Positions 1 to 64,000 of a stretch of 64,000 nucleotides of DNA are shown piece by piece. The stretch is from Pseudohongiella acticola. Its GTDB lineage: Bacteria; Pseudomonadota; Gammaproteobacteria; Pseudomonadales; Pseudohongiellaceae. Positions within the stretch are counted from its first letter, which is position 1, and the number at the start of each line of letters is the position of its first letter. The DNA lies in NCBI RefSeq assembly GCF_001758195.1, contig NZ_MASR01000002.1:310001-374000 (forward strand). The letters are read 5' to 3'. Both the position numbers and the translations under genes were made by a program. The notes below the pieces were generated by a model, which saw nothing but the letters and a program-made list of their open reading frames with translations, was not told the DNA's origin and ran no database searches.

Positions 1-462
1 GTCGGTCAGCACTTCGACGCGCTCAACCATCACCAGTGGGATGGTATTGATATCAACGAATTCGCCGCCGCTTCGGGTGACTGTTGCAGCAGATACCTGA
101 CGCTTGCCGTTAATCAGTGTCAGGGTAGAGTTCTCACCCAGGTTCCGCAGGTTGACGTTGGCGGTGCCTGACAGGGCCTGGCCTTCGCCTGAACCTTCAT
201 TGGTGAATGAACCGGAATTTATTTCGAGGTTTTTGATCACGTCCCAGATCTGGGCCGCGCCTTGTGCTTCAATTGACGCTCTGTCAACGGTGGTCACCGG
301 AGAAGGTGCATCCAATGGCGTGCCCCGAATGTAGGAGCCGGTGACGATAACTTCTTCTAATTCTACTTCTGAGTCCTGAGCAAAAACTGGCAGACAGGCT
401 GCGCCTGATACCACACTGGTCAGCACCAGGGTCTTATTTCGGAAACCAAGCCATTTGGACAT
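1..462 (-). CDS. TonB-dependent receptor, N-terminal part (cut by window edge)
   Basis: This is the first 154 codons of an outer-membrane TonB-dependent receptor; the rest lies beyond base 1. It opens with a signal peptide ending near LPVFAQ, followed by an EEVIVTGSYIRG segment and the plug domain, with the NLRNLGENSTLTLINGKR and VERVEVLTD signatures typical of these receptors. The ATG has a strong GGGGGA ribosome binding site a few bases upstream. It is a close paralogue of the complete receptor immediately upstream, and their signal peptides and plug domains align almost residue for residue. The substrate cannot be read from the sequence. Receptors of this type bind large nutrients (siderophores, glycans, peptides) and pull them into the periplasm using TonB energy. 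Confidence 0.93.
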   Translation of the reverse strand, partial: MSKWLGFRNKTLVLTSVVSGAACLPVFAQDSEVELEEVIVTGSYIRGTPLDAPSPVTTVDRASIEAQGAAQIWDVIKNLEINSGSFTNEGSGEGQALSGTANVNLRNLGENSTLTLINGKRQVSAATVTRSGGEFVDINTIPLVMVERVEVLTD

Positions 463-802
463 GGATATTCCCCCGTGATTATTATTTTTGGAAACGTATG
501 CACTGCTTAGATGCGATTATTAGTGTTTTACAACTCAAGCAACTCAATACTACTCCGGCCCAGACTCCTTTCAGATTGACCGGAACTACAGGGAATCGCT
601 ACAAACTGTATCCAATTGAAACGGGCATTGCAATTAAAATTGAACCAGTTCACACATTTTATAAACGGACATCACGCAGCACGGGGTGATATGCCTGGAA
701 GCAGCATAAATACTGGAAATAGAGAACATTTTCCATATTGATAATGGCCCGGTACAGCGCTCATCAAGATTCGCTTTACCGCAAAAAGGTGCCGGGTTGT
801 CG
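463..802. other. Intergenic region between the two receptor paralogues
   Basis: This stretch separates the terminator of the upstream receptor gene from the start of the truncated one. It is AT-rich and contains only a 63-codon open frame on the plus strand, with no ribosome binding site or recognisable product. It must carry the promoter of the downstream receptor, but I could not single out a convincing -35/-10 pair. Confidence 0.5.
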
Positions 803-849
803 ATAAAAAAAAGAAAAGCCCTGCTGACAGGATGTCAACAGGGCTTTTC
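803..849 (-). terminator. Rho-independent terminator of the complete TonB receptor gene
   Basis: A perfect 11-bp stem (GAAAAGCCCTG with CAGGGCTTTTC), extended by an inner TGACA/TGTCA pairing, is followed on the minus strand by a run of eight T. It lies 26 bases past the receptor stop codon. Confidence 0.88.
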
Positions 850-874
850 AATTAGCAAGCTTTGCTGCCGGATA

Positions 875-3800
875 TCAGAACTGCAGCAAGGCTCTCGCGT
901 ACAGGCGCCGGCCACGACCGTCAAACACCGAGGCGTCATAGTTCAGAGCGCCAGCGTAACGGTATGGCAAGGTTGCATTGAACGCATCCAGTGCACCTAT
1001 CGTAAAGATGCTGGTACCCAGCCGGCTATCGGCCCATTCATGGGTGTAGCTGTACTGCAGATCGATACTGTTGTAGCTATCCACTTTGTCCTGCACTACT
1101 GAGCGTACATAGTCATTACCGTTTTCGAAGGTGTTGCGATACGCCAGGTCTTCATACGATCCGATGAAGCGATTGATCACGGTGACGCTGTGGCGAAGGT
1201 CGTGACTGGACCAGTTCAGGGTCAGATTGCCCTTTTTGTCCGGCAGTGAACGCACCAGAATGCCATCACCGGTCGTGCCGGCGGCATCAAACACGCCTGT
1301 TTCCAACAATCCAAGCTCCAGCCCGGGCACGTCTTTCAGCGTGTACTGATTAACATAGGTAAAGTCCATGCTGGCGCGGAAGCGCCCCATGTCCATTTCC
1401 CAGCCATAACCCAGCTTGAAGTCGAAACCATCAGAAATCACTTCACCCGCATTGATGGTAGAACTGACAATGGTCACCAGCGCACCTTCGGTGCTGCCCT
1501 GTGTACGAACCACATTCGGTACCACGTATTCCCGCGGATCGACCACACAATCCAGTCGCGAGCCTTCAATAACCTGCCCGGCTTCATTCTGCGAGGCTTG
1601 CGGATCGCTGCCCCACTGTGCTTCCAGAGCGTTGGGATCGCAAGCTACATAGGGCTGCGCAGCATCATTGGCCAATGATGAGTTCAGCACATAGTTGGCC
1701 GGATTGGTCGCTGCTGATGCAAATGCATCCAGTTCACCGGAGATTGATGAAATCGCCGGTTGTGGCATCACCCGATCCTTGACCTCAAAGCGCCAGAAGT
1801 CTGTCGTCACACTCAGGCCATCCAATACGCCATAGGGAGTCCAGATGAAGCCGGCACTGAAGGTGTTGGCCGATTCATTGCCAACATCAGGCGCTGGTGC
1901 ACCCACACTGTAGGTGGTGTTGGGTTCAGCGTTGGCGTTGCTCACCGCCGCCAGACCCGCGCGCACAGCCTGGTTGCGCAACGGGTCCCGGAAGGTCACC
2001 TGCCCTGCTTCCAGCCCTTCTTCTATCACAGCCAGGTTAGGCGCCCGGAATGACTGCGAGAATGAGCCACGGAACAACAGTTCCTCGATGGGCCGCCAGC
2101 TGGCAGCGACCTTGGGCGTCAACTCACCGCCGACTGAACCGCCGTAGTCTTCGTAACGCAAGGCGAACTGCGTCTCTACATTGTTGAGCAACGGCAGCGA
2201 GAACTCAGAGAAAATGGCTCGCACATTGCGATCAAGATCATAGTTGAAGATACATTGCGAGCATTCATAGTTATTGCTGACATAGTGCGTCTCATCGACA
2301 TTGCCGCTGGCATCCCAGCCCAGGATCGCATTAGGCAGCCCCGGATCATTCAGGGTCGGCGCAATGGATTTATTGTTCTGCTGACGGTACTGCACACCCA
2401 GCGCAAACTGGGACATGCCACCGGCCATCTCGAACATTTCACCTGCTACTACGGCATCAAATACCGCCAGCTGATTACGCTTATCAGAACGCAACACGGT
2501 GGGCGTCATCCAGTCCATCAGGGCCTGGGAATTGCCCAGGTCAGGATCAGTCACCGATGTCAGGAAAGGATTGTAGAACTCGCAGCCGTCCTGACCATGG
2601 TTGTTACTGGTCAGTGCCAGCGACAGACTTTCCCTCGTGGTATGTACAAAGCCTGGGAAATATTCCTGGGTAAAGGTGTCGCCCAGGAAATCCCAGAATG
2701 TCGGCAGAGCGGGCGACACGGCACCACGCGCGCTTCTGAAATCAAAGTCACTGACCCCATTGGGTGTGCAGTTGGGGCCACCCAGGCCATTGACTGCCAG
2801 CTCGGCGCGGTCGCGCTGGAAGGTCTGGTATTCCAGCTCAAAGCTGGTACCACTCCACGACACGCCTACATCATAGTTGAAGCGGCGATCATTCAGCGCA
2901 TAGAACTCGCCTTTGACACCGGCCTGCAGACCCATGGTTTCGGTGGTATTCATATTGGTGTTGCCACCGCTGCGCGGGAAGTTTCCGGTCTGCACAGTGC
3001 CAGACATGGGGACGTTGGGGCCGCCATTGGCCAGTGCAATCGGTGCATTGGGGATGTCGCTGGCCGTTGGACGACTCAGACCCACCGCCGGGGCGAAGTA
3101 ACCCAGCTCTGCGGTCTGACCAATACCATAGCCGCCCCAGGCGGGGACGCCGGCGTGGGCGCCGGGCTGTGCCAGGAAAAAGCTGGGCCCCCGGGCACTG
3201 ACATAACCAGAATCTGATCGCTCGATGTCGCTTTGCGACCATTGCGCAAATGAGTAGAATTCAGCGGCCTCGTTAAAACGGTGGCTAAAGGCAGCAGACA
3301 GGCTGTCGCGCTCCATGCCAACGGTAAGCAGGCGCCACTGCGCATCTTCTTCCCGACAGCTGCTGCTGGGTTCGCCGCGCTGGGCCGTACGCGTGCCGGT
3401 AAACAGCGGAGAACCATCAGCCGACGTCAACTGGGAACACAAAGGGTCTGTGTAACGCAATGCATCGGTACCACCTTCGGCTACGGCCTGATAAATGGCA
3501 TCCTGATTGATGTAAGCCTGATTCAGACGCGCACCGAACGAACCCTGATTGATCAGCGTGCCAAGCCCGCCCACAACACCGGTAAACTCGGAGCGTTCGT
3601 CGTAGAAACGTGCAGCCGTAATCGGCACCGGGTCACGGCGGAATATTTCACCGGCAAGCACCAGATTGGTGTCACCACTGTCATTGGCCCAACCCCAGAT
3701 GACACTGCCGGTTTTATCATAGCGACTGCCTGCACTTTCGATGTTCTGCACGTCACCGTACAGCTCCAGCCCTTCAAAGTCAGTGCGCATGATAATGTTC

Positions 3801-4345
3801 ACGGCGCCTGCCACGGCATCGGAACCATACAATGCCGAACCACCATCGGTCAGCACTTCCACGCGATCAACCATGACCAGGGGAATGGTGTTGATATCAA
3901 CAAATTCGCCACCGGATGGTGTGGTAGTAGCAGCAGCGACCTGGCGCTTGCCGTTGACCAATGTCAACGTCGAGTTCTCACCCAGGTTACGCAAATTGAT
4001 ATTGGCAGTGCCAGACAGGTTGCCCAGCGCGGCGTTGCTGCCGTCGGCACCCTCGTTGGAAATGGACCCGGAATTTATCTCCAGGTTCTTGATCACGTCC
4101 CAAATCTGTGACGCGCCCTGCGCTTCCATTGACGCTCTGTCCACCGATGTGACTGGTGACGGCGCGTCCAGTGGACTGCCCCGCAGGTAGGAGCCAGTGA
4201 CAACAACTTCTTCCACTTCTGTTTGCTCAGCGTTCTGAGCATTGTTCTGAGTACTTTGTTGTGCGTACAGGGGCAAACAGGCAACGCTGGATAATACACC
4301 TGTCATAACACGGGCTTTATTGATGCTTACAAGCCATCTTGACAT
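875..4345 (-). CDS. TonB-dependent outer-membrane receptor
   Basis: This 1,156-residue receptor belongs to the large TonB-dependent class. It has a signal peptide ending near LPLYAQ, a spacer rich in Gln and Asn, a VEEVVVTGSYLRG segment, a plug domain of about 120 residues with the ALYGSDAVAGAVNIIM signature, and a long 22-strand-type barrel. It ends in an aromatic residue (ALLQF), as BAM substrates do. The open frame extends four codons further to a GTG, but that stretch (GTGAGG) is the ribosome binding site of the chosen ATG, and the paralogue starts at the matching position (MSKWL versus MSRWL). Size and plug style recall the Ton receptors used for peptides or glycans in marine gammaproteobacteria; the actual ligand is unknown. 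The paired receptor downstream suggests a recent tandem duplication. Confidence 0.93.
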   Translation of the reverse strand: MSRWLVSINKARVMTGVLSSVACLPLYAQQSTQNNAQNAEQTEVEEVVVTGSYLRGSPLDAPSPVTSVDRASMEAQGASQIWDVIKNLEINSGSISNEGADGSNAALGNLSGTANINLRNLGENSTLTLVNGKRQVAAATTTPSGGEFVDINTIPLVMVDRVEVLTDGGSALYGSDAVAGAVNIIMRTDFEGLELYGDVQNIESAGSRYDKTGSVIWGWANDSGDTNLVLAGEIFRRDPVPITAARFYDERSEFTGVVGGLGTLINQGSFGARLNQAYINQDAIYQAVAEGGTDALRYTDPLCSQLTSADGSPLFTGTRTAQRGEPSSSCREEDAQWRLLTVGMERDSLSAAFSHRFNEAAEFYSFAQWSQSDIERSDSGYVSARGPSFFLAQPGAHAGVPAWGGYGIGQTAELGYFAPAVGLSRPTASDIPNAPIALANGGPNVPMSGTVQTGNFPRSGGNTNMNTTETMGLQAGVKGEFYALNDRRFNYDVGVSWSGTSFELEYQTFQRDRAELAVNGLGGPNCTPNGVSDFDFRSARGAVSPALPTFWDFLGDTFTQEYFPGFVHTTRESLSLALTSNNHGQDGCEFYNPFLTSVTDPDLGNSQALMDWMTPTVLRSDKRNQLAVFDAVVAGEMFEMAGGMSQFALGVQYRQQNNKSIAPTLNDPGLPNAILGWDASGNVDETHYVSNNYECSQCIFNYDLDRNVRAIFSEFSLPLLNNVETQFALRYEDYGGSVGGELTPKVAASWRPIEELLFRGSFSQSFRAPNLAVIEEGLEAGQVTFRDPLRNQAVRAGLAAVSNANAEPNTTYSVGAPAPDVGNESANTFSAGFIWTPYGVLDGLSVTTDFWRFEVKDRVMPQPAISSISGELDAFASAATNPANYVLNSSLANDAAQPYVACDPNALEAQWGSDPQASQNEAGQVIEGSRLDCVVDPREYVVPNVVRTQGSTEGALVTIVSSTINAGEVISDGFDFKLGYGWEMDMGRFRASMDFTYVNQYTLKDVPGLELGLLETGVFDAAGTTGDGILVRSLPDKKGNLTLNWSSHDLRHSVTVINRFIGSYEDLAYRNTFENGNDYVRSVVQDKVDSYNSIDLQYSYTHEWADSRLGTSIFTIGALDAFNATLPYRYAGALNYDASVFDGRGRRLYARALLQF

Positions 4346-4684
4346 GCCAAACCTCACTTAATTTTTCTTATGTAAAATGCCAAATTACGGTTACATGCTG
4401 CTTATTTTTCCGATTGATCATGACTTCTCCGTGTATCCGGCCAGCAACAGGCAGAAAAAGACACGCGGAACCTCTATGAAAAACGCTGAAACAATAGCCA
4501 ATAGACCAGGGTATTGCAAACCGAATAACGCGAACTGAACTCGACTCAACCGTTATTAAAATAAGCAATAATCCGTATCAATCTCATTTATGATACATGC
4601 GCACATTGACTGCTTTAACTGCAACGATCTGATATAGTGCATCGACGCTTCCACGGCCTTCCCTTGCAATTAACCCGGCATCCG
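4346..4684. promoter_or_regulatory. Intergenic region with a candidate promoter for the DUF945-like gene
   Basis: This gap lies between divergent genes. On the plus strand, TTGACT (4606-4611) and TGATAT (4630-4635), separated by 18 bases, make a plausible sigma-70 promoter. Transcription would then start near 4642, just ahead of the gene that follows. An inverted repeat GTATCA/TGATAC (4575-4596, 10-base spacer) sits upstream and could be an operator. No other gene is evident. Confidence 0.35.
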
Positions 4685-5407
4685 ATGAGATTCATGCTCA
4701 AGAAACTGATCAGCCTGACACTGCTTCTGATACTGGTCCCGGTTTTGCTGGTCACCACCGTCATGCCAGCGCTGACCGGGCTGTTCGTGCGCCCTCCAGT
4801 GGTTCAGGCATTGCAGCAGGCACAGGCACTCAATATTGACGTGACCCGTGTCCGCTCAGGCTGGTTCAGCAGTGACATACACTTCAACGCCACCAGCAGC
4901 ATTTTTTCAGATGACGGGCAATCCCCGGTTCAGCAATCGGCGATTTTGCACCTGAACCATGGCCCCATTCTGTGGCATCTGTATGACAGCCCGTTTGCGC
5001 TGGCGGATTTTCAGCTATTGCCGGCGCCCGACCATGAACAGAGTCATTTTTCCGGTTCCGGCCTGCTGGTTCTGAGCACACAGGGCGATCTGAGTTTTGA
5101 CGCCATCGCCGGCTTTACCGCCTTTGCCGGTGATCACTGGCTGGAAACCAGCGCTCGCTGGCCTGCTGCCAAGGCCCTGCAGGGCTGGCGCCCGGTTTTG
5201 CCAGAGCTACAGTTATCGCTGGCAATCGATGCCGACGCCACGGCTTTACTGCAGAGCCCTGCCGCAGATGCATTGCGCGTTTATCAGCAACAGGGCTGGG
5301 CCCATGTCGCCAATGGACGGGCCCGAAGCACCATTGTGCTGCAAGATGAGCACCTGGATATCAACGGCACTGTCATGCCACTGGGATTATTTCTAGAAAG
5401 CCAGTAA
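4685..5407 (+). CDS. DUF945-like (YdgA family) membrane-anchored protein
   Basis: This protein of about 240 residues starts with a single hydrophobic segment (roughly residues 5-27), acting as an uncleaved anchor or signal, and the remainder should be periplasmic. The body resembles the bacterial DUF945 family (E. coli YdgA). In particular the C-terminus reads GRARSTIVLQDEHLDINGT, where family members have a similar 'LKDGKLTVNG' ending. It is about half the usual family length, so it may be a shortened member. The longer frame begins at 4637, inside the predicted promoter, so the ATG at 4685 (or 4694) is preferred. No clear ribosome binding site was found. The function of the family is unknown. 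Confidence 0.6.
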   Translation: MRFMLKKLISLTLLLILVPVLLVTTVMPALTGLFVRPPVVQALQQAQALNIDVTRVRSGWFSSDIHFNATSSIFSDDGQSPVQQSAILHLNHGPILWHLYDSPFALADFQLLPAPDHEQSHFSGSGLLVLSTQGDLSFDAIAGFTAFAGDHWLETSARWPAAKALQGWRPVLPELQLSLAIDADATALLQSPAADALRVYQQQGWAHVANGRARSTIVLQDEHLDINGTVMPLGLFLESQ

Positions 5408-5473
5408 ATGCTGTAGAATACGGCCCTAATCCATTTCCAACGCACCGGCCTGCCGCCGGAAGGCCCACGCCTG

Positions 5474-7675
5474 ATGCCAACACCTGCCCAGCCCTCAGCA
5501 ACAAAGACTAAATCCCGGTCGCGACCGGAGACCAGGCCTGATACCAAACCCAGGCACCTGTTCTCCTATCAGCGCTATTGGGCGGAATGTTTTGGCACAG
5601 CCCCCTACCTGCCCATGTCACGGGCGGAAATGGATGCCCTGGGCTGGGACAGCTGCGACATCATTATTGTTACCGCCGATGCCTATGTCGACCACCCCAG
5701 TTTTGGCATGGCCGTGGTTGGACGTCTGCTGGAGGCACAGGGCTTCCGTGTTGGCATCATCGCCCAGCCTGCCTGGGACAGTGCTGAGCCATTCAAGGCC
5801 TTAGGTGAACCCAATCTGTTTTTTGGCGTCACTGGCGGCAATATGGATTCCTTGATCAACCGGTATACGGCCGATCTGCGCATCCGCAACGACGATGCCT
5901 ACACCCCCAATGCAGAGGCCGGCAAGCGCCCGGATCGCTCCGTCATTGCCTATAGCCAGCGCTGCCGCGAAGCCTATTACAAAACGCCCATTGTCGTGGG
6001 CGGCATTGAAGCCAGTCTGCGTCGTATCGCGCAATATGACTATTGGAGCGATCAGGTCCGAAAATCGGTGCTGATAGACGCCAATGCTGACATTCTTTTG
6101 TATGGCAACGCCGAACGGGCGTTGGTGGAAATCGCTCACGGTGTCGCCAACGGCCGTACCATCAAGGATCTCAGCAACCTGCGGGGCACCGCTGTGCTGC
6201 GCCGTGAAGCCCCCCCCGGATGGACAGAAATCGACTCTACCCGCATCGACTGGCCCGGTCGTATTGACGACATACCAAACCCTTACGATGTGCCCCACGA
6301 TCAGATCACTGAGCCTGATGCACGTAAAGTCCGTGAGGCCACTGAAGCCAAAGCTGCCACGGATGACGACGTCGCTCCGGTGCGCATCATTCCGCTGCCG
6401 CTGCAGCGCAAGTATGAATCCGACCCGGACCGGACCTACATCCGGTTGCCTTCCTATAACAAGGTGAAAAACGATCCGGCACTGTATGCCCATTCGTCAC
6501 GCGTGTTGCATCAGGAGTCCAATCCTTACAACGCCAAGACGCTGGTACAAAAGCACGACACACTGGATATCTGGGTCAACCCGCCGCCCATTCCGCTGGA
6601 AACCGATGAACTGGACGGCGTCTTTGACCTGCCCTATCAGCGTCGGCCGCACCCGGCCTACGGCGATGCGCGGATTCCGGCCTATGACATGATCAAGACC
6701 TCCGTCAATATCATGCGCGGCTGTTTTGGCGGCTGTACATTCTGCTCAATTACCGAGCATGAAGGGCGCATCATTCAGAGCCGCTCGGAAGAATCGATTC
6801 TGAAAGAAATTGAAAAGATCCGCGATATGGTGCCTGGCTTTACCGGCACGATTTCCGATCTGGGCGGCCCCACCGCCAACATGTACAAACTGAACTGCAA
6901 ATCGCATGACATCCAGAAGAACTGTAAACGCCTGTCGTGCGTGTACCCGACAATCTGCCAGCACCTGGAAACAGACCACAAACCAACAACCCAGCTTTAT
7001 CGTAAAGCCCGTGCGATACCAGGCGTCAAGCGTGTCGCCATTGCCTCTGGCTTGCGTTACGATCTGGCGCTGAAGGATCCTGAGTACGTGGAAGAACTGG
7101 TGACCCATCACGTCGGGGGTTATTTAAAAATCGCGCCGGAACACAGCGAAGACAAAACGCTGTCGAAGATGATGAAACCCAGCATCAGTTCCTACGATGA
7201 ATTCAAAAAAATGTTTGATCATTTTTCTGCCAAAGCAGGCAAGAAGCAGTATCTGATTCCCTATTTTATTGCTGCCCACCCGGGCTCCGACAATGAAGAT
7301 ATGATGAACCTCGGCCTGTGGCTGAAGAAACACAAGTTCAAGCCGGATCAGGTGCAGACTTTTTACCCGTCACCGATGGCGCTGGCCACGGCGATGTATT
7401 ACTCAGGTAAGAATCCGCTGAAGAAAGTGACTTACAAAAGCGAGGCCGTTGGCAGCATCAAGAACATTGAAGACCGCCGCGTGCAGAAAGCCTTCCTGCG
7501 TTATCACGACGAAAAGAACTGGCCCATCCTGCGCACCACCTTACGCAAAATGGGTCGCACCGACCTGATCGGTGACGGTTTGCATCAGCTGGTACCGGAT
7601 GACAAACCGGGCCGCGCACCGCGCCCGGCCAAGTCGCGTCGAAACGCCCGACCGAAGCGTACCCGCGGCCTCTGA
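5474..7675 (+). CDS. YgiQ family radical SAM protein
   Basis: This 733-residue protein matches the YgiQ family throughout. The N-terminal domain ([21 protein letters not shown], then GIIAQPAW) is typical of that family. A radical SAM core follows, with the iron-sulfur motif CFGGCTFC at about residues 417-424 (CxxxCxxC), which would bind a [4Fe-4S] cluster for reductive cleavage of S-adenosylmethionine. Downstream markers include the [16 protein letters not shown] and [10 protein letters not shown] segments. The C-terminus is basic and Arg/Lys-rich. The reaction catalysed by YgiQ proteins is not established. It is transcribed convergently with tex, with a long inverted repeat between them. Confidence 0.93.
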
Positions 7676-7692
7676 CAACGAAGTACCAACTT

Positions 7693-7738
7693 CTGAAAAC
7701 GTATTCGAGTCAACGGCAGCTCTCGAGTACGTTTTCAG
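7693..7738. repeat. 17-bp imperfect inverted repeat between ygiQ-like gene and tex
   Basis: CTGAAAACGTATTCGAG (7693-7709) faces CTCGAGTACGTTTTCAG (7722-7738), giving 16 of 17 paired positions around a 12-base loop. The right arm covers the tex stop codon. Neither side has a T-run, so this is not a classic terminator, though it sits exactly between two convergent genes and probably blocks read-through. Confidence 0.7.
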
Positions 7739-10062
7739 CGTTTATTCTTCAACGCCTGCTCAAACAGCGCCGCCATCGTGCCCGTCTGCCGCTTGTTCTG
7801 CGCAGCAGCGGCAAAATCCTTCTTGCGCTTGTTCGATTCCGCTGACGTCGGGCCAGACCGCGAGGGTTTGGCACCGGTTTCGCTTGGCAGTGGGTCATCC
7901 AGCCTCATGGTCAATGCAATACGCTTGCGCTCCTTGTCCACCTCCAGCACTTTGACCTTGACGATCTTGCCTGCGCTGACGACGTCATGCGGATCCTTGA
8001 CGAACTTGTCTGACAGTGCCGAGATATGCACCAGACCGTCCTGATGCACACCGATATCAACAAAGGCACCAAAGTTGGTAACATTGGTTACTGTTCCTTC
8101 CAGAACCATGGCCGGCTTCAGATCTGACAGGGTCTCGACGCCGTCCTTCAGCGCGGCAGTCTTGAATTCACCGCGAGGATCACGCCCGGGCTTTTCCAGC
8201 TCGCCCAGAATATCTTCCACCGTCGGCAGACCATAAACATCACTGATATAGTCTTTGGCTTTCAATGAGCGCAAAAATGCACTGTCGCCCACCAGGGAAC
8301 GAACTTCGCGGCCGTGACGGCGGGCAATCTCTTCCACCAGCGGATAGGATTCAGGATGCACAGACGAGGCATCCAGTGGGTTTTCGCTTTCATGAATGCG
8401 CAGAAAACCGGCCGCCTGCTCAAAGGTTTTATCACCGAACCTGGGTACTTTTTTCAGGTCATCGCGACTGCGAAACTGGCCATTGCGGTCACGGAACTCC
8501 AGAATATTGCCTACCAGTGATTGCGTCAGCCCCGACACTCTTTTTAGCAGCGGAGCCGACGCTGAGTTGACGTCAACGCCAACGGCATTCACACAGTCTT
8601 CCACCACGCCATCCAGGCTGCGCGACAGTTTGACCTGGCTGACATCGTGCTGGTACTGCCCGACACCAATCGACTTTGGTTCAATTTTCACCAGCTCTGC
8701 CAACGGATCCTGCAGGCGGCGGGCGATGGAAACGGCGCCCCGGATGGTCACATCCAGATCCGGCAATTCGTGCGAGGCAAATTCAGAGGCTGAATACACC
8801 GAGGCCCCAGCTTCATTAACCAGCACACGATTAAGCCTGAATTGTGGATGATCTTTGCAGAAATCCGCCACAAACTGATCGGTCTCCCGCGAGGCAGTAC
8901 CGTTGCCGATGGCAATCAGTTGCACATCGTATTTCTGACACATGGTCTGCAGCACAGCCGCGGCTTCCCTTGTCTTGTTCTGCGGCGCGGTGGGAAAAAT
9001 CGCGCCATGATCGAGCACCCTGCCAGTGGCATCAACGACACACATTTTAACGCCCGTACGCAAACCCGGGTCCAGACCAATGGTGACTTTTTTGCCGGCC
9101 GGTGCCGCCAGTAACAGATCCTTGATATTACGAGCGAACACCTGAATGGCATCTTCCTCTGCCTGATCGCGAAGCTGCGTCAGAAAGTCAGTCTGCAGGT
9201 GTGTATGGATCTTGACGCGCCAGGTCCAGCGCACCACTTCCTGTAACCAGGTATCGGCAGCACGGCCTTCGTCAAGCACCTGCCAATGCGAGGCAATCAT
9301 CACTTCACAACTGTGTTTTACTGGCGGCGCCGACGGATCCACCGGGATATCAACCTTGAGATTGAGAATGCCTTCGTTGCGGGCGCGGAACAACGCCATG
9401 ACACGGTGTGACGGAATTTTTGTCACGGCTTCGGAGAATTCAAAATAATCGCGATACTTGGCGCCTTCCTGTTCTTTGCCTGGGATCAGCTCGGACGACA
9501 GATGCGCCCTGGACCAGAAAAAGTCACGCAATTTACCCAGCAGAGCTGCGTCCTCACCCAACTGTTCAATCAAAATGTGACGGGCTCCGTCCAGTGCCGC
9601 CTTGACATCATCAACGCCAAGGTCGGCATTAACGAATGCCTCGGCTTCCTGTTCCGGCACGCGCGTGGGATCGCTGAACAGCAGGTCTGCCAGCGGCTGC
9701 AGGCCGGCTTCCCGGGCGATCTGGGCGCGGGTACGGCGCTTGGGCTTGTAAGGCAGGTAGAGATCTTCCAGCGTGGTTTTTGTGTCGGCGGCAGCTATCT
9801 GTTGCGCCAGCTCAGGTGTCAATTTTTCCTGCTCGCCAATGCTTTTCAGAATGGCCTCACGGCGATCGTCCAATTCGCGCAGGTACATCAACCGCTCTTG
9901 CAGACGGCGCAGCTGAATGTCATCCAGACCACCGGTAACTTCTTTGCGGTAACGCGCAATGAAAGGCACGGTGGCGCCGTCATCCAGCAAGGCCACGGTG
10001 GCTGCGACCTGGGCCGGGCGGGCGGCAATTTCTTCAGCGATTTTGTCAAACATGATGCTCAT
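7735..10062 (-). CDS. tex: Tex family RNA-binding transcriptional accessory protein
   Basis: This 775-residue protein matches the size of E. coli Tex (YhgF). It shows the N-terminal Tex HTH region ([12 protein letters not shown]), the [21 protein letters not shown] segment, the YqgF/RNase H-like domain ([19 protein letters not shown]), the helix-hairpin-helix region ([14 protein letters not shown]) and a C-terminal S1 RNA-binding domain ([21 protein letters not shown]). A basic tail follows. The open frame runs 40 codons further upstream, but that part lies inside trmJ. The ATG chosen is one base past the trmJ stop (TAG-T-ATG), with AAGGA 11 bases upstream, so tex is co-transcribed with trmJ. 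Tex binds nucleic acid and influences transcription and RNA quality control. Confidence 0.95.
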
Positions 10063-10063
10063 A

Positions 10064-10975
10064 CTACTTTGTATCCTTGCGTGGTTCGTCGCCTGCGTTG
10101 GCGTCTTTGTTGGGAGATCCGGGCACTGACTCGCGCTCTGGCGCTGTGTTTTCGTTGGCGCGCCGGACATGTTCTTCGACATAGGTTAATACACCGCGCA
10201 GAATATTGATTTCCATTGAGTCCGGACGGATACGCCCGAACAACCGGCGCATGCGCGGCATCAGCAGTCGTGGATTTTCCGGATCATGAAAATCCATCGC
10301 CACCAGTGCCTGCTCCAGATGCCGGTAAAACAATTCCATCTGATGCCCGTCCGCCTTGGGTACATCCCAGTACTCATCTTCGGTGGCTGCATCGTACATC
10401 GGTGCCTCAGCGCCCAGTCGGGTATCGCCGGCATGCTCCAGCATGGCGATGCGCACTTCGTAGCTGATGACCATGACGGCAGCGGCCAGGTTCAGAGAGC
10501 TGTAATCGTCATTGGCAGGGATCTGAACATGATAGTGGCACTGCTGCAGCTCATCATTGGTCAGCCCGGTATCTTCACGACCGAACACCAGGGCAATCTG
10601 TCCACTGTTTTCCGCGGCAGCACGTTGGGTTTCTTCCAGCACATGCCTGGCACACTGGCGAGGCGACAACATCGGCCAGGGCATGCGCCTTGAGCGGGCG
10701 CTGGCGCCAATCACCATGGAACAGTCAGCAACTGCCTCCATCAGGGTCGGGAATACCTGTGCGCGCTCCAGAACATCGACAGCCGATACTGCTCGCCAGA
10801 TCGCCACATCGCTGGGATAATCGCGCGGATCAACCAGACGGAGATTAGCAATCCCCATATTTTTCAAGGCCCTGGCGGTGGCGCCGATATTGCCCGGGTG
10901 CGACGTATTGACCAGCACAACGTTTACGCGACTGAGATCTGGGGCAGCGAACTGCGACGGCTTGCCTTTTTGCAA
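10064..10975 (-). CDS. trmJ: tRNA (cytidine/uridine-2'-O-)-methyltransferase TrmJ
   Basis: This 303-residue SPOUT-class methyltransferase should modify position 32 of several tRNAs. The N-terminal SpoU motif [19 protein letters not shown] and the C-terminal knot motifs ([34 protein letters not shown]) are those of TrmJ/YfhQ. The C-terminal 60 residues form the usual helical extension. The start is a TTG codon with GGAGAG a few bases upstream; no ATG is available at the N-terminal end of the homologous region. It is divergent from the suhB homologue, as in E. coli, and tex follows after one base, so the two genes form an operon. Confidence 0.94.
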
Positions 10976-11138
10976 TGGACTCTCCTACGGTATGCCAACG
11001 GTTTGTTTGCTTCAGGGGCAGGATTATAACAACTAGTTAAGGACTGACTGCCAGCATTTTGCTATCATTCACCGTCTTTTAAAACCGACATCCTTAAATC
11101 GTCCCGGATATGCCCGGGCAACAAGTCAAGCGAACATC

Positions 11139-11918
11139 ATGCATCCCGTTATCAACATTGCTCTCAGGGCCGCGCGCAATGCGGCCGAACAAATCATCCA
11201 CGTCAGCGACCGCCTTGACCGTGTCAGCATCATCGAAGACAACAACGGTGAGCTGGTGACCAGTATGGATGTGGACACCGAACGTACCATTCTTTATCAC
11301 CTGCGCAAGGCCTACCCGGACTTCAGTGTGGAGTCGCGCCTGAGTGGCTACACGGCCGGGGCCGACACGGACAACACCTGGTTGATTGACCCACTGGCCG
11401 GCAACCGCAATTTCCAGCGTGGCTTTGGCAGCTTCTGCATCTCCATTGCGCTCAAAACAGCCAAAGGTGTCACGCATGGCGTGGTGCTCAACCCGGCCGC
11501 CAATCAGGAGTTCTGTGCCAGCCGCGGTGCCGGCGCACAGCTGAACGACAGCCGTATGCGTACCGGTAAACTGACATCGCTGGAAAATGCTTTTGTCGGA
11601 CTTGATCCGCAGCCTGCTGACGATACGTTTCTGGCTCAGTTGCAGGCGCAACTGCTGGCCCTGCCCTGCCACCTGCGGATGAGCGGATGCGCACCCCTGG
11701 ACATGGTGTATGTCGCAGCTGGCCGCCTGGATGCCGGCTGGTGCCGCCCGCAGCACCAGACATCACTGGCCGCTGCGCAATTGATCCTGCTGGAGTCCGG
11801 CGCGCTGCTCAGTGATCCGCAGGGCAACCCACAGACACAAGGCAGTAAAGAACTGTTGTTTGCCAACCCCAAGTGTTTCAAGCATCTTTTGCAGATACGA
11901 CAGTCACTGAAGGCGTAG
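11139..11918 (+). CDS. suhB: SuhB / inositol monophosphatase homologue with degenerate active site
   Basis: This 259-residue protein aligns with SuhB from the first residues (MHPVINIALRAARNAAEQII; E. coli begins MHPMLNIAVRAARKAG) and lies divergent from trmJ, as suhB does in E. coli. The catalytic residues are not kept. The metal-binding EESG motif reads SRLSG, the DPLDGTTNF motif reads DPLAGNRNF (the second Asp replaced by Ala at residue 87), and the C-terminal WDxAAG metal ligand region reads QTSLAAA. D44 and the first Asp of DPL remain. I infer that phosphatase activity is lost. E. coli SuhB also acts as a Nus factor in rRNA antitermination, and this function does not need catalysis, so that role may be what is retained. 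Confidence 0.88.
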   Translation: MHPVINIALRAARNAAEQIIHVSDRLDRVSIIEDNNGELVTSMDVDTERTILYHLRKAYPDFSVESRLSGYTAGADTDNTWLIDPLAGNRNFQRGFGSFCISIALKTAKGVTHGVVLNPAANQEFCASRGAGAQLNDSRMRTGKLTSLENAFVGLDPQPADDTFLAQLQAQLLALPCHLRMSGCAPLDMVYVAAGRLDAGWCRPQHQTSLAAAQLILLESGALLSDPQGNPQTQGSKELLFANPKCFKHLLQIRQSLKA

Positions 11919-11963
11919 TCAGCAACACAAACATAACCCGGCTGTTAACCACCATGGGCTGAT

Positions 11964-13343
11964 ATGGCAGAGAAAAGGGCAAACAAGCGTTACCAGCTGA
12001 TTGATGGCCCCATCGCGTCAACGCTTGTCAGCATGACGCTGCCCATGATTCTGGGCATGCTCATGATGTTCAGTTTCAATCTGGTAGACACCTTTTTTAT
12101 CAGTATCCTTGGCACTGAGGCCCTGTCAGCCATCAGTTTTACCTTCCCCGTCACCTTCACCATCATGAGCCTGGCTATCGGGCTCAGCATTGGCACCTCG
12201 GCCGTCGTCGCCAAGTACATTGGACGTGGTGAAATCGAGAAAGCCAAGGAAGCGTCTACCGTCACCAACTACGTGGCGATGGCACTGGCAGGCGTACTCG
12301 CGCTGACCGGCTATCTGCTGATGGATCAGATTTTCCTGCTGTTGGGGGCTACCCAGAGCATACTACCCGCCATCCGCGAGTACATGGATATCTGGCTGCC
12401 CACCAGTATATTGCTGGTGGCACTGATTTGCGCCAACTCGGTATTGCGCGCCAATGGCGATACCCGCACCCCGAGTATCATCATGGCCAGTGCCGGGCTG
12501 GTCAACGCAGCGCTGGATCCATTGCTTATTTTTGGCTGGGGCCCGATCCCGGCGCTGGGTATACAGGGCGCGGCGCTGGCGACACTGTTTTCCTGGGTGG
12601 GCGCGTGTATATTCCTGTTCTACTACCTGGCGATTCGCCACGAGCTGATCCACAAAGGCCTGCCGTCAGTTCAGGTATTCAGGACTTCGTCAAAAGAAAT
12701 GTTACGCATTGGCATTCCTGCATCGGGAGCCAACATGATGACGCCGATTGCTGCCGGTGTCATGACCGCCATCATCGCCGGTTACGGCGAAACTGCTGTC
12801 GCGGCCTTTGGTGTCGGGTCCCGTCTGGAGTCGATGGCCTGCATGGTAATTCTGGCGCTGTCGAGCACGCTGCCACCCTTTGTCAGCCAGAATCTAGGGG
12901 CCGGTCGTTTATCACGCATTGAGGAAGCCTGCCGGCTGTCCATGCGCTTTGTGCTGGGCTGGCAACTGCTGATCTATCTGCTGATGGCCGCCGGCGCGTC
13001 GTTTATTGCGTGGGTGTTTACCCGTGACGAAGAGGTCGCCAGCATTATTCGGCTCTACATCTGGATCATGCCGCTCAGCTACGGCATGCAGGGTGTGATC
13101 ATTTTGTGCAATTCGGCATTGAATGCCATTCACCGGCCCATGGTGGCGCTGTACCTGAGCATAACCCGCTTCTTTGTGTTATACGTGCCGCTGGCCTGGG
13201 TAGGCAGTATGCTGTTCGATCTGCCCGGATTTTTCGCTGGAGCCTTTATCGCCAATGTGCTGATGGCACTGCTGTCATGGCTGACCTTCCGCCGCGTCAT
13301 GAACAAAGAACGGCAACAGCTGGATATCGCCGAACCCGCCTGA
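11964..13343 (+). CDS. MATE family multidrug/Na+ or H+ antiporter
   Basis: This 459-residue inner-membrane protein has twelve hydrophobic segments arranged as two homologous halves, as in MATE exporters. Family signatures include the opening GPIASTLVSMTLPMILGMLMMF, the NLVDTFFISILG loop and the second-half PLAWVGSMLF region. It would export cationic organic compounds or drugs in exchange for Na+ or H+. It begins 46 bases after the suhB homologue on the same strand and may be co-transcribed with it. The stop codon lies in the first unit of a 14-bp tandem repeat. The substrate cannot be read from the sequence. Confidence 0.92.
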   Translation: MAEKRANKRYQLIDGPIASTLVSMTLPMILGMLMMFSFNLVDTFFISILGTEALSAISFTFPVTFTIMSLAIGLSIGTSAVVAKYIGRGEIEKAKEASTVTNYVAMALAGVLALTGYLLMDQIFLLLGATQSILPAIREYMDIWLPTSILLVALICANSVLRANGDTRTPSIIMASAGLVNAALDPLLIFGWGPIPALGIQGAALATLFSWVGACIFLFYYLAIRHELIHKGLPSVQVFRTSSKEMLRIGIPASGANMMTPIAAGVMTAIIAGYGETAVAAFGVGSRLESMACMVILALSSTLPPFVSQNLGAGRLSRIEEACRLSMRFVLGWQLLIYLLMAAGASFIAWVFTRDEEVASIIRLYIWIMPLSYGMQGVIILCNSALNAIHRPMVALYLSITRFFVLYVPLAWVGSMLFDLPGFFAGAFIANVLMALLSWLTFRRVMNKERQQLDIAEPA

Positions 13344-13392
13344 CCCTGCCCGCCTGACCCTGCCCTCCTGACCCTGCCCGCCTGACCCTGCC
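13337..13392. repeat. Four tandem copies of a 14-bp unit at the MATE gene stop
   Basis: The unit CGCCTGACCCTGCC is repeated four times without spacing; the third copy has one base changed (CTCC). The TGA stop of the MATE gene is inside the first copy, and each copy carries its own TGA. The unit length is not a multiple of three, so changes in copy number would not alter the protein. Confidence 0.9.
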
Positions 13393-13573
13393 CACATGGC
13401 CGTTCTCATTGCCTCTCTCTTTGCTGCTGTTATTGCTGTGCTGGCAAAACTCTGGCCAGTGCCGTGCAGTTGATTTATGCTTCAGGACTGTCATTCAGAT
13501 ACACCGCCGGTAACACAAGCTGTGAAACACGCTGGCGCGCATCAAGTCACGAATTGCAAGCAGGCCAAACCAG

Positions 13574-14128
13574 ATGGACGCATTAACCGCTTTACACAGC
13601 CGGGTATCAGTATCCCGCCTGACAGACCCGGCCCCCGATCAACAGGCGCTCGATAATATGTTCCGGGCCGCCATGCGAGCACCCGACCATGGACTGTTGC
13701 GGCCCTGGCGCTTTCTGGTTCTGCGCGAATCCGGGCGTGAACGTCTGGCTGAACTGTTTGTGCAGGCATCATTGCTGGATGAACCGGACCTGGCGCCGCA
13801 GAAAGTCGATAAGATACGCAGCAAACCGCTGCGAGCGCCGATGATTATCGTGGGCATCTGCAGCCCCAAGGATCACCCCAAGGTACCGGTATTCGAGCAA
13901 CAACTCGCGGCCGGTGCTGCCATTGACAACCTGCTGATTGCGGCCCACGCCCAGCATATCGGCGCCATGTGGCGCACCGGCCCCATGGCATCACATGCCA
14001 CAGTCACTCACGGGCTGGGTCTGGAGAAACAGGAAAGTATACTCGGCTTTGTTTATCTCGGCACGCCCGATGGCCCGATCCGCCCGCTGACGCAGGAAGA
14101 CTTCACCCCCTACATTCAGGACTGGTAG
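13574..14128 (+). CDS. Nitroreductase family protein, YdjA type
   Basis: This 184-residue FMN-dependent oxidoreductase of the small YdjA subgroup shows SRVSVSRLTDPAPDQQAL, the MRAPDHGLLRPWRFLVL flavin-binding segment, APMIIVGIC and the closing GFVYLGTP motif, in the same order and spacing as E. coli YdjA. The family reduces nitro compounds or related electron acceptors with NAD(P)H, but the natural substrate is unknown. The acyltransferase gene follows directly (TAG immediately followed by ATG), so the two genes should be translated from one message. Confidence 0.9.
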   Translation: MDALTALHSRVSVSRLTDPAPDQQALDNMFRAAMRAPDHGLLRPWRFLVLRESGRERLAELFVQASLLDEPDLAPQKVDKIRSKPLRAPMIIVGICSPKDHPKVPVFEQQLAAGAAIDNLLIAAHAQHIGAMWRTGPMASHATVTHGLGLEKQESILGFVYLGTPDGPIRPLTQEDFTPYIQDW

Positions 14129-14740
14129 ATGCCCGACTCAGAACATAAAAAAATAACAACAATGCGCACCACAATTTTTAACACTCCTGTGCTGACCCCA
14201 TTGCTGAGGGCCATTGCAGCCGGCATCCTGCGGCTGATTGGCTGGAAGGCAATCGGCAAACCCCTTCAGGACCAGCGCTTTGTGTTGATCGGCGCCCCGC
14301 ATACCAGTAACTGGGATTTTCCGTTAATGCTGTTGGTAGTTCTCAAACTGGAACTGAAACTGCACTGGATGGGCAAGCACAGTCTGTTCATGTTCCCTTT
14401 CGGTGGATTGATGCGCTGGCTGGGTGGAATCCCGATTGACCGTCGCAGCCATCATCGTGTCGTTGATCAGGTCGTCGCCCGATACCGGGAGAATCCGCAA
14501 CTGGTGGTACTGGTACCGCCGGAGGGAACCCGAAAGAAAGTGCAGGAGTGGAAAACCGGGTTCTACCATATTGCCAATAATGCCGACGTACCGATATTAA
14601 TGGGTTATCTCGACGTAAGCAGAAAAGAGGCCGGGCTGGCAGATTTTTTTTACCCGACAGGCGACGTAGACACGGATATCAAACATATCCGCGCCTTCTA
14701 TACTAACAAAAAGGGTATCAGGCCTGAGAACGCAGACTGA
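14129..14740 (+). CDS. Lysophospholipid acyltransferase family protein (PlsC-like)
   Basis: This 203-residue protein carries the acyltransferase HX4D motif (HTSNWD, residues 58-63) and the PPEGTR motif near residue 132, which bind the acyl and phosphate groups in the glycerolipid acyltransferase superfamily. It is shorter than standard PlsC and resembles the 1-acyl-sn-glycerol-3-phosphate acyltransferase-like proteins often annotated separately from plsC. It should act at the inner-membrane surface. The start chosen is adjacent to the nitroreductase stop; a second ATG lies 11 codons on (MRTTIF). Its last 23 bases overlap the end of the convergent TetR-type gene. Confidence 0.85.
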   Translation: MPDSEHKKITTMRTTIFNTPVLTPLLRAIAAGILRLIGWKAIGKPLQDQRFVLIGAPHTSNWDFPLMLLVVLKLELKLHWMGKHSLFMFPFGGLMRWLGGIPIDRRSHHRVVDQVVARYRENPQLVVLVPPEGTRKKVQEWKTGFYHIANNADVPILMGYLDVSRKEAGLADFFYPTGDVDTDIKHIRAFYTNKKGIRPENAD

Positions 14741-15491
14741 CCTGTTCGCTGTCTTCAGCCTTGTATTTCAGGCTGCCAAGTACGTGCCCGAATACAAACC
14801 CGGCATAGTCGGCAATATTGACCTTGAGGTGCTGAAACTTCCAGCGCTTGAGATACCATTGCTGAAGCATGGCAGTGGTGCTGGCAGCCAGCAGCGTCAG
14901 GTTGCCATCATAATGAAAGACACCCGACTCTATGCCGTCGCTAAATATTTCCCGCAGGCGTTCATCAAATTTTAACTCCATCTGTGTCGCTGCTTCACGC
15001 TGAGCCTTGTCGAGCCCTTTCGCCTCGATAAAACAGAAGTAATACCACGGATGCATGATGTCATTCATATACAGGTCGGCATTTATCACGGCTTTGAGCC
15101 GGTGGTAAGGATCAAGTTTGTGGCGCTCAAGGTCCGACATGACGTCATCAATGGTCTGACGGACTACGGCCTCAATAGCAGATGCCAGATCACTTTTGCT
15201 GCCGATATACGCGTAGAGCCCGCCCATGCTGATCTGCGTTTCCCGGCTGAGATCGCGCAGACTCATGGAGTGGAACCCCTGACTGTTGGCCAGACGAAAG
15301 GTACAGGTGAATATCTTCTGCAGGTTGCGCAGTGCAGTCTTGCCATTCTTGATCTGCATGCGCTCGTGATGCACCGCGAACACACGCTCCCACAAAGGTT
15401 CGCCTTCCAGCACCCAGGTGCGGCGGAATGCGTCGATGCTTGTGTCCTGTGGCCATACGTTTGTTATTGTGTCCACCACGTTGTCATCCAC
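14718..15491 (-). CDS. TetR family transcriptional regulator
   Basis: This 257-residue regulator has a TetR-type DNA-binding domain placed unusually far in (helix-turn-helix at about residues 77-100, MSLRDLSRETQISMGGLYAYIGSKSDL). It is preceded by about 50 extra residues with no recognisable domain. The all-helical C-terminal part would bind an unknown ligand. The stop lies inside the 3' end of the convergent acyltransferase gene. The TSUP permease gene is 78 bases upstream on the same strand. The target could be either neighbour; nothing in the sequence decides this. Confidence 0.87.
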   Translation of the reverse strand: MDDNVVDTITNVWPQDTSIDAFRRTWVLEGEPLWERVFAVHHERMQIKNGKTALRNLQKIFTCTFRLANSQGFHSMSLRDLSRETQISMGGLYAYIGSKSDLASAIEAVVRQTIDDVMSDLERHKLDPYHRLKAVINADLYMNDIMHPWYYFCFIEAKGLDKAQREAATQMELKFDERLREIFSDGIESGVFHYDGNLTLLAASTTAMLQQWYLKRWKFQHLKVNIADYAGFVFGHVLGSLKYKAEDSEQVSLRSQA

Positions 15492-15569
15492 CCAGGTTTC
15501 CTCCCTCTGTCAGCGATCGGCAAGCATTCAGTTTACAACAACACCCTGTGCATAGACAGCGCTCGCGGC

Positions 15570-16277
15570 TCACAGCAGGGATGTCACCACCGCGTACAGG
15601 CCAGACATTGCGCACAGAGTCAGTGACCCACCCCGTATCGCCGCCGCCGGCAGTCGGTGCATGGTTCTGCGCGCGACCCAGTAGCCGAGCACTGTCGCAG
15701 GCAGCAACGGCAATGACAACCAGATGTGGATCATACCAAAATGCCCAATGGGAGCAAGAATAAGCAATGAAATCAGACAGCTGACAACAAAAAATGCTGC
15801 CAGATTGGCCCGAATCAGGGCCAGGTCCTGATGTTGCCATAACAGCGCCATCGGTGGACCTCCAATCGAGGTGCTGGTCCCCATGAAACCGGACAGGAAT
15901 CCCGCTGTCATCATACGACCAGGTGTCGGGTGCCAGCGCAGCGCTGACAGGCTGACCAGAACGGCAAACAGGACCGACACACCAATCCACAGCGCCAGCA
16001 TGTCCTTGTCAATCCAGAGCAGTAAGGCTGCCCCCGCCAGCGAGCCAGGCACGCGTCCGATGACAGCCGACTTCAGCCCCTGCAATGAAACGCCGTCGCG
16101 AAAAGCCCAGGCATTGACCAGCGACAGCACCAGGGCACAGACGGTGACCGGCGCAGGGACATAGTCGGGATTGATAAAAAACAGCACCGGGGCGGCAATC
16201 ACCGCCAGACCGAAACCGACCGCGGTCTGCACAAATGCGCCAACAAACACCAGCGCCATTGCCAATACAATTTCCAT
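15570..16277 (-). CDS. TSUP (TauE/SafE) family membrane permease
   Basis: This protein of about 235 residues has seven to eight hydrophobic segments. The two TSUP half-motifs are present: VGAFVQTAVGFGLAVIAAPVLFF near the start and GFLSGFMGTSTSIGGPPMALL in the middle. The family moves small sulfur-containing or organic anions (sulfite, sulfoacetate, taurine breakdown products) across the inner membrane. The open frame extends to a TTG seven codons upstream; the ATG (MEIVLAM) is preferred because it begins directly at the first membrane segment. The substrate is unknown. Confidence 0.88.
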   Translation of the reverse strand: MEIVLAMALVFVGAFVQTAVGFGLAVIAAPVLFFINPDYVPAPVTVCALVLSLVNAWAFRDGVSLQGLKSAVIGRVPGSLAGAALLLWIDKDMLALWIGVSVLFAVLVSLSALRWHPTPGRMMTAGFLSGFMGTSTSIGGPPMALLWQHQDLALIRANLAAFFVVSCLISLLILAPIGHFGMIHIWLSLPLLPATVLGYWVARRTMHRLPAAAIRGGSLTLCAMSGLYAVVTSLL

Positions 16278-16357
16278 GTGAGCGATCCGCGGTATCAAAA
16301 CCCGGCATTTTACGCGATGCCAGCGCCCAGGTCGCGCCTGATGTTATACGGAGGGTT

Positions 16358-16477
16358 ATGTATCCCTTATCTTATATCGAACCCGTCTTTCGGCCACCCA
16401 GCGAGTGGAAATCCCTGATTCTGCAGGTCACCAATGCGCTTGCTCTGAGGATTATGGACGCGCTCAATGTAATTTAG
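16358..16477 (+). pseudogene. 5' remnant of a radical SAM gene, truncated at the metal island
   Basis: A short frame with a good ribosome binding site (GGAGGG at 16350) encodes MYPLSYIEPVFRPPSEWKS followed by LILQVTN. This is the characteristic beginning of a radical SAM family whose next residues should be GCS..CxFC. Instead, after base 16435 the frame turns into unrelated sequence (ALALRIMD...) and stops at 16477, so the iron-sulfur motif is absent. The matching 3' end appears at 21217-21294, on the far side of the metal-resistance genes. The family match is from memory of the N-terminal signature and should be checked by search. Confidence 0.7.
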
Positions 16478-16551
16478 ATGTAGCGGCTTTGGATATATCC
16501 ATCGTCCGCTATTTCTGTTGGTTTACACGCTCCGGTAATCCCCCCGCATAA

Positions 16552-16932
16552 TTAAAGGCCGAACGAAGTCAAAATGGGGCACGGACCATCGGCGCCCGAA
16601 GCGCATTCGGTTGCTAGACGCTGAAGTGAATTGCGCGCGCGCTGAAGTTCCATGATTTTCTCATCAAGAGCATCGAGGCGGGACTGAGCCAGTTGGCGAG
16701 CGCGGCATCGATCCTGAGTAGCGTCCAGATCGAGCAGCTCCTTAATTTCTTTGAGCCTGAAGCCCGCCACCTTTGCCAGTTTAATGAACTGCAGGCGACG
16801 CAGATCATTCCGACCGTAGCGCCGTATGCCGCCACCTTGCTGTGGAACTTCAAGCATCCCTTTGCGTTGATAGAACCGGATTGTCTCGACACCAACACCG
16901 CCTGCCTCTGCAAATTTACCGATAGAAAACAT
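16552..16932 (-). CDS. merR: MerR family metal-responsive regulator, mercury type
   Basis: This 126-residue regulator begins MFSIGKFAEAGGVGVETIRF, followed by YQRKGML, very close to the Hg(II) sensor MerR of Tn501. Three cysteines occupy the metal-binding positions: C76 at the start of the dimerisation helix, C110, and C118 in the CPILTSF loop. A Cys (not Ser) at the C76 position is the mark of sensors for divalent soft metals such as Hg, Pb, Cd or Zn, and separates it from the Cu(I) sensor CueR. The frame is open further upstream, but that part is the operator itself. It faces the glutaredoxin-MauE gene across a mer-type operator and probably activates it. The C110-C118 spacing is one residue shorter than in Tn501 MerR, so metal preference is not certain. 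Confidence 0.88.
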   Translation of the reverse strand: MFSIGKFAEAGGVGVETIRFYQRKGMLEVPQQGGGIRRYGRNDLRRLQFIKLAKVAGFRLKEIKELLDLDATQDRCRARQLAQSRLDALDEKIMELQRARNSLQRLATECASGADGPCPILTSFGL

Positions 16933-16938
16933 CTCTGC

Positions 16939-16970
16939 TTGACTCCGTACTATGGTACGGCATCTATTAT
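16939..16970 (+). promoter_or_regulatory. mer-type operator/promoter for the glutaredoxin-MauE gene
   Basis: TTGACT (-35, 16939-16944) and TATTAT (-10, 16965-16970) are 20 bases apart, the overlong spacing that MerR activators correct by twisting DNA. The spacer holds the perfect dyad CCGTAC-TATG-GTACGG (16945-16960). The -35 plus dyad match the Tn501 mer operator (TTGACTCCGTAC....GTACGG) except for the four central bases. The merR start codon is seven bases to the left, as in mer operons. Confidence 0.85.
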
Positions 16971-17006
16971 AGATCAAAATCACACAAACCATACAGGGGG
17001 TATTAA

Positions 17007-17789
17007 ATGTCCGTTGGAAACCGAAAATCGCAAAAAACTGCCACAGTTTATCGCATGGTGATGGATCAACATGTGTGCCCGTATGGACTCAAGACTAACG
17101 ATCTGTTGCGGCGCAATGGTTTCAAAGTAGAGGATCACTGGCTGACCTCGCGTGAAGAAACCGACGCGTTCAAGTCGGAACACCAGGTTGAAACGACACC
17201 GCAGACCTTCATTGAAGGGCAGAGAATCGGCGGCTACGACGATCTGCGTCGCCACTTGGGCAAGCCTGTCCCTGTCAAGGGTGCGACAAGCTACAAGCCC
17301 GTGATCGCACTTTTCAGCATGACTCTTCTGATGGCGCTGGCGGCGAGTTTTGCCATTTACGGCAATCCGTTTACTGTGAGAGCCGCTGAATGGTTTATCG
17401 CCTTCAGCATGGCAATTCTGGCGCTTCTGAAACTGCAGAACGTCGAAAGCTTCGCGACAATGTTCCTGAATTATGATCTGCTGGCCAAACGGTGGGTGCC
17501 ATACTCCTATATATACCCCTTCGCCGAAGGTTTCGCAGGCATTTTGATGATTGCCGGAATCCTGACCTGGTTATCAGTGCCGGTGGCACTTTTTATCGGC
17601 ATCGTGGGCGCGGTGTCGGTATTCAAAGCCGTTTATTTTGACCGGCGGGAACTCAAATGCGCCTGTGTAGGCGGCTCAAGCAACGTTCCGCTGGGCTTCG
17701 TGTCTCTCACCGAAAACCTGATGATGATCGCCATGGCGATCTGGATGGCATTAGACGCATTGGGAATTGGTGTAAGCCATCCAGTTTAA
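17007..17789 (+). CDS. Glutaredoxin-MauE/DoxX-type redox membrane fusion protein
   Basis: This 260-residue fusion starts with a soluble glutaredoxin-like domain (residues about 10-88), with a single active-site Cys in HVCPYG (C24), the cis-Pro segment TTPQTFIEG and the GGYDDL glutathione-binding turn. Four to five membrane segments follow (about 98-252), of the MauE/DoxX redox-associated type. A CAC pair (C218, C220) sits in the conserved loop KCACVGGSSNVPLGF before the last helix. The monothiol centre (CPYG, not CPYC) suggests glutathione-linked exchange or metal handling rather than dithiol reduction. An AGGGGG ribosome binding site lies six bases before the ATG. It is under a mer-type promoter but no merT, merP or merA is present. 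The function is not established; a role in thiol redox or metal transfer at the membrane is inferred. Confidence 0.83.
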   Translation: MSVGNRKSQKTATVYRMVMDQHVCPYGLKTNDLLRRNGFKVEDHWLTSREETDAFKSEHQVETTPQTFIEGQRIGGYDDLRRHLGKPVPVKGATSYKPVIALFSMTLLMALAASFAIYGNPFTVRAAEWFIAFSMAILALLKLQNVESFATMFLNYDLLAKRWVPYSYIYPFAEGFAGILMIAGILTWLSVPVALFIGIVGAVSVFKAVYFDRRELKCACVGGSSNVPLGFVSLTENLMMIAMAIWMALDALGIGVSHPV

Positions 17790-17820
17790 CTTTTTCCGGG
17801 AAATAACGATCAGTCAACAT

Positions 17821-18585
17821 TTAAAACCAGATCCGGAAGCCAGCAACCCATTGAGTGCTGCTGGCGTCCTCACCAGCGTCGGCGGCGAATTCGGCAGCGT
17901 CGCCAAACTTCCTGTTCCAGTTTATGCCGATGTAGGGGGCGAACTCGCGCCTTACTTCGTAGCGGAGTCTTATACCAGCTTGAATGTCAGAAAGCCCTGA
18001 CCCGGTACCCCGCGCTCTGTCGTTCTGCCCATAAAAATCCAGTTCAATTTCGGGCGATAGCACCCACTGCTGTGTCAGTAGGAGCTCGTATTCGGTGGAA
18101 AGACTCATGGCCGCACCACCCGACTTGCTGATAAACAGTGCTGCTTCAGTCTCAAAGAAATACGGTGCCAGGCCTTGCAAACCCAATACGGCCCAGCTGC
18201 GACCATCATCCGGTCGGATGTCCTGACGCAAGCCCATCTGAAGATCCCAATATGGCGCAACAGCTCTGCTGTAGAGCGCCTGCAACTCGAATTCCTCAAC
18301 GTCGCCGTCAAGCGAATCAATATCGGCCTTCATCCAGAATTTGTTCAGGTCCGAGCCGATCCATGCTTCCCCTTCAAGGATAAGCGGACTGCCATCATCT
18401 CCGTGTCGTAGTTCCAATTGATCGATCATCACTGAGCGGAAAATATCCGGGGCATGTTCGACGGCATGGGCGTGAACGTCGATACCCCCAGGAGCAGTCT
18501 CCACTTGCTGGGCATTCGCTGTCGCCGCCGCACCCAGCCCCAGCACCATCGCGATGCACGTTTTACTTTTCACAGGTCTGATCAT
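17821..18585 (-). CDS. copB: Copper resistance outer-membrane protein CopB
   Basis: This 254-residue protein has a signal peptide (cleavage after ATANA), a short His-containing N-terminal stretch (DVHAHAVEHAPD), and then the conserved CopB barrel: LILEGEAWIGSDLNKFWMK, ALYSRAVAPYWDLQMG and the C-terminal APYIGINWNRKFG ending in FRIWF. CopB partners the multicopper oxidase CopA in periplasmic copper tolerance and is thought to act at the outer membrane. The start overlaps the copA stop by four bases (ATGA), so the two are translationally coupled. The N-terminal Met/His-rich repeat region seen in longer CopB proteins is missing here. Confidence 0.93.
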   Translation of the reverse strand: MIRPVKSKTCIAMVLGLGAAATANAQQVETAPGGIDVHAHAVEHAPDIFRSVMIDQLELRHGDDGSPLILEGEAWIGSDLNKFWMKADIDSLDGDVEEFELQALYSRAVAPYWDLQMGLRQDIRPDDGRSWAVLGLQGLAPYFFETEAALFISKSGGAAMSLSTEYELLLTQQWVLSPEIELDFYGQNDRARGTGSGLSDIQAGIRLRYEVRREFAPYIGINWNRKFGDAAEFAADAGEDASSTQWVAGFRIWF

Positions 18586-20582
18586 GACTGTCCTCCTCGG
18601 CTAACGCGCACTTCTCGCATCATGCCTGGCATGTGATAAAGCAGGTGGCAATGATAGGCCCAGCGCCCCATCGCATCTGCCGTTACCAGATAGCTGATCG
18701 TGGAGCCCGGCTGCACAATAATGGTGTGCTTGCGAGGTATATAGTCAGGATCGCCCGTCTCAAGCTCGCTCCACATCCCGTGCAGGTGGATTGGATGCGC
18801 CATCATCGTATCGTTCACCAGTACGACGCGGACTCTTTCACCGAATTCGAGCTCAAGAGGCTGCGCATCAGCAAACGGGATGCCGTTAATAGACCACATG
18901 TAGCGATTCATATTTCCGGTGAGGTGGAGCTGGATTTCGCGTGACGGCTCTCTCCTATCGATGGTTGGATAGAGATTGCGGAGGTCTGCATAAGTCAGTA
19001 CGCGCCGACCGTATAGACGATCATGATCACGAAGCCCCAGCCCCGGATCGTGCAAGCCGTTCTGTGGCGAGTCGGCACGCATATCCACACCGGGACCGAA
19101 CTCGCTCTCCCGGTGGTAAATTTCGTTCCCTGCACCGAAGTTGCTGCCGAAGCCGGCCTTGCCCAGTGATGACGTTGTACCATGCTGGCTATGGTCGATC
19201 GCCCTGTCGGCCCCGCCGTGCTGACTGTGATCGAACTGCGGTTCGTTCATCATGTGCTGACTGTGGTCCATCAGCTGCTCGTTCATAACATGCTGGCTGT
19301 GGTCCATCGGCTGTTCGGCCGTGACGTGCTGACTATGATCTACCGCCATGTCGTCCATCTCGGCCATGTCGTGCCCGCCGTGGTCGGCTCCCATGCCCAT
19401 GTCCTCGTGCCCAAGCAGGGGGCGAGGGTCCATCGCAGGCACTGCAGCTTCCAAGCCTGGATCCGACGTCAGCGTACCGCGGGCGTAACCGCTGCGGTCA
19501 CTGGCCTGTGCGAAGACGGTAAAGGCAGCCTCTTCCACGGGTTCGACAATGACATCGTAGGTCTCGGCAACAGCGACACGAAACTCATCCACTGGCACCG
19601 GCCGGACGTTCTGGCCATCCGCAGCCACCACAGTCATCTTGAGACCCGGAATTCGAACATCGAACAATGTCATGGCAGCTGCATTGATAAAACGCAGCCT
19701 GACCTTCTCTCCTGGTTGAAAGATTCCGGTCCAGCCTTCATCCGGGGTTACACCGTTCATCAGAAAGGTATAGGTATAGCCAGTCACATCAGCCAGATCC
19801 GTCTGACTCATACGCATCCGGTTCCACATGGCCCGGTCTTTCCATGCTTGAACAACGCCTTTCTCTTTAACGTCCTGCCAAAGGTCGCCGGCGGTTCTTT
19901 CGTTGAAGTTATAGTAATGACTGGCCTTTTTGAGTTTTGCATAAAGATTTTCAGGCTCTTCATCTGTCCAGTCGGACAGCATCACCACGTACTCACGGTC
20001 ATAAAGAACCGGATCCGGCTCTTTGGGATCAATGATGATTGCGCCGTAGAGTCCGGTTTGTTCCTGAAATCCGGAATGACTGTGGTACCAGTAAGTGCCA
20101 TTTTGAACGACATCGAACTGGTACTCGAATGTCTCACCCGCCGGAATGCCAGCGAAACTGACGCCGGGAACCCCGTCCATGTCCTCCGGCAGTATCGCCC
20201 CGTGCCAGTGGATGGAGCTGAGGTGTGGCAGACGATTGGTGACCCGCAACGTCACCCGTTCACCTTCCTTCCAGCGCAATGTCGGTCCGGGCAAGCCCTG
20301 GTTGACTGTCGTGGCCACGCGCGGGCGACCAGTGAAGTTGACCTGTTTGTAATCTATGTCGAGATCGAACACATTGCCCGAAATTGTTTTAGTGTCCGTA
20401 GGCGCGGCGGCAGCTAAGAGACTCCGGGGAAAGGGCATGGCAGTCAGTGCCAGCGCAGAAGATGCGCCCAGTACGAAGCGTCTTCGGGCATGGCCGCCTT
20501 CCGGTAAGACGTCTGTTGACTCGATCGCAGGGGTTTGACTATAGAAGCGCCTTTTGCGCCCGGTTTTGACAGTAGGAAACAT
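18582..20582 (-). CDS. copA: CopA-type periplasmic multicopper oxidase
   Basis: This 666-residue copper-resistance oxidase carries a twin-arginine signal (RRRFVLGASS, near residue 33), so it is exported folded. Three cupredoxin domains carry all four copper-ligand motifs: HWHG (about 126-129), HSHSGFQEQTG (about 167), HPIHLHGM (about 597) and HCHLLYHMPGMM (about 644), the last containing the type 1 Cys-His pair. Between domains two and three is a Met/His-rich section (about 390-470) with five exact-period DHSQH repeats, presumably an extra copper-binding store. It should oxidise Cu(I) to Cu(II) in the periplasm. It forms an operon with copB downstream and probably with the small His/Cys-rich gene upstream. 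Confidence 0.94.
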   Translation of the reverse strand: MFPTVKTGRKRRFYSQTPAIESTDVLPEGGHARRRFVLGASSALALTAMPFPRSLLAAAAPTDTKTISGNVFDLDIDYKQVNFTGRPRVATTVNQGLPGPTLRWKEGERVTLRVTNRLPHLSSIHWHGAILPEDMDGVPGVSFAGIPAGETFEYQFDVVQNGTYWYHSHSGFQEQTGLYGAIIIDPKEPDPVLYDREYVVMLSDWTDEEPENLYAKLKKASHYYNFNERTAGDLWQDVKEKGVVQAWKDRAMWNRMRMSQTDLADVTGYTYTFLMNGVTPDEGWTGIFQPGEKVRLRFINAAAMTLFDVRIPGLKMTVVAADGQNVRPVPVDEFRVAVAETYDVIVEPVEEAAFTVFAQASDRSGYARGTLTSDPGLEAAVPAMDPRPLLGHEDMGMGADHGGHDMAEMDDMAVDHSQHVTAEQPMDHSQHVMNEQLMDHSQHMMNEPQFDHSQHGGADRAIDHSQHGTTSSLGKAGFGSNFGAGNEIYHRESEFGPGVDMRADSPQNGLHDPGLGLRDHDRLYGRRVLTYADLRNLYPTIDRREPSREIQLHLTGNMNRYMWSINGIPFADAQPLELEFGERVRVVLVNDTMMAHPIHLHGMWSELETGDPDYIPRKHTIIVQPGSTISYLVTADAMGRWAYHCHLLYHMPGMMREVRVSRGGQS
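19161..19340 (-). repeat. Five 36-bp repeats encoding the DHSQH metal-binding array in CopA
   Basis: The pentapeptide DHSQH starts at residues 415, 427, 439, 451 and 463, an exact 12-residue period. The unit is DHSQHVxxEQxM in the better preserved copies, decaying toward the C-terminal side. At the DNA level the units are imperfect direct repeats of 36 bp. Confidence 0.9.
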
Positions 20583-20724
20583 ACTGGCTCCATCAAGAAA
20601 TCGGTGTCTTTTGAGTCGATGAGGACTCGCAGGACGAGACAGCTAAGGGAGCCTGGGGCTCCGATAACACAAGACCTTGCACATCTAGCTCAAGCAGCTG
20701 AAATGCAGACGGATTTATCCTGTA

Positions 20725-21114
20725 TTAGCGGATAATCGGGGGGCGATAGAGGGGAGAGACAGACTGACTCGCAGCGAGCTGACTGGGAAGGCCGAATTTG
20801 TTCTCGGCAGTCAGCCGTTGATCGAAACCTGACAATGACTGTAATTGGGCAGGGTTGAAGCAGCCACCCAATGCACATTCACAATTGAACTTGCAACGCT
20901 CCTCATGATCAGTCATTCCGCTGTGAACATGACCTGAGTGCTCAGCCTCTTGATGCTCACCCATAGCATGGGCAGCATGATCCATAACAGGTACGGAACC
21001 GGAAGAGCGCTCGCCGTGTACAGGCAACGAAGTGGATGCCAATGATTGGCCGCAGACCGCAAGCAGGACGACAACAATTATCCATTTTGTATGTTTAAAC
21101 ATGGTCATAGGCAT
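20725..21114 (-). CDS. Small exported His/Cys-rich protein of the copper island
   Basis: This 129-residue protein has an N-terminal signal peptide (IIVVVLLAVCGQSLAST) and a mature part rich in possible metal ligands: MDHAAHAMGEHQEAEHSGHVH, followed by a Cys cluster CKFNCECALGGC. It ends in a basic, proline-rich tail. I do not recognise a named family; proteins of this kind often precede copA in copper clusters and are presumed periplasmic copper binders. It is upstream of copA on the same strand, 142 bases away. Two further in-frame ATGs follow the first (codons 3 and 5) and no strong ribosome binding site separates them. Confidence 0.72.
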   Translation of the reverse strand: MPMTMFKHTKWIIVVVLLAVCGQSLASTSLPVHGERSSGSVPVMDHAAHAMGEHQEAEHSGHVHSGMTDHEERCKFNCECALGGCFNPAQLQSLSGFDQRLTAENKFGLPSQLAASQSVSPLYRPPIIR

Positions 21115-21216
21115 AAGTGGCCACAGATGCGACTTTCATGTATGAGAACATCAATAAAATTCTCGATCGCAACATCGGGACGGCGATCCTATCATTTCTG
21201 CAAAGTCGATACAAAC

Positions 21217-21294
21217 ATGCTTGATACGGTTCGCACCGCCATTCACCAGCCTGACCGGATTGCGTTACGCGAAGAGTGGCAACGCGGCCTGTAG
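21217..21294 (+). pseudogene. 3' remnant of the island-split radical SAM gene
   Basis: Twenty-five codons reading MLDTVRTAIHQPDRIALREEW, then QRGL and a stop, look like the conserved C-terminus of the radical SAM family whose N-terminus is at 16358-16435. Orientation is the same. It has no ribosome binding site of its own and is followed within 35 bases by the convergent frmA, so it is best explained as the orphaned end of a gene interrupted by the metal-resistance island. Confidence 0.55.
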
Positions 21295-21328
21295 AAACAG
21301 GACCAACGCTGCCGCAAAACGCAAACTA

Positions 21329-22435
21329 TCAGTATAGAATAACGCTACGAATGGATTTGCCTTCGTGCATCAGATCAAAGGCATCATTAATTTTGTCCAG
21401 CGGCATGGTATGCGTGATCAGGTCATCAATATTAAGTTTGCCTTCCATGTACCAGTCGACAATCGTAGGCACATCGGTACGACCTCTGGCGCCACCAAAA
21501 GCGCTGCCGCGCCAGACTCGGCCCGTCACCAGTTGAAACGGCCGCGTTGAAATTTCCTGGCCCGCACCTGCGACTCCGATCACAATGGATTCGCCCCAAC
21601 CTTTGTGACAGGCCTCCAGTGCCTGCCGCATGGTGTTGACGTTGCCGATGCATTCGAAGGTATAGTCAGCGCCACCGCGAGTGATATCCACGATGGCTTC
21701 TACCACATCATGGACTTCTTTCGGGTTTATAAAATCGGTCATGCCGAATTTTTTCGCCAACTCAACCTTGGCCGGGTTTATATCAACGCCTACAATCTGT
21801 CGCGCTCCCACCATACGTGCCGCCTGTATCACATTAAGGCCAATGCCGCCCAGGCCGAACACCACCACTCGTGATCCGGGTTCAACTTTGGCATCGAACA
21901 CTACGGCCCCGACCCCGGTGGTGACACCGCAACCGATGTAGCAGACTTTGTCTACGGGCGCATCGTTGCGTATCTTTGCTACCGCAATTTCAGGCAATAC
22001 CGTGTAATTGGAGAACGTCGAACAACCCATGTAGTGCATCAATGGTTTGCCGTCCAGCGAAAACCGGCTGCTGCCATCAGGCATGACGCCTTTGCCCTGA
22101 GTCGTGCGAATGGCCTGACAGAGATTTGTTTTCGGGTGCAGGCAGTATTCGCACTCGCGGCACTCCGGTGTGTACAGCGGTATGACGGTATCGCCGACAG
22201 CCACTGATTTCACACCGGCGCCCACTTCAACCACAACGCCGGCGCCCTCATGGCCCAGAATGGTTGGGAACGCACCTTCCGGATCATCACCGGAGAGCGT
22301 GAACGCATCCGTGTGGCAAACGCCGGTGGCTTTCAACTCGACCAGCACTTCACCCGCTCTGGGGCCTTCCAGATCAACTTCCATTACTTCCAGCGGCTTG
22401 CCAGCACCAAACGCAACGGCGGCTCGTGTTTTCAT
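21329..22435 (-). CDS. frmA: S-(hydroxymethyl)glutathione dehydrogenase / class III alcohol dehydrogenase
   Basis: This 368-residue zinc-dependent dehydrogenase oxidises S-hydroxymethylglutathione (the spontaneous adduct of formaldehyde and glutathione) to S-formylglutathione with NAD+. Catalytic zinc ligands are visible at C40 (GVCHTDAF) and in GHEGAG (H62); structural zinc cysteines are at 92, 95, 98 and 106 (CRECEYC...C). The Rossmann motif is [15 protein letters not shown]. The protein is of family length. The ATG is chosen over an adjacent upstream GTG. It lies 51 bases downstream of fghA on the same strand, so the two detoxification steps are encoded together. Confidence 0.96.
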
Positions 22436-22486
22436 CACTTCAATCCTCTGTTTGTGTCATTCGCGAGCCGGTGCCCGCGCATAGTT

Positions 22487-23317
22487 TCAGGCGAGCAGGT
22501 ATTTCGCGTGGAAACGAATATGCTCTTCAATAAATGTCGCAATAAAATAGTAGCTATGGTCGTAACCCGACTGAAAGCGGATGTCCGCGTCGGTCTTTTC
22601 GCTTAGCACCGTCGCCAGGTTTTCAGTCAGCAATTGCTCGGCGAGAAACTCGTCAGCCGTGCCTTGATCCACCAGCAACGGCAAGCTCAGGCCATGCTCC
22701 TTGATCAATTCAACGCTGTCATATTGCGCCCACTCGCTGCGATCATCACCCAGATAGCGGGCCAGGGCTTTTTGTCCCCACAGGCAGGCCATGGGATTGA
22801 CGATTGGCGCGAATGCCGATACGGAGGTGTATTGCGCCGGGTTTTTAATGGCGATGGTCAATGCGCCGTGTCCGCCCATGGAATGTCCGCTGATGGCTTT
22901 ATTGGCATTGACGGGCAAGTGTGTCGCCACGAACTGGGGTAACTCGTGCGCGATATAATCATACATGCGGTAATGCGCCTTCCACGGCGCCTGCGTGGCA
23001 TTGACGTAGAAACCAGCGCCCTGCCCCATATCATAACTGTCATCATCCGGCACCGCCGCACCGCGCGGGCTGGTGTCCGCAATGACCAGTGCGATGCCCA
23101 GCTCGGCAGCCACCCGTTGCGCGCCGGCTTTGGTACTGAAGTTCTCATCACTGCAGGTCAGACCGGACAACCAGTACAGCACCGGTACCGGATTCTGCGA
23201 CGACAGCCCGTGTGGCATAAACACAGAGAAGCGCATCACGCATTGCAGGGACTCGGAAGGATGTTCGATACGAAGCTGCTCACCACCGAACATGCGTTGA
23301 TTGCTGATGACTTTCAT
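22487..23317 (-). CDS. fghA: S-formylglutathione hydrolase
   Basis: This 276-residue alpha/beta hydrolase, esterase D type, releases formate and glutathione from S-formylglutathione. The nucleophile elbow is GHSMGGHG (Ser146), with the acid in LVDQGTADEFL (about 220) and the His in SGYDHSYYFIATF (about 255). The GLTCSDENFSTKAGAQRVA segment is diagnostic. The open frame extends 36 codons upstream, but the ATG at MKVISNQRMFGGEQ has GGAG a few bases before it and gives the usual family length. It is the first gene of a two-gene unit with frmA. Confidence 0.95.
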   Translation of the reverse strand: MKVISNQRMFGGEQLRIEHPSESLQCVMRFSVFMPHGLSSQNPVPVLYWLSGLTCSDENFSTKAGAQRVAAELGIALVIADTSPRGAAVPDDDSYDMGQGAGFYVNATQAPWKAHYRMYDYIAHELPQFVATHLPVNANKAISGHSMGGHGALTIAIKNPAQYTSVSAFAPIVNPMACLWGQKALARYLGDDRSEWAQYDSVELIKEHGLSLPLLVDQGTADEFLAEQLLTENLATVLSEKTDADIRFQSGYDHSYYFIATFIEEHIRFHAKYLLA

Positions 23318-23466
23318 ATTGGCTCCTGCATATCGGTTCCTGTCTATCGGATTCAGTCGTGTTTTGTTTGCAGTTGAGACGATAAACCACCACGCGCAAA
23401 AAAACCAATGCAATTGAGCACTCAAAAAGACGGCCCGCCATCATGGCAGCATCGTGTTACGTTGAC

Positions 23467-23475
23467 TGTTATAAT
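23467..23475 (+). promoter_or_regulatory. Extended -10 promoter for the thioredoxin fusion gene
   Basis: TGTTATAAT is a perfect extended -10 element (TGnTATAAT) with no good -35 at the usual distance. It would start transcription about 10 bases before the ATG at 23492, giving a very short leader. Confidence 0.5.
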
Positions 23476-23491
23476 GCCCGCCTGAAATACC

Positions 23492-24367
23492 ATGGCTGTC
23501 CTAAAGTCGCGATTGCGGCGCTTTCTCCATCGCTCAGAAAATACTAGTACGGAAATTGATTTGATCACAGTTGCTGGCCCATTTGCCCTGTCTGCCGAAC
23601 GCCTGCTGGTACTGGCTGGCTTTGCCGTTGCCGTGCTGGCGGGATGGCTGCTGAGCCGTCGTCGGGGACAAACAATGCCAGTGTCCACAACGCTGACCGG
23701 CATGCTGGTGGCGGGATTCATCAGCTCTCGCCTGGCCTTTATACTGTTGTACCTTGATGACTATCTGATCGAGCCCCTCAGTATGCTGGACGTACGTGAC
23801 GGCGGATTTCATTTCCCAAGCGGTGTGTTGGCAGCAGCGTTGGTTGGCCTTTTTCAGGGCTGGCGCAGTCCGGCCATCCGCAAACCCCTCAGTGTGGCCG
23901 TGTTCAGTGGTATAACGATATGGGGCCTGGGGCTCCTCAGCCTGACGCAGCTCCAGCCCGCCCGCCCGATGTTGCCGCCCATCTCACTGACAGCCATGAA
24001 CGGCGACAGCCTCAACTTGCAGACACTGAACAATCGCCCGATGGTGGTCAATCTGTGGGCTACCTGGTGCCTGCCCTGCCGGCGGGAAATGCCGGTACTG
24101 GAGCGCGCGCAGCAACGCGATACCTGGCTCAACTACGTGTTTATCAATCAGGCCGAATCCATTGCCCAGATTGAAAACTACCTGGCAGACGAAGGCTTGG
24201 ATCTGGACAATGTTCTGCTTGACGTCAGCGCTGTCTCCGGCCGCTTGCTGCAGACCCGGGGCCTGCCCAGCACCTATTTCTTTGACGCCGAAGGCAACAT
24301 GACAGACGTCCATGTCGGTGAGTTGTCACGGGCAACGCTGAATCAGCAACTGCGCAAATTGCGCTAG
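23492..24367 (+). CDS. Membrane-anchored TlpA-like thioredoxin with Lgt-like N-terminal domain
   Basis: This 291-residue protein has an N-terminal part (about 25-155) with four membrane segments, arranged like a shortened prolipoprotein diacylglyceryl transferase (Lgt) fold: ISSRLAFILLYLDDYLIEPLSMLDVRDGGF followed by FPSGVLAAALVG. The C-terminal part is a periplasmic thioredoxin domain of TlpA/ResA type with WATWCLPCRREMP (C193 and C196) and the cis-Pro segment RGLPSTYFFD. It should reduce periplasmic disulfides or serve cytochrome c maturation. The membrane part probably only anchors or relays electrons, since catalytic Lgt residues are not evident. It is divergent from fghA. Confidence 0.82.
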   Translation: MAVLKSRLRRFLHRSENTSTEIDLITVAGPFALSAERLLVLAGFAVAVLAGWLLSRRRGQTMPVSTTLTGMLVAGFISSRLAFILLYLDDYLIEPLSMLDVRDGGFHFPSGVLAAALVGLFQGWRSPAIRKPLSVAVFSGITIWGLGLLSLTQLQPARPMLPPISLTAMNGDSLNLQTLNNRPMVVNLWATWCLPCRREMPVLERAQQRDTWLNYVFINQAESIAQIENYLADEGLDLDNVLLDVSAVSGRLLQTRGLPSTYFFDAEGNMTDVHVGELSRATLNQQLRKLR

Positions 24368-24434
24368 TGCATGATAGACTTTTGCATCCAGAACAGACGA
24401 TTCAGGTAAACGACGTTTCAGGAGCAGGGCCGGC

Positions 24435-25016
24435 ATGAGCGACCAACAGGCTACTTTCAAGAGTTTTCAGGACAGTACCGAACAGGACTGGCAGATTATT
24501 GGCAAGGCATTCAAGGGGTTTGCCGGTGAATTACCCACCCGTGTCATCCGTCACCTGAGCCTGCTTGAGGGTGACTGTGGCGGATTTCCGGTTGACCGGC
24601 TTGAGCATTGTCTGCAAACCGCGACTCGCGCCTGGGAAGCCGGCGAAGACGAAGAATACGTGGTTGTGGCGCTGCTGCACGATATCGGCGATACCCTGGG
24701 TACTTACGATCACGGCGAGGTTGCTGCCGCGATACTGAAACCATTTGTCTCCGAAGCGAATCACTGGTTGCTGCGTCACCATCAGATTTTTCAGGGTTAT
24801 GACTACTTCCACCACCTGGGCGGCGACCGGGACATGCGGGACAAATACAGGGATTCACCGCATTACGAGTACACGCGGCATTTTTGCGAAGTTTACGATG
24901 GCAAAGCCTTCGACCCGGACTACAAATCCAGACCGCTGACGTTTTTTGTGCCCATGGTCGAACGTGTTATGGCCCGGCCCCGTAAAACCATTTTCAATGG
25001 CATCAAGGACGTTTAA
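24435..25016 (+). CDS. HD-domain protein, PhnZ-like
   Basis: This 193-residue single-domain HD protein has candidate metal ligands H58 (RLEHCLQTATRA), H82-D83 (ALLHDIGD), H93 and H115/H116 (RHHQIFQGYDYFHHLGGD). The HCLQTA and LLHDIGD spacing and the closing CEVYDGKAFDP segment resemble the PhnZ/TmpB branch, mixed-valence di-iron oxygenases that cleave organophosphonates, rather than ordinary phosphohydrolases. No phosphonate genes are nearby, so the substrate is open. A GGAG ribosome binding site precedes the ATG. Confidence 0.7.
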   Translation: MSDQQATFKSFQDSTEQDWQIIGKAFKGFAGELPTRVIRHLSLLEGDCGGFPVDRLEHCLQTATRAWEAGEDEEYVVVALLHDIGDTLGTYDHGEVAAAILKPFVSEANHWLLRHHQIFQGYDYFHHLGGDRDMRDKYRDSPHYEYTRHFCEVYDGKAFDPDYKSRPLTFFVPMVERVMARPRKTIFNGIKDV

Positions 25017-25053
25017 AGGAACGGGCCACGGTGGCTGCTTAGGTCCGAACGGG

Positions 25054-25257
25054 TTATTTACGCCCGAACGAATAATATGCCCCCACCACCAGCGCAATCG
25101 CACCGCCGATCAGGAACCACATGGTTTCGTCAGTGAAACGCCCGGTCATGGCTTCGGTCAGTTGATCACCCACCGATTGTGTTGACTGCCACCCGAAATA
25201 CAGCAATATCGCGCCTACCACCAGCAGAATCAATCCTAAAAGCTGTTTGCTTGGCAT
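25054..25257 (-). CDS. DUF3185 family small membrane protein
   Basis: This 67-residue protein has two hydrophobic segments (LLGLILLVVGAILLYFGW and MWFLIGGAIALVVGAYYSF) flanking a short acidic/polar loop with SVGDQLTEAMTGRFTDET. This matches the DUF3185 pattern. It ends in a Gly-Arg-Lys tail. The function is unknown. It is transcribed convergently with the HD-domain gene. Confidence 0.8.
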   Translation of the reverse strand: MPSKQLLGLILLVVGAILLYFGWQSTQSVGDQLTEAMTGRFTDETMWFLIGGAIALVVGAYYSFGRK

Positions 25258-25443
25258 AACCTGACTCCTGTTCAGTTATTGGTTTTTATTGCCTTGTGAT
25301 TCCTGTATCACTGACGATAGTAGCACACTCCCCTGATGTGCAATCCAGACAAATTGCGCCGTCCCGTCACCTGACTGCGCAGAACGCTTGTAACTTTAGC
25401 AAACGTCACTTAGAGTACCTGATAGTGTCGCATGGACGACGCT

Positions 25444-25472
25444 TTGCACAGAGGTCACAAACCCTCTATAAC
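25444..25472 (+). promoter_or_regulatory. Sigma-70 promoter for the PA2779/PA2778 pair
   Basis: TTGCAC (25444-25449) and TATAAC (25467-25472) are separated by exactly 17 bases. Transcription would start near 25480, leaving a leader of about 40 bases before the ATG at 25520. It is the only strong candidate in the 260-base gap. Confidence 0.7.
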
Positions 25473-25519
25473 GCAAGTTCAGCATGCTGATCATGTTTAA
25501 CCTAAAAAGGATGCCTTTC

Positions 25520-25900
25520 ATGATAAAAAATCTCAAAAAACCTGTAATGTACACAATGATGGCCGCGTTTTTGGCCGGTGGCATTCATGCCCCTGCGTCT
25601 GCGGACATGGTTGACAACAAGCAACTGGCGATGCAGTCAGAACTGCAAATGCAGCGCGACAGCGTCATGAGCCTGATGGCACGTGAAGATGTACAAAGCA
25701 CCATGATGGCCTATGGTATCAGCGCAAGCGACATTGAAAACCGTATCAACAACCTGACTGAAGCTGAACTGCTGCAGATTCAGGGACAACTTGATCAGCT
25801 CCCCGCCGGTGAAGGTGTACTGGGCGCGGTGCTGACCATTCTGCTGATTTTTATCCTGCTTGACCTTGCCGGTGTAACCGACATTTTCCCGGGCGTTTAA
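25520..25900 (+). CDS. PA2779 family exported protein
   Basis: This 126-residue protein starts with a signal-like segment (VMYTMMAAFLAGGIHAPASAD), continues with a helical, Met/Gln-rich central part (MQSELQMQRDSVMSLMAREDVQ) and the family motif YGISASDIENRINNLTEAEL, and closes with a membrane segment (LGAVLTILLIFILLDLAGVTDIFPGV). This is the layout of the PA2779 family. The chosen ATG has AAGG upstream; two earlier in-frame ATGs lack one. It is always found beside the PA2778-type peptidase, as here (19 bases on), which suggests that they act together. The function is unknown. Confidence 0.87.
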   Translation: MIKNLKKPVMYTMMAAFLAGGIHAPASADMVDNKQLAMQSELQMQRDSVMSLMAREDVQSTMMAYGISASDIENRINNLTEAELLQIQGQLDQLPAGEGVLGAVLTILLIFILLDLAGVTDIFPGV

Positions 25901-25919
25901 GCCTGCAGGCACGAAACGC

Positions 25920-26861
25920 ATGAAACAGCTGCTGTTGAGTCTGTTTAGTATCATCGTACTGGCCTCCTGTGTGACACCGCCACAATCTGCGGCGTTGTTG
26001 CGCGAGAGGCCAGCACAATTCAACGATGCTGTTCTTGTACCCGATGTGCCCTTCCATCCACAGGAAGATTACCAGTGCGGTCCCGCCGCACTGGCCACTG
26101 TGCTCGGCGCCAGCCAGCTACAGGTAAACCCGGAAGAACTGGTGCCTCTGGTCTATGTGCCAGAACGCCAGGGATCGTTTCAGGTTGAAATGATTGCGGC
26201 AGCCCGCAGTTACGGCCGCCTCGCCTATCAATTACCGCCAACGCTACAGGCCATGTTTAGCGAAGTCAGACGTGGTCATCCGGTACTGGTCATGCAGAAT
26301 CTGGGACTGGATTGGTATCCACAATGGCACTTTGCCGTAGTCAAGGGTTTTGACCTGCAGAAAGGCCTGGTGGTACTCAATTCGGCTCTCACTGAAAACT
26401 ACCAGGTGTCACTGGCAACATTCGAGCGAACCTGGGCACGAGCCGATCACTGGGCCGTGCTGGTTGTGGAGCCAGGCATTGTGCCGCTGGCAGCAGAGCC
26501 GGATCGTTACTTCAACGCGGTTGTCGCCCTGGAAGGCAACAACCCCGTCGAACTGGTCAGCCCGGCTTACCAGAGTGGCCTGACTCGCTGGCCCGACAAC
26601 AACAATCTACTGATGGGTTATGGCAACCTGCTGTATGGTCAGGGCGATACTGACGGTGCAGCGATTCACTACCAGCGTACGATCAACGCCCACCCCGACT
26701 ACGCGCCCGCCTACAACAATCTGGCGCAGATACGTCTGCAACAACAGGATCTGGAGCAGGCCATGACATTGGCGGAAAAAGCCATTGAGCTGGGCGGTGA
26801 CTTCAGTGACAATTACCAGCGAACCCGCCAGCGCATTCAGGCCGCGATCGATAGTCAATGA
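25920..26861 (+). CDS. PA2778 family cysteine peptidase lipoprotein
   Basis: This 313-residue lipoprotein has a type II signal peptide with lipobox LASC (Cys17). A C39-like papain-fold peptidase domain follows (about 38-190): catalytic Cys53 in YQCGPAALATVLG and the His in WHFAVVKGFD (about 138). The C-terminal third contains tetratricopeptide repeats (LLYGQGDTDGAAIHYQRTI; YAPAYNNLAQIRL). C39-type domains process leader peptides or act as inactive peptide-binding modules; the substrate here is unknown. It is co-transcribed with the PA2779-type gene. Confidence 0.87.
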   Translation: MKQLLLSLFSIIVLASCVTPPQSAALLRERPAQFNDAVLVPDVPFHPQEDYQCGPAALATVLGASQLQVNPEELVPLVYVPERQGSFQVEMIAAARSYGRLAYQLPPTLQAMFSEVRRGHPVLVMQNLGLDWYPQWHFAVVKGFDLQKGLVVLNSALTENYQVSLATFERTWARADHWAVLVVEPGIVPLAAEPDRYFNAVVALEGNNPVELVSPAYQSGLTRWPDNNNLLMGYGNLLYGQGDTDGAAIHYQRTINAHPDYAPAYNNLAQIRLQQQDLEQAMTLAEKAIELGGDFSDNYQRTRQRIQAAIDSQ

Positions 26862-26922
26862 CACCTGTCCGGCTGAACTCATGCCCATTTGCAGCGCCTA
26901 TTTGGTTAAAGCACCTGGATAG

Positions 26923-29900
26923 TTGAACCATCTCTTTACTCGAACCACCTATTTATTTAAACCATTCGGGACCCAGACAAAAGTGCCTACAGCGAAGCCA
27001 AGTAAAGTGCCTACAGCGAAGCCAAGTAAAGTGCCTACAGCGAAGCGAAGCAAAGTGCCCACAGCAAAGCAAGGTAATGCGCCCACAGCGACGCCCGGTA
27101 AAAAGCCCTCCGCGAAGCGACGTGGAAAAACCGCTGCTATCGACGCCATCGTCGTTCGCGGCGCGCGCCAGAACAACCTGAAAAACCTGAGCCTTGAGTT
27201 GCCGGTCAACCAGCTTATTGTCATTACCGGTGTCAGCGGCTCTGGCAAGTCAACGCTTGCCTTCGACACCATCTACGCTGAAGGTCAGCGCCGCTATGTG
27301 GAAACATTCTCGGCCTACGCAAGACAGTTCCTTGATCGCATGGACAAACCCGCTGTCGACAGCATTGAAGGCATTCCCCCCGCCATTGCCATCGACCAGA
27401 CCAACCCGGTCAGAACCTCGCGTTCGACCGTTGGCACCATGACCGAGCTGAATGACTACCTGAAACTTGTGTACGCACGTCTGTCGCATTTGCATTGTCC
27501 GCAATGCCAGCAGGAAGTTAAACGTGACTCCACGCAGTCCATTGTTGATGCGCTTTATCAGTCAGTTGCGCCGTCCACCCGCCTGCATATCTGCCTGCCG
27601 GTTCAGGTGCCTCACAACTTCAGTGACGAAGAGATCATGCAATGGCTGACACAGCAGGGCTACACGCGCATCCAGAACACGGTCGACAATCAGGTCCATG
27701 CCATTCAGGATCGCCTGCGCCTGACCCCACAAAACCGGGAACGTCTGGCCGAAGCCGTTGAAACCGCAATGCATCACGGCAGCGGCCATGTGGTGATTTA
27801 CGCAGCACCGGAGTCCGACTCGGAGAAAGTCACGCGCTTCTCCAGCCGACTGCACTGCGCCGACTGCAACCTTGAGTTTAATGACCCGTCACCCAGCCTG
27901 TTCTCGTTTAACTCGCCAATCGGCGCCTGCGAAAGCTGCAAGGGATTTGGTCGCATCATTGGCGTTGATTTTGATCTGGTCATTCCCGACCAGGGCAAAA
28001 CGCTGCGCGAAGGCGCGGTCAAACCCTGGCAAAGCCCCAGTTACCATGAATGCCAGCTCGACATGGAGAAGGCAGCGCGTAAAAGCAGAGTTCCACTGGA
28101 CACGCCCTGGCGGGAACTCAGCAAAAAACACCAACAGTGGGTGCTTGAGGGCGAAGGCCCATGGGCAGACGGCGTCTGGTATGGCGTACGGCGGTTCTTT
28201 AACTGGCTTGAAGGCCGAGCCTACAAGATGCATATCCGGGTATTGCTGTCGCGTTATCGTGCCTATACCGAGTGCAGTGCCTGTCACGGTGCCAGACTCA
28301 AACCGGAAGCGCTTTGGTGGAAACTGGTGCAAACGTCAACGCGCAATAAAAAGCGCTCCGGGCAGCAATACGCCATCCATGAGCTGATGCAGTTACCATT
28401 GGCCCAATGTGCGGAATTTGTTGAGCAGCTTGTGTTGCCATCATCACTGGATTCGGCAACTGACCTGTTGATGACCGAAATCCGCTCTCGCCTGAGTTAT
28501 CTGCTTGATGTCGGACTGGGCTACCTGACGCTTGACCGGCAGTCACGAACCCTGAGCGGTGGTGAAGTGCAACGCATCAACCTGACCACAGCACTGGGTA
28601 CTTCCCTGGTGAACACGCTGTTTGTGCTCGACGAACCCAGCATCGGCCTGCATACACGCGACATGCAACGCATGGTCGATATATTGCACCGTCTGCGCGA
28701 TGCCGGTAACTCGTTGATCGTTGTTGAACATGATCCCCAGGTCATGCTGGCGGCAGACCTGATCATCGATATTGGGCCGGGACCGGGAAAAAGTGGTGGC
28801 GAAGTACGTTTTATGGGCACACCGGCACAACTGCTGCGCGACCGACATTCGTTGACAGGACAATATCTGCGCGGCGAACGCAATGTTCAGGATCTGCTGC
28901 CAGCCGATGCTGCAGGAGGTATACCTGAACCAAGACATATATCCATAAAAGGCGCCAGTGAACACAATTTACGTGAACTTGACATCGACATACCTCTGAA
29001 TGGTCTGTGCTGTCTGACTGGCGTCAGTGGCTCGGGCAAGTCCACTCTGATGCGTGATGTACTTTACCGTGGTCTGTGCCGTGAGTACGGCATTACCACT
29101 GAAGCGCCCGGCCAGCATCAATCCATCACTGGCCATCAGCACCTGGATACCGTGATGCTGGTGGATCAGAGCCCTCTCGGCAAAACCACCCGCTCAATTC
29201 CGGCTACTTACGTGGGTGCGTTCGATGTCATCCGCAAACGTTTTGTCAATCAGCCACTGGCAAAAGAACGTGGTTATACACCCGGCATCTTCAGTTTTAA
29301 CTCGGGCAACGGGCGTTGCCCGGTGTGTGCGGGCAACGGCTTTGAGCACGTGGAGATGCAATTCCTCAGTGACATATACCTGCGCTGCAGCGAATGCAAT
29401 GGTCGTCGTTACCGCCGCGAAATCCTCGACATTACTCTGCTTGATCCGCGCGATGACACGCGAGCACTTTCCATCGCTGACATACTTGAACTGACTGTCA
29501 GTGAAGCACTGACTTTTTTTGCCGAGGATGCTGACGTCGTAAGTTGCCTGCAACCCCTGGTCGATGTTGGCCTGCACTATCTGCAACTGGGCCAGGCGGT
29601 GCCGACCCTCAGCGGTGGTGAATCGCAGCGACTGAAACTGGCAGGTCACCTCGCCGACGTCGCTCGCCAGCGAGGCAAACGCAAAAGTACAAAACAGCAG
29701 GGCATGCTGTTCCTGTTTGACGAGCCCACCACCGGACTGCATTTCCACGACATCAGCGTGCTCCTGGCAGCATTCCGCAAGTTGATTGATGCGGGCCACT
29801 CGCTGCTTGTCATCGAACACAACCTTGACGTCATTCGCAGTGCCGACTGGATTATCGACATTGGCCCCGAAGGTGGCGAGGGTGGCGGCAACGTGGTTGC

Positions 29901-32655
29901 CGAAGGTCGCCCCGACGATTTTCTCGCCGGCAAACCCGGCCATACCGCTGCAGCGTTGGTACAATACGACGCCGAACAACAGGACAACCGCAAGGCCGGT
30001 GCCAGAGCAAATCGCGACAACGCCAAACGCGGCAAATCAGTCAAAGCCGTGCCTGCCATCCAGATCCATCATGCCCGCGAGCACAATCTCAAGAATGTCG
30101 ATGTCAGCATTCCGTGGAATCAGTTCACCGTTGTTACCGGCGTCAGCGGCAGCGGCAAAAGCACCCTGGCCTTTGATATTGTTTTTGCAGAAGGGCAACG
30201 GCGCTACCTGGAGTCGCTGAATGCATACGCCAGACAGTTCGTGCAACCTGCCACACGTCCCGATGTTGATGCCATTCATGGCATTCCCCCTACGGTCGCC
30301 ATCGAGCAGCGTACCAGTCGCGGCGGCCGCAAGAGCACCGTGGCGACACTGACCGAGATCTATCATTTCCTGCGCCTGATTTTTGTCAAATTGGGAACTC
30401 AATACTGCCCGCGCTGTGATGTTGCCATTGAACCACAAAGCCGCGAAATGATTCTGGCGCGATTGATGAAAGACTGGAAAGGTATCGAGATCAACATACT
30501 GGCACCCGCTGTTGTCGCCCGGAAGGGTATCTACAAAGAGTTGGCAGCCTGGGCCGTCAGCAAGGGGTTTGCAGAACTGCGTGTTGATGGCGACTACCTG
30601 CCTGCCGACAACTGGCCAGTGCTGGACCGTTACAAGGAACACAACATAGAAGTTGTCATTGGTAGCTGTCAGGTAGACGCCCGCCACGAGCAGACACTCA
30701 CCGCCCTGGTTGACAAGGCACTGGCTGTGGGCAACGGCCTGCTGATGGTGGCAGCAAACAAGACCAGCAAGAAATCGCGCAAAGACAGCCTGTTTTCGAC
30801 ACGGCGAGCCTGCCCTTCATGCGGCGACAGTTTTGATGATCTGGACCCGCGTCTGTTTTCATTCAACTCGCGTCACGGCTGGTGCAAAAGCTGTTTTGGC
30901 ACCGGCGAAGTGATCGCGCAATTTGATGAAGAACAAACCGGCGAAGAATCCACATGGCTGGACAGTGATCCCGACCTGACAGGAAAGACCTGCAATCAGT
31001 GCAAAGGCAGCCGCCTTAACCCGACAGCGCTGGCGGTACGCTTCCAGCAATGGAGCATCGCCGACCTGACTGCACTGTCAGTAGACAAGGCAGACCAGGC
31101 ATTGGCACAAATACGCCTCGACAAAAAGCAGCAATCCATCGCCCGTGATGTGGTTGTTGAACTCAACAGCCGTCTGGCATTTCTGCAAAAGGTAGGCCTG
31201 GGTTATCTGAGCCTGAACCGGGCAGCACCCACACTCAGCGGTGGCGAGGCACAACGTATCCGGCTGGCATCGCAGCTTGGCTCCAACCTGCAGGGTGTGT
31301 GTTACATTCTTGACGAACCGACCATCGGTCTTCACGCCCGCGACAATGAATTATTGATCAAAACCCTGCGCGAATTGCAGCAACATGGCAATACCGTGGT
31401 TGTGGTAGAACATGACGATGCCACCATGGCCGAAGCAGACTACCTGATTGACGTAGGGCCCGGCGCCGGCATTCTGGGCGGTGAAATTGTGGCATCCGGC
31501 ACATTTTCTCAAATCAAAAAGAGCAAACGCTCATTGACCGGCCAGTTTCTGGCCAAGCCTCTGCGTCATCCATTGCTGTCACTTCGCGACCAAGAGGCAC
31601 GAGACCGACTGCCGCCTGTGTCACTGGAAGTCTTGGGCGCGACCCTGAACAACCTGCGCAATATTTCACTAAGCATACCGTTACGACGCCTGGTGACGGT
31701 GAGCGGTGTCAGCGGCAGCGGCAAAAGCACCCTGATTCGTTCGGTGATTTATGACAATCTGCGACAGGTACTGGTGCAGAAAGGTAAAAAACGCAAAGCC
31801 ATCAAGTGGCACGGGTGTGATGACATCAGCGGCTGGCAGGACATTGATTCCATATTGCAGGTCGATCAGACACCTATCGGCAAAACCCCGCGGTCCTGCC
31901 CGGCCAGCTACATTGGCATCTGGGATACGATACGAAAACTCTTTGCCGACACAGTTGATGCGCGCTTGCGCGGTTACCTGCCGGGACGATTCTCTTTTAA
32001 CGTTTCCGGTGGCCGCTGCGAAACCTGTGCCGGCAACGGGATGCAGAAAATTGAAATGAATTTCCTGCCTGATGTCCGGGTTGATTGTGAAGACTGTGGC
32101 GGCTGGCGTTTTAATGCTGAAACCCTGACTGTGTTGTACAAAGGCAAACATATCGGCGAAGTGCTGGCCATGAACATCGACCAGGCGGTGGCGTTTTTTG
32201 AACCGGTACCTTCCGTGTATCACCCCTTGCGCCTGCTACAGGACGTAGGCCTGGGCTATCTGACCCTGGGTCAGCAAAGTCCGACCCTGAGCGGCGGCGA
32301 GGCACAGCGCATCAAACTGGTGGCGGAATTGGCCAAGGCCAAGCCACATCTGAGCCTGCGCGGCAGCAAGCCGCCACACAAACTGTATGTGCTGGATGAA
32401 CCCACTGTCGGGCTGCACATGGCAGATGTCGAAAAACTGTTGCGGGTACTGCATCGGCTGGTTGACACCGGCAATACCGTGATTGTCATCGAACACAATC
32501 TGGACGTCATTGCCGAAGCAGACTGGGTCATTGATATTGGCCCGGAGGGCGGTGAAGCCGGTGGTAAAATTGTGGCACAGGGACCACCGCAAAAAATAGC
32601 CCGAAGCAGGAAGTCACATACCGCCCGATTCCTGGCGCCAATGCTGGCAGGTTGA
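26923..32655 (+). CDS. uvrA: Tandem (double-length) UvrA excinuclease subunit
   Basis: This 1,910-residue protein is made of two complete UvrA units in one chain. Each has two ABC ATPase modules: Walker A sequences GVSGSGKST begin near residues 103, 700, 1073 and 1595, each unit keeps the EGQRRY motif after its first Walker A, and each keeps zinc-binding Cys pairs (CxxC in CSACHGARLKP, CPVCAGNGF, CNQCKGSRLNP, CETCAGNGM). LSGGE signatures are present in all four modules. UvrA normally works as a dimer in nucleotide excision repair, so this chain may be a covalent dimer. Residues 20-67 are a Lys/Pro/Thr repeat tail. The frame opens with TTG right after a stop and has only a weak ribosome binding site, so the true start could lie within the repeats. 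A canonical uvrA probably exists elsewhere. Confidence 0.92.
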   Translation: MNHLFTRTTYLFKPFGTQTKVPTAKPSKVPTAKPSKVPTAKRSKVPTAKQGNAPTATPGKKPSAKRRGKTAAIDAIVVRGARQNNLKNLSLELPVNQLIVITGVSGSGKSTLAFDTIYAEGQRRYVETFSAYARQFLDRMDKPAVDSIEGIPPAIAIDQTNPVRTSRSTVGTMTELNDYLKLVYARLSHLHCPQCQQEVKRDSTQSIVDALYQSVAPSTRLHICLPVQVPHNFSDEEIMQWLTQQGYTRIQNTVDNQVHAIQDRLRLTPQNRERLAEAVETAMHHGSGHVVIYAAPESDSEKVTRFSSRLHCADCNLEFNDPSPSLFSFNSPIGACESCKGFGRIIGVDFDLVIPDQGKTLREGAVKPWQSPSYHECQLDMEKAARKSRVPLDTPWRELSKKHQQWVLEGEGPWADGVWYGVRRFFNWLEGRAYKMHIRVLLSRYRAYTECSACHGARLKPEALWWKLVQTSTRNKKRSGQQYAIHELMQLPLAQCAEFVEQLVLPSSLDSATDLLMTEIRSRLSYLLDVGLGYLTLDRQSRTLSGGEVQRINLTTALGTSLVNTLFVLDEPSIGLHTRDMQRMVDILHRLRDAGNSLIVVEHDPQVMLAADLIIDIGPGPGKSGGEVRFMGTPAQLLRDRHSLTGQYLRGERNVQDLLPADAAGGIPEPRHISIKGASEHNLRELDIDIPLNGLCCLTGVSGSGKSTLMRDVLYRGLCREYGITTEAPGQHQSITGHQHLDTVMLVDQSPLGKTTRSIPATYVGAFDVIRKRFVNQPLAKERGYTPGIFSFNSGNGRCPVCAGNGFEHVEMQFLSDIYLRCSECNGRRYRREILDITLLDPRDDTRALSIADILELTVSEALTFFAEDADVVSCLQPLVDVGLHYLQLGQAVPTLSGGESQRLKLAGHLADVARQRGKRKSTKQQGMLFLFDEPTTGLHFHDISVLLAAFRKLIDAGHSLLVIEHNLDVIRSADWIIDIGPEGGEGGGNVVAEGRPDDFLAGKPGHTAAALVQYDAEQQDNRKAGARANRDNAKRGKSVKAVPAIQIHHAREHNLKNVDVSIPWNQFTVVTGVSGSGKSTLAFDIVFAEGQRRYLESLNAYARQFVQPATRPDVDAIHGIPPTVAIEQRTSRGGRKSTVATLTEIYHFLRLIFVKLGTQYCPRCDVAIEPQSREMILARLMKDWKGIEINILAPAVVARKGIYKELAAWAVSKGFAELRVDGDYLPADNWPVLDRYKEHNIEVVIGSCQVDARHEQTLTALVDKALAVGNGLLMVAANKTSKKSRKDSLFSTRRACPSCGDSFDDLDPRLFSFNSRHGWCKSCFGTGEVIAQFDEEQTGEESTWLDSDPDLTGKTCNQCKGSRLNPTALAVRFQQWSIADLTALSVDKADQALAQIRLDKKQQSIARDVVVELNSRLAFLQKVGLGYLSLNRAAPTLSGGEAQRIRLASQLGSNLQGVCYILDEPTIGLHARDNELLIKTLRELQQHGNTVVVVEHDDATMAEADYLIDVGPGAGILGGEIVASGTFSQIKKSKRSLTGQFLAKPLRHPLLSLRDQEARDRLPPVSLEVLGATLNNLRNISLSIPLRRLVTVSGVSGSGKSTLIRSVIYDNLRQVLVQKGKKRKAIKWHGCDDISGWQDIDSILQVDQTPIGKTPRSCPASYIGIWDTIRKLFADTVDARLRGYLPGRFSFNVSGGRCETCAGNGMQKIEMNFLPDVRVDCEDCGGWRFNAETLTVLYKGKHIGEVLAMNIDQAVAFFEPVPSVYHPLRLLQDVGLGYLTLGQQSPTLSGGEAQRIKLVAELAKAKPHLSLRGSKPPHKLYVLDEPTVGLHMADVEKLLRVLHRLVDTGNTVIVIEHNLDVIAEADWVIDIGPEGGEAGGKIVAQGPPQKIARSRKSHTARFLAPMLAG
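26980..27123 (+). repeat. Six tandem 24-bp units encoding KVPTAKPS-type octapeptides
   Basis: Six contiguous 24-bp units in frame with the UvrA gene encode KVPTAKPS, KVPTAKPS, KVPTAKRS, KVPTAKQG, NAPTATPG and KKPSAKRR. The first two are identical in DNA and later ones diverge step by step. The result is a flexible, strongly basic N-terminal extension not found in standard UvrA. Confidence 0.93.
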
Positions 32656-32718
32656 GGAACTGAGACAGCCAAAAAGGCAGTCCAATGGGCATTGCCAGAC
32701 AGAACAATAAACCAGCCC

Positions 32719-33486
32719 ATGCTCACACCCCTCGCCCGGAATGCGACCACTGCCCAGGACGCCAGACACGAACCCGTGATCTTGTCGGACCTGCTGCTGG
32801 ACAACGAACCCGACGAGCGGCATTCGCCGGGGCGGCACCGGACCCTGCCCATTACCCTATTGCTCAGCGTGCTCGCGCATCTGGCACTGTTTGGCATAGC
32901 CGCGCTGGCCGCAAAACGTGATGGCAGCACCATTGAGCAGGCCGTGCTCCGGCCCAGCATCCAGATCCGCTTTCAGCAACCACCGCCGACCACTGAAGCC
33001 GAGTCACCGGCAGATTCGGTGGACGCAACAACCCCGACTGAGCCCGCCCCACCTTCAGCCGCTCCCCCCAGTCTTGCACCCACTGAAACTATTGCCGGAG
33101 AGCCGCAACGCGATGAACCTGCCGGGAATCCGGATCTGCCACCCACTTCGACGCAACCAGTGCCACTGCCATCACTGAACGACCTGCGCACGGCAGCCAG
33201 GAATCGCGCCGAACAGGATCGCCGGAGCCGCGGTACCCACCCGGATTGCCTGGCACGCGAACGCCGCAGTGGCTTTGTCGACTGCGAGGAGGGTCAGAAT
33301 CATGACTTTGCCAGCGCCGACGTTAATGCAACCTACGATTCCCTGAGCGCCACTCTGTCCGCCCAACCTGATCAGGGTCTGACACCACCATCGTTTACAC
33401 GCGCCCGTGTGAAGGCAGCACTCGATATGTTCGACGCCCAACTGGGCACGACAAAAGTGAAAAAGAGCATTATGGAGGTGCAGTAA
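32719..33486 (+). CDS. Single-pass, proline-rich TonB-like protein of unknown function
   Basis: This 255-residue protein has a short cytoplasmic N-terminus, one membrane segment (LPITLLLSVLAHLALFGIAALAA) and a long Pro/Thr/Ala-rich periplasmic stretch (about 80-165), then a more ordered C-terminal part with two Cys (DCLARERRSGFVDCEEG). The layout is like TonB or TolA energy-transducer proteins, but no TonB C-terminal domain is recognisable. A TTG start nine codons earlier is possible; the ATG is preferred. It is 63 bases after the UvrA gene on the same strand. Confidence 0.65.
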   Translation: MLTPLARNATTAQDARHEPVILSDLLLDNEPDERHSPGRHRTLPITLLLSVLAHLALFGIAALAAKRDGSTIEQAVLRPSIQIRFQQPPPTTEAESPADSVDATTPTEPAPPSAAPPSLAPTETIAGEPQRDEPAGNPDLPPTSTQPVPLPSLNDLRTAARNRAEQDRRSRGTHPDCLARERRSGFVDCEEGQNHDFASADVNATYDSLSATLSAQPDQGLTPPSFTRARVKAALDMFDAQLGTTKVKKSIMEVQ

Positions 33487-33523
33487 ACTTGACTATTCTC
33501 AGTTTCAGGGTTGCATCAGCTGA

Positions 33524-33650
33524 GGGCCGGGCGGTGGCACATGGTGGCTTGAGGGGCGTATGCGACCCTTGGACGGTCGCATCCGAGCCCCCCAGGGACG
33601 GGTTCATGGGCGTCCCCGAGAGCCACTATGCGCCACCGCCCGGTCCGGCC
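33524..33650. repeat. Complex inverted repeat with three stems
   Basis: The outer arms (33527-33549 and 33621-33643) pair at 21 of 23 positions. Inside are two perfect hairpins: ATGCGACC/GGTCGCAT (33560-33582, 7-base loop) and GGGACG/CGTCCC (33595-33616, 10-base loop). The whole would fold as a three-way junction. There is no T-run, so it is not a simple terminator. It occupies most of the 255-base gap between the TonB-like gene and the PBP4-type gene. It may be a mobile or repeated palindromic element. Confidence 0.8.
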
Positions 33651-33741
33651 TTCAGGCATTTAGTCTAACAAGAAGCCCTTGACGACAATGCTCACGTCAG
33701 CGACAGTGCTTACCGTCAACAACCACAAAGAACAGCCCGAC

Positions 33742-35199
33742 ATGCATTTCAACAGCATCCACAAAGCCGCCATCCTGGTTGCCGCGCTCCTCACCCAGAG
33801 CGTACTGCCACATCTGGCCACCGCACAGGACATCGGCGATATTCCACCGGAAATTCGAATAATCACCAACGGCCATAATTTCCCGGCCGATGCCTACACC
33901 CTGCTGGTTCAGGAGGTGGGCAACCCGACACCCGTGCTTGCCATCAATACCGACCAACCGATGAACCCCGCATCCACCATCAAAACACTGACTACCCTCG
34001 CCGGACTCGAAGTGCTTGGCAGCGACTACACCTGGAAAACCGAAGTGTATGCATTGGGTCCTGTCAGTGACGGTACTCTGCAGGGCGATCTGCTGATCAG
34101 AGGCGGCGCCGACCCGTTTCTGGTAGAAGAACATGTGCGCAGCATGTTAAAAATTCTGCGGCGCCGGGGCGTGCAACACATCACCGGCGACCTGATTCTG
34201 GATAACAGTCTGTTCGATACAACGATGCTGGCCGGCAGCCCGGTCGACAATCAGTCAGGGCGGGCCTACAACGTCGCGCCTGAAGCATTGCTTTTCAACT
34301 TTCAGGTCGTCAACTTTTTCTTCTACCCTCACACCAACGGCCGCGATGTAATTGTTCGCAGCGACCCCGCCTTGCCCAATCTGCGCATCGACAACCGCTT
34401 ACGGCAGCGCGACGGCACCTGTACCGGTTATCAGCGCGGCATCAGTTTCAGCGAAAACTCTGAAAACAACACGGTCACATTCAGTGGTGAGCACCCCAGC
34501 CGATGTGGCGAATACAGTATGACGCGGGCCGTGTTAGATCCGGCACAGTACAACTATGGCCTGTTTCAGGCCCTATGGCGGGAACTGGGCGGCGAGTTTG
34601 ACGGACAACTCCGTCAGGGCAGCCTGGACAGCCTCGCCACAGCCGACGCCACGCCATTTGTGGTCTGGCAATCACCACCACTTGGCGACATCATCAAGTC
34701 CATCAATAAATTCAGTAACAATATGATGACGCGTCAACTGCTGCTGACGCTGGGTCTTCAGCACGCCGGCGTACCTGCATCCATCGACAAAGGGATTGAG
34801 GCGGTGCAGCAATACCTGGACGGCGTCGGCATTGATCGCAGCGCTCTGGTGATGACAAATGGCTCCGGATTGAGTCGCGACACCACGCTGACCGCCGACA
34901 TGCTCGGGGCTGTATTACAACGTGGCTATCAGATTCCAACCATGCCTGAATTTGTTGCCTCCTTGCCGTTGGCCGGCATCGACGGCACCATGCGTAACAG
35001 GATGACAAGCGGGGATGGCCACGCCAGCAGCCATATTAAAACCGGCTCACTGAATGACGTGGCCGGCATCGCGGGATATGTCCATGCCCGTTCCGGCAAA
35101 CATTATGTGGTGGTGGCGCTGGTCAACCATGCCCAGGCACACGCCGGTCCCGGGCAGGAACTCGGCGATGCTTTACTGGGATGGGTGTGGCAGCACTAG
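33742..35199 (+). CDS. dacB: D-Ala-D-Ala carboxypeptidase/endopeptidase, PBP4 (DacB) family
   Basis: This 485-residue periplasmic penicillin-binding protein of class C carries a signal peptide (ILVAALLTQSVLPHLATAQ) followed by the three active-site motifs: SxxK at residues 78-81 (NPASTIKTL), SxN near 325 (FSNNMMTR) and KTG near 433 (HIKTGSL). The gap of about 245 residues between the first two motifs holds the extra domains typical of PBP4. It trims or cleaves cross-links in peptidoglycan. The frame extends 21 codons upstream, but the ATG chosen places the signal peptide at the N-terminus. It is convergent with pstB. Confidence 0.92.
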   Translation: MHFNSIHKAAILVAALLTQSVLPHLATAQDIGDIPPEIRIITNGHNFPADAYTLLVQEVGNPTPVLAINTDQPMNPASTIKTLTTLAGLEVLGSDYTWKTEVYALGPVSDGTLQGDLLIRGGADPFLVEEHVRSMLKILRRRGVQHITGDLILDNSLFDTTMLAGSPVDNQSGRAYNVAPEALLFNFQVVNFFFYPHTNGRDVIVRSDPALPNLRIDNRLRQRDGTCTGYQRGISFSENSENNTVTFSGEHPSRCGEYSMTRAVLDPAQYNYGLFQALWRELGGEFDGQLRQGSLDSLATADATPFVVWQSPPLGDIIKSINKFSNNMMTRQLLLTLGLQHAGVPASIDKGIEAVQQYLDGVGIDRSALVMTNGSGLSRDTTLTADMLGAVLQRGYQIPTMPEFVASLPLAGIDGTMRNRMTSGDGHASSHIKTGSLNDVAGIAGYVHARSGKHYVVVALVNHAQAHAGPGQELGDALLGWVWQH

Positions 35200-35229
35200 A
35201 TCAGGCCGGCTGAAACTCAGTAACCAGAC

Positions 35230-36102
35230 CTAGCCATAACGACCAGTAATGTAATCTTCGGTCTGTTTCTTGGAAGGATTGGTAAACAGAGTGTCCGTAT
35301 CACCGTACTCTACCAGATTACCCATGTACATGAATGCCGTGTAATCCGACACCCGGGCCGCCTGCTGCATGTTATGCGTCACGATGATGATGGTATAGTC
35401 ACGCTTCAGCTCGTTGATAAGCTCTTCAATCTTCAGCGTTGAAATCGGATCCAGCGCCGATGCCGGTTCATCCAGCAATATCACTTCAGGTTCAATGGCA
35501 ATCGCCCGGGCAATGACCAGACGTTGCTGCTGACCACCCGACATGCCAAAGGCATTGTCCTGCAGTCGATCCTTGACTTCGTCCCACAACGCAGCCGCGC
35601 GCAGTGACTTTTCGACAACTTCATCAAGCACCCGACGCGAACTGACACCCTGCAGACGCAAGCCGTAAGCCACGTTCTCATAGATACTTTTGGGAAAGGG
35701 GTTGGGCTTCTGAAACACCATGCCCACGCTGCGCCGCAGCTCTGCGACATCGACGTCACGATCATAAATGTTTTTGCCATCCATGATGATTTCGCCTTCA
35801 ATGCGGCAAATATCCACGAGATCGTTCATGCGATTAAAACAACGCAGCAGTGTTGACTTGCCACAGCCCGACGGACCGATAAACGCGGTTACACGTTTTT
35901 CCGGCACAATCAATTTGATATCCCTGAGTGCCTGATCGTTACCGTAATAAAGATTGAGGTTATTGACCTCAATCTTGGACGTCTCATCTTCCAGGGCAAG
36001 CGCCTCGCGATCGGCAACTTTGCGCGCGCCGGCCGCCGAGATCGTCGGGCGATCCTGAGCGGCAGTTGTTCCGGAATTACTGTTGGCAGTCTGAGTTGTC
36101 AT
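35230..36102 (-). CDS. pstB: Phosphate ABC transporter ATP-binding protein PstB
   Basis: This 290-residue ATPase drives the high-affinity phosphate importer. Walker A is [11 protein letters not shown], the ABC signature [14 protein letters not shown] and Walker [14 protein letters not shown], all with PstB-specific surroundings ([16 protein letters not shown]). It has about 40 extra N-terminal residues, low in complexity, compared with E. coli PstB. It is last in the pstC-pstA-pstB series. phoU, which usually follows pstB, is absent; a convergent PBP4 gene is there instead. Confidence 0.97.
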
Positions 36103-36127
36103 CGTGCGTTACTCTTCCTTTAATTGT

Positions 36128-37795
36128 TTAATCACCGGCGCTGCGATAGCGCTCGCGCAAATGGTTACGAATGCTGATGGCTGTCAGGTTCAGGATCACA
36201 ATCAGCATGACCAGGACCAGTGCGGTGGCGTAAACCAGCGGGCGGGCAGCCTCGACATTGGGGCTCTGGAACCCGACATCGTAAATGTGGAAACCCAGAT
36301 GCATGATTTTTCTTTCCAGGTGAATGTACGGGAAAGTACCATCAACCGGCAAGGTCGGCGCCAATTTGACCACGCCTACCAGCATCAATGGTGCAACCTC
36401 GCCGGCTGCGCGGGCTATCGCCAGAATCAGTCCGGTCATCATGGCCGGCGTTGCCAGCGGCACAATCACCTTCCACAGGGTCTCGGATTTGGTGGCCCCC
36501 AATGCCAGGCTACCCTGACGAATAGTACTGGGAATCCGCGCCAGCCCTTCTTCGGTCGATACAATGACAATGGGCAGCGTTAACAGCGCCAGCGTCAGGG
36601 ATGCCCAGAACAGGCCGGGCGTGCCAAAGGTCGGTGCCGGCAACGAAGCTTGATAGAACAGTTCGTCGATATTGCCGCCCAGAAAGTAGACAAAGAAACC
36701 CAGACCAAACACACCATAGACAATCGAAGGAACACCCGCCAGATTGTAAACCGAGATCCGGATAATGCGGGTCATGGTGCCCTGCCTGGCGTATTCACGC
36801 AAATAGATCGCTGCCAGAATACCAAAGGGCGTAACAATAATGGACATCACCATCACCATGATGACGGTACCAAAGATGGCCGGGAAGATGCCGCCCTCTG
36901 TGTTAGCCTCTCGCGGTTCATCACTCATGAATTCCCACAGACGCTCGACATACTGAATCATTTTTGCGAATACAGACATCGCATTGGGCGCGGTCACCCG
37001 AACAATGGTCGCCAGGGTAATATCGACTTCGGTACCATCAGCGGTCTGCATACGCAGTGTATCCCGCCGGGTGCTCTGATAGATGGCGTCGAGCTCCGTA
37101 CGCAACACGGCATAATCGGCGTCAAACTGCGCAGCCGCTGCTTCAATTCTTGCACGTTCCTGCGCTTCCACGTCAGCCGGCGGCGGATTCAGCTCAAGGT
37201 TGCGTTCGTCCAGACGCAGACGCTCGATACCGGTATTGATACGACCGATTTCGCCGCGCTCCAGACGCCGGATTTCCCTGAACAGTTCCAGGCTGCGGTC
37301 AACGGATGCCTGCAGCTCTGACCAGAAGTCAGCATCATCAGGCATGGCAATGATTTCGCCATCACGCAGCAGCGCCTGTGGCTGCCCATAGAAGTTGCCC
37401 CATTCACGACGCTCAATGACAAACGCATCGTCAGGGTACTGCCAGGGTGACATGCCCAACTCCAGAAACCAGACAAAATCACGTCCGGTCTGGTCACGGT
37501 TGCCCAGTTTAAACAGATGGCGAGTCAAAAGTTCGATGTCATCGGGGACGCTTTCGCCCGAATCCCGTGCCACGGCCGCACTGACAGATTCGCTGCGCAC
37601 CAGCTCACCCATAATGGAGCTCTGCTCTCCCTCGGCGCGACTAATATCTATCACGGCCACGTCTGAAGGCCAGAAATGGCTGAATCCCCTGACCGCAATC
37701 AGGCCTATCAGCCCAATCACCATGATCATGCACATGGCAACCGCGCCGCCATTGAGCCAGATCCAGGGAGTACCACTTTTAAACCATTGTCTCAT
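36128..37795 (-). CDS. pstA: Phosphate ABC transporter permease PstA (extended form)
   Basis: This 555-residue permease is nearly twice the usual length. A first membrane segment (about 12-35) is followed by a large periplasmic insertion (about 36-300), with coiled-coil-like stretches (LFREIRRLERGEIGRINTGIERLRLDE). The conserved permease domain then follows, with GTVIMVMVMSIIVTPFGILAAIYLREYA and the EAA loop ALGATKSETLWKVIVPLATP. Long PstA/PstC proteins of this type occur in several marine gammaproteobacteria. The pstB start is 25 bases on. It probably pairs with the extended PstC. Confidence 0.94.
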   Translation of the reverse strand: MRQWFKSGTPWIWLNGGAVAMCMIMVIGLIGLIAVRGFSHFWPSDVAVIDISRAEGEQSSIMGELVRSESVSAAVARDSGESVPDDIELLTRHLFKLGNRDQTGRDFVWFLELGMSPWQYPDDAFVIERREWGNFYGQPQALLRDGEIIAMPDDADFWSELQASVDRSLELFREIRRLERGEIGRINTGIERLRLDERNLELNPPPADVEAQERARIEAAAAQFDADYAVLRTELDAIYQSTRRDTLRMQTADGTEVDITLATIVRVTAPNAMSVFAKMIQYVERLWEFMSDEPREANTEGGIFPAIFGTVIMVMVMSIIVTPFGILAAIYLREYARQGTMTRIIRISVYNLAGVPSIVYGVFGLGFFVYFLGGNIDELFYQASLPAPTFGTPGLFWASLTLALLTLPIVIVSTEEGLARIPSTIRQGSLALGATKSETLWKVIVPLATPAMMTGLILAIARAAGEVAPLMLVGVVKLAPTLPVDGTFPYIHLERKIMHLGFHIYDVGFQSPNVEAARPLVYATALVLVMLIVILNLTAISIRNHLRERYRSAGD

Positions 37796-37852
37796 GCCAT
37801 TTTCTCTCTACATTCGGCCGTTGCTGTTGATTCCGCACACTTGCCGTAAGGC

Positions 37853-40150
37853 TTACAGATTACTGTAGCGTTGTCGCAATCGTTGCCTGATGATTTCAGC
37901 AATCGTGTTTACAATAAATGTCAGCGCCAGCAGCACCAGCGCCGCCAGGAACAATACCCGGAAGTGTGACGAGCCCACGGCGGTTTCCGGCAGTTCCACG
38001 GCGATATTGGCCGACAGCGTGCGCATGCCTTCAAAGATATTAAAGTTCACCACCGGACTGTTACCGGTGGCCATCAGCACAATCATGGTCTCGCCAACAG
38101 CCCGGCCAAAGCCCATCATCACGGCCGAAAAGATACCCGGACTGGCAGTCGGCAAAACCACCCCTATCACGGTCTGCCAGCGCGTTGCACCCAGCGCCAG
38201 CGACCCCTGTGTCAGGTGCCGGGGCACCGTGAACACGGCATCCTCGGCGATCGAAAAAATGGTTGGAATGACAGCAAAGCCCATGGCAATGCCCACAATC
38301 AGGGCGTTGCGCTGATCATAGGTAATGCCGATATTTGTGAACCATTGCCGCATGCTGCCATCAAAGAACCATATTTCCACCCAGGGGCTGGCCTGGATAC
38401 ACACAGTGCCGAACAGCAAAATCAACGGCACCATCAGGGCCGCTTCCCAGCCGTCGGGTACACGGTTGCGTATGGAGCCTGGCAGCAGGCCCCACAGGTA
38501 GGCAAACAACAGCATCATGACCGGCATCAAAAAGAAGAAACTGAACACCGCAGGCAGATGATTTTCAACAAAAGGCGCCAGCCACAACCCCGCGAGGAAG
38601 CCCAGAATGACGGTGGGCAACGCTTCCATAATTTCAATGCTGGGCTTGACCACGCCGCGTAGCTTGGGTGTCATGAAATAGGCGGTGTAGATTGCCCCGG
38701 CAATGGCCAGCGGCATGGCGAACAGCATCGCGTAAAACGCCGCCTTCAAAGTACCAATGGTCAGTGGTGTCAGACTGAATTTGGATTCGAATTCGTCAGA
38801 CCCTGATGATGACTGCCAGATATATTCGGGATCAGCACGACCTTCGTACCACACCTTGTTCCACATGGCGGCCCAGGACAACTGCGGATGCTCGTTCCAC
38901 AAATCAGCATTGGTTACCTGACCCTGCTCGCTCAGCCATAACAGGCCGGTATTGATCTGGGAGATGGCCACCTGTTGCAGCGGCTGCTCGGTGACAGATT
39001 CCATGAACAGCGTTCGTGCCGAGGTCGCGTAGTGGATACCAAGTTGGCCGCTGGCATCAACGGCAACAAATCCTTTACGCGTGTATTCCGGCGCGATCGA
39101 AGTAATCGCGGCATCGTGAGAATTGAACTGACGGATCTCTTCCAGCCGGTATTGGTTCTGCTCGTTACGAACCAGAAACCATTGACTCAGGTCACCCTGC
39201 TCGGTACCAAACACGATGGAAACAGCACCCACCAGAAATTCAGCGGCGGTCACCTGAGTGCCAGCACCCACATCAACAGACTGCACCAGCCGTGCCTGCG
39301 CCGGCGTTGAAATATCGTAGTAGTGAACGAAACCACTTTCATCGAGCACAAACAGGTTGCGCAGGGATTTGTCGAGCAGCAGCTTTTGTGCCCGGCCCGG
39401 GAAAGGCGGCAGAGTGTGCACGCTGTTATTAACCTGAACAGCACCGGTCAACAGATTGGTACGTGTTGTCATATTGGCGAGTAGCAGGCGGCCATCTTCG
39501 GTTACCGCCGCCACCGCTGTGCCACCAACACCACGTTGCATGTTTTCAACAGCGAGCACCCGTAATGCACGACCCTGTTCGTCAATCTGGATAGGCGTCT
39601 CGCCCAGCGGGTACTGCATTTGCGGGGTGATCATTCTTTCGTCATCGGGAAAGCTGATCTGATAATCGTGGCGGGCAACAATGGCCTCACCGTTGCTGAG
39701 GCCATATACCATGGTATTGGAGATGGATTCAGCGGACCCAAAGCTGGTTACACTGGCCGAGTCAGGTACCGGCATGGCAAAACGTTGCGTCTCGGCACCG
39801 GTATTGGCATTAAAGAATATCGCTTCGCCGCGATCTGTGTACTGGATGCCGAGTTCTTCATATCGGTCCAGCAACAGCAGATAGGTTTGTGAGCGACTGT
39901 CGGGAATACTGTAATTGACCTGCGGAGTCACCGCGGCGCCACGCAGAATAGGGGCTACTTCGTAAAACAGATAGATAAAAATGGTCGCCAGTGCCAGTAC
40001 TACGCCGTAACCCGCGGCGGTAATGCCCCAGCGTGACATTTTATCGCGCCGCATGCGTTTCTTGCGCAACGCCTGACGTCGGGCATGATCGGGCAGCAGA
40101 CTTTTGCTGCTCTTGCCCGGGGCAGGTAAATCTGGGGAAATGTCGGTCAT
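37853..40150 (-). CDS. pstC: Phosphate ABC transporter permease PstC (extended form)
   Basis: This 765-residue permease has a first membrane segment near residues 45-68, a large periplasmic domain (about 70-430) with repeating beta-strand-like blocks that could form a propeller (for example LLLDKSLRNLFVLDESGFVHYYD), then a typical MetI-like permease domain (FAMPLAIAGAIYTAYFMTPKLRG; EAA loop ALGATRWQTVIGVVLPTASPG). E. coli PstC has 319 residues. A Pho box upstream suggests that phosphate starvation induces pstC-pstA-pstB separately from pstS. Confidence 0.94.
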   Translation of the reverse strand: MTDISPDLPAPGKSSKSLLPDHARRQALRKKRMRRDKMSRWGITAAGYGVVLALATIFIYLFYEVAPILRGAAVTPQVNYSIPDSRSQTYLLLLDRYEELGIQYTDRGEAIFFNANTGAETQRFAMPVPDSASVTSFGSAESISNTMVYGLSNGEAIVARHDYQISFPDDERMITPQMQYPLGETPIQIDEQGRALRVLAVENMQRGVGGTAVAAVTEDGRLLLANMTTRTNLLTGAVQVNNSVHTLPPFPGRAQKLLLDKSLRNLFVLDESGFVHYYDISTPAQARLVQSVDVGAGTQVTAAEFLVGAVSIVFGTEQGDLSQWFLVRNEQNQYRLEEIRQFNSHDAAITSIAPEYTRKGFVAVDASGQLGIHYATSARTLFMESVTEQPLQQVAISQINTGLLWLSEQGQVTNADLWNEHPQLSWAAMWNKVWYEGRADPEYIWQSSSGSDEFESKFSLTPLTIGTLKAAFYAMLFAMPLAIAGAIYTAYFMTPKLRGVVKPSIEIMEALPTVILGFLAGLWLAPFVENHLPAVFSFFFLMPVMMLLFAYLWGLLPGSIRNRVPDGWEAALMVPLILLFGTVCIQASPWVEIWFFDGSMRQWFTNIGITYDQRNALIVGIAMGFAVIPTIFSIAEDAVFTVPRHLTQGSLALGATRWQTVIGVVLPTASPGIFSAVMMGFGRAVGETMIVLMATGNSPVVNFNIFEGMRTLSANIAVELPETAVGSSHFRVLFLAALVLLALTFIVNTIAEIIRQRLRQRYSNL

Positions 40151-40249
40151 TGGTCAGCTTTGTCCTGGCTTCTTGTGTGGGCCGTTTCAGGATCTGGGGT
40201 CTGATTCGGCAGTCAACCATCAATGTCGACGCGAATGATATCAGCTCTG

Positions 40250-40267
40250 TATGACGCTTTTGTGACA
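40250..40267 (-). promoter_or_regulatory. Pho box upstream of pstC
   Basis: Read on the minus strand, TTGTCAC-AAAAG-CGTCAT gives two TGTCA-type half sites exactly 11 bases apart, the PhoB direct-repeat spacing. It is about 100 bases from the pstC start, in the gap after pstS. Confidence 0.7.
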
Positions 40268-40379
40268 AAGCTGTCTTATTTCCCGAAAAGTCGACATCCT
40301 TGTCGATACATCTTCCCAGGGGAGAGTCTGCAGATTAGCTCATCTGCATGACATCATCATGACAGCCTGACTCATCCCT

Positions 40380-41357
40380 TTATTCAATCCCCAGCTCACC
40401 CAGTATCCGGTTAGTCAGAACCGCTGGCAATGTGACAAAACCATCACGATCGACCACTTCCTGACCAAGTTTGCTGTATATCATTTTGACGAATTCACGC
40501 GTCATCGGATCCAGGTCACGATTTGGGTGTTTGTTAATATAGACAAACAGGTATCGGGCCAGAGGATAGTCACCACTGGCGGCATTCTCCGGCGTCGCCT
40601 CAAAGACTTCACCGCCTTCAGTGGCTGCCAACGGCACCACGCGGACCCCGGACGTGCGATAGCCAATACCAGAGTAGCCGATACCGTTGATCGACTCGGT
40701 CACGCCCTGCACAACCGACGACGAACCTGGTTGTTCATTGATACTGGATTTGAAATCACCGCCACACATGGCGTTGTCTTTGAAGAAACCGTAGGTACCG
40801 GAGACCGCATTACGGCTATAGAGCGCAAAGTCGCGATTCTGCCAGTCGCCGTCAAGGCCCAGTTCGCCCCAGCGGGTGACGTCCTGGCTGTAGCCACAAC
40901 GACGGGTTGCTGAAAATATGGCATCAACTTCCGGCAGGCTCAGGCTTTCAATGGGGTTGTCACGATTGACGTAGACCGCCAGCATGTCCACAGCGACCGG
41001 CAGTTCCGTCGGCGGGTAGCCGAAGCGTTCTTCAAACTGCTGAATCTCTGACTGACGCATACCCCGGCTCATTGGCGCCAGCATGGCAGTGCTCTCGGTC
41101 AGCGCTGGCGGCGCTGTTGAAGAACCGGCGCCCTGAATCTGGACATTAACGTTAGGGTAAAGCTTGTTGAACTCTTCAGCCCACAAGGTCATCAGATTAT
41201 TGAGCGTGTCGGAACCGATGCTGGACAGGTTACCGGATATACCGGAGACACGGTTGTAATCGGGCAGAGCCGGATCCACGTCGGCAGCGACGTGGGCACA
41301 CAGCGACAGGGAGCCAGCGGCAGCAACAGCAGCTAAAGCGTGTTTAAGTTTCAACAT
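40380..41357 (-). CDS. pstS: Phosphate-binding periplasmic protein PstS
   Basis: This 325-residue solute-binding protein has a signal peptide (LAAVAAAGSLSLCAHVAAD). The phosphate-binding segments are visible: GSDTLNNLMTLWAEEF near the start, GAGSSTAPPAL, APMSRGM and SRNAVSGTYGFFKDNAMC. It delivers phosphate to PstC/PstA. It is the first gene of the pst group, preceded by a Pho box, and separated from pstC by 229 bases with another Pho box, so it can be expressed at a higher level than the permease genes. Confidence 0.94.
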   Translation of the reverse strand: MLKLKHALAAVAAAGSLSLCAHVAADVDPALPDYNRVSGISGNLSSIGSDTLNNLMTLWAEEFNKLYPNVNVQIQGAGSSTAPPALTESTAMLAPMSRGMRQSEIQQFEERFGYPPTELPVAVDMLAVYVNRDNPIESLSLPEVDAIFSATRRCGYSQDVTRWGELGLDGDWQNRDFALYSRNAVSGTYGFFKDNAMCGGDFKSSINEQPGSSSVVQGVTESINGIGYSGIGYRTSGVRVVPLAATEGGEVFEATPENAASGDYPLARYLFVYINKHPNRDLDPMTREFVKMIYSKLGQEVVDRDGFVTLPAVLTNRILGELGIE

Positions 41358-41424
41358 CGGTTCGGTCTCCTTCAGGGCAACAAAAATGGTTCAGTGAACA
41401 TGTGCGTCACTATAACCACGATAT

Positions 41425-41442
41425 ATGACATCTTTGTGACAA
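41425..41442 (-). promoter_or_regulatory. Pho box upstream of pstS
   Basis: On the minus strand TTGTCAC-AAAG-ATGTCAT contains two TGTCA half sites 11 bases apart, a good PhoB recognition sequence, about 70 bases before the pstS start. The flanking TTACAGC adds a weaker third half site in phase. Confidence 0.78.
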
Positions 41443-41477
41443 AGCTGTAATACACGCCCGGAGCCGACGTCGATACC

Positions 41478-42347
41478 TTATTTAAATACCACCGTTTTAT
41501 TGCCGTTTATGATGATGCGGTGCTCACAATGCCACTTCAGGGCGCGGGCAAACGCTGCACACTCGGCGTCGCGACCAATCTGTATTAATTCATCAATATC
41601 GAAGTTGTGATCAATACGTTCTACCGCCTGTTCGATAATGGGTCCCTCGTCCAGATCTGTGGTCACATAGTGCGCCGTGGCCCCGATGATCTTGACGCCA
41701 CGCATATAGGCCTGGCGGTAAGGATTGGCGCCTTTGAAGCCAGGCAGGAAGGAATGATGAATATTGATGGTACGCCCGGCCATGATTTCACACATGCGCG
41801 GTGACAGTATCTGCATATAGCGCGCCAGTGCCAGCACATCAACCTGTTTGCTGCTGACGATATCAAGCATCGCGTCTTCCTGCGCAGATTTGGTCTCGGG
41901 TGTCAGTGGCAGGTGAAAATAATCCAGCCCATACCATTCGGTGATCCCGCGCATGTCCTCATGGTTGGACACAACACCAACGACCTCTGCCGGCAGACCA
42001 CCGCTGCTCCAGCGGTGCAGTATATCGTTCAGACAATGTCCGTGCCGCGACACGGCCAGCAGCAACCGGGGGCGTCTGCTCAAGTCGAAAAAATTCCATT
42101 TCATTAAAAACTGGCTGGCAATGTCAGCAAAATCTTCGTCCAGTTTATCGGTTGCCGGCAGGTGCGCGTCCACCTCTTCAAACTCCACCCGCATGAAAAA
42201 ACGGTCGATGACCGGATCACGATGTTGGGCGGCCTCACTGATCGTCGCGCCGCGTTCGAACAGGAAGTCGCTGACTGCACGAACAATACCATTCGCTTCC
42301 GGGCAGGAAACGGTCAGAACATATTTGCTTTTGCTATCTGCTGTCAT
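41478..42347 (-). CDS. purU: Formyltetrahydrofolate deformylase PurU
   Basis: This 289-residue enzyme hydrolyses 10-formyltetrahydrofolate to formate and tetrahydrofolate, balancing one-carbon units. The N-terminal ACT domain (YVLTVSCPEANGIVRAVSDFL) is followed by a formyltransferase-fold domain with the catalytic NIHHSFLPGFKGANPY and GATAHYVTTDLDEGPII motifs. The frame is open 12 codons further upstream, but the ATG at MTADSKSKY has GGA at the correct distance and gives normal length. folD, another one-carbon folate gene, lies 2.3 kb away on the other strand. Confidence 0.95.
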   Translation of the reverse strand: MTADSKSKYVLTVSCPEANGIVRAVSDFLFERGATISEAAQHRDPVIDRFFMRVEFEEVDAHLPATDKLDEDFADIASQFLMKWNFFDLSRRPRLLLAVSRHGHCLNDILHRWSSGGLPAEVVGVVSNHEDMRGITEWYGLDYFHLPLTPETKSAQEDAMLDIVSSKQVDVLALARYMQILSPRMCEIMAGRTINIHHSFLPGFKGANPYRQAYMRGVKIIGATAHYVTTDLDEGPIIEQAVERIDHNFDIDELIQIGRDAECAAFARALKWHCEHRIIINGNKTVVFK

Positions 42348-42525
42348 AAATTCCGTTTTTCCAAAGTTAGGCGCATCGCCCATTTGCCAAAGCCGGATGG
42401 TAGCATTTTTCCGACGCCGGTTAACCCTGCCCCCCGATCAGGGGGTGCCCGCAGACTGACGATTGCCCTACTCTATCGCCGTGGAATGACCCTCAACTAG
42501 TCAATATGGCAATGGAGCAAGTGAG

Positions 42526-43566
42526 ATGGCAATTTTTAATAAAACGCTGCGGCGGGTACTGGCCCCCTGCATTGCAGGTGCCCTGATGATAGGCAGCAGC
42601 GCAGTTCTGGCGCAGTCAACATCAATCCCGGCATCCCTGGAAGGAACCTATTCATTGACCTTTGCGTCGACTCAAAGCGGTGCACCTCTGGCAAACGGCA
42701 CCACCATCGACATGGTCATCGCCGCTGGCGGCACCATCTGCATCGCCGATCTGGTCCTGAGCAGCCCGACTGTAACAGGCTCGGAAGCGGTCTGGAGCAT
42801 CGCTGACCTCGGCGTCAAACTGGCCGTGTCAAATGTAAGCTCAGGCAGTTTTACCGGCGCCACTGTCCTGTCTAATGCGGATGTTCAACTGGGCCAGTTC
42901 ACCGGATCCAAGACCAGTAACGCTACCAGCTGTTCACTGCTGGGCGGGACACCGCCAGACATGAGCCAGGTCAGCACGCTGATTGCCAAGGCAGAAGAAC
43001 TGTATGCAGATCTGTTCCCCAATACCACAGCGAACACGGCGTTTTTCACGGAAGGCGGTTATGTTTACCGTTTCTACGCCAGCACAGGCATCTACATCGG
43101 CATTAAGGATAATACCGTTTATGTTCAGGGCGGCGCGTTTGGTAACGGGGACCCAGTAACAATCGGCACCATCGCCAATACGCTGGCCGAGCTGACCGGT
43201 CAACCAGTGACCCCAATTGAAGAGCCCAATACAGGCATTCCGGGTGGTGACTACAAGCTGACCATTGCCGGAACGGTATCAACTAGCGGCGTCGCTACAC
43301 CGTTCACCTTCGAAATCGACAGCATTCAGGCACCGGGTGACAATGAAGTCGACAACCTGGAAGAAGATGTCAAAAAGGCACTGAAAGATGCTGAAGGTGT
43401 GGATGCCAGCACGTTCAGCGATTTCCAGATCAGTGAAGCCAGTGTCAGCAGCGACCGGGTTTTCTATCGGGCCAGGTTTAATTCCACCACCACCACGCAA
43501 ACCGTGATCGGACCTATCACGACAAACGTGGCTTATAACCTGACCTTTGAATACCTGAAGAAATAA
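42526..43566 (+). CDS. Exported protein of unknown function
   Basis: This 346-residue protein starts with a signal peptide (LAPCIAGALMIGSSAVLAQ). The mature part has three sections: a Ser/Thr/Gly-rich beta-like domain (about 28-140), a recognisable repeat-type motif AEELYADLFPNTTANTAFF with YVYRFYASTGIYIGIKDNTVYV (about 155-215), and a C-terminal beta-like domain. The middle motif resembles segments seen once or several times in secreted proteins of marine gammaproteobacteria; its function is unknown to me. It is followed by a hairpin and a very strong terminator. Confidence 0.75.
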   Translation: MAIFNKTLRRVLAPCIAGALMIGSSAVLAQSTSIPASLEGTYSLTFASTQSGAPLANGTTIDMVIAAGGTICIADLVLSSPTVTGSEAVWSIADLGVKLAVSNVSSGSFTGATVLSNADVQLGQFTGSKTSNATSCSLLGGTPPDMSQVSTLIAKAEELYADLFPNTTANTAFFTEGGYVYRFYASTGIYIGIKDNTVYVQGGAFGNGDPVTIGTIANTLAELTGQPVTPIEEPNTGIPGGDYKLTIAGTVSTSGVATPFTFEIDSIQAPGDNEVDNLEEDVKKALKDAEGVDASTFSDFQISEASVSSDRVFYRARFNSTTTTQTVIGPITTNVAYNLTFEYLKK

Positions 43567-43590
43567 CCAGTCCCCGGGGTATGCGCCCCG

Positions 43591-43642
43591 GGATAAAAAA
43601 AGGGGGTTGTTGTCGACTGGCAACAACCCCCTTTTTTTATCC
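43591..43642. terminator. Bidirectional-looking terminator with perfect 22-bp stem
   Basis: GGATAAAAAAAGGGGGTTGTTG (43591-43612) pairs perfectly with its complement at 43621-43642 around an 8-base loop; the stem includes the A- and T-runs. A GC-rich hairpin (CCCGGGG/CCCCGGG, 43573-43592) stands directly before it. It ends the transcript of the exported protein gene and lies just ahead of the next gene on the same strand. Confidence 0.9.
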
Positions 43643-43666
43643 CTGAACGCGCGTTATGCTAGCTCG

Positions 43667-44077
43667 ATGAACTTCAAACTCAAACGCCATACCCTGACGC
43701 TGTGCTTCGGCATGTTTATCTCTGCGCTGCTCAGCATCAACGCAGTTGCACAAGACCTCAACGGGCGCTGGCAGGGCTCGCTGGTGTCCGCGCAATATGA
43801 TCCCATCACGATAGTTTTTAATTTTCAGCAGGCCGACAGTGACACCACGCCTACTGGCACGCTCGACATTCCGAGCCAGTTCCGCACCGGGCTGCCTATC
43901 GACAGCATCCGCATTCGCGATCAACAGATCACCGTCAGCATGCGCAGCATACAGGCGGAATACTATGGCACGCTGGTGCTGGCAGACAACGGCGACGTTG
44001 TTGCCATCGAAGGCGACTGGAACCAGTCGGGTGAATACGTCCCCTTGCGCCTCGAAGCCGCGACAGATCCTCAGTAG
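43667..44077 (+). CDS. Small exported protein of unknown function
   Basis: This 136-residue protein has a signal peptide (LTLCFGMFISALLSINAVAQ) and a predicted all-beta mature part (DLNGRWQGSLVS ... GTLDIPSQFRTGLPIDSIRIRD ... GTLVLADNGDVVAIEGDWNQSG). The pattern suggests a small lipocalin- or barrel-like fold, as in proteins that store or bind hydrophobic ligands; I do not recognise a family. The frame is open upstream through the terminator, so the ATG at the signal peptide is chosen. It lies upstream of gloA. Confidence 0.7.
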   Translation: MNFKLKRHTLTLCFGMFISALLSINAVAQDLNGRWQGSLVSAQYDPITIVFNFQQADSDTTPTGTLDIPSQFRTGLPIDSIRIRDQQITVSMRSIQAEYYGTLVLADNGDVVAIEGDWNQSGEYVPLRLEAATDPQ

Positions 44078-44130
44078 CAACGACCCTAAGCCGTCAATGA
44101 ACACAGACGCGTTACACTCGGGAGTGAGTT

Positions 44131-44550
44131 ATGAAATACCTGCACACCATGGTTCGTGTCAGCGACCTGGACGCATCCCTGGACTTTTATTGCAACAAGC
44201 TGGGCCTCAGGGAGGTGAGCCGTCGGGACAATGAACAGGGGCGTTTCACCCTGGTTTTTCTGGCTGCCGAAGGCGATGAGGATGCCCAGATTGAGCTGAC
44301 CTGGAACTGGGATCCGGAAAGTTATGGCGAAGGTCGCAACTTCGGTCACCTGGCGTACCGCGTTGAAAACATCTATGAACTCTGTGCCGAACTGCAAAGC
44401 CAGGGTGTCACCATCAACCGACCGCCACGCGATGGCCGAATGGCGTTTATCCGTTCACCAGACAATATTTCCATCGAGCTCCTGCAAGCCGGTGATCCCC
44501 TGCCAGCGCAGGAGCCCTGGCTGAGCATGCCCAATACCGGCAAATGGTAG
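44131..44550 (+). CDS. gloA: Lactoylglutathione lyase (glyoxalase I)
   Basis: This 139-residue VOC-fold enzyme converts the methylglyoxal-glutathione adduct to S-lactoylglutathione. The four metal ligands are at the expected places: H5 (YLHTMVRV), E55 (QIELTWNW), H73 (FGHLAYRV) and E116 (SIELLQ). The segment [19 protein letters not shown] is typical of GloA. The length is close to E. coli GloA (135). Its presence fits with the other glutathione-dependent detoxification genes (frmA, fghA) in the window. Confidence 0.94.
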
Positions 44551-44609
44551 CTTGAGCCGTTGCCAGCGCTCGTTTATGATTGCCTGCTTTACGCAACCGG
44601 GGGCCCATC

Positions 44610-45491
44610 ATGCAACTTCTCAATGGAAAACAGACAGCGGAGACGCTTAAAGCGCAGATAGCAGAGCAGGTTGATGAACTCCGGGCCCGGGGTGGCAAAA
44701 TTCCTCATCTGGCGGCTGTTCTGGTGGGCAGTGATGGCGCCAGCGAAACCTACGTCAATAATAAAGTACTGGCCTGCGAGCGCGTCGGGTTCAAGTCCAC
44801 GCTAATACGTCTGGACAGCGATGTCAGTGAAGACGCCCTCCTCGCCGAAATCAACAAACTTAATCAGAATGCCGATATTGACGGATTTATCGTGCAACTG
44901 CCCCTGCCCGAGCACATCAACGAAACACGGGTGACACTGGCGATCGATCCGGCCAAAGACGTTGACGGCTTCTGCCCGGCCAATGTCGGCCGACTGTGTC
45001 TGGGGCTGCCGACGTTTGTCTCGGCAACACCCAATGGCATCATGGAGCTGTTGCGCCATCACAACATAGAAACCGAAGGCAAACATTGCGTGGTGATCGG
45101 TCGCAGTAATATTGTTGGCACCCCCATGTCCTTGCTGATGTCACGTAACACCAATCCGGGTAATAGTACCGTGACCCTGGTCCACAGCCGCACCAAAGAC
45201 ATGGCTGCGATCTGCCGCAGCGCCGACATTCTGATCGTCGCCATTGGCAAGGCAGAATTTGTTGGGGCGGATATGGTCAAAGACGGCGCCGTGGTCATCG
45301 ACGTTGGTATCACCCGATTGCCCGACGCAAACACCAAGAGCGGCTACCGCCTTGCCGGTGACGTCGATTTTGCCGCCGTCAAAGACAAGTGCAGCTGGAT
45401 TACACCCGTGCCCGGCGGCGTCGGACCCATGACCATTGTCTCGTTGTTACAGAATACCCTGAAAGCACAAACCCTGCGCCAGCAATTTTGA
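44610..45491 (+). CDS. folD: Bifunctional methylene-THF dehydrogenase/cyclohydrolase FolD
   Basis: This 293-residue enzyme interconverts 5,10-methylene- and 10-formyltetrahydrofolate. Catalytic Tyr48 and Lys52 are in [15 protein letters not shown]; the NADP-binding motif [16 protein letters not shown] and the closing [11 protein letters not shown] are diagnostic. The frame opens 10 codons earlier; the ATG chosen matches the universal FolD start ([10 protein letters not shown]). The aminotransferase gene follows after 36 bases. Confidence 0.97.
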
Positions 45492-45527
45492 TGACCAAAA
45501 ACAACCTTCTTGAACAGGAATGTCCAC

Positions 45528-46724
45528 ATGTTTGACAGCCTCAACCCGCTACCAGCCGACCCCATTCTGGGGCTGATGGCGGCGCACCGAAGTGACAGCA
45601 ACCCACGTAAGATTGACCTGGGTGTGGGCGTATACAAAGATGAGCAGGGTAATACCCCAGTCATGCGGGCGGTCAAAAGCGCGGAAGCCAGATTATTGGC
45701 AGACCAGACCAGCAAGAGCTATGTCTCACCTGCCGGCCTGGCGACATTCAATACGCTGATTGCGTCACTGGTGCTGGGTGACGAGCTGACAAAGACGCTG
45801 GGCGATCGTCGGGTGACCTTTCAGACACCGGGTGGCTGCGGCGGCCTGCGCCTGGCTGCGGAATTTATCCAGAAAGTCAGACCCGCCAGCAAAATTCTGG
45901 TCAGCGACCCAACCTGGGCCAATCACGTACCCTTGCTGGGAGAGGCTGGCCTGCAAATAGAGACCTACCCCTACTACGACCACAAAAACCACGGTATCCG
46001 TTTCGATGCCATGATGGAGCGACTCAGCAAAGCCGCTGCCGGCGACCTGGTGCTACTGCATGGCTGCTGCCACAACCCATGTGGCGCTGACCTCAGCAAT
46101 GAGCAATGGCAGGCCGTGGCTGAGCTGGCACAGACCAACGGTTTTACGCCGTTCATTGACCTGGCATACCAGGGCCTTGGTGACGGCCTGGCCGAAGACA
46201 GTTATGGGGTACGTTTGCTGGCAGAGAAACTGCCAGAATTGATTGTGGTGAGTTCCTGTTCCAAGAATTTTGGACTCTACCGCGAACGAACAGGCTCCTT
46301 GACCGTTATTGCAGGCAGCTCCGAGGCCGCGCGGGCGTCAGCCAGTCAGATTGCAGCTACGGCACGGGCCATCTATTCCATGCCGCCGGATCATGGCGCC
46401 AGCGTGGTTGCCGAGATTCTGGCCGATGACACATTGAACAGTGACTGGGAGCTGGAACTGACGGAAGTACGCGAACGTATAAATGGCCTGCGCTCTGCTT
46501 TGGTGACCGAACTGGACAGACAGGGCATTGATCGCGATTTCAGTTTTATCGAACAGGAAAAAGGCATGTTCTCGTTCCTGGGCCTGAGCGTAGATCAGGT
46601 GCAAACCCTGATTAACCAGTACAGTATTTACCTGGTTGATTCGAGCCGCATCAATATCGCCGGCATCAATAGCAGTAATATTGAATACCTGGCTCAGAGC
46701 ATCGCCGAGGCAGTCAAGCGCTGA
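45528..46724 (+). CDS. Aspartate/aromatic amino acid aminotransferase
   Basis: This 398-residue class I PLP enzyme shows PLP-lysine Lys246 in SSCSKNFGLYRERTG, the LGVGVYKDEQG N-terminal motif, GCCHNPCGADL for substrate/PLP contacts, and a C-terminal SSRINIAGI carboxylate-binding Arg segment. It is of the AspC/TyrB subgroup; aspartate versus tyrosine preference cannot be read here. An AGGA ribosome binding site precedes the ATG. It could supply aspartate or complete aromatic amino acid synthesis, and a DAHP synthase gene is nearby on the other strand. Confidence 0.95.
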   Translation: MFDSLNPLPADPILGLMAAHRSDSNPRKIDLGVGVYKDEQGNTPVMRAVKSAEARLLADQTSKSYVSPAGLATFNTLIASLVLGDELTKTLGDRRVTFQTPGGCGGLRLAAEFIQKVRPASKILVSDPTWANHVPLLGEAGLQIETYPYYDHKNHGIRFDAMMERLSKAAAGDLVLLHGCCHNPCGADLSNEQWQAVAELAQTNGFTPFIDLAYQGLGDGLAEDSYGVRLLAEKLPELIVVSSCSKNFGLYRERTGSLTVIAGSSEAARASASQIAATARAIYSMPPDHGASVVAEILADDTLNSDWELELTEVRERINGLRSALVTELDRQGIDRDFSFIEQEKGMFSFLGLSVDQVQTLINQYSIYLVDSSRINIAGINSSNIEYLAQSIAEAVKR

Positions 46725-46747
46725 GCCTGACTGCCACCGGTCTGCGT

Positions 46748-47185
46748 TCAGACGCGAATGGTCAGTACATCACATTCGATGCCGTGTAACACCGCGTTGG
46801 CCGTGGAACCCAGCACTGCGCGCACCGGGCTGTGACCATGACTGCCAATAACCAGCAGATCGGTCCCCAGCTGTTCGCACAGCTTCTTGATTTCACTGGC
46901 CGGCTTACCGCGCAGAAAATGTAATTGCTGTGTCGGCACTGACGGCGATACAGCGGCCATTTTGGCGCGCATTTGAGTGGCAACCTGTTCCTGATGTTGC
47001 TTCTGTACTTTTTCGAAATCTGCCATATTGAGTTCGAAGGAATATCCGCCCACCAACGGCTCAAAGACCATCACAACATCCAGCTGGGCATGGTTGTCAG
47101 CGGCCATGCTCAATGCCCGGGTGATGATTTTGTCGGACTCTTCCGAGCCATCAACTGCGACAAGAACCTTTTTGTAATCCGTCAT
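46748..47185 (-). CDS. Universal stress protein (UspA family)
   Basis: This 145-residue cytoplasmic protein has the Usp fold. It starts KKVLVAVDGSEESDKIITRAL and ends with the ATP-binding signature GSHGHSPVRAVLGSTANAVL (G-2x-G-9x-G-S pattern), so it probably binds ATP. Such proteins promote survival during starvation or stress; their biochemical role is not settled. It lies downstream of the DAHP synthase gene on the same strand, separated by 100 bases with a small hairpin. Confidence 0.92.
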   Translation of the reverse strand: MTDYKKVLVAVDGSEESDKIITRALSMAADNHAQLDVVMVFEPLVGGYSFELNMADFEKVQKQHQEQVATQMRAKMAAVSPSVPTQQLHFLRGKPASEIKKLCEQLGTDLLVIGSHGHSPVRAVLGSTANAVLHGIECDVLTIRV

Positions 47186-47284
47186 AATTGACTCTCCTTT
47201 TATCTGAAATCGGTTTCAGGTCACTTCATCTTAGTCAATTGGCATGGTTCCGGCAATATCGCACCCCATGGCGGATGGCGGAGA

Positions 47285-48400
47285 TCAACCGCGCTTTCTG
47301 GTCGGCAACACCGATCGCAGCCGCGACGCCATCTCACGCAGCGCCACTTCCGTTGTCGGCCAGTCAATACAGGCATCAGTGATCGAGACTCCGTACTGAA
47401 TCTCTTCCAGATCGTCCGGTATGGGCTGATTGCCGGCATGAATGTTACTCTCCAGCATGACACCTACGATTGAATTATTGCCCGCTTCAATCTGTGCTGT
47501 CACATCCTGCAGCACATCCAGTTGTTTTTCGTATTGTTTGCGTGAGTTGCCGTGGCTGCAGTCAATCATGATATTTTCGGCAATGGAGGCCTTTCGCAAC
47601 TCTTGTTCACAGGCTGCGACAAAACTGGTTTCAAAATTGGGTTCTTTGCCGCCACGCAGGATGACATGGCAGTGCGGGTTACCGGAGGTCCGGAAGGCGG
47701 CCACTTTGCCCTCTTCAGTGACGCTGATGAAGGTGTTGATCGCCGACGCCGCACGAATGGCATTGACCGCCACTGACAGGCTGCCGTCCACATTGTTTTT
47801 GAAACCGACCGCCGACGAGATACCGCTGGCCAGCTTACGATGGGTCGGCGACTCCGTGGTGCGCGCTCCCACTGCAGTCCAGCTGACCAGGTCCTGCAGA
47901 TACTGGGGTGAAATCAGGTCCAGCGCTTCCACCGCTATCGGTAAACCCAGCGCATTGATGTCGAGCATGAGCTGGCGGCCAATGCGCAAGCCATGTTCAA
48001 TGCGATGGCTGCCATCCAGGTGCGGGTCGTAGATCAGCCCTTCCCAGCCGACGGTGGTGCGGGGCTTTTCAAAATACACGCGCATGACAATCAACAGCGT
48101 GTCTTTCAGTTCATCTGCCAACGGTTTAAGCAGACGGGCATAGTCCATCGCCACAGCAGTATCGTGTATGGAACAGGGACCCACAACAACGACCAGCCGG
48201 CTGTCTTTGCCATCCAGAATGCCTTTGACGCCGCGGTGGCCGCCCAGCACGGTTTCCAGGGCATCGCCTGTTAACGGCATCTCCCGCTTCAGTTGCGTCG
48301 GCTGAGGCAGCTCTTCGGCAGAAATAATGTGAAAATTATCAACTTCGTGTTTTGTTTTGGGCATTTTTATCAACTCACTCATTTTTCTTAGCTCACTCAT
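47285..48400 (-). CDS. 3-deoxy-7-phosphoheptulonate (DAHP) synthase, class I
   Basis: This protein of up to 371 residues condenses phosphoenolpyruvate and erythrose 4-phosphate in the first step of aromatic amino acid synthesis. The VVVGPCSIHD, FEKPRTTVGWEGLIYDPHLDGSH and DCSHGNSRK motifs are those of the AroF/AroG/AroH type. Metal and substrate residues are kept. Three in-frame ATGs (48400, 48382, 48364) each begin an 18-bp repeat unit, so the real start is uncertain; the shortest form (MPKTKHE) matches the family N-terminus best. Which feedback inhibitor applies cannot be read from the sequence. Confidence 0.95.
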   Translation of the reverse strand: MSELRKMSELIKMPKTKHEVDNFHIISAEELPQPTQLKREMPLTGDALETVLGGHRGVKGILDGKDSRLVVVVGPCSIHDTAVAMDYARLLKPLADELKDTLLIVMRVYFEKPRTTVGWEGLIYDPHLDGSHRIEHGLRIGRQLMLDINALGLPIAVEALDLISPQYLQDLVSWTAVGARTTESPTHRKLASGISSAVGFKNNVDGSLSVAVNAIRAASAINTFISVTEEGKVAAFRTSGNPHCHVILRGGKEPNFETSFVAACEQELRKASIAENIMIDCSHGNSRKQYEKQLDVLQDVTAQIEAGNNSIVGVMLESNIHAGNQPIPDDLEEIQYGVSITDACIDWPTTEVALREMASRLRSVLPTRKRG

Positions 48401-48418
48401 TTCTCTCAGCTCGCTAAA
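48365..48418 (-). repeat. 18-bp tandem repeat over the DAHP synthase start region
   Basis: Three 18-bp units lie head to tail on the minus strand. Two encode MSELRK and MSELIK and begin with ATG; the third, upstream, is a diverged copy (AGCGAGCTGAGAGAA). The unit contains a purine-rich GAG segment just ahead of the next ATG, so each copy resembles a ribosome binding site plus start codon. Confidence 0.85.
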
Positions 48419-48572
48419 CGGTCAGATTCTGTCGCCTGTTATACATTTATTCTGACAACAGCGAAAGCGGCCCGTCACCAAAGCCAACTGTCAATATTTA
48501 CAGGATGCCGGGGATACAGTACATTTCGATGCCGGCGCGAATGACAGGCATGGCTCTGAGGAATACAACGTC

Positions 48573-49136
48573 ATGAAAGCAAATGAACTGAAACGCGGCA
48601 TGATCATCGACATTGAAGGCGTGCCGCATCTGATACGCCAACTTGAAGGCAAAAGCCCGTCGTCTCGGGGCGGCGTCACCATGTACAAGGTGCGCTATAC
48701 CAATCTTGCCACTCAGCAAAAACTGGATGAAGCCTACAAAGGCGATGACGTGGTCAGGATCGCTGACTGTGTGCGCACGAATGTCCAGTATTCCTACCGC
48801 GAAGACGACACGCTGTACTTCATGAGTACCGACGACTACAGTCAGTACGGTATCAATGCAGAGCAGATCGAGGATGACATTCCCTTCCTGACCGACCAGC
48901 TTGACGGCATTACCGCGCTGATCATGGACGAGAGATTGTTGGGCATAGAATTACCACAATCAGTGGTCATGGAAATTGTCAGCACGCCGTCCAGCGGCGG
49001 CAGTGCTTCCGCAACTGCACGCCCCAAACCGGCTGTCCTGAACACGGGCCTGGAAATTCAGGTACCGGAATACCTGAGTAGCGGCGAGAAGATAAAAGTC
49101 AGCACCGTCACCGGCAAGTTTGTATCCCGCGCCTGA
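48573..49136 (+). CDS. efpL: Elongation factor P-like protein EfpL (YeiP)
   Basis: This 187-residue EF-P paralogue has KOW-type N-terminal, middle and C-terminal OB domains. The tip loop that reaches the ribosomal P-site is SPSSRGGVTMYKVR, with Arg32 where EF-P has a modified Lys; this Arg tip and the loop extension mark the YeiP/EfpL branch. EF-P family proteins rescue ribosomes stalled at difficult sequences such as polyproline. The C-terminal GLEIQVPEYLSSGEKIKVST motif is conserved. It is transcribed away from the DAHP synthase gene. Confidence 0.93.
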   Translation: MKANELKRGMIIDIEGVPHLIRQLEGKSPSSRGGVTMYKVRYTNLATQQKLDEAYKGDDVVRIADCVRTNVQYSYREDDTLYFMSTDDYSQYGINAEQIEDDIPFLTDQLDGITALIMDERLLGIELPQSVVMEIVSTPSSGGSASATARPKPAVLNTGLEIQVPEYLSSGEKIKVSTVTGKFVSRA

Positions 49137-49180
49137 GCGCGATGATTGTTTAAGCCAATGCACTAATCTGGAGAGAGAAC

Positions 49181-49969
49181 ATGATCAGAACCATTGCGAG
49201 ATCTCGTGTAAGAAAGTCCGGTAGTGCACTGCTGGCGGGTCTGGCCATGTCACTGACACTGGTCAATCCGTCAGCATGGGCGCAGGAAGATGATTTTGCC
49301 GATACCCGCAACAAGATTGAAATGGCCATGCAGGGTGCCACCCGAACACCGGCGGAAACCGCCCGCGATGAAATTGAACGCAAGCCAATAGAAACACTCG
49401 AATTTTTTGGTTTCCGTGAAGACATGCGAGTACTGGAACTGGTGCCCGGCGCCGGCTGGTATACCAAGATACTGGCGCCCTCGCTGCGCGGCAGCGGCAA
49501 ATTGTACGTTGCCATTGGCACCGATAACGTCGCTGAGCGCGTGCTCAATCAACCCGGTTTTGACGAAGTCGAAGTGCTGGCACTACCTGAAGGCATGACG
49601 CTGCGCGATCTGGCAGCGTTCGAATTTGATGTCAACGAGCTGGATCTGGTGCTGACTTTCCGCAACCTGCACAACATGAATTCACAAAGCCGGGCACACT
49701 TGAACGACGCCGTATTCAACAGTCTGCGCTCAGGCGGACTGTATGGGGTCATAGACCATACCCGTCGTCACCTGGAGCCTGACAACCGTGACAACGGCCG
49801 ACGTCTTGACCCGGTGCTGGTGATCAAGGAGATTCAGGCTGCCGGTTTTGAACTGGTCGACTTCAGCGACCTGCACGCCAGTGTTGCCGACAATCTGACG
49901 CTGGAAGTGGGGCACGAATACGTGACTGGTCGCACCGACCGCTTCACTCTGCTCTTTCGCAAGCCCTGA
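49181..49969 (+). CDS. Exported methyltransferase-fold protein
   Basis: This 262-residue protein combines a clear signal peptide (SALLAGLAMSLTLVNPSAWAQ, cleavage near residue 34) with a class I SAM-dependent methyltransferase fold. Motif I is VLELVPGAGWYTKIL, with further blocks ELDLVLTFRNLHNM and SLRSGGLYGVIDH. A cleaved signal puts the domain in the periplasm, where S-adenosylmethionine is not expected, so the fold may serve another purpose. A group of such exported predicted methyltransferases exists in proteobacteria; their function is unknown. A GGAGAG ribosome binding site precedes the ATG. Confidence 0.82.
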   Translation: MIRTIARSRVRKSGSALLAGLAMSLTLVNPSAWAQEDDFADTRNKIEMAMQGATRTPAETARDEIERKPIETLEFFGFREDMRVLELVPGAGWYTKILAPSLRGSGKLYVAIGTDNVAERVLNQPGFDEVEVLALPEGMTLRDLAAFEFDVNELDLVLTFRNLHNMNSQSRAHLNDAVFNSLRSGGLYGVIDHTRRHLEPDNRDNGRRLDPVLVIKEIQAAGFELVDFSDLHASVADNLTLEVGHEYVTGRTDRFTLLFRKP

Positions 49970-49982
49970 CCGGCGGCCCTGC

Positions 49983-51572
49983 TCAGGCCTGTCGTCGGAA
50001 GTCGGCAGGCCGCATGCCCAGTACCAGCAAGGTCAGCAGATACAATGCCATGCCACCAAAACACAGTATCGCCATTTGCGCGATGCGCTGCCAGGTACCC
50101 CAGTCCAGCCACTGCAGCCAATCGCCGGCGTAAAGCACCAGAAATACACTCATCACAGCATTGGCACACATCAGCCTGACCAGGAACGATACCCAGCCCG
50201 GCTGAAACTCAAACACACCTTCACGACGCAAGCCCCGGAACAGCAGACCGGCGTTCAGATAAGCGGCCAGTGACGTGGCCAGAGCCAGGCCCGTATGGGC
50301 CATGTCCAGCATAAATACCAGCACAATATTCATACCCATATTGGCCACCATGGCAATAATGCCAATGCGTACCGGCGTTCGCGTGTCATGACGTGAATAG
50401 AATCCGGGGGCAAAAATCTTGATGCACATAAATGCAATCAGCCCCAGCGAGTATGCCTGCAGACTGTAGGTCACCATGACCACGTCGCTGGCGGTGAAGT
50501 TGTCATTCTGAAACAGCGTGATGATCATCGGCTGAGCCAACAGCACCAACGCCAGACTGGCGGGCACCGCGATCAGCAGAATCAGCCGCAGCGCCCAGTC
50601 CAGCAGGGCGGCAAACTCCGCCTGGGAGCGCTCAGCGTGGCGCCGCGACAGGCTGGGCAGCACAACCGTTGCCACCGCAACAGCAAAAATCCCTAACGGC
50701 AAGTCCATCAGACGTTCGGAAAAATACAGCCAGGACACACTACCGGCGACCAGCAGGGAGGCAATAAAGGTGTCTAACAGAAGATTGATCTGACTGACAG
50801 AAACGCCGAACAATGCCGGAATCATCAATTTTATGATTCGGCGCACGCCCTCGTGGTCTTTCACCAGTCGCGGCCGGGGCATTAGTTGCAGGCGCACCAG
50901 AAATGGCAACTGAAACAGCAATTGTGCAATGCCCGCCATCAGTACACCCCACGCCAGCGCAATCTCCGGCTGTGAGAAGTAAGGACTGAGTAATAGCGCC
51001 GAAGCGATCAAAAACAGATTCAACAAAGCCGGGGTCAGCGCCGGTACCGCAAAGCGGTCATAACTGTTGAGGATAGAACCGGCAAATGCGGTCAGGGAGA
51101 TCAATAGCAGATACGGGAAGGTGATGCGCAGCATGTCGACAAACAGCGCAAATTTTACCGGATCTGCGGTGAACCCATAGGCGATGGGAACTGAAATCCA
51201 CGGTGCCGCCAGGATCACTACCGCCGTGATCAGCAGCAAGACGCTGCCCAGATAACCTGCCACGGCATTGATGAGCATCTGAACCTGCGCCAGCGAACGG
51301 GTGCTGCGATACTCCGACAGGACTGGTACAAAGGCTTGATTGAAGGCGCCTTCGGCAAACAGGCGGCGCAGGAAATTGGGGATTTTGAATGCCAGAAAAA
51401 ACGCGTCAGCGCCATCCCCGGGGCCAAACACGCGCGCCAACACGATATCCCGCACCAGGCCCAGAATCCGAGATACAAACGTCATGCTGCCGGTCACGGC
51501 GCTGGAGCGCAACAACCCCCGGCGGGGCCCGGGTGTTTCGGGCTGCTGGTTATCAGTCGTCTGGCTGGTCAA
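49983..51572 (-). CDS. murJ: Lipid II flippase MurJ
   Basis: This 529-residue polytopic inner-membrane protein (about 14 segments) of the MviN/MurJ family flips the peptidoglycan precursor lipid II to the periplasm. It shows the family start SSAVTGSMTFVSRILGLVRDIVLARVFG, the AFNQAFVPVLSEY segment and the charged cavity residues in the first helices. The place near rpsT is conserved in gammaproteobacteria; here an Nramp-like gene and dps intervene. Confidence 0.96.
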   Translation of the reverse strand: MTSQTTDNQQPETPGPRRGLLRSSAVTGSMTFVSRILGLVRDIVLARVFGPGDGADAFFLAFKIPNFLRRLFAEGAFNQAFVPVLSEYRSTRSLAQVQMLINAVAGYLGSVLLLITAVVILAAPWISVPIAYGFTADPVKFALFVDMLRITFPYLLLISLTAFAGSILNSYDRFAVPALTPALLNLFLIASALLLSPYFSQPEIALAWGVLMAGIAQLLFQLPFLVRLQLMPRPRLVKDHEGVRRIIKLMIPALFGVSVSQINLLLDTFIASLLVAGSVSWLYFSERLMDLPLGIFAVAVATVVLPSLSRRHAERSQAEFAALLDWALRLILLIAVPASLALVLLAQPMIITLFQNDNFTASDVVMVTYSLQAYSLGLIAFMCIKIFAPGFYSRHDTRTPVRIGIIAMVANMGMNIVLVFMLDMAHTGLALATSLAAYLNAGLLFRGLRREGVFEFQPGWVSFLVRLMCANAVMSVFLVLYAGDWLQWLDWGTWQRIAQMAILCFGGMALYLLTLLVLGMRPADFRRQA

Positions 51573-51695
51573 AATCTGCTCTCAATTGCCGGGGTCTGTA
51601 CCGGTGGCCTGCATTCCATTATGCTGCGCAAGGCGCATTATCGCACCATCCAGAAAAAATACGATATCAGAAGACGGGTTCACAATAAAAATATT

Positions 51696-52925
51696 ATGGA
51701 AAAATCAAGACTTATAGAGCGCTGGCGAGCCACCGGTCCCGGACTGGTGATGGCCGCTGCCGCCGTTGGTGCCTCCCACCTCGTTGCCTCCACCCAGTCA
51801 GGCGCCCTGTTCGGTTGGCAATTGCTGTGGCTGATCGTGCTGGTCAACGTTCTCAAGTATCCTTTTTTCCGTTTTGGCGTGCAATACACGCTCTGGAACA
51901 ACAAAAGCCTGGTTGAAGGCTATCAGGCCAAGGGCCGCGGCTGGCTGCTTGCGTTTACCGCACTGAACCTGATCGCCGCCGCGGTTAACACTGCGGGTGT
52001 GTTACTGCTGACTGCCAGCCTGCTGCAATATTTTATTCCCGGCAACCTGTCCCTGACCCTGCTCTGCCTGATTCTGCTGGCAATATGCCTGGTGATCCTG
52101 TTGGCCGGACATTACCGGGTGCTGGATGGGCTGTCGCGGGCACTGATGCTGGTATTGACCGTCTGTACCCTGATCGCCGTGGCCATCGCCTGGCAAAATG
52201 GCCCAATGGCACCGGCTGACTATGTCAGTCCGTCGCCCTGGCAGCTGTCGGCGCTGGCGTTTATTGTCGCCACCATGGGCTGGATGCCGGTCCCCATTGA
52301 GTTGTCGGCCATCAGCTCGATGTGGCTGCGATCAAAACAGAAGCTGACCCAGGTGTCTCTGTCAGACGGCCTGTTTGATTTTAATCTGGGATATGCCGTC
52401 GCGGTGATTCTGGCCGTTGTCTTTGTTGCACTCGGTGCCCTGTTGCAACATGGCACGGAACAGGAAATTGCCATGGCCGGCGCCGCGTTTGCACAGCAAC
52501 TGGTCGCCATGTATGCCAACACCATTGGCGACTGGGCTCGCCTGTTCATCGCCTTTATAGCGTTCATGTGTATGTTTGGCACCACGCTGGCGGTACTGGA
52601 CGGCTATGCCCGCACACTGGATGAGTCTTTTCACCTGTTGCGAGGAAGCAGCGGTGAGCGCCGCAGCGGGACGCTGACGGCATGGATCATGGGACAGGCA
52701 ACCGCGGGCATGGCGATTATTCTGTTCTTTCAGAGTGCGCTCAGTCCGATGCTGACCTTTGCCATGACACTGGCCTTCCTGACCACGCCGTTTTTTGCCT
52801 GGCTCAACTTCAGTCTGGTTCGGGGCAAGGGAATTTCGCTGGGGATGAGTGTCTGGGCCTGGATCGGCATGGTTTATCTGACGGCGTTCAGTCTGGTGTT
52901 TCTGGCCTGGTATTTGCTGTTCTGA
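51696..52925 (+). CDS. Divergent Nramp-family transporter
   Basis: This 409-residue membrane protein has about eleven hydrophobic segments and the general Nramp layout: GPGLVMAAAAVGASHLVASTQSGALFGWQLLW corresponds to the first helix and ATMGWMPVPIELSAISSMW to the sixth. The metal-binding DPGN motif of helix 1 is replaced (VGASHL), and the MPH motif of helix 6 reads MPVPIE, so canonical Mn/Fe coordination is not possible. The substrate is unknown. The frame extends 120 codons upstream, antisense to murJ; the ATG chosen starts at the recognisable N-terminus. Confidence 0.83.
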   Translation: MEKSRLIERWRATGPGLVMAAAAVGASHLVASTQSGALFGWQLLWLIVLVNVLKYPFFRFGVQYTLWNNKSLVEGYQAKGRGWLLAFTALNLIAAAVNTAGVLLLTASLLQYFIPGNLSLTLLCLILLAICLVILLAGHYRVLDGLSRALMLVLTVCTLIAVAIAWQNGPMAPADYVSPSPWQLSALAFIVATMGWMPVPIELSAISSMWLRSKQKLTQVSLSDGLFDFNLGYAVAVILAVVFVALGALLQHGTEQEIAMAGAAFAQQLVAMYANTIGDWARLFIAFIAFMCMFGTTLAVLDGYARTLDESFHLLRGSSGERRSGTLTAWIMGQATAGMAIILFFQSALSPMLTFAMTLAFLTTPFFAWLNFSLVRGKGISLGMSVWAWIGMVYLTAFSLVFLAWYLLF

Positions 52926-52982
52926 TCAATTTGTCGCTTACCGAACGGTGGTAGCAGCCAGCCCTTCCACTGTCAGTGGCGC

Positions 52983-53036
52983 CTCTACCTGCCGGGGGTG
53001 CCCGGAGCCGGGTCCGGGCACCCCCGGCAGGTAGAG
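52983..53036. repeat. Perfect 24-bp palindromic hairpin
   Basis: CTCTACCTGCCGGGGGTGCC (first 20 of 24 bases, 52983-53006) is exactly complementary to 53013-53036 around the 6-base loop GCCGGG. It is very GC-rich with no T-run on either side. It lies between the convergent Nramp-like and dps genes, near the 3' end of both. Confidence 0.95.
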
Positions 53037-53087
53037 ACATCAGCGTGATCACTTCGACGGGCTGGCTCTCACCCCATGGCGGTGTAA

Positions 53088-53558
53088 TTACTTGTTGATG
53101 GCGCGTAGCATCCAGGCAGTTTTCTCGTGAATGCGCATGCGGTCTGAGGCCATGGCTGACGTCGACTCGTCATCCGCGTCATTGGCCAGCTTCAGCACAT
53201 CGCGACAGGTTTTCACCACCTGCTCATGTCCATGGGTCAGCAGATCCACCATCTGCTTGGCATCCGGCACACCATCCACTTCTTCAATCGAACTCAGACG
53301 TGCGAACTCTTTGTAGGTGCCTGGCGCCGGCACGTCCAGCGTACGGATGCGCTCTGCGATATCGTCAACAGCGACGGCCAGCTCGGTGTAGTGCTCTTCG
53401 AACATCAGGTGCAGTTCACGAAACCTCGGACCTTCAACGTTCCAGTGGAAGTTGTGTGTCTGCAGATACAGCGTATATGAATCGGCCAGTAATCGTTTCA
53501 GCCCGTCCGCGACTTCAGTCCGATCAGCTTTGTTGATACCAATATCAATCTTACTCAT
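53088..53558 (-). CDS. dps: Dps family ferritin-like DNA-binding/iron-storage protein
   Basis: This 156-residue ferritin-like protein forms dodecamers that oxidise and store iron and protect DNA in starvation. The inter-subunit ferroxidase ligands are in [26 protein letters not shown] and [11 protein letters not shown]. There is no Lys-rich N-terminal tail, so DNA binding may be weak. The gene is convergent with the Nramp-like transporter, with the long palindrome between them. Confidence 0.95.
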
Positions 53559-53698
53559 GGTTCAATACTCCTTTGGTTTCACCATAATGTGCTGGATAGC
53601 TTAACATACGTGCCAATTTACGACAGAGGGGCGATAATGGATCGAACTTGTGGCTTTCCCGGTGCTGCATTTTCTGTCATAGTTTATGCCACAGTGCC

Positions 53699-53727
53699 TT
53701 GACAGAAGACTGAATTATCGGCATAGT
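53699..53727 (+). promoter_or_regulatory. Sigma-70 promoter of rpsT
   Basis: TTGACA (53699-53704) and CATAGT (53722-53727) are 17 bases apart. The -35 is perfect. Transcription would begin about 45 bases before the rpsT start. Confidence 0.7.
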
Positions 53728-53777
53728 ACCGCGTCTTGAATTTTGCCACACGTTGACAGTATCGTAAGGAGCATCAG

Positions 53778-54044
53778 TTGGCCAACACCGTACAAGCCCG
53801 AAAGCGCGCACGTCAGAATGAAGTCGCTCGCCGCCACAACGCCAGTTTCCGTTCCATGGTTCGCACCTACATCAAAAAAGTAGTGACTGCGGTTCAGGAA
53901 GGCAACTATGACAACGCCACCGCCGCTTACAATCGCGCGGTACCGGTTATCGACCGTATGGCGGACAAAGGCATTATTCACAAGAATAAAGCTGCTCGTC
54001 ACAAGAGCCGTCTGAACGCTGCCATACTGGCACTGAAGGCGTAA
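53778..54044 (+). CDS. rpsT: 30S ribosomal protein S20
   Basis: This 88-residue basic protein has the S20 sequence ([42 protein letters not shown]). It binds 16S rRNA early in 30S assembly. The start is TTG, with AAGGA seven bases upstream; E. coli rpsT also starts with UUG, where the weak codon takes part in autoregulation by S20, so the same control is likely here. Confidence 0.97.
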
Positions 54045-54167
54045 AACGTCGCGGCGTCCGGCAGCCGTCGGACACTGTTGCCCGAACGAAAGCCGACTCT
54101 ACTAGAGCTTTCGCGCGCCTGGTTTGTCATGAGTACAAACTTGTTATGCACACAAAATTGCTATGCA

Positions 54168-54203
54168 CATAAAAAAAGCCGGTTTCGACCGGCTTTTTTT
54201 ATG
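54168..54203. terminator. Bidirectional terminator between rpsT and proB
   Basis: AAAAAAAGCCGG-TTTCGA-CCGGCTTTTTTT, a perfect 12-bp stem with flanking A- and T-runs, serves both convergent genes. Confidence 0.93.
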
Positions 54204-54241
54204 CTCCACACTCAAGTTTCAACACTGCCATTGGCAACCTG

Positions 54242-56599
<2,358 letters not shown>

Positions 56600-56664
56600 A
56601 CTGATCACATCACCGCATTGGCAACCCTGCTCGCAGGAGCCGGGAATACCGGGTCAGCAGACCC

Positions 56665-56922
56665 TCAGGCCTCTACGATGCTGACGAATTTGCGGTTGTT
56701 CGGACCTTTTACTTCAAACAGTACACGACCGTGTGCCTTGGCAAACAGTGTGTGATCTTTACCAATACCGACATTGGTGCCGGCGTGGAAGCGTGTACCA
56801 CGCTGACGAACAATGATGTTACCAGCCAGAACCTGCTCGCCGCCGAATCGTTTTACACCCAGTCGTTTGGATATCGAATCGCGACCGTTACTGGTACTAC
56901 CGCCTGCTTTTTTATGTGCCAT
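56665..56922 (-). CDS. rpmA: 50S ribosomal protein L27
   Basis: This 85-residue protein starts [28 protein letters not shown], the typical L27 N-terminus that reaches the peptidyl-transferase centre. There is no cleavable N-terminal extension of the Firmicutes kind. It follows rplU on the same strand, 34 bases away. Confidence 0.98.
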
Positions 56923-56956
56923 GATCTACTCCCGGGCTGACTCAGCCCCTTAATAC

Positions 56957-57268
56957 TTAGCCTTTGATACCTGTAATGCGAACTTCAGTGAACCACTGAC
57001 GGTGGCCCTGACGCTTACGGTAGTGCTTACGACGGTTGAATTTGATGATTGTCACTTTCGGCGCGCGGCCCTGAGCAATCACTTCCGCGGTTACGGTGCT
57101 GCCATCTACGTAAGGCGCGCCAATCTTGACGGACTCGCCTTCACCTACCATCAGCACTTTGTCAAAATTGATCTTCTCGCCAGTCGGAACTTCAATCTTT
57201 TCCAACTTCAAGGTCTCGCCTTCAACAACCCGGTGCTGTTTGCCACCACTTTCAATAACCGCGTACAT
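56957..57268 (-). CDS. rplU: 50S ribosomal protein L21
   Basis: This 103-residue protein, the exact E. coli length, starts [20 protein letters not shown], with the rRNA-binding [16 protein letters not shown] segment near the end. The start has GGAG at a good distance; the frame extends 20 codons upstream into the leader. It is first in the rplU-rpmA pair. Confidence 0.98.
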
Positions 57269-57379
57269 ATGAAACTCCAGTATTTGGGAACTCTGGCCAG
57301 CGCCCCTGACAACTGAGATGGGGCCCAAACCTACAGCACCGCGGCCATGGCCGTTGCGCTCTAATCTATAAGGGCGGGC

Positions 57380-57408
57380 ATTTTACGAGAAGCAGGCGCA
57401 AGTGGCAA
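57380..57408 (-). promoter_or_regulatory. Sigma-70 promoter of rplU-rpmA
   Basis: On the minus strand, TTGCCA (57403-57408) and TAAAAT (57380-57385) have a 17-base spacer. Transcription would start near 57373, leaving a leader of about 105 bases with GC-rich inverted repeats (GGCCATGGCC near 57350), where L21-mediated control could act. The gap to ispB otherwise holds no gene. Confidence 0.7.
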
Positions 57409-57545
57409 GCATTTCTCACTGATTTATGCAGGGAATATGGTGGCTGGTCCAGCGGCGGCTTGACAGCCCAACGCTTCGCCCCTAGCATTGCCGGCGCACC
57501 ATCCTGTCCAGAGCCATCCTATTGATAGACGGTATACTATAACCA

Positions 57546-58526
57546 ATGCATAAAGAAGCCGTGCATAATACGATCCGCGCCATTGTTGCCACTGATTTTG
57601 AGGCCGTCAACGAGTTTATCGTTGAGCAGCTGCATTCCAATGTCGATCTGGTAGAAAACATCGGTCACTACATCATCAATGCCGGTGGCAAGCGCATGCG
57701 CCCGATTCTGGTGTTGCTCAGTGCGCGCAGCTGCGGCGCCACCAACGATGATGCCGTCAAGCTGGCTGCCGTCATCGAATTCATTCACACCGCCACGCTG
57801 CTGCATGACGACGTAGTCGACATGTCAGCCATGCGCCGCGGTCGCCCCACGGCCAATGAACAATGGAACAACCCCTCCAGCGTGCTGGTCGGCGACTTCA
57901 TCTATTCACGCGCTTTTCAGGTCATGGTCAGAATCGGCAACATGGACGTCATGCAGGTCATGGCAGATACCACCAATGTCATCGCCGAGGGTGAAGTGCT
58001 GCAGCTGCTGAACAAGCATCGCACCGATACCAGTGAAGCCGACTACATGCGCGTGATTCGCGACAAAACCGCTGTCCTGTTCGAGGCCGCTGCCTACTGC
58101 GGCGCCATCGTTGCAGGTGCGCCGACGGAGACACAACAGGCGCTGAAGGCCGCAGGCATGCATCTGGGCATGGCCTTCCAGTTAGTGGACGACGTACTCG
58201 ACTACGATGGCGATGCATCCGAGATGGGCAAGAACATCGGCGACGATCTGGCCGAAGGCAAACCGACACTGCCCTTGATCCATGCCCTGCAGCAAAGCAG
58301 TGGTGCCGACAAAACGCTGCTGGAACAAAGCATCATTAATGGTGGCCCCGAAAACCTGGATCAGGTTATCCGCATTATTCGCAACTCCGGCGCCCTGGCC
58401 TACACTCGCCAGAAGGCACATGAACAGGCTGATCTGGCACGCGCGCAGATCAATACACTGCCTGATTCCAGCTATCGCACGGGCCTGCTGCAGATGTGCG
58501 AAATGGCTGTCGCACGGGTTAGCTGA
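57546..58526 (+). CDS. ispB: Octaprenyl diphosphate synthase
   Basis: This 326-residue long-chain trans-prenyltransferase makes the side chain of ubiquinone. The first Asp-rich motif DDVVD (about 87-91, before MSAMRRGRPT) and the second DDVLD (about 214-218) bind the Mg-diphosphate substrates; GGKRMRP binds isopentenyl diphosphate. It is divergent from rplU, the usual arrangement. Confidence 0.95.
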   Translation: MHKEAVHNTIRAIVATDFEAVNEFIVEQLHSNVDLVENIGHYIINAGGKRMRPILVLLSARSCGATNDDAVKLAAVIEFIHTATLLHDDVVDMSAMRRGRPTANEQWNNPSSVLVGDFIYSRAFQVMVRIGNMDVMQVMADTTNVIAEGEVLQLLNKHRTDTSEADYMRVIRDKTAVLFEAAAYCGAIVAGAPTETQQALKAAGMHLGMAFQLVDDVLDYDGDASEMGKNIGDDLAEGKPTLPLIHALQQSSGADKTLLEQSIINGGPENLDQVIRIIRNSGALAYTRQKAHEQADLARAQINTLPDSSYRTGLLQMCEMAVARVS

Positions 58527-58575
58527 TCATGATATAACTCGGTGCACAAAAACAGCGGAGGAGAGGCACCGAACA

Positions 58576-60447
58576 ATGAACAACCCGATACTCGACACAA
58601 TGCCCGACATCGAGGCCTTTGAAAAAATTCCGCTGGCTACACAATTCCCCGCTCAATCCGCGTTCGAGCTGATCGAACAAAGCGCTGCCCTTTATGGCGA
58701 CGACCCGGCACTGGATTTCCTGCTCACTGGTCGCCGCGACGAAATCCCACAGACCCTGAGCTTCAACGACCTTGCCGACGTGACCCGACAGACAGCCAAC
58801 CTGTTGAGCAGTCTGGGCCTGCAGGGTGACGAAGCGGTCTCGATTTTGCTGCCGATACTGCCACAGTCACACCCTCTGATTCTGGGCAGCCAGGTTGCGG
58901 GCATTGCCAACCCGATCAATCCCATGCTTGAACCCGGCCACATGGCAGAAATCATTCAGGCTGCGGGTGCACGCGTCATTGCCTGTCTGGCACCTTCAGA
59001 TCACGTCCCGTTATGGGACAAACTGTTGCATATCCTGCCCAATCTGCCCGATATCCATACCATCCTGGTTGTCCATCAGGAAGGACTGACAGATCCTTGC
59101 AGCATGCCGGAGATTGCCGGTCGCGACATCAAGCTCATTGATTACAATACCGCGGTTGCGGAACAGGACAAACAAGCACTGACCCGGCAGCGTGACCTGA
59201 CAGCAGACACGATTGCTGCCTGCTTCCACACCGGCGGAACCACCGGCAAACCCAAAATAGCCCAGCTGACTCACGGTAACATGGCATACCTTGGCCAGCT
59301 TTCTCGAGTGCTGAATTCGCATCTGGGTCGGCAAACCGCCTTGTGCGGACTGCCCCTGTTTCACATCTTTGGTGTCATCATTCTGGGAATTGGTGCATTT
59401 GCCGCGGGCAACCGCATTGTTCTGATGACACCGTCCGGTTTTCGCAACCCGGAGGTGATCAAGAACCTGTGGCACCATGTCGCCCGCTTCCAGGCAAACA
59501 GCTTTGCCGCCGTACCCACCGTACTGACGGCACTGGCACAAGTGCCTGTTGGCGACGAAGATACCAGCAGCCTGCAACGCATTAATTCCGGCGCCGCCCC
59601 GCTATCCCCGGCATTTGAGCAACGCTTTGAAGAGAAATACCAGGTTGCCGTCACCAACGGCTATGGCATGACTGAAACCACGTCACTGATTACCCGGCCA
59701 CCGGAATTTCAACCACCCGGCAGTGTCGGCCTCCGCCTGCCCTACTCCCGGGTCAGAATCGCACAGCTTAGCGGCACCCGAATCAGCAAAGACTGCAAGA
59801 CTGGCGAAAGCGGTGTGGTACTGGTTAAAGGCCCACAGGTGTTTGCCGGCTACAAGGCAGAGTCGGACAACGCACAGGCCTGGGTTGACACTGAATGGTT
59901 CAATACCGGTGACCTGGGTTACCTTGATGAACAGGGTTTTCTGTATCTCACCGGCCGCGCCAAGGATCTGATTATCCGCGGCGGCCACAACATTGACCCG
60001 GAACTGATCGAGGAGCCGCTGAACCTGCACCCGGATGTCATCAGTGCGACCGCCGTCGGCATGCCGGATCCTTACGCCGGCGAATTGCCGATGGCGTTTG
60101 TGGTGACCAGACCCGGCAGCACGATAACGCCACAGGCGCTGCTGAGCTACTGCGAAAAAGAAGTGTCAGAGCGCGCCGCCATACCAAAGCGCATCGAATT
60201 TATAGACGCAATGCCGATGACCGCAGTGGGCAAGATTTTCAGGCCTGCGTTGCGGCAACAGATCAGCGCAGCGATTCTTCAGGAGCATCTGGAGCGGGAA
60301 CATATCAACGCGATGGTGACCACTCGTTTTGATAACAAAAAAGGGTTGACCGCAACAGTAGCGCTGCAGGATGCAACGCGGCAGGAAGAAACTGAAGCAT
60401 TGTTGAGCCCTTACAATGTAGCTATCAATGTGACGATTGACGGCTAG
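58576..60447 (+). CDS. Acyl-CoA synthetase (AMP-forming)
   Basis: This 623-residue adenylate-forming enzyme activates a carboxylic acid, probably a fatty acid, as its CoA thioester. The P-loop FHTGGTTGKPKIAQLTHGN, the NGYGMTETTSLI motif, the NTGDLGYLDEQGFLYLTGRAKDLIIRGG hinge region and the closing Lys in TAVGKIFRP are all present. A C-terminal extension of about 50 residues follows that Lys. A strong GGAGGAGAGG ribosome binding site precedes the ATG; the longer frame overlaps ispB and is discarded. Chain-length preference is unknown. Confidence 0.92.
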   Translation: MNNPILDTMPDIEAFEKIPLATQFPAQSAFELIEQSAALYGDDPALDFLLTGRRDEIPQTLSFNDLADVTRQTANLLSSLGLQGDEAVSILLPILPQSHPLILGSQVAGIANPINPMLEPGHMAEIIQAAGARVIACLAPSDHVPLWDKLLHILPNLPDIHTILVVHQEGLTDPCSMPEIAGRDIKLIDYNTAVAEQDKQALTRQRDLTADTIAACFHTGGTTGKPKIAQLTHGNMAYLGQLSRVLNSHLGRQTALCGLPLFHIFGVIILGIGAFAAGNRIVLMTPSGFRNPEVIKNLWHHVARFQANSFAAVPTVLTALAQVPVGDEDTSSLQRINSGAAPLSPAFEQRFEEKYQVAVTNGYGMTETTSLITRPPEFQPPGSVGLRLPYSRVRIAQLSGTRISKDCKTGESGVVLVKGPQVFAGYKAESDNAQAWVDTEWFNTGDLGYLDEQGFLYLTGRAKDLIIRGGHNIDPELIEEPLNLHPDVISATAVGMPDPYAGELPMAFVVTRPGSTITPQALLSYCEKEVSERAAIPKRIEFIDAMPMTAVGKIFRPALRQQISAAILQEHLEREHINAMVTTRFDNKKGLTATVALQDATRQEETEALLSPYNVAINVTIDG

Positions 60448-60462
60448 TCGCCGGTACCGCTG

Positions 60463-61695
60463 TCAATTGTCAAAGCGGACACTGAACCCAGCGCTGCTCG
60501 CGCGCAGGATGGTACGATTGTCTACCCGCCTGACGCGCGACTGACTGGTGCGATAGGTCTGGTCGCCCAATTCGCGCAAAGCCACGGCGAGATCCCGTGC
60601 CTCCTGAAACTCCTCATCCTGCCCCAGTTCCCGGTAAGTCAGACCCAGGGCCAGGTAGAAGTCAGGCTCCAGCCGGTTGCGCTGTATTGCACGCTGGTAG
60701 TGGGTCTGCGCACTTTCATAGTCTTCATCGTTGAACGCTATGTTTCCGCGTGCATAGTGAAAATACGGATTTCGGTTATTGTAATGCTGCACCGCCCGGC
60801 GATATCGCGCTGCCTCGGTTTCGTTGCCGCGTATTGCATAGAACCTGGCAAGATTGTTCACTGCTGTCGGGTAGTTTTTGTCCAGCCAGGCCGCTTTCAT
60901 GTAGCTGTACTCTGCCCGTTCGTCATCGCCCGCTGCATTCCAGGCACTTCCCATGTTATTCCAGGCAATGGCGAGTTCGGGGTCGGCCTCCAACGCATAC
61001 CGAAACCAGGTCAGCGCGTCGTCTATCCGCTCATTAACCAGGTGATCAACAGCCAGATTGTTGAAATACAGCGCCAGCGCCTGCTGATCGGTAATGACTT
61101 CGGCGGTCTGATGCTGCAGCGGCACATTGGGCAGAAAATCGACGATATACTGATCGCTGCCTCCCAGACTGCCCAGGGCATTGATGTGCTCGCTCATCAC
61201 CATTAACTCGCCACGCCGGTCCCATTGCGGCCTGACCTGGGCTGTCTGATATTCCACCTGCAGCCCGTTATAGCGGGCCATGGCAATATAAAGATTGACC
61301 AGTGTCAGGCAATTGGCGCGGCGTCGCGCGAATGCTTCAGAGGCGCTGAAATTCGCTGAATCGTCGTACTGGATATTTAGAAACTCGGGGGCGAAGAGAA
61401 GCTCCTGTAGCCGGATCACGAGGTCCCAACCACGCAGCTCAGTGTCAACATGCGCCGACATGTATGCGGCCAGATCGCCGTCAACTGCCAGCAGATCGAC
61501 AGCGGGCATCGGCGTTGCGTTGCTGTTGTCCAGCATGCGCTGTTCCAGCGCGGTGTCGGGAGTAAAACCAGGATTGAGGCTAAGCAATTGGCACGCTTGC
61601 AGCAGCACCAGCACAAAGCCCATCATGATGACACGGCACAACGGTCGCAACCTTGCGACGGCCATAGAGTGTTGAATCAAGTGCACTACGCGCAT
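60463..61695 (-). CDS. Lipoprotein with transglutaminase-like domain and TPRs
   Basis: This 410-residue lipoprotein has a lipobox LLQAC (Cys near 35). The first half carries a transglutaminase/cysteine-protease-like segment (FARRRANCLTLVNLYIAMARYNGLQVEYQ, Cys near 128; MSEHINAL for the His). The second half has four to five tetratricopeptide repeats (IAWNNMGSAWNAAGDDERAEYSYMKAA; FHYARGNIAFNDEDYESAQTHYQRAI). It resembles the PA2778-type protein at 25.9 kb in combining a papain-fold domain with TPRs on an outer-membrane or periplasmic anchor. The function is unknown. Confidence 0.8.
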   Translation of the reverse strand: MRVVHLIQHSMAVARLRPLCRVIMMGFVLVLLQACQLLSLNPGFTPDTALEQRMLDNSNATPMPAVDLLAVDGDLAAYMSAHVDTELRGWDLVIRLQELLFAPEFLNIQYDDSANFSASEAFARRRANCLTLVNLYIAMARYNGLQVEYQTAQVRPQWDRRGELMVMSEHINALGSLGGSDQYIVDFLPNVPLQHQTAEVITDQQALALYFNNLAVDHLVNERIDDALTWFRYALEADPELAIAWNNMGSAWNAAGDDERAEYSYMKAAWLDKNYPTAVNNLARFYAIRGNETEAARYRRAVQHYNNRNPYFHYARGNIAFNDEDYESAQTHYQRAIQRNRLEPDFYLALGLTYRELGQDEEFQEARDLAVALRELGDQTYRTSQSRVRRVDNRTILRASSAGFSVRFDN

Positions 61696-61816
61696 AACGA
61701 CCCACCTCGCCCTGTCTTATAAACAACCAGACCGTTCAGGCCGACGGAATATTCCGACTACGAAGCTAAACCAGCGACCCGTGGCCGGACGCAGACGCGC
61801 CCGGCCACGGTCAGTC

Positions 61817-63481
61817 TTACATATTGGGGTAGTTCGGCCCACCGCTGCCTTCGGGCACAACCCACTGAATATTTTGCGCCGGATCCTTGATATCACAGGT
61901 TTTGCAATGCACACAGTTCTGGCCGTTAATCTGAAAACGTTTGCCGCCTTCCCCATCGTCCAGTACTTCGTACACGCCCGCAGGACAGTAGCGCTGCGCT
62001 GGCTCATCATAAACCGGCAGGTTATGTTTGATCGGCACCTCGGGATCAATCAGCTTCAGGTGACAGGGCTGATCCTCGGCATGGTTGGTGTTGGACAAAA
62101 ACACCGACGACAGCTTATCGAAACTGATTTTGCCATCGGGTTTCGGATAGTCGATTTTGGGGCATTCACTGGCCGGTTTCATTTGCGCATAATCATGCGA
62201 CCTGTCTTTGAACGTCAACGGAAAGTGGCCACCGAAGATATTGTGCTCAATGAAGCTCAGGCCACTGCCAATCCAGAACCCGAACTTGTGAAAGCCTGCG
62301 CTGAAGTTTCGTGTTTTGTGCAACTCTTCGTACAACGCCGATGATTTAACGCGCTCGCCGTATTCGGTGAGATCAATGCCCGGTTTTGCCGTTTCCTGTT
62401 GCAGGGATTCGAACAATGACTCCGCTGCCAGCATGCCTGAGCGCATCGCCGTATGACTGCCTTTGATTTTTGCCGCATTCATCGTGCCGGCGTCACAACC
62501 AATCAGCAGGCCACCTGGGAAACTCATTTTCGGCAATGAATTCAGACCACCTTTATTGAGCGCTCGAGCGCCATAACTCAGGCGTTTACCGCCCTCAAGG
62601 TACTGGCGAATAACCGGGTGCTGCTTGAATTTCTGAAATTCGTCAAACGGACTGATATGCGGATTTTTGTACCCAAGGTCAACAATCAGACCCAGGTAAA
62701 CCTGGTTGTTTTCTGCGTGGTACAGAAACCCACCACTGGACCCGGCATAACTTGCGCCAATCATTGGGTAGCCGGCAGTGTGCACTACCAGGCCTTCCTT
62801 GTGCAGCTCAGACGGGATCTCCCAGACCTCTTTCAGGCCGATGCCATAGTGTTGCGGGTCGCTGTCCTTGTCCAGCTCAAAGCGGGCGATCAGTTCCTTG
62901 CCCAGGTGACCCCGGCAGCCTTCGGCCAGAATGGTGTATTTGGCGTGAAATTCGAACCCGGGTTCAAACGCATCTTTTTTCTCACCGTTGGCATCAACGC
63001 CCATGTCACCGGTCGCCACCCCTTTCACCGTACCATCTTCGTGGTAAAGGATTTCGGCTGCAGCAAAGCCCGGGAATACTTCTGCACCCAGCTCCATGGC
63101 CTGCTCGGCCAGCCAACGGCACAGGTTGCCCAGGGAAACAATGTAATTGCCATGATTGCGCATGGGTTTGGGGACCAGCAGGTCTGGAAAACGTACCGAC
63201 TTTTCCTCTCCGGGCAGATAATAAACATCGTCACCGGTCACCGCTGTGTTCAGGGGCGCGCCTTTCTCTTTCCAGTCGGGAAACAGCTCATTCAGTGCCG
63301 ACGGCTCGAAGACAGCCCCCGACAGGATGTGCGCTCCGACTTCCGAGCCTTTTTCAAGTACGCAGACGGAAATCTCCTTTTCTGCCTCTTGCGCCAGTTG
63401 TAACAGGCGGCAGGCAGTCGCCAGGCCTGCTGGTCCGGCCCCAACGATAACGACATCGACTTCCATTGACTCGCGTTGCAT
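61817..63481 (-). CDS. Electron transfer flavoprotein-ubiquinone oxidoreductase
   Basis: This 554-residue membrane-associated enzyme passes electrons from ETF (fatty acid and amino acid oxidation) to ubiquinone. The FAD-binding start is VVIVGAGPAGLATACRLLQL, the mid-section SYAGSSGGFLYHAENNQVYLG is typical, and the C-terminal ferredoxin-like domain has the [4Fe-4S] cysteines in YCPAGVYEV and CVHCKTCDIKDP. The length is that of the bacterial family. No etfAB genes are in the window. The acyl-CoA synthetase 1.4 kb away suggests linked fatty acid use. Confidence 0.96.
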   Translation of the reverse strand: MQRESMEVDVVIVGAGPAGLATACRLLQLAQEAEKEISVCVLEKGSEVGAHILSGAVFEPSALNELFPDWKEKGAPLNTAVTGDDVYYLPGEEKSVRFPDLLVPKPMRNHGNYIVSLGNLCRWLAEQAMELGAEVFPGFAAAEILYHEDGTVKGVATGDMGVDANGEKKDAFEPGFEFHAKYTILAEGCRGHLGKELIARFELDKDSDPQHYGIGLKEVWEIPSELHKEGLVVHTAGYPMIGASYAGSSGGFLYHAENNQVYLGLIVDLGYKNPHISPFDEFQKFKQHPVIRQYLEGGKRLSYGARALNKGGLNSLPKMSFPGGLLIGCDAGTMNAAKIKGSHTAMRSGMLAAESLFESLQQETAKPGIDLTEYGERVKSSALYEELHKTRNFSAGFHKFGFWIGSGLSFIEHNIFGGHFPLTFKDRSHDYAQMKPASECPKIDYPKPDGKISFDKLSSVFLSNTNHAEDQPCHLKLIDPEVPIKHNLPVYDEPAQRYCPAGVYEVLDDGEGGKRFQINGQNCVHCKTCDIKDPAQNIQWVVPEGSGGPNYPNM

Positions 63482-63588
63482 ACTTTGGTCTCCCCCTCAC
63501 GTGCGTGTGCAAAATGCTCGTTTGATAACAATCCGCCTCTGGCAGACATCATCAGTGGCGCGCCCGCCGCGCGGGCACCGTATTATCC

Positions 63589-64000
63589 TTAATTCGGCCC
63601 TGAATCGCAAAGACATGCTGACAGTGCCGTTTTCAGCTCCGGGTATCTGAATTCAAATCCCTGGGCCTGCAATCGTGCCGGTTTCACATTCTGCCCATGC
63701 AACAACAGCCGGTCGCCCATTTCGCCGAACATCAGCTGCACCATCGTTGCCGGCAACGGCAGCACAGCGGGCCTGTTGACCGCAGCAGCCAGCTCCCGGG
63801 TAAACTCGCGATTATTGACGGTGCCGGGAGCGGTCACATTAAACACGCCAGCTTCGGACTCCGCCGTTAGCAGGAACTGCATCGCTCTGATGACATCAGA
63901 GCGATGCACCCAGGACATGAACTGCTCCCCATCGCCTATACGCCCCCCCAGAGCCAGCCTGAAAATCGGTAACAGACGCGCCAGCATACCGCCATCGGGT
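63589..64000 (-). CDS. TIGR01777/YfcH family NAD(P)-dependent epimerase, C-terminal part (cut by window edge)
   Basis: These are the last 137 codons of a short-chain epimerase of the YfcH (TIGR01777) family. Signatures are LGGRIGDGEQFMSWVHRSDVIRA, FNVTAPGTVNNREFTRELAAA and the C-terminal EFRYPELKTAL. The reading frame continues past the window edge (PDGGM... before the first internal ATG), so the N-terminal NAD(P)-binding half is outside. The substrate of the family is unknown. Confidence 0.9.
   Translation of the reverse strand, partial: PDGGMLARLLPIFRLALGGRIGDGEQFMSWVHRSDVIRAMQFLLTAESEAGVFNVTAPGTVNNREFTRELAAAVNRPAVLPLPATMVQLMFGEMGDRLLLHGQNVKPARLQAQGFEFRYPELKTALSACLCDSGPN

Follow-up and report, generated by a model that had tools for sequence, protein, structure and literature searches.

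Which genes does a mercury-type switch control when no mercury-resistance genes follow it, and to what signal does it answer? This question is raised by a divergent gene pair of Pseudohongiella acticola within a 64,000-nucleotide stretch of DNA (the window), in which a MerR-family regulator and a mer-type operator stand upstream of a gene for a glutaredoxin (Grx) fused to a MauE domain (Table 1). The initial annotation of the pair was mostly right, and what it described is more general than a single locus; the part that changed concerns the metal.

Table 1. Features of the gene pair and of the adjoining copper genes, in window coordinates
Feature	Position	Strand	Basis
MerR-family regulator, 126 aa from MFSIGKF	16552..16932	-	Pfam MerR_1 and MerR-DNA-bind; divergent
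-35 hexamer TTGACT	16939..16944	+	Sequence reading; match against shuffles
Mer-type dyad CCGTAC-TATG-GTACGG	16945..16960		Exact; kept in 84/86 merR-linked relatives
-10 hexamer TATTAT	16965..16970	+	20-base spacer; spacer of 20 best in 71/80 aligned promoters
Glutaredoxin-MauE fusion, 260 aa	17007..17789	+	Pfam, family conservation, AlphaFold2; Grx ~11-83, MauE 124-249
C24 codon, CPYG site	17076..17078	+	Invariant in 126/126 rows
C218-A219-C220 (CAC) codons	17658..17666	+	Invariant in 126/126 rows
copB	17821..18585	-	Pfam CopB, 286.3 bits; converges on the fusion
copA-type multicopper oxidase	18582..20582	-	TIGR01480, 854.7 bits (cut-off 478.95)

The cassette of regulator, operator and fusion

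Both halves of the fusion score above their Pfam cut-offs, Glutaredoxin with 25.6 bits (cut-off 22.9) and MauE with 48.9 bits (cut-off 27), and their order, an N-terminal CPYG glutaredoxin followed by a MauE domain, is that of the Grx-MauE (SmGrx3) family. C24, C218 and C220 are the sole cysteines of the protein and are invariant in all 126 family rows, as are G27, G75-G76, A219, G222-G223 and P228-G230; conservation across these rows rules out a spurious fusion. The protein had been described as a monothiol glutaredoxin fused to MauE. Its C24 glutaredoxin domain, MauE domain and CAC pair are all present, but the active site reads CPYG, and the homologue SmGrx3 is classed as 'atypical', apart from the CGFS monothiol enzymes. 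The MauE domain is shared with MauE of methylamine utilisation, yet a direct profile comparison with classical stand-alone MauE gave no match. The genome also encodes a stand-alone MauE (L001, contig C1 near 56418), which carries CGC and, unlike the fusion, lacks a glutaredoxin; by eye, it lies in a mau-type cluster with methylamine dehydrogenase-like genes.

An AlphaFold2 model of the fusion, built from 58 sequences with a mean pLDDT of 80.5, renders the glutaredoxin domain well. It also has five probable membrane helices, spanning residues 97-118, 124-144, 169-183, 187-211 and 227-251, along with a pair of short ones (146-153, 157-166). Confidence is low for the CAC loop, and because residues 219-225 fall below a pLDDT of 50 we claim no contact between C24 and the CAC pair. 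A search of the PDB with Foldseek returned no match at E <=0.001; the best matches listed had, for the most part, the folds of glutaredoxins and glutathione transferases and offered no clear counterpart of the MauE half. Averaged over 58 sequences, lysines and arginines number 15.4 in residues 1-96, 2.1 in 145-168, 3.0 in 212-226 and 0 in the two short loops. By the positive-inside rule, the charges on the glutaredoxin, 145-168 and CAC segments would place both the glutaredoxin site and the CAC motif in the cytosol, although the uncharged loops, only 5 and 3 residues long, make this weak evidence for topology. On this basis we tentatively predict an inner-membrane protein of five helices with C24 and the CAC pair both facing the cytosol.

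Upstream of the fusion, the promoter reads TTGACT-CCGTAC-TATG-GTACGG-CATC-TATTAT, with the mer-type operator inside a 20-base spacer; the hexamers, dyad and spacer first proposed for this region were found exactly at 16939-16970. The segment TTGACTCCGTACTATGGTACGG is exact at 16939-16960, and a chance operator is ruled out by shuffled sequences, from which 0.01 matches are expected at three or fewer mismatches. The exact dyad CCGTAC-N4-GTACGG occurs once in the 3.6-Mb genome, at this site. Its placement in a long spacer is characteristic of mercury MerR promoters and the operator has the same form as that of Tn21/Tn501-type mer systems. Likeness to Tn501 was compared solely through one MerT-linked locus (L189), whose operator agrees with what we take to be the Tn501 operator. 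The spacer length of 20 bases is not distinctive, since the mer promoters of MerT-linked loci have spacers of 19 or 20.

A scan of genome contigs yielded 485 relatives of the fusion, the best 80 of which were analysed along with annotated plasmid loci and further genomes, giving 127 loci (the window itself, L121, is among them, and L110 duplicates L004). A divergent merR lies just upstream of the fusion in 87 of the 127, and a pair unique to this genome can be rejected. Close homologues that never carried CCGTAC-N4-GTACGG would have refuted the initial annotation, but most of those linked to merR do carry it. With the window copy left out, 84 of 86 merR-linked loci match the operator over 18 positions with no more than 3 mismatches, 44 of them exactly; the two exceptions, L143 and the cyanobacterial L119, were counted although their MerRs are of other kinds. 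By comparison, 36 of 40 merR-less loci have at least 6 operator mismatches and four retain a near match; the operator therefore tracks the regulator. The commonest dyad centre is CATG (56), which gives a perfect 16-base palindrome, CCGTACCATGGTACGG, in 30 of the 86 merR-linked loci. Among the dyads listed for 398 genomes, 9 exact copies lie beside Grx-MauE and 10 beside MerT, as judged from coordinates compared by hand. Clustering of neighbouring ORFs, in which the fusion and its antisense/merR side were set aside and which was blurred by antisense ORFs in GC-rich DNA, gave no third conserved gene, the largest other cluster covering 6 loci. Together, merR, operator and Grx-MauE gene form a conserved cassette.

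On a Picosynechococcus plasmid (L119:4334-5780), the Grx-MauE gene is divergent from a MerR outside the clade described below, with Cys at the key metal-site column. The promoter sequence differs (TTGACTCTACAGCTCACTACAGGGT), and a copper oxidase gene lies ~3 kb away. Grx-MauE genes may have come under MerR control on more than one occasion.

The regulator clade and its metal-site column

The regulator, whose coordinates hold if MFSIGKF is its start, is closest among solved structures to Tn501 MerR (5crl, E 2e-23), followed by Bacillus MerR and CueR, and its recognition-helix stretch ETIRFYQRKG is identical in Tn501/Tn21-like MerR. It nevertheless falls under the cut-off of every named MerR model that it matched, with 101.9 bits for the mercury MerR model TIGR02051 (cut-off 150.85) and 81.6 bits for the CueR model TIGR02044 (cut-off 147.4). 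A tree built from 74 sequences unites 35 of 37 sampled Grx-linked regulators in one clade (support 100/100), whose branch measures 1.2 changes per column. This clade groups with 15 Tn21-type MerT-linked MerRs (98/87), while CueR, ZntR and CadR are placed elsewhere. The tree has few columns, a midpoint root and bootstrap values that had not settled, and with the mer side at 87/54 the clade may be either sister to the mercury regulators or nested among them. Simple orthology to CueR is ruled out by the sub-cut-off score and by the position outside the CueR branch.

A profile of the clade was run against 398 genomes, sampled evenly across the phylum, and no more than 10 candidates were scored in each. 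Fourteen matches scored 175-216 bits, the next reaching 142, and 13 of the 14 adjoin a Grx-MauE gene (coordinates compared by hand). The remaining regulator (L227 in G155, 184.5 bits) keeps TTGACTCCGTACCATGCTACGG upstream although no Grx-MauE was matched in its genome; it may have lost its target or exchanged it for another.

The initial annotation had assigned the regulator the three-cysteine set of divalent soft-metal sensors, C76, C110 and C118. Residues C110 and C118 are indeed the loop cysteines of CueR and MerR, each conserved in 85 of the 88 aligned rows (the 87 loci and, for a second time, the window). C76, however, is off by one residue and is not conserved: in three alignments it is R75 that occupies the column of MerR Cys82 and CueR Ser77. 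Over the 88 rows this column holds Arg in 78, His in 8, Cys in 1 (L119) and Ser in 1 (L143, which groups with CueR), whereas it is Cys in 32 of 32 MerT-linked MerRs. The position of C76 is Cys in three rows only, namely the window, its copy and L081. C76 may contribute in the window protein, but with this distribution its role would not extend to the family as a whole.

In Tn501 MerR, three cysteines hold Hg in a trigonal plane, and the C82Y substitution is described as badly impairing both dimerisation and Hg binding (PMC5027573). With R75 in the C82 column, the window regulator lacks the full set of Hg-binding cysteines (C82, C117 and C126). Further differences of the clade from Tn21/Tn501 MerR are its long branch, a target other than merTPA and a loop of x7 rather than x8; a scan found C-x7-C in 81 of 87 loci, x8 in 2 and no matching loop in 4. 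Two cysteines in the C-x7-C spacing of E. coli CueR, with no third, are the CueR arrangement. Because some MerT-linked MerRs also have an x7 loop, the loop alone is no copper marker, and the clade departs from CueR in having Arg/His for Ser77, a mer-type operator and a separate place in the tree. Ser at this column is ascribed to monovalent-ion sensors and Cys to divalent-ion sensors (PMC11591864, citing Ibanez 2015), and the Arg/His of the clade agrees with neither rule.

Gene neighbourhoods

The description of the fusion as lying beside copper genes and without merTPA holds. The window has no merT, and copB and a copA-type oxidase follow downstream; a CopL-like gene (20725-21114) falls short of its cut-off of 40, with 23.6 bits. 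No merT, merP or merA lies under the operator. MerT is matched only once in the genome, on a different contig, where merR, merT, a merP-like gene and merA form a separate mercury operon, and in view of this operon the window pair is probably not what the genome relies on for mercury resistance. Two further Grx-MauE genes of the genome, 59-60% identical, have no adjoining clade-type merR, although one has a different MerR-family gene ~1.1 kb upstream. The mer operon at C1:1112500-1121000 (L109) has the operator CCGTATCCAACTACGG and, by eye, a transposase-like ORF after it.

Neighbours were counted in two samples. Among the best 80 of the 485 relatives, a copper-type gene lies within 4 kb of 13 of 65 merR-linked loci (for four, only the ATPase query gave a match, in two cases at 51 bits) and of 3 of 15 merR-less loci. 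MerT or MerP was found within 4 kb of 0 of the 65 merR-linked loci and of none of the merR-less loci in this set. RND-type genes lie near 8 of the 65, one of the two queries having come from one such locus.

The second sample, from across the phylum, covered 40 of 67 Grx-MauE places: 13 linked to a clade regulator and 27 others, hand-picked and mostly higher-scoring with room for a control. About 9 kb was taken on each side, three places being shortened by contig ends, and 40 stretches ~40-70 kb away on the same contigs served as controls. The copper set comprised multicopper/copper oxidase, CopB, CopC, CopD, DUF305, DUF411 and azurin-like proteins at 60 bits or more; DUF305 and DUF411 are presumed copper genes, partly from context. 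Such genes occur near 7 of 13 merR-linked and 12 of 27 merR-less places and near 0 of 40 controls, counts that are not fully independent, as some places share a genome or genus. Two query proteins came from the window itself, so the comparison was repeated without it and gave 6 of 12 merR-linked places against 0 of 40 controls (p = 4.5e-5). DUF305 alone accounts for two of the seven merR-linked places and DUF411 alone for one; with oxidases and Cop proteins only, the counts are 3 of 12 merR-linked (p = 0.01), 10 of 27 merR-less and 0 of 40 controls. MerT or MerP was found near 0 of 40 fusion places and 1 of 40 controls, and RND and CDF genes each near 0 of the 13 merR-linked copies.

On plasmids (15 annotated loci, one without a gene table), four merR-less copies of the Roseobacter group and Alteromonas adjoin cueR, a heavy-metal ATPase, DUF305 or a copper oxidase, and a Sphingobium merR-less copy lies outside any copper cluster. 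Some merR-linked plasmid copies lie in copper clusters, one with another MerR, and others in unrelated surroundings. Many cassettes stand alone, as on Sinorhizobium meliloti pSymA. Overall, the context favours copper over mercury.

Candidate signals and known systems

We interpret the regulator as an offshoot of MerR that has kept the mer operator, has lost the Hg ligand and would induce a membrane glutaredoxin, most likely on Cu(I)-type stress, a reading in which we place modest confidence. A MerR dimer would sit on the palindrome within the 20-base spacer of the fusion promoter, and signal binding would switch it from repression to activation, as in the MerR family. A two-thiol site without a third cysteine is most like that of CueR and suggests Cu(I), Ag(I) or Au(I) as the most likely signal; Cu(I) or a similar monovalent ion would be held by C110 and C118, with Arg in the place of MerR's third Hg ligand. 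The induced protein would most likely carry out a glutathione-linked thiol reaction at the membrane, either countering Cu(I)-thiol damage or handling Cu(I)-glutathione, with the CAC pair as a possible partner in the glutaredoxin reaction. Gene context and the changed Hg ligand both favour copper as the candidate inducer. Against it stand the Ser, not Arg/His, reported at this column for monovalent-ion sensors (PMC11591864), the copper-type neighbours at only 13 of 65 merR-linked loci, the frequency of lone cassettes and the S. meliloti smgrx3 mutant, which had no defect (PMC6315971). A doubtful but conceivable extension is that the clade has a third kind of MerR metal site, in which Arg/His in place of a mercury sensor's third ligand would let the regulator recognise not a bare ion but a small anionic species, for example Cu(I)-glutathione or an oxidised or persulphide glutathione, in a feedback loop with its own membrane glutaredoxin.

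An unlikely alternative is a thiol-redox or electrophile switch, in which a C110-C118 disulphide or adduct would signal the same stress that the glutaredoxin reverses. The two conserved cysteines and the glutathione-type target fit such a switch, a positive residue near the pair would suit a reactive thiolate, and a table in PMC6315971 gives heat shock as an inducing condition of SmGrx3. The C-x7-C-P-I loop nonetheless resembles those of metal-binding MerRs, and the surroundings of the cassette are enriched in copper genes. We consider it improbable that the regulator senses mercury or thiophilic metals broadly, with C76 or glutathione as third ligand to the two cysteines and a glutathione-linked Hg response as outcome. 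Kinship with mercury MerRs, the shared operator and the Cys one residue from the Hg-ligand column in the window protein and L081 speak for it, as does the linear dithiolate geometry that Hg(II) is described as often adopting (PMC5027573). A mercury reading nevertheless lacks support, because Arg/His fills 86 of 88 rows of a column that is Cys in all 32 MerT-linked MerRs. The C82Y phenotype (PMC5027573), the lack of MerT/MerP nearby and a genomic mer operon with its own MerR also count against it. The earlier proposal that the regulator senses Hg or another divalent soft metal is likewise not supported, given the Arg/His column, the missing MerT/MerP and the enriched copper genes. A divalent Zn/Cd/Pb sensor is very unlikely, for the RND-type genes at 8 of 65 linked loci, found partly with a query from such a locus, are offset by their absence, and that of CDF genes, near the 13 linked copies of the phylum sample, by the missing third cysteine and by the Cys ascribed to divalent sensors (PMC11591864).

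The nearest described protein is SmGrx3 (SMa0280) of S. meliloti, which shares the two-domain layout of CPYG glutaredoxin and MauE motif. On pSymA of S. meliloti 1021, we found a divergent regulator with Arg in the key column (GHNRSAARELA), together with the operator TTGACTCTGTACCATGCTACGG, neither of which is mentioned in the available text of PMC6315971. SmGrx3 is reported there to have low deglutathionylation activity, its mutant to be without defect and its function to be one that 'still remains to be elucidated'; copper does not come up in the same portion of text (PMC6315971). In the Gig system of Cupriavidus metallidurans, a DoxX-related membrane protein (GigT) and a thioredoxin-fold protein are connected with copper and glutathione (PMC10304878). 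They are separate proteins of a four-gene operon whose function is described as open (PMC10304878), and the comparison is one of possible working only. Among the matches listed in the open literature searched, no description of the MerR and Grx-MauE pair was found, and the available portions of PMC6741143 and PMC4182526 hold nothing on the fusion.

If the copper reading is correct, an apparent mercury regulator has been turned to another signal while its DNA site was kept, and SmGrx3-type proteins gain a predicted inducing condition. A mer-type operator or a 'MerR' label need not mean mercury resistance. With Cys, Ser or Arg/His at a single column, the clade offers a natural test of how MerR proteins choose their metals.

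Three further observations concern the window and relatives of its regulator. In the window, 5.7 kb from the cassette, profile matches identify another membrane thiol-redox fusion, an LGT-like membrane part joined to a TlpA/ResA-type thioredoxin (23492-24367); by eye, genes for a glutathione-type formaldehyde dehydrogenase and S-formylglutathione hydrolase precede it (21329-23425). A record of 804 bases labelled 'plasmid' (LR606147.1, L185) holds a single gene, for a MerR 66% identical to that of the window, and is probably an assembly fragment. Lastly, at L046:2607-2643 a longer inverted repeat with 15-base arms, ATAACCCCTCCGTAC-TGAG-GTACGGAGGGGTTAT, encloses a second dyad, separate from that of the fusion and upstream of a gene whose MerR product shares 60% identity with that of the window.
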